Of a stretch of DNA of 40,540 nucleotides, positions 1 through 40,540 are shown in pieces. The DNA is taken from IMG/VR virus record IMGVR_UViG_3300005511_000896, positions 1 to 40,540 of that record. One strand, 5' to 3'. The position numbers and the translations under genes were made by a program. Within the stretch, counting starts at the first letter, position 1. Each line of letters opens with the position of its first letter. Origin of the DNA: a virus. Under the pieces are notes generated by a model, which had not been told where the DNA came from, made no database searches, and saw only the letters and a list, made by a program, of their open reading frames with translations.

Positions 1-303
1 ATGCCTGGCGTTTACAAGGTCTACCGCCTCCGCAAGTGGGGCAAAAAGCTTTCGGAGCCGGAAATCCGCGCGACGGAAGTGCTGGCCCGGGTCACCTTTG
101 GGCCGCACCCCCAATGGACAAGCCAGAGCCGAGGAACTCTCTATCACCCGGAGACCAGCGAAGTGCTGGGCATCCTGGACCACGCCCATAAGGCCGAAGA
201 CGCGCGCGGCCTGATGATCAGCGGCCTGCAGGTACGAGAACGCAAAAATCCATGGATTCAGACTTGGTGGTGCGTGCCAGTTGCCGACGTCGACCAAGCA
301 TAA
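1..303 (+). CDS. hypothetical phage protein, 100 aa
   Basis: A soluble, Trp- and Arg-rich protein of unknown function that I do not recognise. It begins at the first base of the window, so its ribosome binding site cannot be seen. It ends with TAA just before the hairpin at 304-333. If the window is a circularised genome, it would directly follow the zinc-ribbon gene ending at 40540 (TGA then ATG) and would be the last gene of the rightward early/integration operon. It is convergent with the lysis genes on the other strand. The coding call rests on length, position and plausible composition only. Confidence 0.6.
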   Translation: MPGVYKVYRLRKWGKKLSEPEIRATEVLARVTFGPHPQWTSQSRGTLYHPETSEVLGILDHAHKAEDARGLMISGLQVRERKNPWIQTWWCVPVADVDQA

Positions 304-333
304 AAGCCCGCCGATCTTGCGGCCGGCGGGCTT
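304..333. terminator. terminator between convergent operons
   Basis: Perfect 10-bp inverted repeat: AAGCCCGCCG (304-313) pairs with CGGCGGGCTT (324-333) around a 10-nt loop. Read on the minus strand the stem runs into TTTTA, as in a rho-independent terminator for the leftward lysis operon. On the plus strand there is no good T-tract. A second hairpin, GTGCGGC/GCCGCAC with a 5-nt loop (338-356), lies just upstream in the leftward direction. The site is where the two convergent operons meet. Confidence 0.7.
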
Positions 334-374
334 GAAGGTGCGGCCCGACGCCGCACAGGAGACAATTGCGATGT

Positions 375-581
375 CTATTCGGGAGGCTCGGAATCCTTCT
401 TTCTGACCAGGTCGCGGCGGATCAGCTCGATCGCGCTGCCCACACCGCTAGCACGGCCCACAAAGCCGCCGGCTCGCTGGTGCGCCTGCAACTGCTGCAG
501 CCTGGCCAGGAGGTGGTCAACGTCGACGAAGCGCACGGGCTTCCTGGGCTGTTTACCTGCAGAGGCTTGCCCGGTGGCCAT
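375..581 (-). CDS. small hypothetical protein after the spanin gene
   Basis: A 68-aa basic protein of unknown function, the last gene of the leftward operon. Its ATG follows the Rz stop codon after one base (TGAGATG), and AGGA lies upstream at suitable spacing, which suggests translational coupling. No signal peptide, membrane segment or recognisable motif is seen. The ORF on the opposite strand over this interval is probably a shadow. It could be non-functional, but the tight junction argues for a real gene. Confidence 0.5.
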   Translation of the reverse strand: MATGQASAGKQPRKPVRFVDVDHLLARLQQLQAHQRAGGFVGRASGVGSAIELIRRDLVRKKDSEPPE

Positions 582-582
582 C

Positions 583-1119
583 TCAATCCTGCGTCGGTGC
601 CACTATGGCGATGTAGCCGAGCGCGGTTTCCAGTTTGAGTCGAATTCCGTCAGCTGTTTCCGCCATAGCTTGATATCGCTGTCCGCACTGGCCGAGAAGC
701 TCCCTGGCGAATATGGCGGAATCTCGCTCGCGCTCAAACTCGACGGGACAGGCGCTGGCCGAGGGGAGTCCACGACTTCTGGCGGCGGCGTCGAGCGCGG
801 CAATGTCGCCGGACAGCCCACCAGCAGAAGACTTGCTACCAGCAGCGGCGGCAACAGCCACCTTTTCACGTTTGCGTGCGTCATCTTCGATCTCCTTGGC
901 CTTGGCCGCGTCACGGCGCTCTTGTTTACGAAAATCTTCGCCCGCCCGAATAGCCAAGGCGGCGCGCTGCAGGTTCTCCGCGTCCCACAGAGCCTGCACC
1001 TCAGCTTTGCCGGCCGCGCGCCCCTCGTCAAGCACACCGCCGCGCCACCAGCTGTACGCGAAGATGATGCCGGCGACCAGAGCCAGCACCGCAAGGCCCT
1101 TGACGAGCGTCGAGCTCAT
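583..1119 (-). CDS. Rz: i-spanin (Rz-like)
   Basis: Inner-membrane spanin subunit of the lysis cassette. With its Rz1 partner it is expected to bridge and fuse the inner and outer membranes at the end of lysis. The 178-aa product has a single N-terminal transmembrane segment (about residues 7-25, hydrophobic through AYSWW). A long charged, Ala-rich periplasmic region likely to form coiled coil follows (about residues 35-110), as in Rz proteins. The ATG overlaps the stop of the preceding gene as ATGA. A second lipoprotein gene is nested in another frame, the classic Rz/Rz1 arrangement. Assignment rests on topology plus the nested partner. Confidence 0.85.
   Translation of the reverse strand: MSSTLVKGLAVLALVAGIIFAYSWWRGGVLDEGRAAGKAEVQALWDAENLQRAALAIRAGEDFRKQERRDAAKAKEIEDDARKREKVAVAAAAGSKSSAGGLSGDIAALDAAARSRGLPSASACPVEFERERDSAIFARELLGQCGQRYQAMAETADGIRLKLETALGYIAIVAPTQD
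603..884 (-). CDS. Rz1: o-spanin lipoprotein nested in Rz
   Basis: Outer-membrane spanin lipoprotein, 93 aa, encoded entirely inside the Rz gene in a different frame. The start at 884 gives a lipoprotein signal: MTHANVKRW, then the hydrophobic run LLPPLLVASLLLVGC, whose lipobox LLVGC places the lipidated Cys at about residue 23. The mature part is Pro/Ser-rich, typical of Rz1. The longer ORF opening at 1094 lacks a signal peptide at its start, so the internal ATG is preferred. The product should interact with the Rz C-terminus in the periplasm. Confidence 0.85.
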   Translation of the reverse strand: MTHANVKRWLLPPLLVASLLLVGCPATLPRSTPPPEVVDSPRPAPVPSSLSASEIPPYSPGSFSASADSDIKLWRKQLTEFDSNWKPRSATSP

Positions 1120-1358
1120 GGCGCCGGCGAGAAGTCCACGTAGAACTTTTCGCCAGGGTTGAACTTCCCGTGCAAGGCGGGATTGGTGATGTGGATCTCG
1201 CAGTTTGCGGACGGCGAGAATTTGGCATAGGTGTTGTCTTCGTCGCTGCCGTCTACAGGGTAGCCGCTCGGTTTCGCGACGGCGTGAAACTTCACTTTCT
1301 CACTCCCAGCGAACTGCTCGATGCTGGAAACTTGGAACTTGGCGCGCATGGTGGTCAT
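1116..1358 (-). CDS. hypothetical phage protein, 80 aa
   Basis: A soluble 80-aa protein starting MTTMRAKFQV and ending in a short segment with NPGEKFYVDF. It reads as a compact beta-rich domain. I recall similar small proteins in lysis and tail-end regions of other phages, but no function is known to me. It overlaps the Cys-rich gene upstream and the Rz gene downstream by ATGA at both ends, so it is embedded in a translationally coupled lysis operon. Confidence 0.7.
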   Translation of the reverse strand: MTTMRAKFQVSSIEQFAGSEKVKFHAVAKPSGYPVDGSDEDNTYAKFSPSANCEIHITNPALHGKFNPGEKFYVDFSPAP

Positions 1359-1525
1359 AGGTCTTCCTTAGGGTTGGGTGGTCGATCACTCGGGGCCGCC
1401 GTGATCGGGTGACGGTGGGGGCAATCGACATGCGAGCACTCCCAGAACTGGCTTGCACCCAGCGGCCTACCGTGGCTCGCCTTGCGGCGGCACACCTGGC
1501 AGGCGGCGGGCGGCGGTGAATTCAC
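1355..1525 (-). CDS. small Cys-rich (zinc-binding-like) protein
   Basis: A 56-aa product from a GTG start at 1525 that overlaps the endolysin stop as GTGA. Its own stop overlaps the next start as ATGA. It contains CQVC (about residues 10-13) and CSHVDC (about residues 31-36) plus several His, suggesting a small zinc ribbon. The longer ORF opening at 1651 would run far into the endolysin gene, so the GTG is preferred. Function unknown. It may be a lysis-cassette accessory or a relic of a zinc-finger protein. Confidence 0.6.
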   Translation of the reverse strand: MNSPPPAACQVCRRKASHGRPLGASQFWECSHVDCPHRHPITAAPSDRPPNPKEDL

Positions 1526-2142
1526 GTCAGAGCCTGCCTGGCAAGATTGCCAAGGTGCTGCCGCTCGGCCAGGCCGATAAGGCCACCATTGACGCGTTTG
1601 GTGACCTTCTCTGGGTCGCCGAGCATGGAGTCGGGGATGCGGTCCTCCCACCAGGCTATGGTCGCCTCCAGGGCGTAACGCGGCTGCTCCATGAGCTCGG
1701 GCAAGCCGACCAAGTCCTGGCCGATCAGATCGCCGACGAAGGCATAGTTGTCCCGGCCAGTGAGCTGGATGGGCCCACGGCCGCGGTAACGCCAGCCGTC
1801 GCCAGGCTGGGTATTGCCCATGCGGCCGCCATACACCCGATTGGCCAGGGCTTCGGGGTTGCGTGCATAGGGCCTCGCGTCTGCCAAGGTGGGGAACCTG
1901 GTTGGCCAGATCTGCACCAGGCGCTCAGCGCTGTAATTGAGGTCCTCCGAGAACTGGGTGAGCTCAGCGCTTTCATGCAGGATCTGGCCCAGGAAGTCAT
2001 CGATCTCATGGATGCCGGCGCTGAAGCTGTCCTCCTTGACGACGTCGGCAAAGACGCGGGCCCAGGGCACGGCGGTAATTGTTTTGACGCCGCAGTGCAG
2101 GAGCACGTCGCGCCATTCGTCTTCACTCATTAAAGGGCGCAT
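1522..2142 (-). CDS. endolysin, glycoside hydrolase family 19
   Basis: Peptidoglycan-degrading endolysin, 206 aa, of the GH19 (chitinase-like lysozyme) family. The family signature is visible: LGQILHESAEL (about residues 51-61) holds the general-acid Glu in HES, and the substrate-cleft segment YRGRGPIQLTGRDNY occurs at about residues 119-133. There is no signal peptide, so export depends on the holins upstream. The start at 2142 is supported by AAGGAG about 7 nt upstream. An internal ATG at 2130 is less well placed. It overlaps the holin-like gene by 13 nt and is followed by a GTGA overlap. It would cleave the glycan backbone at lysis. Confidence 0.92.
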   Translation of the reverse strand: MRPLMSEDEWRDVLLHCGVKTITAVPWARVFADVVKEDSFSAGIHEIDDFLGQILHESAELTQFSEDLNYSAERLVQIWPTRFPTLADARPYARNPEALANRVYGGRMGNTQPGDGWRYRGRGPIQLTGRDNYAFVGDLIGQDLVGLPELMEQPRYALEATIAWWEDRIPDSMLGDPEKVTKRVNGGLIGLAERQHLGNLARQALT

Positions 2143-2462
2143 GTCGGTTTCTCCTTAAGGCGCGAACGAACCACAAGCAGGGCAAAGCCGAAGATCACCG
2201 CCACGTCCTGCAACGTGGGCGGGGGCAAATGGAATACCGGGGTGGCCAGCGCACCAGCACCACCGGCTGCCAACAGACACCAGGCGATCACCTTGAGCCA
2301 GGTAGCAATCCGCAAACGCAGACCCAGGCCCTTGGCGAACGGGTCCGTACGTTCGAGCTTGTTGAGCGATTCGGCCAGCAAGATGAGGCCGCTGACCATA
2401 TGCAGGACCTGCAGTACCACCGGCGGAATCAGACTGAAAACATCAAGGTAAGACGGAGTCAT
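2130..2462 (-). CDS. holin-like membrane protein
   Basis: A 110-aa protein with about three hydrophobic segments (about residues 7-30, 53-76 and 84-98) and a charged C-terminal tail ending RSRLKEKP, a common holin topology. It lies immediately before the endolysin and overlaps it. It also overlaps the stop of the preceding membrane protein. It may be a holin, antiholin or pinholin. With three membrane-protein genes in a row, which one sets lysis timing cannot be told from sequence. Confidence 0.65.
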   Translation of the reverse strand: MTPSYLDVFSLIPPVVLQVLHMVSGLILLAESLNKLERTDPFAKGLGLRLRIATWLKVIAWCLLAAGGAGALATPVFHLPPPTLQDVAVIFGFALLVVRSRLKEKPTCAL

Positions 2463-2845
2463 TTCTTAGCCTCCGGTTTGGTGATCCAGCGGTCAATGGC
2501 GGCGTTGAGCGCCTTCTGCGCGCCGGCGCCGATGACAAATGCGAAAGCCAGCAAACTGGGTGGGCTGATCGCTGTCGGCAAAAAAGCCGGCGCCAGGTAG
2601 CCAGCGACAAAGGCGCTGGCTACCGCTACACTCACGCGTCGGAGAGTGGTTCGCAGCAGCTCCAGCCAGGTGTCGCCGGTCGACGGCACCGTGTTGAGCA
2701 GCGCGATCGCCGCGACCGCCCCCATGAAACCCGCCAGGAGCACGTCGGCTCGCAGGCCGAGGGATACCCCATAGATGGTGAGGACCGGTACGGCAGCGCC
2801 GGCCGCGATGAACGTGGCTGTGCCGGTGGAAATTGGATCAGGCAT
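2459..2845 (-). CDS. putative holin
   Basis: A 128-aa membrane protein starting MPDPISTGTATF. Hydrophobic segments lie at about residues 10-28, 36-52, 72-88 and 95-113, and the C-terminus is basic (WITKPEAKK). The internal ATG at 2845 is chosen over the ORF opening at 2935 because AAGGGA lies upstream and the extension is non-hydrophobic and would overlap the preceding gene. It sits two genes upstream of the endolysin and overlaps the next holin-like gene by ATGA. Holin function is inferred from topology and context. Confidence 0.7.
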   Translation of the reverse strand: MPDPISTGTATFIAAGAAVPVLTIYGVSLGLRADVLLAGFMGAVAAIALLNTVPSTGDTWLELLRTTLRRVSVAVASAFVAGYLAPAFLPTAISPPSLLAFAFVIGAGAQKALNAAIDRWITKPEAKK

Positions 2846-2865
2846 GTGCGTCCCTTGTCTGTTGA

Positions 2866-3237
2866 TCAGCGATGAATGCCGTCGGGGTGCTTGGTATCGA
2901 AAAACTTGAGGAAAAGCAGTTGTATGCGCCGGCACTTTTCAAAACGCTTGCCGCCGCCGGCCGCAGCATGGCGGTTAAGCCGCGCCGTAACGGTCAACTC
3001 CTTGGGCCACTCCCACAGATAGACAGTCATCCAGACCGCGTTAGCAATGAAGTCAAGCAGGTAGCCGCGAATCAGCATGTAGGTCGCTACGCTGGTTGCC
3101 GCCTTCGTCACGCCTCCGCCCTGCAGGCCGCGCACCCGCGCGTAGTTCATCAAGGCCCAGAAATGCAGCAGCAGCTCCAAGGGAGAACCGATGACAACCA
3201 AGGCCAGCAACACAAGCTCGATGTAAACGTAGGTCAT
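2866..3237 (-). CDS. membrane protein of the lysis/tail junction
   Basis: A 123-aa protein with a strongly hydrophobic N-terminus (about residues 3-30, IELVLLALVVIGSPLELLL) and a second hydrophobic stretch at about residues 58-75. A basic soluble tail follows with CRRIQLLFLKFF. It overlaps the preceding gene by ATGA. I do not recognise the family. Its position before two holin-like genes suggests a lysis accessory or a membrane protein acting on superinfecting phage. Confidence 0.6.
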   Translation of the reverse strand: MTYVYIELVLLALVVIGSPLELLLHFWALMNYARVRGLQGGGVTKAATSVATYMLIRGYLLDFIANAVWMTVYLWEWPKELTVTARLNRHAAAGGGKRFEKCRRIQLLFLKFFDTKHPDGIHR

Positions 3238-3638
3238 GGTTCTGTCTCCACGGTACGGATTGCGTTTTCACACTCGACACACTCTCGATATGTCTTGTTG
3301 CGCGCGTAGGTCTGAGCCTTGGCCACCTCATAGGTGACGCTGTACTGCGCAGCCAGGGCGGGTATGGTGAAAGTCTCGGCGACGTAGATCACCAGTTGGA
3401 TCACCGTGCGGTCCTTGCCTTTGCCCAGCGTGGCCAGGATGCCCGCGATCCGCTCATCCTTGGTCTGCGCGGGCGGCGCGTCTGCCGGTTCAGGGACATT
3501 GCCTTCTGCCAGCCAGGCCTGGTACTCCTGCCAATCTACAGTGACCTCGCCAGGCGACGGCTGCGGCACGTAAACGCCGTCACCGAGCCGCAGCACAGAG
3601 CTGGATCGCGTGAGCTTGTACACGGCTAGAGCGGGCAC
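3234..3638 (-). CDS. tail-fibre assembly-like protein
   Basis: A 134-aa soluble protein directly after the receptor-binding protein gene, overlapping its end by 13 nt. The segment VDWQEYQAWLAEGNVPEPAD (about residues 34-53) is typical of small proteins that follow tail-fibre genes and help fold or trimerise the fibre. The C-terminal half contains YSVTYEVAKAQTYARN. Chaperone function is inferred from position and this motif. Confidence 0.6.
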   Translation of the reverse strand: MPALAVYKLTRSSSVLRLGDGVYVPQPSPGEVTVDWQEYQAWLAEGNVPEPADAPPAQTKDERIAGILATLGKGKDRTVIQLVIYVAETFTIPALAAQYSVTYEVAKAQTYARNKTYRECVECENAIRTVETEP

Positions 3639-4756
3639 GTGGCCAGGTAGTGGAAGTACGCAGCGGCAAAACTCGGGGTCATGGTGCCTCCGGTCCCGTT
3701 CTGGATTCCAAAGCCAATTTGAGATTGACCAACCGGCGTGCCGGAACCTGCCCCGTAGTTGGCGTTGCTGTCATCGTTGGATCTGCTGGTCGTGCCGGCT
3801 GCCGAATAGACGACGACGGTCGGCGTCGCGCGTTTTTTGGTACGGAAGAATGCGTAGCCGTAGGTATAAGAATTGGTAATGCTTGCCACATTACCCACGC
3901 AGATCTGCGTGGTGTACACGGTCGACGCACCAGGCACAACCCCTTGGGCATAGCTCTTTTCACAATAGCGCTCACAGCGTCGCAGCAACTCTTCGCGCGG
4001 GGGCCTGTCCACCACGATGCTGTAGGACGGCACAGTTCCGGCTTCAAGCTGCAGGTCGCCAATCGTCCACGTACCGGAGGTCTGCGCCCCCACGGACAGG
4101 ACAATTTCCAGCCCGGTAGTGGCCGCCGCGGGCACGGCCACCTGGGTGCTATATGTCGCCTCCGATGAGGTAACGGTGAACGTACCGCTCGCGATGGCCG
4201 TGCGGGTTGGTGAGGCCAGTGTTCCGAACGTGTCTGCGGAGTTGGCGTAGTAGACCGCCCAGGCGACCGATGTCAGAACCGAGTTCGTGAGCTTGGCCGA
4301 CAGGGTGCAGGTTTTGCCGGCCAGGTCGAGGCTATCGGCCGCCTCGATGCGGTGGCCTAGGCCGATGGCCGACACGGAGGCGGCGCCGGTGAACCTGTAG
4401 CGCCTGGTGCCATCGGTTGCTGCGACCTGTTGCCCCGTGACATTCGCACCGGTGCAATACGCGTAGTGCATGTCGACGCAATATGCGAGAGCGGCGGCGG
4501 CCGTGATCGTCTGCGCCGCGCCCTCATTGCGCTGATCTATGGCCATGCAGCCGTTCAATACACGGTTCCTGAAGGTGATCGCCCCTATCCCCTGGCTGTC
4601 GCGTGCAGCCTGTATGTCGGCAGCGCTGGGAGCGCTCACGCCGGCGGTGCCGAACTGGAAGCGCTGGGCGATGAAGTCATAGACCGCCTTCAGCCAAATT
4701 TCTGCACCGGCGTTGTTGGTGGCTGTGGATAGGTCTGCTCGATTGGGTAGTGCCAT
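3626..4756 (-). CDS. tail fibre / receptor-binding protein
   Basis: A 376-aa structural protein placed after the tail-tip protein. The N-terminus (MALPNRADLSTATNNAGAEI) resembles fibre attachment segments. The central region has FRNRVLNGCMAIDQRN and a beta-rich carbohydrate-module-like segment ending WTIGDLQLEAGTVP, which I recognise from many phage fibre and tip proteins. The Gly/Ser-rich C-terminus is the likely receptor-binding domain. No variable repeat matching the DGR template is present, so this fibre is not the DGR target. It overlaps the downstream assembly-like gene. Confidence 0.8.
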   Translation of the reverse strand: MALPNRADLSTATNNAGAEIWLKAVYDFIAQRFQFGTAGVSAPSAADIQAARDSQGIGAITFRNRVLNGCMAIDQRNEGAAQTITAAAALAYCVDMHYAYCTGANVTGQQVAATDGTRRYRFTGAASVSAIGLGHRIEAADSLDLAGKTCTLSAKLTNSVLTSVAWAVYYANSADTFGTLASPTRTAIASGTFTVTSSEATYSTQVAVPAAATTGLEIVLSVGAQTSGTWTIGDLQLEAGTVPSYSIVVDRPPREELLRRCERYCEKSYAQGVVPGASTVYTTQICVGNVASITNSYTYGYAFFRTKKRATPTVVVYSAAGTTSRSNDDSNANYGAGSGTPVGQSQIGFGIQNGTGGTMTPSFAAAYFHYLATCPL

Positions 4757-4771
4757 GTTGTTTCCTTTGAA

Positions 4772-7700
4772 TTAGTAGCCCTGAATTTCGGCATCGATAA
4801 GGCCGGTGACGGCCGCTTCCAGCTTATTGACGACTTCGACCAGCGGGCCGAGAGTGGCGCTCTTGTCTGCGTTCTTAATGCGCGCGCTTATGCCGCCGTT
4901 GCCGTCGGCCTGTACCGTCAGATTCACGTTCTTGATGACGCGGTACGTCTTTGTGATGGGCAACCTGGTGCCGGCCGGGCTGATGACGAGGTCGTTGAAT
5001 TTCTCCGTGACGTCCGGCACGTCGATTTGCACGGTGGCGACGTGGACCTCTCCGCGCGTGGCGCCGCCTGCAGTGGAGATGCGAAACCCGAGGGACTCTG
5101 GACCGTCGATATCCAGCGCGCCTGGCCATGTGGCGTAGGCGCTCGGTGTGCCGAAGAAGGAATCGGTGGGCGCCCCGAAAAAGAGGTCGGCCGGATCGCC
5201 AAAGAACGCGTCCTGGCTGCCGCGGCGGTACTCAATGGAAAAGGCGCTAGCGACAATGTTGTGCTGCAGGAGCACCCGGCCGGCATACTCTGGTGTGCGG
5301 TCCCATGCATACACCATCGGCGTATAGGTGCCAGGCTGAAAAAAGGTATCAGTGTCGGGCCCAAAAAACGGCTGATCGGCATCGCCGAAAAACAGATCGG
5401 TGGCATTGGCCTGCAACACGCCGCCGGCGACCGCGCCAGTGGTGATGGTTCCAGTGAAGGTCGGTGCCTCTGGGTAGTCAATCAGGATATTCGACACCAG
5501 CGGGTCACCGAGATCGGTGACTATGAACGCCGGGTTAACGGAATCCAGCCCATTCATGTCGATGGGCTTGATCATGAGCGTGACCGTGCCGCTGGGCCGG
5601 TTCAACATGGTGTAGGGGTTGTTTGTTATAAGCCCGTCATGCAGCGGAGCAGCAGCACCCCAGAACGTGTTCTTCCCGTAGTTGAAGCGAATCTCATAGC
5701 CGGCGAGATCGGCTATTTCCACCGGCATCCAGCGCAGGACATTGCCGTTGATCGTGAAGCTGAGGATATCGGGCGGACGCTCGGTTTTGCCGATCACCTT
5801 GTGCGTGAAGGCCGGGCACCAATCCCCCTCGCGCCCGGTACCTGTGACGCACCGACCCTGAATTTGATAGACCTTGCCATCCTCAACAGGGTAGATGAAA
5901 GCCTCGGTGTCAGAGCCAAGAACCGGGGTGGCATTGGTCCACGCAGCATTGATCAGTTCGCGATAGCGCCAACGTATGGCGCCTCCGCTCAAGACATTGA
6001 CATTGGTGACCGGATCCCAAGCCAGACGAATTCGGCTCACCACTGACCCATTTGGCAGCCGTAACAGATCGGCGGTGCCGCTGCTGACCGTGATGCCGGT
6101 CAAGACCGGGACCGTCAAAATGTCTGGGAAGCTCGTATCAGGAATATCGACAGCGGCAGACGCCTTTGTGTAATCCCACGCCCAAACCTCTGGGCCGGTC
6201 TCCTGCAGTTCGTAGGTAAGGCGTGGCGCATTCAACGTGCGCCGGCGCACACTGAAAACCTTTGGAACGGGGCCGAGGACGGTCGGCAGGTCAACCGTGA
6301 CATTGCGCAGCGGTGTGGTGTCGTAACCACTGAAGTTCGTACCCAACTGGATCGCCTGGCCATTGCGCGCCCGGCTAAGGCGCTGCCATGCAATCATCTG
6401 GCAACGGATGGGCTCGTTAACGCACACAAAATCCATCGGCTGCGGCAATAATTGGTCGCCGTCTTCAGCTTGGTACACCGTGCTGGTGACCTGGTCGTAG
6501 CTGACTAATTGATTCGAATGTGCAGGCGAGTAGTACTTCCCGACGATCGCGTTGAAGAGGTCATCCTTAGAGGCGTCCGGCGCGATCGTGAGGCTCTCCT
6601 CGGACAGGGTAGCGCTGTTGAATGTGAGACTGGGCGGACGGTAATAGCCAGCAATCAGCTGCCACTGCCCCGCCACGAACAAGGCATCGCCGTCCATGCT
6701 GTCGAGGATGTGCCGCAAGTTGGACAGCGGGATCTCCTGGGAGCTCAAGTTCCCATTGCACGTGTATCGCCGTGCCGCTGCCAACGCGCTGAACTGGACA
6801 AACTCATCACACACATTCGCACTGGCAATGACGTCGGACGCACGAACCTCCGAATCCAGAGTCTTAGGGCTGTATGGGCTGTCAACCAGAAACCACTTGG
6901 CCAGCGGAGCCGGGTTGTCCGTCCAGACCCTGAGGCCGGTCCGATCGTCATAGGGCTTCGCACCTCGCAGGACGGCGCTGTACTTTGGAACGCCGATGTC
7001 GCCAAGGATATTGAAGTCGGCGTACATCCAGATAGTGACGTAGCAGTTGCCGGTGTTCTTTCGGTTCACATCCCATCGGCCAGGATTGCCACTGGCTGCA
7101 GCCGCCTCCATCAGCTCAGGCGCGACGGCCTGGCCAGGCGCGCCTAGATACTCCCTAATGCGGAAAAGAGGAGTGATCAGGACATAGCTATAGCTTGCGT
7201 AGACGAACACGCCCGTTGTGTCGTCCAGGATCGTGAACGTGTCACCGCTCTGGGTGTAGTTCGTGATTGGCAGTATCGAGTTCTGGCCCCCACCATCGGT
7301 GTTGCTTACGCTCGGGTCATATCGATATAGCGACACCGGAGTAATCGGCACATTGGTGATTTTGAGCGTCAAACCAGGCGAACCGCCAGGTATGGTGTCG
7401 GACGTTCCAACAGTGTTTGTGCGGGTATATTTCGCCGGCGCGATGACATTGCCGCTACCGTCAAGCGTCAGCACGTCCTCATTGAACATGTGAGACACGA
7501 ATCCGTCACATTCATGCCCGGCCAACGTCACCGCAAAGAGGTGGTTCTCACCATACGCCCCATAGGTGAACCATGGCCACACCAAGCCGCTGGTGCGCGC
7601 GGTCCCCAGAATCATGTTGCGCGGCACGATGGGGTTGTCCAGGATCATCGTGACATCGCGCAGGCTAGCGCTCGATGCCGCGCGCTGCCCCTCTTCGGCC

Positions 7701-7858
7701 TTGCTTCGCTCGCGGTCAGCCATCACAGACGAGACGGCAAGACTTACTATCGTGCCCGCGATCTGGGCGGCCGTGATGCTCCCGACAACCGCGGCGGTTC
7801 CTATGCCGGCTGTCGTCAAGCCTGCGGTAACTGCGTACCCTGCAATTGCTGCCGGCAT
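4772..7858 (-). CDS. tail tip protein, J-like host-specificity protein
   Basis: A 1028-aa central tail-tip protein of the lambda gpJ type. It starts with a hydrophobic, Gly/Ala-rich segment (residues 1-45). A conserved tip core with GNCYVTIWMYADFN and ELQETGPEVWAWDY follows. Fibronectin-type-III-like modules lie around residues 590-790 (GAIRWRYRELINAAW and VLRWMPVEIADLAGYEIRF). The C-terminal part carries an unusual cluster of FFG/FFQ motifs (about residues 815-905). The end (VEVVNKLEAAVTGLIDAEIQGY) is alpha-helical. It follows the NlpC/P60-like gene and precedes the fibre gene, matching the usual tail-tip order. Confidence 0.88.
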   Translation of the reverse strand: MPAAIAGYAVTAGLTTAGIGTAAVVGSITAAQIAGTIVSLAVSSVMADRERSKAEEGQRAASSASLRDVTMILDNPIVPRNMILGTARTSGLVWPWFTYGAYGENHLFAVTLAGHECDGFVSHMFNEDVLTLDGSGNVIAPAKYTRTNTVGTSDTIPGGSPGLTLKITNVPITPVSLYRYDPSVSNTDGGGQNSILPITNYTQSGDTFTILDDTTGVFVYASYSYVLITPLFRIREYLGAPGQAVAPELMEAAAASGNPGRWDVNRKNTGNCYVTIWMYADFNILGDIGVPKYSAVLRGAKPYDDRTGLRVWTDNPAPLAKWFLVDSPYSPKTLDSEVRASDVIASANVCDEFVQFSALAAARRYTCNGNLSSQEIPLSNLRHILDSMDGDALFVAGQWQLIAGYYRPPSLTFNSATLSEESLTIAPDASKDDLFNAIVGKYYSPAHSNQLVSYDQVTSTVYQAEDGDQLLPQPMDFVCVNEPIRCQMIAWQRLSRARNGQAIQLGTNFSGYDTTPLRNVTVDLPTVLGPVPKVFSVRRRTLNAPRLTYELQETGPEVWAWDYTKASAAVDIPDTSFPDILTVPVLTGITVSSGTADLLRLPNGSVVSRIRLAWDPVTNVNVLSGGAIRWRYRELINAAWTNATPVLGSDTEAFIYPVEDGKVYQIQGRCVTGTGREGDWCPAFTHKVIGKTERPPDILSFTINGNVLRWMPVEIADLAGYEIRFNYGKNTFWGAAAPLHDGLITNNPYTMLNRPSGTVTLMIKPIDMNGLDSVNPAFIVTDLGDPLVSNILIDYPEAPTFTGTITTGAVAGGVLQANATDLFFGDADQPFFGPDTDTFFQPGTYTPMVYAWDRTPEYAGRVLLQHNIVASAFSIEYRRGSQDAFFGDPADLFFGAPTDSFFGTPSAYATWPGALDIDGPESLGFRISTAGGATRGEVHVATVQIDVPDVTEKFNDLVISPAGTRLPITKTYRVIKNVNLTVQADGNGGISARIKNADKSATLGPLVEVVNKLEAAVTGLIDAEIQGY

Positions 7859-7860
7859 AG

Positions 7861-8280
7861 CTACACCCTCCAGGCGGCCAGCGCCGAGGTCATATTGATC
7901 ATGAGCACACCGTGCTCGCCCACCACCGCCACATCCGCGCCCACACAGATGCCGAGCCCGCTTCTGGCGGGCGAGACCGGCACCAGGACGACGTCTCCGC
8001 GGGAGGCTACAACGGGGCTTTCTATGGGCGCGCCCATGTACCGGGATACCAAAGGACCCAAGCCTCCAGCCTTCTTCATCAATCGCATGGCTCCGCGCTC
8101 AGTGGAATAGCGGCCGCGCAAAAGGCGCATGGGGTCTGAGCCAGTCATCATCAGTACGGCATCAGCCGCGAAGCTGCAGCAGTCGTTCTGCCCCCAGGCG
8201 AACGGCGTGGTAGCCCTGGACTGCACGAAGTTTGCGAGCCGTTGCGGCCAATCCATATATCGGGGTGGTCGGATGCTCAT
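7861..8280 (-). CDS. tail assembly protein, NlpC/P60-like (DUF6950)
   Basis: A 139-aa protein with the segment FAWGQNDCCSFAADAVLMMTG (from about residue 27), which carries the active-site Cys of an NlpC/P60-type papain-fold peptidase. It is the small phage variety placed between minor tail proteins and J (lambda gpK position). A later segment, GLGICVGADVAVV, could supply the fold's second half, but I do not see an obvious catalytic His right after it. It overlaps the preceding gene by ATGA. It may cleave cell-wall peptide during entry or process tail proteins. Confidence 0.8.
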   Translation of the reverse strand: MSIRPPRYMDWPQRLANFVQSRATTPFAWGQNDCCSFAADAVLMMTGSDPMRLLRGRYSTERGAMRLMKKAGGLGPLVSRYMGAPIESPVVASRGDVVLVPVSPARSGLGICVGADVAVVGEHGVLMINMTSALAAWRV

Positions 8281-8867
8281 TTGGTCGAATACCTCCGAAT
8301 CTCTTTGCTGAAGATCACCTTCTCGACCTTCATGCTGTCTTCCAACCCGTCGTAGAAGGTGTCGTTCGGATCGACCAACTTCTGGCTGGCGGAATTGAAG
8401 AGGCGTTCATACGGCCGCTTCCAGTCAACCATGGAGTGTTCTGCCGTGACGGTGATGGTGCTGGCCTTGGCGCCCACGGTGATGGTCCGTTGATCGAGAC
8501 GGCCCTGCCATACGGCCGGGTCCACATACACCACGCCGTCGCCCAGGATGGCCATCAGAACGGTGCACTTGCGACCCTGGTACTTCTCCTGCTGGGCCTC
8601 GATGAGCACCGATTGCGGGATGCCAGCCAGGGTGAAGGTGATGCCCTGAATGGTGTCGCCGCCTTCAACGATGGGCTCCATGCCTCCATATCCGCGCGTG
8701 CGGGTCCAGAACTCCCCGCTGCCGGCGGGATACTCAACATCGACGTCGAGGCCGCACACGCGCACGGTGCCGCTGTCGAATTCCATCTTCACCATGGGAA
8801 ACCAGGCGACGTGCGGCTGCGCGAGGGCCGCAGCCAGGCCCGCTTCGAGGTTGCGGTCACTGCTCAT
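8277..8867 (-). CDS. minor tail protein
   Basis: A 196-aa protein located between the distal-tail protein and the NlpC/P60-like protein, a place normally held by the baseplate/hub adapter (lambda gpL-like). Features include an N-terminal LEAGLAAALAQPHVAWFPMVKMEF and a C-terminal region WKRPYERLFNSASQKLVDPND that reads like the conserved end of phage minor tail proteins with DUF2163-like fold. It overlaps both neighbours by ATGA. The precise role is inferred from gene order. Confidence 0.75.
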   Translation of the reverse strand: MSSDRNLEAGLAAALAQPHVAWFPMVKMEFDSGTVRVCGLDVDVEYPAGSGEFWTRTRGYGGMEPIVEGGDTIQGITFTLAGIPQSVLIEAQQEKYQGRKCTVLMAILGDGVVYVDPAVWQGRLDQRTITVGAKASTITVTAEHSMVDWKRPYERLFNSASQKLVDPNDTFYDGLEDSMKVEKVIFSKEIRRYSTK

Positions 8868-9499
8868 GCAAACACCTCCTCCCAGTCGATTGCGAACTCA
8901 TCAGAGATATCGCCCGGTCGGAATGTCGCGCGCCAGTCAGGATTGCTCATGATGAAAAGGGCCGTGGGCCTAATCAGCGTGACGGCCATGCCGGCCGTCA
9001 CGGCTGTGCGCAGAAAGCCGGTGACAGGCACCACCAAATCGCCGCCGACGCTAGCGGTGGCCAGGACCGGGTTCATGATCAACTGGCCGTTAATAGACAG
9101 CATGTCGCCGCCTTCCAGCGTCTTGGCGTTGCCGCAGCCGGTAATGGTGACGGACGTGGCGAATTGGGCCGCATTGGTCTTGACCGTCACGCCGGTGACG
9201 TTGATGGTGCCTGCGGGCGTGCCGGGACCGTTCAGGCCGGCCAGGCGCCCCATATGCCAGAGCCGCACGCGCACGGCCTGTCCGTTGAGGGAATCGTAAA
9301 ATCCTTCGACCTTGGCCCTGTCAGCGCCGCGCGCGACGGGCAGCACGGTGGAGCAGCGCCAGCGCTTCCCAGGAACCTCGGCCGTGACGACGCCGCCATT
9401 CAGGATCGACTTGACAGCCTCGGTGCTGGTGATGGGACCGAACTCGACGCTTGTGGGCCGGAAGGCGCCGACGTAGGGGTAATCGACGATGGTGGTCAT
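8864..9499 (-). CDS. distal tail / minor tail protein
   Basis: A 211-aa beta-rich protein that follows the tape measure gene and overlaps it. The N-terminus has VDYPYVGAFRPTSVEFGPI, and the C-terminus SNPDWRATFRPGDISDEFAI. By position it corresponds to lambda gpM or the distal tail (Dit) protein that joins the tail tube to the tip. No enzymatic motif is seen. Identification is by synteny and composition. Confidence 0.75.
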   Translation of the reverse strand: MTTIVDYPYVGAFRPTSVEFGPITSTEAVKSILNGGVVTAEVPGKRWRCSTVLPVARGADRAKVEGFYDSLNGQAVRVRLWHMGRLAGLNGPGTPAGTINVTGVTVKTNAAQFATSVTITGCGNAKTLEGGDMLSINGQLIMNPVLATASVGGDLVVPVTGFLRTAVTAGMAVTLIRPTALFIMSNPDWRATFRPGDISDEFAIDWEEVFA

Positions 9500-12495
9500 G
9501 CCGTCCTCCGCCGCAATTCCTGACGCCGGTCGATCGCGGCTGCCCGGCGCGAGATCTGCACAGCCGCACCGACCAGCTCATTGCGGTTTGTTTGGCCGTA
9601 GAAGTTGAAAACGTTGCCACCGCCACCGCCACCGCCATCCCCCTGGCCAGGCTGCACGGAGCCGTTGTTGCCAGGGATCAGGTATTGCTTGCCGGCTACA
9701 TTGAGAAGCTCGCTCCTGTTGCCTTCACCGACCTCGTACAGCTTGCCCTTGCTGACGGAGCCGCCGTTGTAGCGGCCACCGCCGAAGATGGTCTGAAACG
9801 CACTGGTGAAAAGGGAGCCCAGGCCTCCACCAGATCCGCCGCCAAGGCCGGCCAGGACGTCTGTCTGTGAATCGCCGGTCGAAGCGCCACCGCCACCTCC
9901 GCCCTTGAGCACCTGGTCGAGGACGCCAGCCAGGGGGCCAGTGATGTTCTTGCGGATCTGGATGCGGACCAGGTCGGCGATGATGCTGTCGACCAGGCTC
10001 TTGAAGTCGAGCTTGCCGGTGGTGACGAATGTCACCAGGGCATCCTCCATTCCGCGGAATGCGCCCGAGACGGCCGACTCCACCTGCTTGAAGATGTTGG
10101 CCGACTCGTCGGCGTAGTTGCGCAGGGCCTGGGTGGCGCCGAGCTGCCAGTCCTGCTGCTTGTCCTTGACGGCCTTGTAGTAGGCGTCGTTGGCGGCCAG
10201 CGAGTCACGGAGAGCGGCCTTGATGTCCTCGGTGCCCTGCTTGTAGGCCTCGGATTCGAGGTTCTTGTTTTTGGCGGCCTCCTCTGTGAGCTGTCGCTGC
10301 AGGCGGGCGTACTGGTTTTCAATCTGGAACCTCGACCGCAGTTGCTCGGCCGCCTCGTTACCCAGACCCATGACGCCTAGGCGCTCCGCGTTCTGCTCAT
10401 TGCGCGTGCGCTGCTCGTCGGCGATGGTGCGGCGAATGCCATCCGCTTTGGCCGCGGTTTCCTCCAGGGCCTTCTTGCGCCTTTCCTCTTCCTTGGTGGC
10501 GGCCTTCTTCAGCTCGATCTCGTGCTCGACCCCGACATTGAGAGCCAGCTGCGCGCGGATCTTGTCCGCGGCGCCCAGCAGGCTCTTCTGATCGGCCGTG
10601 AGCTGTTTCTTTTCCTTGATGTCGGCGATCAGTTGCTCGAACTTGGCTTGCTCCTGCAGCGCCGCGGTGCGCTTGTCGTCGGTGACCAGCTGGGCCTTGA
10701 GCGATGCCTCCTGCTCGCGCAGTTGTAGAAGCATCTTGGTGCCAGCATCGTCCGAGAAGGCCTTGGTGGTCTTGTCCTTGTATTTTTCCTCGATGTTCTT
10801 AATCAGCGTGTTCAACTCGGCCGGGTTATCTCGACCGCTAGCCTTAAAGAGGTTGGTGGCGTTCGTGACCTCCCTGTCCCTCTTCTGCTTATTCGACTCA
10901 AATTTCTCCTTCTCTTTGTCAAAGCTGGCAGCCGCCTGCACTTGCCTGGCCCGCTCAGCCTCGGCCTTGGCCGACTCGCCGGCAGCAGTGGTCACAGCTC
11001 TAAGCGCCGCGGCGCGCGCCTTTAGCGCGGACTCTTCAGCATCACGCTTCGCGTCGACGTTAAAGCCCGCGTTGCCGCCACCGAAGGCGGCCCCGCCACC
11101 GCTCGTAGCGAAACCCCTGCGGGCGCGTTCGGCTTGAATCTGCGACAGACGGGCCTCAATTCCAGCCAGCTGCTGCGCGGCGGTCTCCTGCCGGCCCACA
11201 CCCAGCATTGCATCCCAGGCTCCTTTGGCGGCTCCTGTGATGCCTTGCCAACCCCTCTCAATAAGCCCTTGGTTCTGCAACAGTTGCGCGGTGCGACTCG
11301 CCAGAGAATCGGCATAGGCCTCCTGAGCGGCTCTGGCCGCCTCTACGTGCTTGCCTTGGTCATCGAGCGCCTTGATATGCTCGTAAGTGCTAAGAGTGAG
11401 GTAGTGAATCTCCGCATTCAGCTTTACCGAAGCGTCCAACGGCGCCGCCTCCAGTTCCTTGAACACGTCGACCGTTTTCTTGATCGCCTGACCGGAAGCT
11501 TTTTCAAAGTCAATGGCAGCGGCACTGAATCTCTTCAGCTGATCCCCTGCCACAGCTCCAGACGCTGCTATAGCCGCGAGTACCTCCGCTGACTTGCCCT
11601 GTGAACGATTTCCCTCTGCTAGCTCACGCGCCATATCCGCCAGCTGGTCCTTTGTCGTGCCCGCGTAGTTCCCCGTGAGGATCAAAGCTTTGCCGTAGGC
11701 CTCTGCCTCCTTTGACCCCTGGTGGTACGCAAGCGCTGTGACGCCGACTGCGGCGGCCAGCAGCGTGAAGGGATTGATCAAGCCCAGGATGTACCCGCCC
11801 AGCGCACGCGCAGCTGGGCCCGCGCCACCAAACATGTCCTTGAGCTGGCCGCCCTGCTGCAGCAAGACCGTGAGCGGCTGCTGGCCGCCCTGAATGCTGG
11901 TGACGATGTCCGTGAACTGGGCGGGCACACCTCGCAGCGCCGCGGCGGTCTGCTTTGCCGATAAACCCACATTGCCCAGTGCAGCGCTGGCCACGGCGCT
12001 GGCTTTGTTGGCCTCCTCACCAATCGAGCCGAATGCGGTAGCGCCCAGCGACGTGGTGAGGTCGCGGGGCGATTTAAATGAGGTGGCTCCCAGCGAGCTC
12101 GTGAGGGACGTGAAATCCAGCGTCGCGGAGGTCGCGGCCTTGGTTTTCGCGCTGATGGCGTCGAGCTGGTCCAGGTAGGGCTTGAGCGCGGCGAGGTTGG
12201 CGCCGCGCTGGGTGGCCAGCACCTCGAAGTACTTGCTGTTGGTGCGGGACCCCGCCTCCAGGACCGCTGAGGTCCGCTGTATCGAGCCGATGATGCTGCG
12301 CGTGGCCGCGTCAACATCCTTGGCCGCGCGACCGCCGCCGGCGCCGGCGCCGGCCAGGCCGTCGGCAGCCTGCTGGCCCGCCTTGGCCGCAGCCGGGCCC
12401 AGCTCCGACATGGAGCGCTTCATACGGCTGACGCCAGCCTCGGCACCGGTGGTGTCGGCTACGAAATCTAGCTGTGCCTTCAAGTCGCCGCTCAT
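9496..12495 (-). CDS. tail tape measure protein
   Basis: A 999-aa protein that sets tail length and is expected to be ejected into the cell. The N-terminal third is Ala/Gly-rich with TQRGANLAALKPYLDQL and the conserved tape-measure segment KQTAAALRGVPAQFTDIVTS. A hydrophobic stretch (GGYILGLINPFTLLAAAVGVT, about residues 233-253) is the likely membrane-inserting segment. Long charged coiled coils follow (about residues 430-790), then a Gly-rich C-terminal region (GGGGGGASTGDSQ, GDGGGGGGGNVF). It follows the tail chaperone genes, as in lambda-like phages. By the usual length rule, a tail of roughly 150 nm is an inference. Confidence 0.92.
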   Translation of the reverse strand: MSGDLKAQLDFVADTTGAEAGVSRMKRSMSELGPAAAKAGQQAADGLAGAGAGGGRAAKDVDAATRSIIGSIQRTSAVLEAGSRTNSKYFEVLATQRGANLAALKPYLDQLDAISAKTKAATSATLDFTSLTSSLGATSFKSPRDLTTSLGATAFGSIGEEANKASAVASAALGNVGLSAKQTAAALRGVPAQFTDIVTSIQGGQQPLTVLLQQGGQLKDMFGGAGPAARALGGYILGLINPFTLLAAAVGVTALAYHQGSKEAEAYGKALILTGNYAGTTKDQLADMARELAEGNRSQGKSAEVLAAIAASGAVAGDQLKRFSAAAIDFEKASGQAIKKTVDVFKELEAAPLDASVKLNAEIHYLTLSTYEHIKALDDQGKHVEAARAAQEAYADSLASRTAQLLQNQGLIERGWQGITGAAKGAWDAMLGVGRQETAAQQLAGIEARLSQIQAERARRGFATSGGGAAFGGGNAGFNVDAKRDAEESALKARAAALRAVTTAAGESAKAEAERARQVQAAASFDKEKEKFESNKQKRDREVTNATNLFKASGRDNPAELNTLIKNIEEKYKDKTTKAFSDDAGTKMLLQLREQEASLKAQLVTDDKRTAALQEQAKFEQLIADIKEKKQLTADQKSLLGAADKIRAQLALNVGVEHEIELKKAATKEEERRKKALEETAAKADGIRRTIADEQRTRNEQNAERLGVMGLGNEAAEQLRSRFQIENQYARLQRQLTEEAAKNKNLESEAYKQGTEDIKAALRDSLAANDAYYKAVKDKQQDWQLGATQALRNYADESANIFKQVESAVSGAFRGMEDALVTFVTTGKLDFKSLVDSIIADLVRIQIRKNITGPLAGVLDQVLKGGGGGGASTGDSQTDVLAGLGGGSGGGLGSLFTSAFQTIFGGGRYNGGSVSKGKLYEVGEGNRSELLNVAGKQYLIPGNNGSVQPGQGDGGGGGGGNVFNFYGQTNRNELVGAAVQISRRAAAIDRRQELRRRTA

Positions 12496-12537
12496 TTACT
12501 GCTCCAATACGGGCCCCCGCCCGAGGCGGTGGGTGGG

Positions 12538-12762
12538 TTACTCGTTTTTTTCGTGCATGGCCGCCAGGGCCTCGTCTTCCAGGATCCGCAAGTCGCAAAA
12601 CAGCCGGGCCCAGTGCTCCTCAGACAACTTGAGCCTCTCCATCAGCGGGTAGATGGCCGGGTAGTCCAGGCCAATGCACCCATTGACCCCGGTGCGCCAC
12701 TGGGTGCCGACGAGTTCAAAGAACTCGACGGACTCCTCGGTGTCCGGCCAATAGAAAACCAC
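12538..12762 (-). CDS. tail chaperone 3' ORF (gpT-like, DUF1799-like)
   Basis: A 74-aa reading frame (GTG at 12762) resembling the DUF1799 family, placed exactly where the lambda T frame would be. It is probably expressed mainly as the C-terminal part of a -1 frameshift fusion with the upstream chaperone. The same frame is open from the slippery site at 12855-12861 to the stop at 12538, giving 105 residues after the shift. Acidic motifs include FYWPDTEESVEFFELVGTQW. It would help load the tape measure protein encoded immediately downstream. Independent initiation at the GTG cannot be excluded. Confidence 0.75.
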   Translation of the reverse strand: MVFYWPDTEESVEFFELVGTQWRTGVNGCIGLDYPAIYPLMERLKLSEEHWARLFCDLRILEDEALAAMHEKNE

Positions 12763-12851
12763 TTCATGCGCGTAGTCCTGTCTACGCAGCGCAAATGCGT
12801 TGAGCTCAGCGTCCGTGGGCTGGCGCTCGTAGCTCGCCCTGGCGACCGCCC

Positions 12852-13235
12852 TCAGTTTTTTGCGCGGCCTTCGGTGATGGCTTCGCGGTAGCCGCTGACG
12901 ATCTCGCTGGCCGCCGCTGGGTATTCATTGACCAGGCGGCGCACGTTGGCCTCGCTGAAGTCGTCGGTCAAGTCCCAGCCCTTGACGCAGCCCAGGATGT
13001 AGGCGACGTCGCGGTCCAGCGCCTTGTTCGCGCCGCCGACCACGTCAAGGCCAGTCACGGGCGCAGCTGGGAACTCCTTCACTTCCGGATACATGCCAGC
13101 AATGAAGGCCGCGAATTCTTCGCGGGTGCGGTACTGAAACAGGACCTTGATCTCGTCGGCGCTGCCGTCGAGCAGGTGGAACTTGACGGTGTGGGGGAAT
13201 GTGGCGGGTGGGTTGCCCAGTTTGATTTTTGGCAT
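12852..13235 (-). CDS. tail assembly chaperone (gpG-like)
   Basis: A 127-aa protein between the major tail protein and the tape measure gene, the position of lambda gpG. It has an N-terminal beta domain (VKFHLLDGSADEIKVLFQYR) and a helical C-terminal half. The frame ends with the codons GCA AAA AAC TGA, so the slippery heptamer A AAA AAC directly abuts the stop codon. A -1 shift gives a fusion of about 232 aa with the downstream frame. The unshifted and shifted products normally coat the tape measure protein during assembly. Confidence 0.85.
   Translation of the reverse strand: MPKIKLGNPPATFPHTVKFHLLDGSADEIKVLFQYRTREEFAAFIAGMYPEVKEFPAAPVTGLDVVGGANKALDRDVAYILGCVKGWDLTDDFSEANVRRLVNEYPAAASEIVSGYREAITEGRAKN
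12855..12861 (-). other. programmed -1 ribosomal frameshift site
   Basis: Slippery heptamer A AAA AAC on the minus strand, in the correct phase (X XXY YYZ) relative to the gpG-like frame and immediately before its TGA (12852-12854). After the shift the frame continues CTG AGG GCG and stays open to 12538, in register with the DUF1799-like ORF. This reproduces the lambda G-GT arrangement. Being next to the stop codon may help ribosome pausing. The frames were checked by position: 12855 and 12762 are in the same register. Confidence 0.85.
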
Positions 13236-13258
13236 TTCAGGTGCTTTCGGATGGAGTT

Positions 13259-13288
13259 AAAAAGCCCGACGGGAGCTACCCGCCGGGC
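13259..13288 (-). terminator. intrinsic terminator downstream of major tail gene
   Basis: Read leftward, a GC-rich stem (13279-13288 pairing with 13264-13273, one mismatch) is followed by five Ts (13263-13259). It lies in the gap between the major tail protein stop and the tail chaperone start. It would reduce transcription of the tail genes relative to the abundant tail tube gene unless late transcription is antiterminated. Confidence 0.7.
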
Positions 13289-13326
13289 ACGAAGTGCACG
13301 CGCGTGCACATGGCTTTGGCAACCGC

Positions 13327-13968
13327 TTAGTAGCGGACGGGACGGGATTGCAGGGAGAACGTGGCGCGCACGGCCATGACCTGGCCCTTGGTGAGCGTGG
13401 GCGTCTCGTTGAGGGCCACGACGCCGTTGTAGAGAATCAGCGAGCCGTCGGGCAGCGTGAGCTTCAGGGCCCGCAGCGCGCGGGCGTCAGAGGCCGCTTT
13501 GAGCGCGATGTAGCCGGCCAGGGTGGGATCGTCAGCGATGGTGATGTTGACGGACTGGGCGCTGGTGATGGTGGGCAGCTGCCGCTCGAAGTCTTCCTCC
13601 ATGTAGGAGAAATTGGCAAACTGCTGGTCGCCGCCCGTGGTCTCGAAGCCCAGGATCTGGGAGATCTGCGTCCAGGTGGTGATCTCGCGAGCGGTGCCGG
13701 CACTGGAGCCCGTCGGGAAGCGCTGGGTGCTGGTGGTGTCCTGGCCCTCCAGCTGGAACGCGTCGGTGGTGGCGCCGTCAACGCGGATGATGCGCTCGTT
13801 GAGGCGCTGCCAGCCGGAGAGAACCTCCAGCAGGTCGCCGTCGGTGAAGCCGTGGGCCGTGGAGCTGGCCACGCCCGGGTTGGCGTTGGTAATTGCCGAG
13901 ATCGTCTTTGCCGATCCATAGGCGGTTGCGATGGAGACGGTCGCGCCGTCGGGGAGTCTTGCAGCCAT
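13327..13968 (-). CDS. major tail (tube) protein
   Basis: A 213-aa tail tube subunit. It starts MAARLPDGATVSIATAYGSAK and contains NPGVASSTAHGFTDGDLLEVLSG, which resembles Ig-like beta modules found in tail tube proteins. The core SYMEEDFERQLPTITSAQSV and the end VMAVRATFSLQSRP match the tail tube family of lambda-like siphophages. It is bounded by terminators on both sides (13989-14078 upstream, 13259-13288 downstream), so it is a transcription unit that can be expressed at its own level. Confidence 0.85.
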   Translation of the reverse strand: MAARLPDGATVSIATAYGSAKTISAITNANPGVASSTAHGFTDGDLLEVLSGWQRLNERIIRVDGATTDAFQLEGQDTTSTQRFPTGSSAGTAREITTWTQISQILGFETTGGDQQFANFSYMEEDFERQLPTITSAQSVNITIADDPTLAGYIALKAASDARALRALKLTLPDGSLILYNGVVALNETPTLTKGQVMAVRATFSLQSRPVRY

Positions 13969-13988
13969 GGTGAGGGCCTTTCAGGTAC

Positions 13989-14078
13989 AAAAAAGCCCGC
14001 TTACACGGGCAAACAAAAAAGCCGCCTGGTGGAGCGGCCAACGAAAAAGCCGCCTCGAATTGCTTCGCGGCGGCTTTT
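13989..14078 (-). terminator. three tandem intrinsic terminators before the major tail gene
   Basis: Read leftward there are three consecutive stem-loops, each followed by a T-tract. Stem GGCGGC/GCCGCC (14069-14074 with 14049-14054) is followed by TTTTT. Stem GCCGC/GCGGC (14038-14034 with 14025-14021) is followed by TTTTTT. Stem GCCCG/CGGGC (14010-14006 with 13999-13995) is followed by TTTTTT. The first is flanked by A and T tracts on both sides and could work in both directions. All lie in the non-coding gap between the tail-completion gene and the major tail protein. Confidence 0.75.
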
Positions 14079-14114
14079 GTGGGGACTGGCCTAGCAGCCA
14101 GGTTCAATGTGGGC

Positions 14115-14471
14115 TTACCGGTCGCTCCACACCGAGAAATCTTGCATGGCGCCGAACTTCGGGCCGTCTTCTTCGTACAGGGCTACGGCAGCGCCCAGCG
14201 CGGAGGCCTGGACCGTCGTAGCGGTAATGAGAGCGCCCTCCAGGCTCAGCTGCAGCGCCGCGGCTGCCTTGCGGGTGGCCGCCCAGGACGTGAACTGGAA
14301 GCGCCCGTTTTTCTTGCTCGGGATCTCGCGGCCCAGGTACGCCAGGCTCTGACCGCCGACCTGCTGGTAGACGATGTAAGGCAACTGTGTGCCGAAGGGG
14401 GCCGTATCGGGAAACACGCGGTTGCTGACCAACCCCTTGGCCAGGTCAAAGAGAGCGCTTTCAACTGTCAT
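14115..14471 (-). CDS. tail terminator / tail completion protein (DUF3168-like)
   Basis: A 118-aa protein in the lambda gpU position. The segment PYIVYQQVGGQSLAYLG and the C-terminal half QLSLEGALITATTVQ fit the DUF3168 tail-completion family, which caps the tail tube as a hexamer and ends its growth. It overlaps the HK97 gp10-like gene by ATGA. Assignment is by motif memory and gene order. Confidence 0.75.
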   Translation of the reverse strand: MTVESALFDLAKGLVSNRVFPDTAPFGTQLPYIVYQQVGGQSLAYLGREIPSKKNGRFQFTSWAATRKAAAALQLSLEGALITATTVQASALGAAVALYEEDGPKFGAMQDFSVWSDR

Positions 14472-14935
14472 GCGGCCTCCACGGCCGGCGCAACGCGCGC
14501 CAGCATTTCCGCCTTGGCGGCCTGCAGGGCCTCGTCCTTCTTTGCGTCATAGGCCGGACGCACAAAGGGATAGGCCGGCACGAAATGTGGCTGCAGCGGC
14601 CCGTACTTACCGATGGACTTGGTCCAGTGGCCATACTCCACCAGGTGGCCATGCGGGGCCTTCCTGGCGTTCCAGCTGACGTGGTACGTGGCGCGGTCGG
14701 GCGTCGAATTGTCGGCGCTGTAGACCTGGTAGATGGCCCCCTTGAGCGCGCCAGGCTGATAGGTCTTGCCCTTGACCGTTCGCACCGACTGCGACACCGG
14801 CACGCGCACACGGACCTCGTCGTAAAACACCTGGGCGCCGGCCTGTGCTGCTGGTCGTACCGCCGCTTTGATGGCTTCCAGGATCTCGTCCAGGGCATCA
14901 TTGGCGTCGGCGATGTCGTAGTTAACTCTGAACAT
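14468..14935 (-). CDS. HK97 gp10-like head-tail joining protein
   Basis: A 155-aa protein of the HK97 gp10 (tail-component or neck) family. Visible are AAQAGAQVFYDEVRVRVPVS near the N-terminus, VSWNARKAPHGHLVEYGHWT in the middle (the conserved xAPHxxLVExG motif) and AYPFVRPAYDAKKDEAL at the C-terminus (the family's PxPFxRPAxD motif). It overlaps both the head-closure gene and the DUF3168-like gene, as expected for the neck module. Confidence 0.85.
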   Translation of the reverse strand: MFRVNYDIADANDALDEILEAIKAAVRPAAQAGAQVFYDEVRVRVPVSQSVRTVKGKTYQPGALKGAIYQVYSADNSTPDRATYHVSWNARKAPHGHLVEYGHWTKSIGKYGPLQPHFVPAYPFVRPAYDAKKDEALQAAKAEMLARVAPAVEAA

Positions 14936-15254
14936 TGATCACCTCACAGGTCAGGTCGACACGTTCGCGGTGTTCGGCGTCAGGCTGCAGGGACTTAATC
15001 TCGAACACGGTGCCGTCGACCTCATCCTCTACACGCATACCGGCATTGAGCGCCGGGCCGCGGCGTATGCGGATTGAGGCCCTGGTGATCGAGCTGGGCT
15101 GGCCGGCCTTGATGGTCTCGATGCCGTTGAGATAGCGGATATTCGCCCACACTTTGATGAGCAAGGTCCAGCCTGGCACAGGTTGGCCTATGTCATCCTG
15201 GACGGTGCCCGGTTGCATCAGCCGTACCCGGCGATTGAGTTTCCCCGGCTGCAT
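14922..15254 (-). CDS. head closure protein (SPP1 gp16-like adaptor)
   Basis: A 110-aa head-tail adaptor with the family start MQPGKLNRRVRLMQPGTVQD and the central TLLIKVWANIRYLNGIET. The ATG at 15254 is preferred to the ORF opening at 15347. It overlaps or nearly abuts the connector stop (TGACATG), and the MQPGKLNRR start is characteristic. It is expected to close the portal-connector channel after packaging and to dock the tail. Confidence 0.8.
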   Translation of the reverse strand: MQPGKLNRRVRLMQPGTVQDDIGQPVPGWTLLIKVWANIRYLNGIETIKAGQPSSITRASIRIRRGPALNAGMRVEDEVDGTVFEIKSLQPDAEHRERVDLTCEVINVQS

Positions 15255-15255
15255 G

Positions 15256-15840
15256 TCACACCGCCCAAATCTTGTATTCGTCAAGCAGCGCGTCGGCGAA
15301 ATCCTGCGGGACCGCCGGCCGCTCCTCGCTGCGGCCGCGGCGCTCATACATGTCGGTCAGCGCCAACTTGATCCAGTGCCGGATGGGCGCGGGCACCTTG
15401 GCGGCCTGGGCCTCGTCGTCGGCCGCGTAGCCAGCCTTGAATTGGACGGTGACGGCGCCAGGCTGGCGCCGAATGGTGGGCCAGCTGGTGTCGTAAGCCG
15501 GCACGACGCGGCCTGGCTCAGCGCTGAGCAGCGTCAGGTACGCCGCCGGCGCCAGGGTCTGCAGCGCGCCGGCCTCGTCGACATACTTGATCCAATCGAT
15601 CGAGCGGATCTTGCCCTTACCCAGGCGGATCTCTGCCGGAAAACAATCGAGCGTGAGCAGCCACGTGGTTTCGAAGAGCGAGCGCTGCATGCGGTTCTCC
15701 GCGGCCGTGCGGGCCGTAGTGATCATCTCCGTGATATAGGCATCGTTGTCCACGTCGACCAGGGTCTCACGCAGATGCGACTTGGCCTGGGCGAGCGTGA
15801 TCGGCTCTTTGGTGGCGTCGGTGACTTTGGTGGTGGTCAT
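15256..15840 (-). CDS. head-tail connector (HK97 gp6-like)
   Basis: A 194-aa connector protein that should form a ring under the portal. Typical family segments are EPITLAQAKSHLRETLVDVD (about residues 12-31), AYITEMITTARTAAENRMQR (about 34-53) and VPAPIRHWIKLALTDMYERR (near the C-terminus). It is separated from the preceding gene by a short gap containing an intrinsic terminator and is followed at once by the head-closure gene. Confidence 0.85.
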   Translation of the reverse strand: MTTTKVTDATKEPITLAQAKSHLRETLVDVDNDAYITEMITTARTAAENRMQRSLFETTWLLTLDCFPAEIRLGKGKIRSIDWIKYVDEAGALQTLAPAAYLTLLSAEPGRVVPAYDTSWPTIRRQPGAVTVQFKAGYAADDEAQAAKVPAPIRHWIKLALTDMYERRGRSEERPAVPQDFADALLDEYKIWAV

Positions 15841-15867
15841 GGTGGTGCTTGGTGGTGCCTACTAGGC

Positions 15868-15892
15868 AAAAAGCCCTCCAGGGAGGGCTTTT
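15868..15892 (-). terminator. intrinsic terminator inside the head operon
   Basis: Near-perfect hairpin AAAAGCCCTC/GAGGGCTTTT (15869-15878 with 15883-15892) around CAGG. T-tracts lie on both strands, so it may be bidirectional. It sits between the 140-aa head gene (stop at 15912) and the connector start at 15840, so it would attenuate leftward transcription from the capsid genes into the neck genes. Confidence 0.7.
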
Positions 15893-15911
15893 CACGTAAA
15901 AGGCTGCGGCC

Positions 15912-16334
15912 TTAGACGGGCGGGTTTGCGGTGCCGGCGATCATGGGGTGTCCCAGGATCGCGACGGCGGACAGCAGGGCCGCGCTTGCGTTGGCTACCG
16001 GCGTGATGGTCAGGCGCGTGTAGCGCTTATTGCCGATGTAACCCAGCTTGCGGGTTTCGTTGTCGTCGTCGAATTGGAAGCCGGCCAGCAGCTCGGTGCC
16101 CAGCAGGTCCGCGTCGGCGACCGCGACGGCACCGGACATGCCGGAGTCGTCACTTTCTTCGAGCAGGACGGTGAAGGTCGCGTCAGCGTCGGCAATGGAG
16201 CCCGTGGCGATCACGTAGGTGACCGACTCGTAGCCCTTCTTGTCGATGATCTGGCCTACTTGTGCCGTGGTATCGGCGACCGACACCGGCGAGAGAACCC
16301 GCAGGGGGTGGATCTGGTTGAAGAGGTCTTTCAT
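15912..16334 (-). CDS. hypothetical head protein after the capsid gene
   Basis: A 140-aa protein with an Ala/Asp-rich beta-type composition: IDKKGYESVTYVIATGSIAD, TFTVLLEESDDSGM and NKRYTRLTITP. Proteins of this size and style occur directly after HK97-type capsid genes and I infer a head accessory or decoration role. No motif proves this. It starts with ATG at 16334 and AAGGAA lies upstream. It is flanked by a hairpin upstream and a terminator downstream. Confidence 0.65.
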   Translation of the reverse strand: MKDLFNQIHPLRVLSPVSVADTTAQVGQIIDKKGYESVTYVIATGSIADADATFTVLLEESDDSGMSGAVAVADADLLGTELLAGFQFDDDNETRKLGYIGNKRYTRLTITPVANASAALLSAVAILGHPMIAGTANPPV

Positions 16335-16370
16335 GATGTTCCTTGGAAAGTGAGGAGTGAAGGTTCGAGC

Positions 16371-16398
16371 GCGCCGCCGGCTCTGATGCCGGCGGCGC
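16371..16398. other. GC-rich hairpin after the capsid gene
   Basis: Perfect 11-bp inverted repeat GCGCCGCCGGC / GCCGGCGGCGC around TCTGAT. There is no T-tract, so it is not a standard intrinsic terminator. It lies in the 84-bp gap between the capsid stop and the next gene. It could protect the abundant capsid mRNA from 3' exonucleases or weakly attenuate transcription. Confidence 0.6.
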
Positions 16399-16418
16399 TG
16401 TAGCTGGCAGGCGGCCGA

Positions 16419-23623: not shown

Positions 23624-26017
23624 TTAGAACGGCGTGTCATCGTCGGGCACGACCGGAATGGGGTTGATAGGCTCACCCGCCGCGTTGACTGGCGGGGGTA
23701 AGGGTGGAAGACGCCGGAAGCCGCGCCTGCGCTTGCCGGTGGTTTCTCGGTGGCGCTCAAAGCGAAGTGCCTTCATCGCATTGCCGATGCGGGTGTCCAT
23801 CTGGCCGTTGCCGTCAATGCGATCCGCCTTGATGAGCAGCGCACGCTCGTAAAGCTCCACGGTGGTGAAGAACTCCCGCTTGGCGTTTTCCACCAGCAGC
23901 GCGTTCTCATTTTTCTCCAGGTGGTCGCGGTTGACGTAGGCGTCAAGGATGTCCTCCCAGGTGTCGCCGCGCTTGAACTGCTCCTGCTCGGGGAAGATGA
24001 GCTCTTTCTCCTGCTGCCTGGTCGGCCAGTACTGTTCGCCGGCCTCCAGGCGATGCAAGGCTTCCGCAAAGAGCTGGAATCGCATTTCGCGCAGGACATC
24101 TAGGTTGACCGTGAAGACCTCCAGAGGCCACATGCGCCGGTCGCCGGTGGCGTCCTTGAGGAAGGTGTCGGCGTTGGTGGTGCCGACGTTGACGGCGTGC
24201 CGCGGCCGCTTGACCAGCTGCGCGCCGTAGGGCGGGCGGTACAGGTCCTCCTGCGCGGAGAGAAACTGTTTGATCTGCGTGGTCTCGGACTTGTTGAGGG
24301 ATTCGAGCTCGGCGGACTCTGCGATCCACACCAGCTGCATGGCCATCAGCGAGTCTTTGTCGCCCATGCGGATGGCGTTGTCCGTGAAAAAGGGGTCCGC
24401 GATCACACGGAACGCCCCCGATTTCTGCAGACCCTGCTCGCCCTTGATGATCAGCATGTAGTCGAATTTGCAGCCCGGGCTGATGGCACGCTTGACCAGG
24501 CCCATCATGAAACACCGGCCGATCAGTTGGGTGTAGGGGCGCTCTTCAATTTCATAGACATCGGTCAGCCAGTGATCCAGCCGCTCCACGCCGTCCCACC
24601 TCTCGGTGCGAATCAGGTCATGCACGGGGTTGTACTTGGCCGACCTGGCGGCCATGAGCACGCCGTTGCGCAGGGTGCTGGGAGCCTTCAGGCCCAGGCC
24701 ATAAGTCCGCAGCAGGTACTCCCCCAGCATGAGGTCGTCCTCCTCATTCCACTCACCAGGCGGGTGGCCCCAGGGCGTCATGCGGCCGCGCTCGATGATC
24801 TGGGTGAACTGGTTCTGCCGCACGATGCCCTGCAGCTCCGGATCGAGCTGCAGGCAATACATGACGTTTTCCCGGCAATCCACGGGTTTATTGCGGTGCT
24901 TGTGGAGGCTGGCGAACACGTCGACGGGCCCGTCGTCTTCGTCATCGGGAGGTCCGCCGCCGCCACTCGATGCGCCGCCGCCACCATTTCCAGGGGGATT
25001 TCCTTCTTCAGCGGGAGCGGGAAGTTCCGCGCCGTTTTTTCTCGGACGCCGTTCCGGCGGAGAAACGTCGAGGCCCACGCGCTGCGCAAGCCACTGGAGA
25101 GCATCCTTGGGCGACGGCGCCGGCAACCACTCAAGCACCAGGTCAATGGGCGTGCGCTTGCCCTGGCGTGGATCGCCCATGTCCGCGACACCGAAGTCTA
25201 CAATCCCCTCCTCCGTGATGCTGAGATCCTCCTGCAGGTCGCGGCCCAGCGCCTTGGACGTGACGCGAAAGCCCGAGCCCTTGACGGTAGCCGCGGGGAA
25301 AAGGGATGGCACCCAGGCCTGCAATGCCCGCATGGCCATCTCATTGCACGCCTTGAAATGATCAACGCCGGCTGCTGGTGGCGTAGGCGCCCGGGCTGGC
25401 GCCGGCGTTGCCGCCACCCTATGCTTATTCTTCGCCTCGTTGATGGTGGCGTGCAGCCTGGCCAGCACGCGCGGGTCAATGGTGTTGACCGTTGCCGGCG
25501 TGTCCGGATATCGCTTCGCGGTGAATGTGAAGAACTGGCTTTTGCAGAAGAGCTCAAGGCCGATGTCGTTTGACTTGTTAGTGGTGGTCTCTTCACCGCG
25601 CACGATGATGTGCACGCCCTTGCCGCTGGGAGAGTACTCCGTAAAGCTATTGCAAGATTTGATGATGGCGGCGCAGCGCTCACTGACCGTGCCGGTGGTC
25701 AGGTCGATGGCCCCGTCAATATCGATCCCGATCAGGCCATCATCCGGAAGAAAGCCGAAGCCGACTCCGTGCCAGCCGCCTTTCTCAAAGGCGCGCCTGG
25801 CCACAGCCAGGGTGGCCAGGCGCATGCGATCGCGTTCGCTCCCCTGGGAGCCGGTGCGCCGGCCACCGCCAACGTAATACGGGATCTTGCCCGGCTTCTC
25901 GGCCTTCTCGTCCTTGAACTCAAACTTCCACAGCAGCCACTGCTGCCGCCCCGCCAGATCGGCGGGGACGTTGTCCCAAACCGGCGGCTCCACCACCGGG
26001 GTTTGTTGAATGTGCAT
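23624..26017 (-). CDS. replication protein: PrimPol-like domain plus VapE-type helicase
   Basis: A 797-aa fused primase-helicase. Residues about 12-180 form a primase-polymerase-like domain: GRQQWLLWKFEFKDEK, KIPYYVGGGRRTG, GFLPDDGLIGIDIDGAID with the metal-binding DxD, then SCNSFTEYSPSGKGVHIIVRG. A flexible Pro/Gly-rich linker follows (about 325-370). The C-terminal half is a virulence-associated-E/D5-type SF3-like ATPase with GEQGLQKSGAFRVIADPFF (Walker A), LVWIAESAELESLNKSE (Walker B region), VNVGTTNADTFLKDATGDRR (sensor/Arg finger) and WPLEVFTVNLD. It resembles NrS-1-type phage polymerases. It is expected to prime and unwind phage DNA, and the repeat region lies directly after it. Confidence 0.88.
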   Translation of the reverse strand: MHIQQTPVVEPPVWDNVPADLAGRQQWLLWKFEFKDEKAEKPGKIPYYVGGGRRTGSQGSERDRMRLATLAVARRAFEKGGWHGVGFGFLPDDGLIGIDIDGAIDLTTGTVSERCAAIIKSCNSFTEYSPSGKGVHIIVRGEETTTNKSNDIGLELFCKSQFFTFTAKRYPDTPATVNTIDPRVLARLHATINEAKNKHRVAATPAPARAPTPPAAGVDHFKACNEMAMRALQAWVPSLFPAATVKGSGFRVTSKALGRDLQEDLSITEEGIVDFGVADMGDPRQGKRTPIDLVLEWLPAPSPKDALQWLAQRVGLDVSPPERRPRKNGAELPAPAEEGNPPGNGGGGASSGGGGPPDDEDDGPVDVFASLHKHRNKPVDCRENVMYCLQLDPELQGIVRQNQFTQIIERGRMTPWGHPPGEWNEEDDLMLGEYLLRTYGLGLKAPSTLRNGVLMAARSAKYNPVHDLIRTERWDGVERLDHWLTDVYEIEERPYTQLIGRCFMMGLVKRAISPGCKFDYMLIIKGEQGLQKSGAFRVIADPFFTDNAIRMGDKDSLMAMQLVWIAESAELESLNKSETTQIKQFLSAQEDLYRPPYGAQLVKRPRHAVNVGTTNADTFLKDATGDRRMWPLEVFTVNLDVLREMRFQLFAEALHRLEAGEQYWPTRQQEKELIFPEQEQFKRGDTWEDILDAYVNRDHLEKNENALLVENAKREFFTTVELYERALLIKADRIDGNGQMDTRIGNAMKALRFERHRETTGKRRRGFRRLPPLPPPVNAAGEPINPIPVVPDDDTPF

Positions 26018-26026
26018 GTGTGTGGT

Positions 26027-26320
26027 CTACCTCGCCCAGCCGTCGACGCAGCGGCTTAGATCAACCCAGCCGTGTCCAGCGCGTGATTCAATTTCTTCCG
26101 GTTCTCCCGGCGCATAGAGCGCCACAGGCCGATTACGGCCTTCGACCTGCTTCTCGCCAACGATCTGAAGTCCACCCTTGCGACAAAGGTTCGGGACCGT
26201 GTACCGAGCTGCCGACTTGCCGACGCTTGCTGCCTCTGCAAGCTCTGACAAAGTCGCGCCGCTGCCGAACTGCCGCGCGGCCGCGAGAATCGCCCGGGCA
26301 ACTTCACCGGCGGGTCTCAT
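26027..26320 (-). CDS. winged-helix/HTH DNA-binding protein
   Basis: A 97-aa protein with a clear HTH: ARAILAAARQFGSGATLSEL then AEAASVGKSAARYTVPNLCR (about residues 8-47), followed by a wing-like segment GLQIVGEKQVEGRNRPVALY. It overlaps the upstream regulator by ATGA and ends 9 bp before the replication gene. A role in early transcription or in origin recognition is possible. The fold is clear but the role is inferred. Confidence 0.7.
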   Translation of the reverse strand: MRPAGEVARAILAAARQFGSGATLSELAEAASVGKSAARYTVPNLCRKGGLQIVGEKQVEGRNRPVALYAPGEPEEIESRAGHGWVDLSRCVDGWAR

Positions 26321-26661
26321 ACGGCCACCCTCCGCCGCTCAATGAATTGCTCCAGGATGGTGACGTGCGCCTGCTTGTTCAACCACTGTGTGATGACGCG
26401 GTTGCCGCACTCAACCTCGAACGCGGCGACATGCTTGGCCGGCAGTTCGCGCTTGGATGGATCCTCACTGATGTAGTCGCTGAGGTGGGAGGCGTAGCAG
26501 CCCACCTTTTCCGCCAAGGCGCGCTTGGTCAGATTGCGGCGCGTGCGGAGGTCCCAGCAAGCACGCACCGCATCGCGGTAGGTCAGGATGGCGTCCAGCA
26601 CTTCCTGGGAGACGAGGCGCGGGCCCTCGTAGTAGGTGATCATGGGCAGGGTCAGCTGCAT
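26317..26661 (-). CDS. HTH regulator, CII-position protein
   Basis: A 114-aa DNA-binding protein with an HTH at about residues 40-66 (RNLTKRALAEKVGCYASHLS then DYISEDPSKR). A helical C-terminal region VAAFEVECGNRVITQWLN follows. The start at 26661 has a strong AAGGAGG six bases upstream, better than the internal ATG at 26643. It precedes the HTH and replication genes in the order of lambda cII-O-P. A tandem 12-bp repeat lies about 33 bp upstream. It may be a CII-like activator or a repressor of replication. Confidence 0.7.
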   Translation of the reverse strand: MQLTLPMITYYEGPRLVSQEVLDAILTYRDAVRACWDLRTRRNLTKRALAEKVGCYASHLSDYISEDPSKRELPAKHVAAFEVECGNRVITQWLNKQAHVTILEQFIERRRVAV

Positions 26662-26693
26662 GGAGCCTCCTTGCGATAGAAAAATATCAACGG

Positions 26694-26717
26694 ATTACCG
26701 GTTGAATTACCGGTTGA
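26694..26717. promoter_or_regulatory. tandem 12-bp repeat, candidate operator
   Basis: Two perfect head-to-tail copies of ATTACCGGTTGA (26694-26705 and 26706-26717), each with the palindromic core ACCGGT. A partly inverted copy TCAACGG precedes them (26687-26693). They lie upstream of the CII-position gene, which starts at 26661. The motif differs from the CI-type operators and suggests a second regulator binding as stacked dimers. The rest of the 270-bp gap at 26662-26931 shows no gene. Confidence 0.45.
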
Positions 26718-26931
26718 ACCATGGGCAAAATTTTTTGGATGTCGAGCCATACGAAGAAAAAAACCCGCACCGCCCAGACACGCCCAAGCCCTGGCACCTG
26801 CCCGCGCCAGGGATTTCAGGGAGGAGGAGCGAGCGCACCCGAACGGATGGCGGCGCGGGGGAAATGGCGAGCACCCACAGTCAGCAGAGAATGGAGGTAC
26901 CACACCACCACCGCCACTGAAAGGGGCACCC

Positions 26932-27180
26932 ATGAAAGTAGAGAATCCCTTCGACCGAAAACTACAGGCGTCGAAGACGATGCCGGAGCACTTCCGGAAT
27001 GCATCGATAGAGCTGACCGATACGCTGGACGTTTGCTGGGCAGCAGCCCAAGCCGTCTTCGAAAGCGGCGCCAATCCCGAGCATGCGATCGCGTTGTTGC
27101 CAATGTTCATGGCACGGGCGGACGAGAAAGAGAAAGAACTACTGGCTCAGTTCGGTCGCAAAAAGGGCGACGGAGCCTGA
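26932..27180 (+). CDS. hypothetical protein on the plus strand
   Basis: An 82-aa mostly helical protein: MKVENPFDRKLQASKTMPEH, then SIELTDTLDVCWAAAQAVFE, then LLPMFMARADEKEKELLAQF. The amphipathic pattern and charged ends suggest a real protein, but I do not recognise a family. It is transcribed against the leftward early operon and overlaps the end of the small minus-strand ORF at 27107-27319. It is preceded by GGGG rather than a canonical ribosome binding site. It may be expressed in the lysogen. Confidence 0.6.
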   Translation: MKVENPFDRKLQASKTMPEHFRNASIELTDTLDVCWAAAQAVFESGANPEHAIALLPMFMARADEKEKELLAQFGRKKGDGA

Positions 27181-27319
27181 CGACTTGCAGGGCACCTGGG
27201 GCGCCGGGCAGAACTGGCAGCGCTACCTCGGCAGCGAGGGCGATATCCTTGTCCAGGTTATCCTGCCTGGCCGCCCCATCCCACTGCGGCAAGGCGGCAA
27301 TGAATTGCTTGGCGTCCAT
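27107..27319 (-). CDS. small ORF downstream of the cro-like gene
   Basis: A 70-aa ORF from the ATG at 27319, one base after the Cro-like stop (TGAGATG). It starts MDAKQFIAALPQWDGAARQD and has an Arg/Pro-rich C-terminus. Position suggests the second gene of the PR operon, but its last 74 bp overlap the plus-strand gene ending at 27180, and composition is not decisive. It may be real or a chance ORF. Confidence 0.4.
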   Translation of the reverse strand: MDAKQFIAALPQWDGAARQDNLDKDIALAAEVALPVLPGAPGALQVVRLRRPFCDRTEPVVLSLSRPPVP

Positions 27320-27320
27320 C

Positions 27321-27755
27321 TCAGACCCCGTGCTCTCGGTATTTGCCGCCAGCCCGGGCCTGGCGATCTTCAGCGCGCCGGACGTGGTGGCGCCGCTCGA
27401 CCAGGCCGGCTTTGGCGGCGTCGGCCATGGCACGCTCCAATCCGCCTACACCGGGTTCAGATGCCTCGCCCGTCGCCGCATTGCCCACCTGGACCGCCGG
27501 AGGACTTCCTTCCGCGGCGACCTGGGCCCCGAAAGAATCAGCCAACTCCGGCCAAATATCACGCCAGTCGTTGGGGCAAAGATCGCGGCGAGTCACGGCG
27601 CCTCCCGTGGCCTGCTCAATCCGGGCGCAGTGCTTGACAGGAACTGGAGCCTTTTTTGCAGCCCATTCAGAGATTCTCGGCCTGGCAATGCCAAGAGCTT
27701 CTGCCAATCGAGCAGATCTGCCGTGCTCCCCGGCCAAATATTCTGAAAGTTCCAT
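27321..27755 (-). CDS. Cro-like regulator (YdaS type)
   Basis: A 144-aa protein whose first 70 residues are a YdaS/Cro-type HTH. MELSEYLAGEHGRSARLAEA leads to LGIARPRISEWAAKKAPVPV (recognition helix near PRISEW), then HCARIEQATGGAVTRRDLCP. The remaining C-terminal half is low-complexity and Ala/Gly/Arg-rich. It is divergent from the CI-type gene with three operators between them. The promoter -10 box ends eight bases before the ATG, so its mRNA is probably leaderless. It is expected to favour lytic growth by repressing cI transcription. Confidence 0.8.
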   Translation of the reverse strand: MELSEYLAGEHGRSARLAEALGIARPRISEWAAKKAPVPVKHCARIEQATGGAVTRRDLCPNDWRDIWPELADSFGAQVAAEGSPPAVQVGNAATGEASEPGVGGLERAMADAAKAGLVERRHHVRRAEDRQARAGGKYREHGV

Positions 27756-27763
27756 GCGCTGGA

Positions 27764-27792
27764 GTATTACGCAATGGGTAACGGTATGTCAA
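27764..27792 (-). promoter_or_regulatory. PR-like promoter for the leftward early operon
   Basis: Read leftward, TTGACA (27792-27787) and TAATAC (27769-27764) are separated by exactly 17 nt, near consensus for sigma70. The expected transcription start (about 27757) is within a few bases of the cro-like ATG at 27755, giving a leaderless or almost leaderless mRNA. Operator R2 overlaps the -35 box by two bases and operator R1 the -10 box by four. Confidence 0.85.
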
Positions 27793-27831
27793 TACGCTTT
27801 CGGGAATTCTCTTTGTTACCATACTCGTATT
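27766..27831. promoter_or_regulatory. three 17-bp operators between cro-like and cI-like genes
   Basis: R1 is ATTACGCAATGGGTAAC (27766-27782). R2 is AATACGCTTTCGGGAAT (27791-27807). R3 is on the minus strand, AATACGAGTATGGTAAC (27815-27831). All begin AWTACG and carry GG at positions 12-13, fitting a dyad ATTAC-N7-GTAAT. Centres are 25 and 24 bp apart, as in lambda OR1-3. Two further sites of the same family precede the rightward operon. The CI-type and Cro-type proteins are the natural ligands. Confidence 0.85.
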
Positions 27832-27842
27832 CAATTTCCGGC

Positions 27843-28229
27843 ATGAAAACCATTGCCGAAATACGCAGAATTCGACTGGAGCACCTAATCACCAGATATG
27901 GCTCGATCGCAGACCTGAACGTTGCGCTTGGGAAGGCCAGAACCGATTCAAAGATCTCCCAGTTGCGCAACGCAAGCACCCGAAAGGGCCGGGCCACGCC
28001 CACCCAAATGGGCGATGCGATGGCTCGCGAGATCGAAAGCGCGCTAGGACTTGAGCAAGGCTGGATGGACAACCTTCCTGTTTATGACGATCCGGCGATC
28101 GACGACAAAATTAAGCACCTTCACAAAATCGCGGAGGAGCTGGCGCCGTACCAGATTGACCAGCTGATCAAAATTGGCGTTACGCTTGCGGAACCAAGAC
28201 CAGAATCAAAAAACGGGACTTCGGATTGA
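27843..28229 (+). CDS. CI-type repressor without peptidase domain
   Basis: A 128-aa DNA-binding protein starting MKTIAEIRRIRLEHLITRYG. An XRE-like HTH follows (SIADLNVALGKARTDSKISQ, then MGDAMAREIESALGLEQGWM), typical of the N-terminal domain of LexA-like phage repressors of Burkholderiales. It has no S24 peptidase domain, so RecA-stimulated self-cleavage is not expected. A short helical tail (DDKIKHLHKIAEELAPYQID) may dimerise. The start at 27843 is chosen over the ATG at 27774, which lies inside the operators. No Shine-Dalgarno is visible, so it may also be leaderless. Confidence 0.82.
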   Translation: MKTIAEIRRIRLEHLITRYGSIADLNVALGKARTDSKISQLRNASTRKGRATPTQMGDAMAREIESALGLEQGWMDNLPVYDDPAIDDKIKHLHKIAEELAPYQIDQLIKIGVTLAEPRPESKNGTSD

Positions 28230-28280
28230 TCGGCCTGCAGCGAATCTCCCTCACCACGGGCCCAACCTCTAGGGAGATCT

Positions 28281-28667
28281 ATGCGAGCAATTTTTCTGAC
28301 TGCGGTATTAGCCTTTGCACCAACACTCAGCCTGGCACAGGATCTCCCCACAGACACACCCAAGTGCTCCACCCCTAGGCACTGTGAAATCACTTGGACC
28401 GCTGCGCAAGAGGCCCTAGGAATCGTTTCGCAAATGCGGATTCGATTGCTGACCGACACGCGAATAGAGACATACGCACCAACTGGCGCCGGCCGCGTCG
28501 GCGCCGTGGTCACAAAAGTGCCCAGCGGCGAAAGCGGCTACGAAATACTTGTGCAACTTGAATGCTACGGAAGCATCCCCTGCACAGACATCCAAGCCAA
28601 AGGCTCCAGCCTGTTTAATCAACTCGTCAATGGCGTGGTAAAGCGCCGCATGCCGAGTCCAAACTAA
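28281..28667 (+). CDS. exported accessory protein beside the repressor
   Basis: A 128-aa secreted protein. The first 20 residues are a signal peptide (MRAIFLTAVLAFAPTLSLAQ, cleavage after AQ or ALA-like site). The mature part has four Cys (CSTPRHC and CYGSIPC) that could form two disulfides, and a C-terminal VKRRMPSPN. It is preceded by AGGGAG at good spacing. Its location between cI and PL suggests expression in the lysogen, as for a lysogenic-conversion or superinfection-exclusion gene. The family is not recognised. Confidence 0.7.
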   Translation: MRAIFLTAVLAFAPTLSLAQDLPTDTPKCSTPRHCEITWTAAQEALGIVSQMRIRLLTDTRIETYAPTGAGRVGAVVTKVPSGESGYEILVQLECYGSIPCTDIQAKGSSLFNQLVNGVVKRRMPSPN

Positions 28668-28728
28668 CCCCTTTTACCTTCTATTCTTACCCTAAGGACC
28701 ATCCGACCAGGCAGAAAAGATCAAAATA

Positions 28729-28770
28729 ATTACGCTTTGGGTATTGACTATTGATTACCCAATTCGTAAT
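28729..28770. promoter_or_regulatory. two 17-bp operators before the rightward operon
   Basis: L1 is ATTACGCTTTGGGTATT (28729-28745). L2, on the minus strand, is ATTACGAATTGGGTAAT (28754-28770), a perfect ATTAC-N7-GTAAT dyad. Their centres are 25 bp apart and they belong to the same family as the three sites at 27766-27831. Their overlap with the promoter is the same as in the leftward promoter: two bases of the -35 box and four of the -10 box. Repression of the DGR-containing operon by the CI-type protein follows as inference. Confidence 0.85.
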
Positions 28771-28772
28771 AT
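28744..28772 (+). promoter_or_regulatory. PL-like promoter for the rightward operon
   Basis: TTGACT (28744-28749) and TAATAT (28767-28772) are separated by exactly 17 nt, near consensus for sigma70. Transcription should start around 28779, giving a leader of about 24 nt with GGAGG (28793-28797) before the TTG start at 28803. Two operators overlap the boxes. All genes to the right edge are tightly packed on this strand, so this is probably the main promoter for the DGR and integration genes. Confidence 0.85.
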
Positions 28773-28802
28773 TCGGCCACGTTCAACCAAACGGAGGCCG
28801 AA

Positions 28803-29630
28803 TTGCAAACACCTGTCCCCACCCCAGCCAGTGCACACGCATGCACTCGCATCACCTTCGAGGTCGACCCTCGCAACCTTGAGGGCTACACCGACGAATA
28901 CGTCGCCCAGCTCTGGCACATCAGCCAGGCCAACCCGGCCCCTTTCGGCGACCGCACCGCCTGCGAGTTCGCCGAACACGTCGGCCGCGAAATCATCCGC
29001 CGGTTTGTCACCGCGCAGCGCCCAGCGCTGTGGGTGCACCAGGGCCGCCACCTCGACCTGGCCACCCGCCTCGCCGGGCAAGACCATGGATCACCTGCCC
29101 AGGCGCCCGCACGCACCGACACCATCCCGCCCGCACCCGGGGCATTCTGGCCAGCGCAGGGCGGCACCTACGCCGGCCTGATCGCCGGCCGCGACGGCAA
29201 GCCTGGCTACCACCTCATCGTCGCGCCGGCCGATCAGGGGGAATTCACGGGCGTGACATGGGGCAGCCGCGGCAAAGATATCCCTGGCGCGGACAGCTAC
29301 CACGACGGCCAGGCCAACACCGCGGCGATGGCGGCTGCCGGCAACGAGCTGGCCCAGCGCGTCGTGGCGCTGACCATCAACGGCCATTCGGATTGGCACC
29401 TGCCCAGCCAGGGGGAAGCGCACCTGCAGGCCGCGAACCTGAAGGACGAGTTCAACCAGAACGATTTCTATTGGACCAGCACGCGGTACTCGGCTTACGG
29501 CGCCTGGGGCCAGTACTTCGGCGACGGCCTCCAGCTCATCCGCTTCAAGGACGCCGGAGGTCGGGCCCGAGCTGTCCGCAGATTGCCCCTTCAATCCTTT
29601 GATGCTTCGGAAGAAGCCATCGAGTCATGA
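28803..29630 (+). CDS. DGR variable protein 1 (DUF1566 / C-type-lectin-like)
   Basis: A 275-aa target protein of the DGR. It starts with TTG, supported by GGAGG five bases upstream. Residues 1-100 form a separate domain (GYTDEYVAQLWHISQANPAP, GREIIRRFVTAQRPALWVHQ) absent from variable protein 2. I recall similar stand-alone early phage proteins. Residues about 110-261 are a DUF1566-type lectin-like fold with YHLIVAPADQGEF, LTINGHSDWHLPSQ and NQNDFYWTST. The variable segment is residues 227-261, followed by a 15-residue tail. No signal peptide or membrane segment is seen. It overlaps the downstream membrane-protein gene by ATGA. Ligand and location are unknown. Confidence 0.88.
   Translation: MQTPVPTPASAHACTRITFEVDPRNLEGYTDEYVAQLWHISQANPAPFGDRTACEFAEHVGREIIRRFVTAQRPALWVHQGRHLDLATRLAGQDHGSPAQAPARTDTIPPAPGAFWPAQGGTYAGLIAGRDGKPGYHLIVAPADQGEFTGVTWGSRGKDIPGADSYHDGQANTAAMAAAGNELAQRVVALTINGHSDWHLPSQGEAHLQAANLKDEFNQNDFYWTSTRYSAYGAWGQYFGDGLQLIRFKDAGGRARAVRRLPLQSFDASEEAIES
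29481..29584 (+). repeat. DGR variable repeat VR1
   Basis: 104 bp aligned without gaps to the template repeat at 36242-36345. It differs at 19 positions, all of which are A in the template. The 70 non-adenine positions are unchanged. Changes concentrate in the template's AAC codons, which here read TAC, GGC, GGC, TAC, GGC, GAC, CTC, CTC, CGC and TTC. Two further changes are CAG to CGG and GAA to GGA. A short hairpin GATTG-CCCCTT-CAATC (29581-29596) follows the repeat end. Confidence 0.97.
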
Positions 29631-30157
29631 GGCGCGCGCGCAACGTCGCGATCGCATGGCTGGGCGGCATCGGCCTGGCCATCATCGCCAGCGCCGGCGG
29701 TGCGCTGGACCAGTTCACCGGCACCCGGGCCCTGGCGTGGACCTTTGGCATCCTGGCGCTGCTAGTCTTCGTTGGGCTGAGCGTCTTGCTCTTCCTGGCG
29801 GCGTTCGACATGAACCGCAGCGACGCCTGCCGCACCGCTGATTTTTCGCAGATCGACCGCGAGACCCGCCGGCTGCAGGACCAGGTGCCCACGCCAGCAC
29901 CTGCAGCCGCAAAGCACAAATGCACCGTCACGCAGTTCACCCTTGACGTGGACCGCGTGACCCGGGAAGCCAGGGCGGCGGCGATGGCCGATCGCATCAG
30001 CGGCAAGGTCACGCCAAACCCCTACCAGCAGGCTTCCCGCGCATTCCCTGTGTGGGCCATCGAATACGCGTCCGCGGCCCACAGCGTTGAGTGGTGGGCC
30101 AACCGCGAGAAGACCCGCGAGGGGACGGCGCCAGCCGGCTCCCCTGCAGGGGCCTGA
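29627..30157 (+). CDS. two-TM membrane protein coupled to variable protein 1
   Basis: A 176-aa inner-membrane protein with two hydrophobic segments (about residues 8-27, AIAWLGGIGLAIIASAGG, and 37-60, AWTFGILALLVFVGLSVLLF). A cytoplasmic or periplasmic domain follows with DFSQIDRETRRLQDQVPTPA and HSVEWWANREKTREG. Its ATG overlaps the variable protein 1 stop as ATGA, so the two are translationally coupled. I do not recognise the family. It is a candidate partner that could hold the variable protein at the membrane. Confidence 0.7.
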   Translation: MRRARNVAIAWLGGIGLAIIASAGGALDQFTGTRALAWTFGILALLVFVGLSVLLFLAAFDMNRSDACRTADFSQIDRETRRLQDQVPTPAPAAAKHKCTVTQFTLDVDRVTREARAAAMADRISGKVTPNPYQQASRAFPVWAIEYASAAHSVEWWANREKTREGTAPAGSPAGA

Positions 30158-30158
30158 A

Positions 30159-30533
30159 ATGCACGCGCGTGCAAAGCCGGTCGACGACGAGGACATGTTC
30201 CGCGACGAAGTGGGCACTCCCGACCTCGTCCGCCTGATCGAATTCACCGGCATCTTGACCTGCAACGCCGACGTGCGCAGCAAACCAGCCAAGGACAACC
30301 TGCACTCGGTGCCCGTCGTGTGCGTGCACCTCAAGAGCACGCGCGAAACCCAGACCCACACCTGCCGTGCCGACCTGGCATTCACCGACAGCACGCGCAA
30401 GGACGCCGAAGCGCTCGCCAAGACGCTCACCAAAGGCCGCCAGGTCACCGTCTACACACCCGTCACAGACATGTGCCTGGTGTTTCCCCATGCCACTTTC
30501 ATCGAAGTTCACCAGGAGCCAACCTCACCATGA
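30159..30533 (+). CDS. OB-fold-like early protein (possible ssDNA-binding)
   Basis: A 124-aa protein. From the ATG at 30159 it reads MHARAKPVDDEDMFRDEVGT, then a beta-rich segment (IEFTGILTCNADVRSKPAKD, VVCVHLKSTRETQTHTCRAD) and a C-terminal strand-helix part ending HATFIEVHQEPTSP. The alternation of strands around a conserved G and the early-operon position suggest an SSB-like OB fold. The evidence is pattern-based only. It overlaps the MazG-like gene by ATGA. The ATG at 30087 would overlap the previous gene more and is not preferred. Confidence 0.55.
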   Translation: MHARAKPVDDEDMFRDEVGTPDLVRLIEFTGILTCNADVRSKPAKDNLHSVPVVCVHLKSTRETQTHTCRADLAFTDSTRKDAEALAKTLTKGRQVTVYTPVTDMCLVFPHATFIEVHQEPTSP

Positions 30534-30928
30534 CATTCCAACTCGAAACCACGGCCGTAGCCAAGGCCGCGCAAATCCTTCAACAGCAGTGCCACGGCGC
30601 TGCGAACCACGCCGGCTGGTGGAATGACATCGTGACGGGCCGCCCCATCACGGAAAACCACTACTGCTTTTCCAACAAGCTGATGCTCACGGTCAGCGAG
30701 CTCTCCGAGGCCATGGAGGGCGACCGCAAAGACCTGATGGACGACAAGCTGCCCCACCGCACCATGCGTGAAGTCGAGCTCGCCGATGCGGTGATCCGCA
30801 TATTCGACATGGCCGGCGGCTTCAGGCTGGACCTGGCCGGCGCGATCGCCGAGAAGCTGGCCTACAACGCCCAGCGGCCCGACCACAAGGTAGCGAACCG
30901 CCAGGAAATCGGCGGCAAACAGTACTGA
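30530..30928 (+). CDS. MazG-like nucleoside triphosphate pyrophosphohydrolase
   Basis: A 132-aa protein of the all-alpha NTP pyrophosphatase superfamily. The first metal motif is KLMLTVSELSEAMEGDRKDL (ExxE at about residues 56-64). The second is MREVELADAVIRIFDMAGGF (ExxD at about residues 83-88). It ends IAEKLAYNAQRPDHK. It likely hydrolyses a (d)NTP to the monophosphate, housecleaning or adjusting nucleotide pools. It is followed by a dNMP kinase, so the pair may remodel pools for phage or DGR DNA synthesis. The start is set by ATGA overlap with the gene before. Confidence 0.85.
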   Translation: MTFQLETTAVAKAAQILQQQCHGAANHAGWWNDIVTGRPITENHYCFSNKLMLTVSELSEAMEGDRKDLMDDKLPHRTMREVELADAVIRIFDMAGGFRLDLAGAIAEKLAYNAQRPDHKVANRQEIGGKQY

Positions 30929-30935
30929 GGGCAGC

Positions 30936-31631
30936 ATGAGCAAACCATTTGTCGTCATCGCCCTCAGTGGGCCCAAGGGCGCAGGCAAAGACACCGTGGC
31001 GGACCTCCTGGTCACGCATTGCGGCTTCACCAAGATGGCCTTCGGGGATGCGCTCTACGCCGAGGTCGCCGAGGCCTTCCAGATCGACGAGGCCCAGCTG
31101 CGGCACCGCGACACCAAGGAGCACCCACTCAGCGCCATGGCACTGCGCAAATGCCTGGCTGACGCCTTCGTCGGCCGCATGATGCGCGTGCACTTCGACC
31201 GCCACATCGCACTTGACCTGGATGCGCCACGAAGCCCGCGCCAGATCCTGCAATGGTGGGGCACGGAATACCGCCGCCACCAGGACCTGCACTACTGGAC
31301 GCGCAGGGTGAGCAGCATCATCAGCTACAGGCTCAGCCGTGGCCTGCAGAACCGCTTCGTTGTCACCGATTGCCGGTTCGACAATGAGGAAGAGGTCATC
31401 CGCCAAACACACGGCGGCCAGATCTGGCAGATCACCCGGCCAGGGTGCGACGTCCCTGCAGGCAGCCATGCCTCGGAAACAACAGGCGAGGCCTTCAAGC
31501 CCGACGCCGTGATTCAGAACAACCAGGACATCAAGCATCTGCAGCAGTTGGTGCTCGGCGAGTTCTGGGCCTACGACGCAGGCCTTGAAGGTGTCGAGGT
31601 GCGCGTGCTTGACGAAAGGAGCCCGGCATGA
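30936..31631 (+). CDS. deoxynucleoside monophosphate kinase-like protein
   Basis: A 231-aa P-loop kinase. Walker A is ALSGPKGAGKDTVADLL (residues 9-25). KMAFGDALYAEVAEAF follows (family FADxLK-like motif), then RQILQWWGTEYRRHQD (QxxGTExxR, a hallmark of phage dNMP kinases) and VVTDCRFDNEEEVIRQ (D-x-R-F-x-NE). It should phosphorylate dNMPs for DNA replication. It starts 7 bp after the MazG-like gene and overlaps the next gene by ATGA. Confidence 0.88.
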   Translation: MSKPFVVIALSGPKGAGKDTVADLLVTHCGFTKMAFGDALYAEVAEAFQIDEAQLRHRDTKEHPLSAMALRKCLADAFVGRMMRVHFDRHIALDLDAPRSPRQILQWWGTEYRRHQDLHYWTRRVSSIISYRLSRGLQNRFVVTDCRFDNEEEVIRQTHGGQIWQITRPGCDVPAGSHASETTGEAFKPDAVIQNNQDIKHLQQLVLGEFWAYDAGLEGVEVRVLDERSPA

Positions 31632-32161
31632 GTACCACCGACCGCAACGGCCCCAGGGACGGCTGGCTGGCCGATCGCTGCATCGCCTACTTTCGCCGGC
31701 TTCCCGACGAAGAGCTCAGCGTCAAGGACATCGCCCTGAAGTTCGGCGCTGACGTCAACACGGTTCATCAGCTGCTGAAGGCCGCAGTCGAGGCCTGCAG
31801 CCTGAAACGCGACGGCACCGTGTATTCCGCCGGCGCCGAGATTGGCACGGCCGAAACCGGTGCCAAATTAACCGACCCGCCGCCGCCCAAGCCGCGAACC
31901 AGGTCAGTCACACGCTCGGAGCTGCCCTCGCCCGACCAGGTGAAGATCGACGACAACGTGCCCTTGCCCACTGGCAGGGGTTCGCGGATCGACTGGGAGC
32001 CTCTTCTTGAGCGCCTGAAGGTCAACCAGAGCTGCGTGCTGCCATTGTCGGCACGCCACACCCTCAGCAATGCCATCGCCGCCAGGCACAAGGCGGACAA
32101 CGGCAAATTCACGCTGCGCAAGCTCGACCAGAAAGAGCTGCGCGTCTGGAGGATCGCATGA
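31628..32161 (+). CDS. HTH-containing protein of unknown function
   Basis: A 177-aa protein with an N-terminal HTH-like stretch (YFRRLPDEELSVKDIALKFG then ADVNTVHQLLKAAVEACSLK, about residues 21-60). A Pro-rich linker follows (about 84-95, DPPPPKPRTR). The C-terminal part, DWEPLLERLKVNQSCVLPLS with ARHTLSNAIAARHKADNGKF, resembles a small domain seen in phage early proteins. It overlaps the ParB-like gene by ATGA and may act with it on DNA. Function unknown. Confidence 0.65.
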   Translation: MSTTDRNGPRDGWLADRCIAYFRRLPDEELSVKDIALKFGADVNTVHQLLKAAVEACSLKRDGTVYSAGAEIGTAETGAKLTDPPPPKPRTRSVTRSELPSPDQVKIDDNVPLPTGRGSRIDWEPLLERLKVNQSCVLPLSARHTLSNAIAARHKADNGKFTLRKLDQKELRVWRIA

Positions 32162-34659
32162 AAGAGTTCGCAGCAGACAGCGGCGCCTCGGTGAGCGTGG
32201 CCAACCAGGCCGCCACTGACGACGCCCAGTTCGTCCATCTGGATCTGGACCTCATCGTCCCCAGCCTGACCAACAGGCAGATCCGGATGGACGCCGACGA
32301 GCTCGCCGAGCTTGCCGAGACCATCAAGGACCGGGGCGTTCGCGATCCCATCGTCGTGCGGCCGCTGCCCGGCTCACGTGTTGAGGAAACAGCCTTCAAG
32401 CCCGGCGGCCTGGAGCGCCGGGCTAAGCGCCCGACGCATGAGATTGTCAGCGGCGAGCGGCGCTACCACGCCAGCATCCTGGCCGGCAAAACCACCATCC
32501 CGGCGCTGATCCGCAACCTCACCGACCAGCAAGCGCAGGAAGACCAGTTAATCGAGAACCTGCAGCGCGTCGACCTGACCGACCTGGAAGAGGCCGAAGG
32601 CTATGAACGCCTGATTCAGGGCGGCAGGACCGTGGAAGAGGTGGGCCGCAAGATCGGCAAGAAGAAGGGCTATGTCTATGGCCACCTCAAGCTGCTGGAC
32701 CTGACGGCCGCCAGCAAAGCCGCGCTGCGCGACGGCGAGGTGGAATACAGCCATGCCCTGCTGATCGCTCGCATCCCTGACGACAAGCTGCAGGCCAAAG
32801 CGATCAAATATGCCAGCACGCCCCAGGGCTACCCGCCCAGCAAACCGGGCCTGCGCGATTTCCAGACCTGGCTGCGGCAGAACGTCATGCTGCGCCTTGA
32901 CACGGCACCCTTCAAGATCACCGATGCACGTCTAGTGGAAGCCGCCGGCAGTTGCAAGGAGTGCCCCAAGCGGACCGGCGCGAACCCCGAGCTCTTCGCC
33001 GAAGTTGACGGCCAGGATATCTGCACCGATCCCGGCTGCTATGCCGAGAAGGCCAAGGCGCACCGTGCCACTCTGGTTAGCAAGGCCGAGGCCAAGGGCA
33101 TGCGCGTCATTGACGGCAAAGAAGCCAAGGCCCTGTTCAAGGGCGTTCACACCGACCGGATGGAGGGTTACTCCCGGTTGGACCAAAAGCGCCTTGACGT
33201 GAGCCCGGAGGGGGCCACGCTCAAGAAACTTTTGGGCGACAAGGCGCCGGCGCCGGTCCTGATCGAGCACCCAGGGACCAAGGAGCTCATCGAGGCGGTT
33301 CCAACGGCGGAGGCAGAAGCCGTGCTGGTGGCAAACGGCCTGCTGGCAGCTCACAAGGCCACACCCCAGGCAAAAGACAAGCTCGACCAGCAGATCGAAC
33401 ATCTGCGCGACAGGATTGCAACACGCACAGCGGTGGAGTCCAGGCTTGCGATCTTCCAGGCGCTGGGCAAGAAGGTGCACGCCGCAAAGGATGACAAGGT
33501 GCTGGCGTTGCTCACGGCCCCGCTGTTGCGCCTGCACCTGACCATGATCTTCGACAGCTATGACATAGATGCCGGCGATGAAGAATGGGCCGTAATTCTC
33601 AACACGGCGGTGCCCGAGAAGGTGGAGGCCTCGGACTTCGCGATTGAGGCCGTCTCGGCCGCGCCCATGGCCACGCTCTGGAAACTGCTGATCACTTACC
33701 TGCTGCTGGATGACTGCAACGGCTACAACAGCAAGACCACGCCGGCATTTGACGCCGTTGCCAAATCCCTGCGGGTAGATACCGCTGCCATTGCCGCCGC
33801 CAAGAAGGCGCAGATCCGCGAGGAGGTCAACGCACAGATCAAGGAACTGCGCGACGCCGCGAAGAAGGCTCTTGCCGCATCGGCGCCCAAAGCCAAAGAA
33901 GCCAAATCCCAACCGGCGGCCACCGGAAGGAAGCCGGGAAAACAGCCGAGTATGGCGTTCATGAACCCGCTCCACCCATCGCAGGAGCTGGCGGCCGTTG
34001 TCGGCGCTGAGCCGCGGATCCGGACTGAAATCGTTTCGCGGCTCTGGGAGTACATCAAAAAGCACGACCTCCAGGACAAGACCAACAAGCGCATGATCAA
34101 CTGCGACACCCTGCTGCAGGCCGTTTTCAGGAAGCCACAGGTCAGCATGTTTGAGATGGCCGGCCTGATTGGAAGTCACGTGCAGTCAAAACCGCACGCG
34201 GACTCCCCGCTGGCGCAGCCAAAGGCTAAGGCCGGGAAAAATGAAGGCCGAGCTCCCGCGCCCAAGGCAAAAAAGGGAAAACTCTCGGTCGAGGAAGCTC
34301 AACTAGGCATCGCTTTCGCGATGCAAGGAGCCGAAGGCAAAGCCGCACCTGCGGCTTTGCAGCCCGTCTCAGCGTGGCCGTTTCCCACCGCGCCCGCCGA
34401 TACCGCCACACCTACCTTGAAAGCCGGGAAGGCCGCCGATAAAGCCGGGGCGGCCCAGCCAGGCGAGGAGTCCGATCCACTCTTCACCCAAGCCGTCGCA
34501 CTTGTGGTGCGCGAACAAAAGGCCAACGTGCGGCTGCTCAAAACCGAGCTGGGAATCGGCACGGCCAAGGCCTTGCTGCTCATGGAGAGCCTGGAGAAGG
34601 CTGGCAAGGTCAGCGCGTGCGACCAACGCGGCGCCAGAGAGGTGCTGGTCACAGCATGA
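32158..34659 (+). CDS. ParB-like protein with SWIB and FtsK-gamma domains
   Basis: An 833-aa multidomain DNA-binding protein. Residues about 20-125 are the ParB/Srx-fold domain with QIRMDADELAELAETIKDRG, DPIVVRP and the signature EIVSGERRYHAS. Residues about 140-230 form the ParB HTH (EEVGRKIGKKKGYVYGHLKL). A Cys cluster lies at about residues 266-296 (CKECPKR, CTDPGCY). A SWIB/MDM2-like domain is at about 620-675 (SRLWEYIKKHDLQDKTNKRM, INCDTLLQAVF). Residues about 772-833 are an FtsK-gamma winged helix (DPLFTQAVALVVREQKANV, IGTAKALLLMESLEKAGKVS, REVL). There is no ParA in the window. A role in genome organisation or replication control is inferred. Confidence 0.88.
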   Translation: MKEFAADSGASVSVANQAATDDAQFVHLDLDLIVPSLTNRQIRMDADELAELAETIKDRGVRDPIVVRPLPGSRVEETAFKPGGLERRAKRPTHEIVSGERRYHASILAGKTTIPALIRNLTDQQAQEDQLIENLQRVDLTDLEEAEGYERLIQGGRTVEEVGRKIGKKKGYVYGHLKLLDLTAASKAALRDGEVEYSHALLIARIPDDKLQAKAIKYASTPQGYPPSKPGLRDFQTWLRQNVMLRLDTAPFKITDARLVEAAGSCKECPKRTGANPELFAEVDGQDICTDPGCYAEKAKAHRATLVSKAEAKGMRVIDGKEAKALFKGVHTDRMEGYSRLDQKRLDVSPEGATLKKLLGDKAPAPVLIEHPGTKELIEAVPTAEAEAVLVANGLLAAHKATPQAKDKLDQQIEHLRDRIATRTAVESRLAIFQALGKKVHAAKDDKVLALLTAPLLRLHLTMIFDSYDIDAGDEEWAVILNTAVPEKVEASDFAIEAVSAAPMATLWKLLITYLLLDDCNGYNSKTTPAFDAVAKSLRVDTAAIAAAKKAQIREEVNAQIKELRDAAKKALAASAPKAKEAKSQPAATGRKPGKQPSMAFMNPLHPSQELAAVVGAEPRIRTEIVSRLWEYIKKHDLQDKTNKRMINCDTLLQAVFRKPQVSMFEMAGLIGSHVQSKPHADSPLAQPKAKAGKNEGRAPAPKAKKGKLSVEEAQLGIAFAMQGAEGKAAPAALQPVSAWPFPTAPADTATPTLKAGKAADKAGAAQPGEESDPLFTQAVALVVREQKANVRLLKTELGIGTAKALLLMESLEKAGKVSACDQRGAREVLVTA

Positions 34660-35150
34660 CACGCGGCCGCAAACCCCGCCGGCCGCGCTGGCTGCCTACC
34701 AATACGCTCACCCTGGCTCGCCACCGTGCGGGCAAGCTCAGCGGGGAGGAATTGGCCAGCGTCATGCGACCGCTTCAGGCGGCCTTCACGGCCATGCGCC
34801 GCGGCGTGGCCACCGAACTTGACTGGAGCCACCTGGCCAGCGCCGTCAATGTCGCAATGGCCATAGAGGCCCAGGGCATCGTCAAAGGGCTGAGGGAGCA
34901 CTTTACAGCCGCCGAGCTCGCGATCGCCGGCATCAAGCGCCGCGCAATGGACAGCGGGGAGTGGAAGCCTACCGCCCTGTACTACCTGGAGCTCGATGCA
35001 CTCACCACAGCAATCGAGCTGCATCAGTTCCAGCTCGAAAACCTCTCCCACGGCGAATTCAACCGCGCCCTCGATCACGCCGAGGCCGAGATCCGCAGCA
35101 CCGGCGGCCTGGTCATCCAGGCCGTGCATACGCGTGCACAGCACGTTTAA
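34656..35150 (+). CDS. hypothetical early phage protein, 164 aa
   Basis: A 164-aa helical protein with a basic N-terminus (MTRGRKPRRPRWLPTNTLTL). The body includes SVMRPLQAAFTAMRRGVATE, DWSHLASAVNVAMAIEAQGI and ALDHAEAEIRSTGGLVIQAV. I recall similar proteins in early regions of beta-proteobacterial phages but no known function. The start at 34656 overlaps the ParB-like stop as ATGA. It ends 26 bp before variable protein 2. Confidence 0.65.
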   Translation: MTRGRKPRRPRWLPTNTLTLARHRAGKLSGEELASVMRPLQAAFTAMRRGVATELDWSHLASAVNVAMAIEAQGIVKGLREHFTAAELAIAGIKRRAMDSGEWKPTALYYLELDALTTAIELHQFQLENLSHGEFNRALDHAEAEIRSTGGLVIQAVHTRAQHV

Positions 35151-35176
35151 CTTTTTCACCACCACCAGGAGCATCT

Positions 35177-35683
35177 ATGGAAGCAGCAGAAGTCAGTATT
35201 ACCGTCTCGGCCGCAGTGGCCAAGATCGGGGATTTCCTCCCCCAGCACGGCGGCATTTATGCCGGCCTCATGGCTGGACGGGACGGCAAGCCGGACTATC
35301 ACCTCATCGTCGCACCCGCAGACCAGGGGGAGCTCACGGGCGTCACCTGGGGCGACTATGGCAAGGAGGTCCCCGAAGCTGTCAGCTACCACGACGGCCA
35401 GGCCAACACCGCGGCGATGGCGGCCGCCGGCAACGAGCTGGCCCAGCGCATCGTGGCATTGACCATCAACGGCCATTCGGACTGGCACCTGCCCAGCCAG
35501 GCGGAAGCACACCTGCAGGCCGCGAACCTGAAAGACGAGTTCAACCAGGACGACTTCTATTGGACCAGCACGCAGTACTCGGCTGGCGGCGCCTGGGGCC
35601 AGTACTTCTACTACGGCAACCAGGGCCTCGACCACAAGGACGCCGAAGGTCGGGCCCGAGCTGTCCGCAGATTGATTCTTTGA
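35177..35683 (+). CDS. DGR variable protein 2 (DUF1566 / C-type-lectin-like)
   Basis: A 168-aa second target of the DGR, with only a short N-terminus (MEAAEVSITVSAAVAKIGDF) before the same lectin-like domain as variable protein 1. YHLIVAPADQGELTGVTWG, LTINGHSDWHLPSQ and NLKDEFNQDDFYWTST are nearly identical to it, also at DNA level, so the genes arose by duplication. The variable segment is residues 132-166 and the protein ends three residues later (LIL region). The start at 35177 is preceded by AGGAG. It lies directly before avd and rt. No export signal is seen. Confidence 0.9.
   Translation: MEAAEVSITVSAAVAKIGDFLPQHGGIYAGLMAGRDGKPDYHLIVAPADQGELTGVTWGDYGKEVPEAVSYHDGQANTAAMAAAGNELAQRIVALTINGHSDWHLPSQAEAHLQAANLKDEFNQDDFYWTSTQYSAGGAWGQYFYYGNQGLDHKDAEGRARAVRRLIL
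35570..35673 (+). repeat. DGR variable repeat VR2
   Basis: 104 bp aligned without gaps to the template at 36242-36345. It differs at 14 positions, all A in the template. One of the ten AAC codons is still AAC. The others read GGC, GGC, GGC, TAC, TAC, TAC, GGC, GAC and CAC, and ATC became CTC. The last 35 bp are identical to the template. An inverted repeat GATTGA / TCAATC (35670-35675 and 35688-35693) spans the repeat end, in the same place as the hairpin after VR1. Confidence 0.97.
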
Positions 35684-35703
35684 TCCTTCAATCCTTTTGA
35701 GAC

Positions 35704-36069
35704 ATGGCCATCCATTCAGACCTGCCGATCCACAAGACGGGCACTGACCTGCTCGGCCTTGTCGCCCACATTCATGCGCAGTTGCCTCGCGGCTTCAAGC
35801 GCACGATCGGCGACAAGATCGTAGAGCACTGCTCGGAAATGCTGGACCTTATGGCGCTCGCGAACGCCACCCGCAAAGCCGAACGCGTCAAGCACATCCG
35901 CGCGCTGCTGGTTCACCAGCGGGCCGCACTGGTGTGGCTGCGCATCGGCTTCAACCTGCGCAAGATCTCGACCGAAGCCTGGTCGAATGCAGTGCGGCTA
36001 TGCGACAGCGTCGGAAAACAGGCGAATGGATGGCTCAATCGGACACAAGAAAAGGCGCCTGCAGCATGA
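35704..36069 (+). CDS. avd: DGR accessory variability determinant (Avd-like)
   Basis: A 121-aa helical protein of the Avd / four-helix-bundle (23S rRNA intervening-sequence-like) family. Four helices are visible: TDLLGLVAHIHAQLPRGFKR, GDKIVEHCSEMLDLMALANA, ERVKHIRALLVHQRAALVWL and AWSNAVRLCDSVGKQANGWL. The size matches Bordetella phage Avd. In that system the protein forms a positively charged pentamer that binds RT and the template RNA. It lies between variable protein 2 and rt and overlaps rt by ATGA, standard DGR order. Confidence 0.9.
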   Translation: MAIHSDLPIHKTGTDLLGLVAHIHAQLPRGFKRTIGDKIVEHCSEMLDLMALANATRKAERVKHIRALLVHQRAALVWLRIGFNLRKISTEAWSNAVRLCDSVGKQANGWLNRTQEKAPAA

Positions 36070-37442
36070 CAGTCAAGGCTCTCATGCCCGTGCGCACATT
36101 GAATCTGGTCGCGCCGCTGCCCCACAAGGGCACCGCCAAGCACACCACGGAGACCGCTGCAGGATTGCAGGCCAGGTCCGGTGCAGTTACCCAGCTGATC
36201 GGCCCAGGCCTTCGGCAGGGCGACGTAGATAGCGCGAACCGACGCAGTACTCGGCTAACAACGCCTGGAACCAGAACTTCAACAACGGCAACCAGAACAT
36301 CAACAACAAGGACGCCGAAGGTCGGGCCCGAGCTGTCCGCAGATTCATCTCCCTACGAGTTCCAGGACCTGGTGCAGGCCTGGCTCGATTGCCGCGCGAA
36401 CAAGCGCAACACTGCCAGTGCCCTGGCATTTGAAGAGCGGCTGGAAGCGAACCTCTGCGCGCTGCACGACGAGCTGTGCGGTGGAGAGTATCGCCCCGGC
36501 CGCTCTATTTGTTTTGTGATCACCAGGCCCAAGCCGCGGGAGGTGTGGGCTGCGGAGTTCCGCGACCGCATCGTGCACCACCTGCTGTACAACCGGATCT
36601 GCCAGCGCTTCTACGCCAGCTTTATCGCGAACAGCTGTGCCTGCATTCCAGGCCGCGGCACCCTCTACGCGGCCGAGCGCCTTGAGCGTGACGTGCGCGC
36701 CGTTTCTCAGAACTGGAGCCGGCCAGCCTTCTACCTGAAGTGCGACCTGGCCAACTTCTTCGTTTCCATCGACAAGCCCATATTGCTTGCCCAGCTGGCA
36801 CATCGGATCTCCGAACCCTGGTGGCTCAGGCTGGCCGAAACCATCCTTTTTCACGATCCCAGGCAGAACCATGAGCTCAGGGGCAATGCAGCCTTGCTGG
36901 CCAGAGTGCCGCCGCACAAGAGTCTGTTCAATGCGCCGCCCGACACCGGCTTGCCGATCGGCAACCTCTCCAGCCAATTCTTTGCCAACGTGCACCTCGA
37001 CGCGCTCGACCAGTTCTGCAAACACCAGGTAGGAGCCAGGCGCTACGGGCGCTATGTCGACGACTTCTACCTGCTGCACGAATCGCCCCAGTGGCTGCAC
37101 CATGCGCTCCACCAGATCGACGCCTGGCTGCCGGCGACGATCGGCGCCAGGCTCAACCCCGCCAAGACGATTCTGCAGCCCGTAGCGCGCGGCATTGACT
37201 TCGTGGGCCATGTGATCAAGCCCTGGCGTAGGACCACGCGCAAACGCACCTTGGCCACGGCCACCAAGCGCCTGCAGGCCGTGGCGGCCGAAGACGTGTT
37301 CGCTACTGGCAACAGCTACCTTGGCCTGGTGCGCCAGGCAAGCCATAGCCATCACGACCAGGCTCAACTGGTCAATGTGCTGCGAAAACGCGGCCACAGC
37401 TACACACCGGACCTCGACAAGATTTTTAGGAGAGCTTCATGA
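36066..37442 (+). CDS. DGR reverse transcriptase with template repeat inside its frame
   Basis: A 458-aa product if started at the ATG at 36066, which overlaps the avd stop as ATGA. The RT domain begins near residue 97 (SPYEFQDLVQAWLDC). Key motifs are EFRDRIVHHLLYN, KCDLANFFVSID (catalytic Asp 227), LPIGNLSSQFFANVHLD (the IGN-SQ motif typical of DGR RTs, about 297-313) and RYGRYVDDFYLLHES (catalytic YVDD at 330-333). The C-terminus has thumb-like GIDFVGHVIKPWRR. There is no in-frame ATG after residue 7. Residues 59-94 are template sequence read in another frame (Thr-rich). The true start could instead be a GTG at 36372, which would clip the domain start. It copies template RNA with errors at adenines. 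Confidence 0.95.
   Translation: MTVKALMPVRTLNLVAPLPHKGTAKHTTETAAGLQARSGAVTQLIGPGLRQGDVDSANRRSTRLTTPGTRTSTTATRTSTTRTPKVGPELSADSSPYEFQDLVQAWLDCRANKRNTASALAFEERLEANLCALHDELCGGEYRPGRSICFVITRPKPREVWAAEFRDRIVHHLLYNRICQRFYASFIANSCACIPGRGTLYAAERLERDVRAVSQNWSRPAFYLKCDLANFFVSIDKPILLAQLAHRISEPWWLRLAETILFHDPRQNHELRGNAALLARVPPHKSLFNAPPDTGLPIGNLSSQFFANVHLDALDQFCKHQVGARRYGRYVDDFYLLHESPQWLHHALHQIDAWLPATIGARLNPAKTILQPVARGIDFVGHVIKPWRRTTRKRTLATATKRLQAVAAEDVFATGNSYLGLVRQASHSHHDQAQLVNVLRKRGHSYTPDLDKIFRRAS
36242..36345 (+). repeat. DGR template repeat (TR)
   Basis: 104-bp donor sequence of the retroelement, with 34 adenines. In the frame of the variable proteins it has ten AAC codons, whose first two bases can mutate to any NNC codon, giving 15 amino acids and never a stop. 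It matches VR1 and VR2 at every non-adenine position. The match starts sharply at ACGCAGTAC and ends at GCAGATT. It lies about 170 bp after avd and is contained in the rt reading frame. It must be transcribed into the template RNA used for mutagenic homing. Confidence 0.97.

Positions 37443-40540: not shown

Follow-up and report, generated by a model that had tools for sequence, protein, structure and literature searches.

The window, a phage DNA stretch of 40,540 nucleotides, contains a DGR that, judging from sequence comparison, probably has a permuted template RNA: the structured RNA RT-15 lies 5' of the template repeat (TR), inside a reverse transcriptase (RT) reading frame that is probably translated. 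One stretch of sequence appears to serve both as enzyme code and as part of the template and of a folded RNA. New are the position of the RT-15 RNA within the first codons of the RT frame, the maintenance of this frame among relatives and a helix between RT-15 and TR with covariation. With this, RT-15, an orphan RNA family, gains a concrete candidate function, DGR template RNAs gain a second layout, and a hypermutation template can code for part of its own enzyme.

The cassette belongs to a complete phage DGR, consisting of a target gene with VR1, avd, TR, RT and a second target with VR2. Target gene 1 (35177..35683, + strand; Lcl_C/C-lectin-type, Pfam Lcl_C E 4e-10, phrog_4245) carries VR1 at its 3' end (35570..35676, +). 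VR1 differs from TR (36242..36348, +) at 15 positions, 14 of which are a TR A; the fifteenth mismatch is C to G at 36346, at the TR 3' end. The gene avd is found at 35704..36069 (+; PHROG Avd E 6e-19, Pfam bAvd E 2e-8, the latter under the curated cut-off). The RT domain (36351..37442, +; RVT_1, phrog_1423) begins 3 nt past TR and has as its best solved match the BPP-1 RT chain 8ub7_A (E 8e-35), the alignment starting at residue 99. VR2 (29481..29587, +) has 22 mismatches to TR, 20 at A, and is located in a second target ORF (28803-29630, with TTG as its listed start; phrog_4245). Lcl_C, a C-lectin fold, is present in both targets, in the second with an E-value (4e-8) just under the curated cut-off. 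The element was assigned to the DGRs by its DGR-type RT, the adenine mismatches between TR and VR (14/15 and 20/22), the VR in the target 3' end and Avd. VR2 and its target precede the cassette by about 6.7 kb, and the divergence of VR2 from TR is unlike that of VR1. In one relative (L056), a single A is the sole difference between TR and VR, which suggests that transfer took place very recently or almost without mutation.

The stop codon TGA of avd overlaps the ATG at 36066 as ATGA. From this ATG, the RT frame (36066..37442, +) runs without a stop through the whole TR to the stop at 37442; the product would have 458 residues, with Met at M1 and M7 only. The ORF, its translation and the TR/VR alignment confirm what the sequence-only reading had described, namely an RT frame open through TR and free of ATG past the first residues. 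Residues 1-95 constitute an N-terminal extension, in which TR, when read in the RT frame, gives Thr/Arg-rich residues (about 60-94). Between 36070 and 36350, the remaining two frames contain 4 and 1 stops, and after mononucleotide shuffling of this stretch a frame was open in 6.8% of cases. Openness in a single genome is therefore weak evidence, and the strength comes from the relatives. Openness by itself is cheap in GC-rich DNA and sequence conservation of RT-15 by itself restricts stops; both count against the interpretation given here. The brt frame of BPP-1 (L161 1760-2458) is likewise free of stops over the 699 nt that precede its ATG, across spacer, TR and avd, hence openness is not proof of translation.

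For comparison, 160 relatives were fetched; frame openness was scored in 156 loci, whereas phase and covariation counts refer to 108 loci. Signed positions are counted from the RT domain start. Between the avd stop and the RT domain, the RT frame is open in 101 of 156 loci and the other two frames are open in 0 and 8. The TR-to-RT phase is identical in 108/108 loci, which span 11 lengths. Two designs were found among the relatives and, given the constant phase, RT would include no less than the 3' portion of TR in both. In the first, the frame is continuous from the avd junction across RT-15 and TR. In the second, stops or indels interrupt the upstream frame, and all loci but one contain an in-frame ATG within TR, frequently as ATGATG at -75/-72. 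The sequence-only reading had named, as evidence that would speak against it, homologous elements with stops or frameshifts in the upstream frame and an RT starting after TR. Upstream frames lost in this manner do occur (about 35 of 108 loci), and 34 of these loci carry a TR-internal ATG in the RT frame, for the most part between -66 and -84; in the exception, L105, ATGs lie at -141 and -21. Only in L008 and L082 does RT start after TR, because another gene intervenes, and even there RT-15 and TR form an open ORF.

As a non-circular grouping, loci were split by the presence of an in-frame ATG from TR onward, between -114 and +30. The 31 loci without such an ATG span 14 lengths, and every one of them is open and in phase; among the 77 loci with one, 22 are out of phase and 29 are closed. 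On the RT tree, length changes are multiples of 3 in 16/16 cases in ATG-less lineages versus 26/40 in ATG-bearing lineages (Fisher's exact test, p 0.005). Measured from the RT-15 hairpin loop, RT lies a whole number of codons away in 73 of 79 open loci, and each of the six others carries a TR-internal ATG. The same distance falls into the three phases as 13/4/12 in the 29 closed loci. Comparison across relatives thus shows, at the level of sequence, that the frame through TR is maintained, and this conservation supports the earlier proposal that TR is translated as an extension of RT. L042 and L114 carry paired, mutually cancelling frameshifts near an AATCTG motif, which argues for a start at or before about 36090.

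The RT-15 structured RNA (RF03018) was detected at 36053..36244 (+) as a full-length match with 183.3 bits (E 6e-45; gathering cut-off 82). The first ~59 codons of the RT frame are accordingly also RT-15 RNA. The sequence-only reading, which had raised the alternative of a leader before a non-ATG start, had missed this structured RNA, its helix with TR and the earlier description of TR/RT overlap in DiGReF. In the relatives, the rates at the three codon positions of the leader are 0.24, 0.26 and 0.29, with a pN/pS of 0.82, while the RT codons after the leader have a third-position excess (0.51) and a pN/pS of 0.45. That all three codon positions of the leader change at almost the same rate indicates that it is conserved as RNA; its conservation as protein was rejected on the same values. 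RT-n motifs were reportedly defined by Weinberg in 2017. The match to Rfam model RF03018 lies upstream of RT; the model itself stops at the TR start and lacks the helix with the TR 3' end.

Comparative analysis shows, besides the RT-15 fold, a long-range helix between RT-15 and TR. Its 5' strand, UUGAAUCUG (36099..36107, +), is located inside RT-15 and its 3' strand, CAGAUUCAU (36340..36348, +), at the IMH*-like 3' end of TR; both strands were assigned from covariation and the MFE fold. Over ten helices (RT-15 plus the RT-15/TR helix) in 108 relatives, 91.4% of cells are paired, and 605 both-side changes were counted versus 171 in shuffled data. The RT-15/TR helix alone is paired in 88% compared to 23-46% for slid partners, and the RT tree contains 19 independent compensatory double changes in it, compared to 0-1 for slid partners. 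Pair 36101-36346 occurs in all four Watson-Crick types (GC 54, UA 33, CG 9 and AU 6). The identity of TR and VR declines within the helix, and at the next three positions beyond CAGATT, pairing with RT-15 is 94% for TR vs 55% for VR, 84% vs 44% and 63% vs 12%. At one helix position, VR is better paired with RT-15 than TR. The fold of the single RT-15+TR sequence is not unusually stable (z -0.6), and its MFE structure includes the RT-15/TR helix. A search for RNA duplexes of TR 3' ends with upstream versus downstream sequence in 14 DGRs gave none above shuffles; that such a simple duplex search by itself does not distinguish the RT-15/TR helix from background counts against the interpretation.

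Concerning the start codon, the RT would begin at the avd-coupled ATG 36066, or at the latest at 36084/36090. Both in-frame ATGs (36066 and 36084) are located in the stem of the first RT-15 hairpin, which could be an obstacle to initiation. Alternatively, RT might start after TR at a non-ATG codon, either GTG 36372, as considered in the sequence-only reading, or another one, and RNA conservation together with GC content would account for the open frame. The leader pN/pS of only 0.82 with its weak 3-base periodicity, the chance openness of ~7% of shuffles and the frequent occurrence of a GTG at +21 in relatives agree with such a downstream start, which we nevertheless consider improbable, since frame-breaking indels are restricted to lineages with a downstream in-frame ATG. 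GTG 36372 is in particular an unlikely start: it encodes V103, which the predicted structure places midway along the first RT helix (H99-110), and five relatives have no ATG, GTG or TTG from TR to +75.

The BPP-1 DGR (AY029185) has the same order of avd, TR and RT on one strand, adenine-specific TR/VR mismatches, a homologous RT (30% identity) and Avd. In BPP-1, however, TR abuts avd and is followed on its 3' side by a 144-nt structured spacer (RF03022 Phage_DGR) and then the RT ATG, whereas the phage studied here has the structured RNA 5' of TR, no spacer and an RT frame starting upstream of TR. The BPP-1 spacer docks RT-Avd and primes cDNA at the TR 3' junction (PMC12875486). In BalMu-1, the structured RNA RT-14 is located 3' of TR as well, unlike RT-15. 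Modelled on these two elements, the cassette could be a conventional BPP-1-like DGR, whose 3' spacer RNA would be contained in the RT coding sequence, while RT-15 would serve another purpose, e.g. translational control of RT. This is very unlikely, as the gap between the CAGATT motif and RT is short and variable among relatives (5-35 nt), covariation links RT-15 to the TR 3' end, and no excess synonymous constraint was detected in the RT 5' codons, of which the first 45 are as diverse at synonymous sites as the remainder. On the latter ground, a hidden 3' spacer within the RT coding region was rejected. No Rfam match was obtained 3' of TR, the RT homology begins 3 nt past TR, and a structured spacer RNA between TR and RT, as in BPP-1, is absent. 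Since nothing comparable to the spacer was found 3' of TR, RT-15 most likely performs the job of the spacer from the 5' side.

In the AlphaFold2 model, computed with 44 relatives, pLDDT is <50 over residues 1-93 (about 28) and >70 from about residue 96, hence the tail of ~95 residues is predicted to be disordered. It is basic and rich in Arg and Thr. This composition and the maintenance of the frame across many lengths would be expected if the extension were a functional part of the protein, e.g. one that binds Avd or the RT's own template RNA, and if the frame were kept for this reason. We regard this as rather unlikely, because residue-level constraint is weak, pLDDT is low, the RT of L008 has no extension and loci starting inside TR lack most of it. 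The TR-encoded extension is probably tolerated rather than functional, being predicted as disordered and missing in one relative. Most simply, the frame would be kept for the transit of ribosomes, which leave avd and reach the coupled downstream RT gene, and not for the peptide. In L008 and L082, a gene of 254 codons is inserted between TR and RT; RT starts from its own ATGA without the extension, and RT-15+TR are a 103-codon open ORF, which ends in the ATGA of the insert. The inserted 254-aa ORF (L008 3183-3947, also in L082) has ATGA overlaps on both sides and, by eye, may be of the PAPS-reductase type.

In the mechanism we propose, RT-15 pairs with the TR 3' end and would hold both template ends together; this pairing likely serves to position the 3' terminus of the template where cDNA synthesis begins. 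Ribosomes would start at the avd-coupled ATG and read RT-15 and TR, producing an RT with a disordered tail. Competition between translation and template use is plausible. A more far-reaching model draws on retrons, in which the order is msr-msd-RT, with the structured RNA 5' of the template and RT 3' (PMC8867640). By this analogy, the priming/docking RNA of RT-15 group DGRs would have moved 5' of the template, RT-15 would be an internal primer like msr, and the RNA would switch between message and template; we give this model an even chance. Retrons prime through the 2'-OH of an msr guanosine 5' of the template; here the likeness to them is limited to the 5' position of the structured RNA and the pairing; unlike in retrons, RT, Avd, TR/VR and A-mutagenesis are all of the DGR kind.

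A TR overlapping the 5' end of the RT ORF was already described as structural group 3 of DiGReF (PMC3521204, 2012), to which the present element corresponds. The DiGReF classes were derived from annotated ORFs and the layout was deemed irrelevant to the mechanism, whereas here the frame and the RT-15/TR helix are conserved. A literature search on RT-15 function or TR inside RT returned DiGReF only; neither frame selection nor the RT-15/TR helix turned up as reported earlier in this search, which covered neither the original RT-n motif paper nor the Rfam text. Public records in which TR-containing RT ORFs are annotated are Magia, Cruim01 and the distant VP58.5 and ACA1. In the latter two, Vibrio phage VP58.5 and Pseudoalteromonas phage ACA1, the RT ORF likewise extends from the avd ATGA overlap across TR, but a gap of 135 nt follows 3' of TR. 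An Rfam scan of the ACA1 DGR gave no match. Before the RT domain, VP58.5 (L175 1737-3014) has no other start codon and ACA1 (L170 2737-4002) has TTG only.

In the RT-15 group, RT starts are annotated inconsistently, which matters for RT expression and for compact DGR tools. In the related phages L162, L163, L164 and L174, the annotated starts are scattered (-192, -75, +84 and +18 from the RT domain start, respectively), and the start at +84 cuts into the conserved RT domain.
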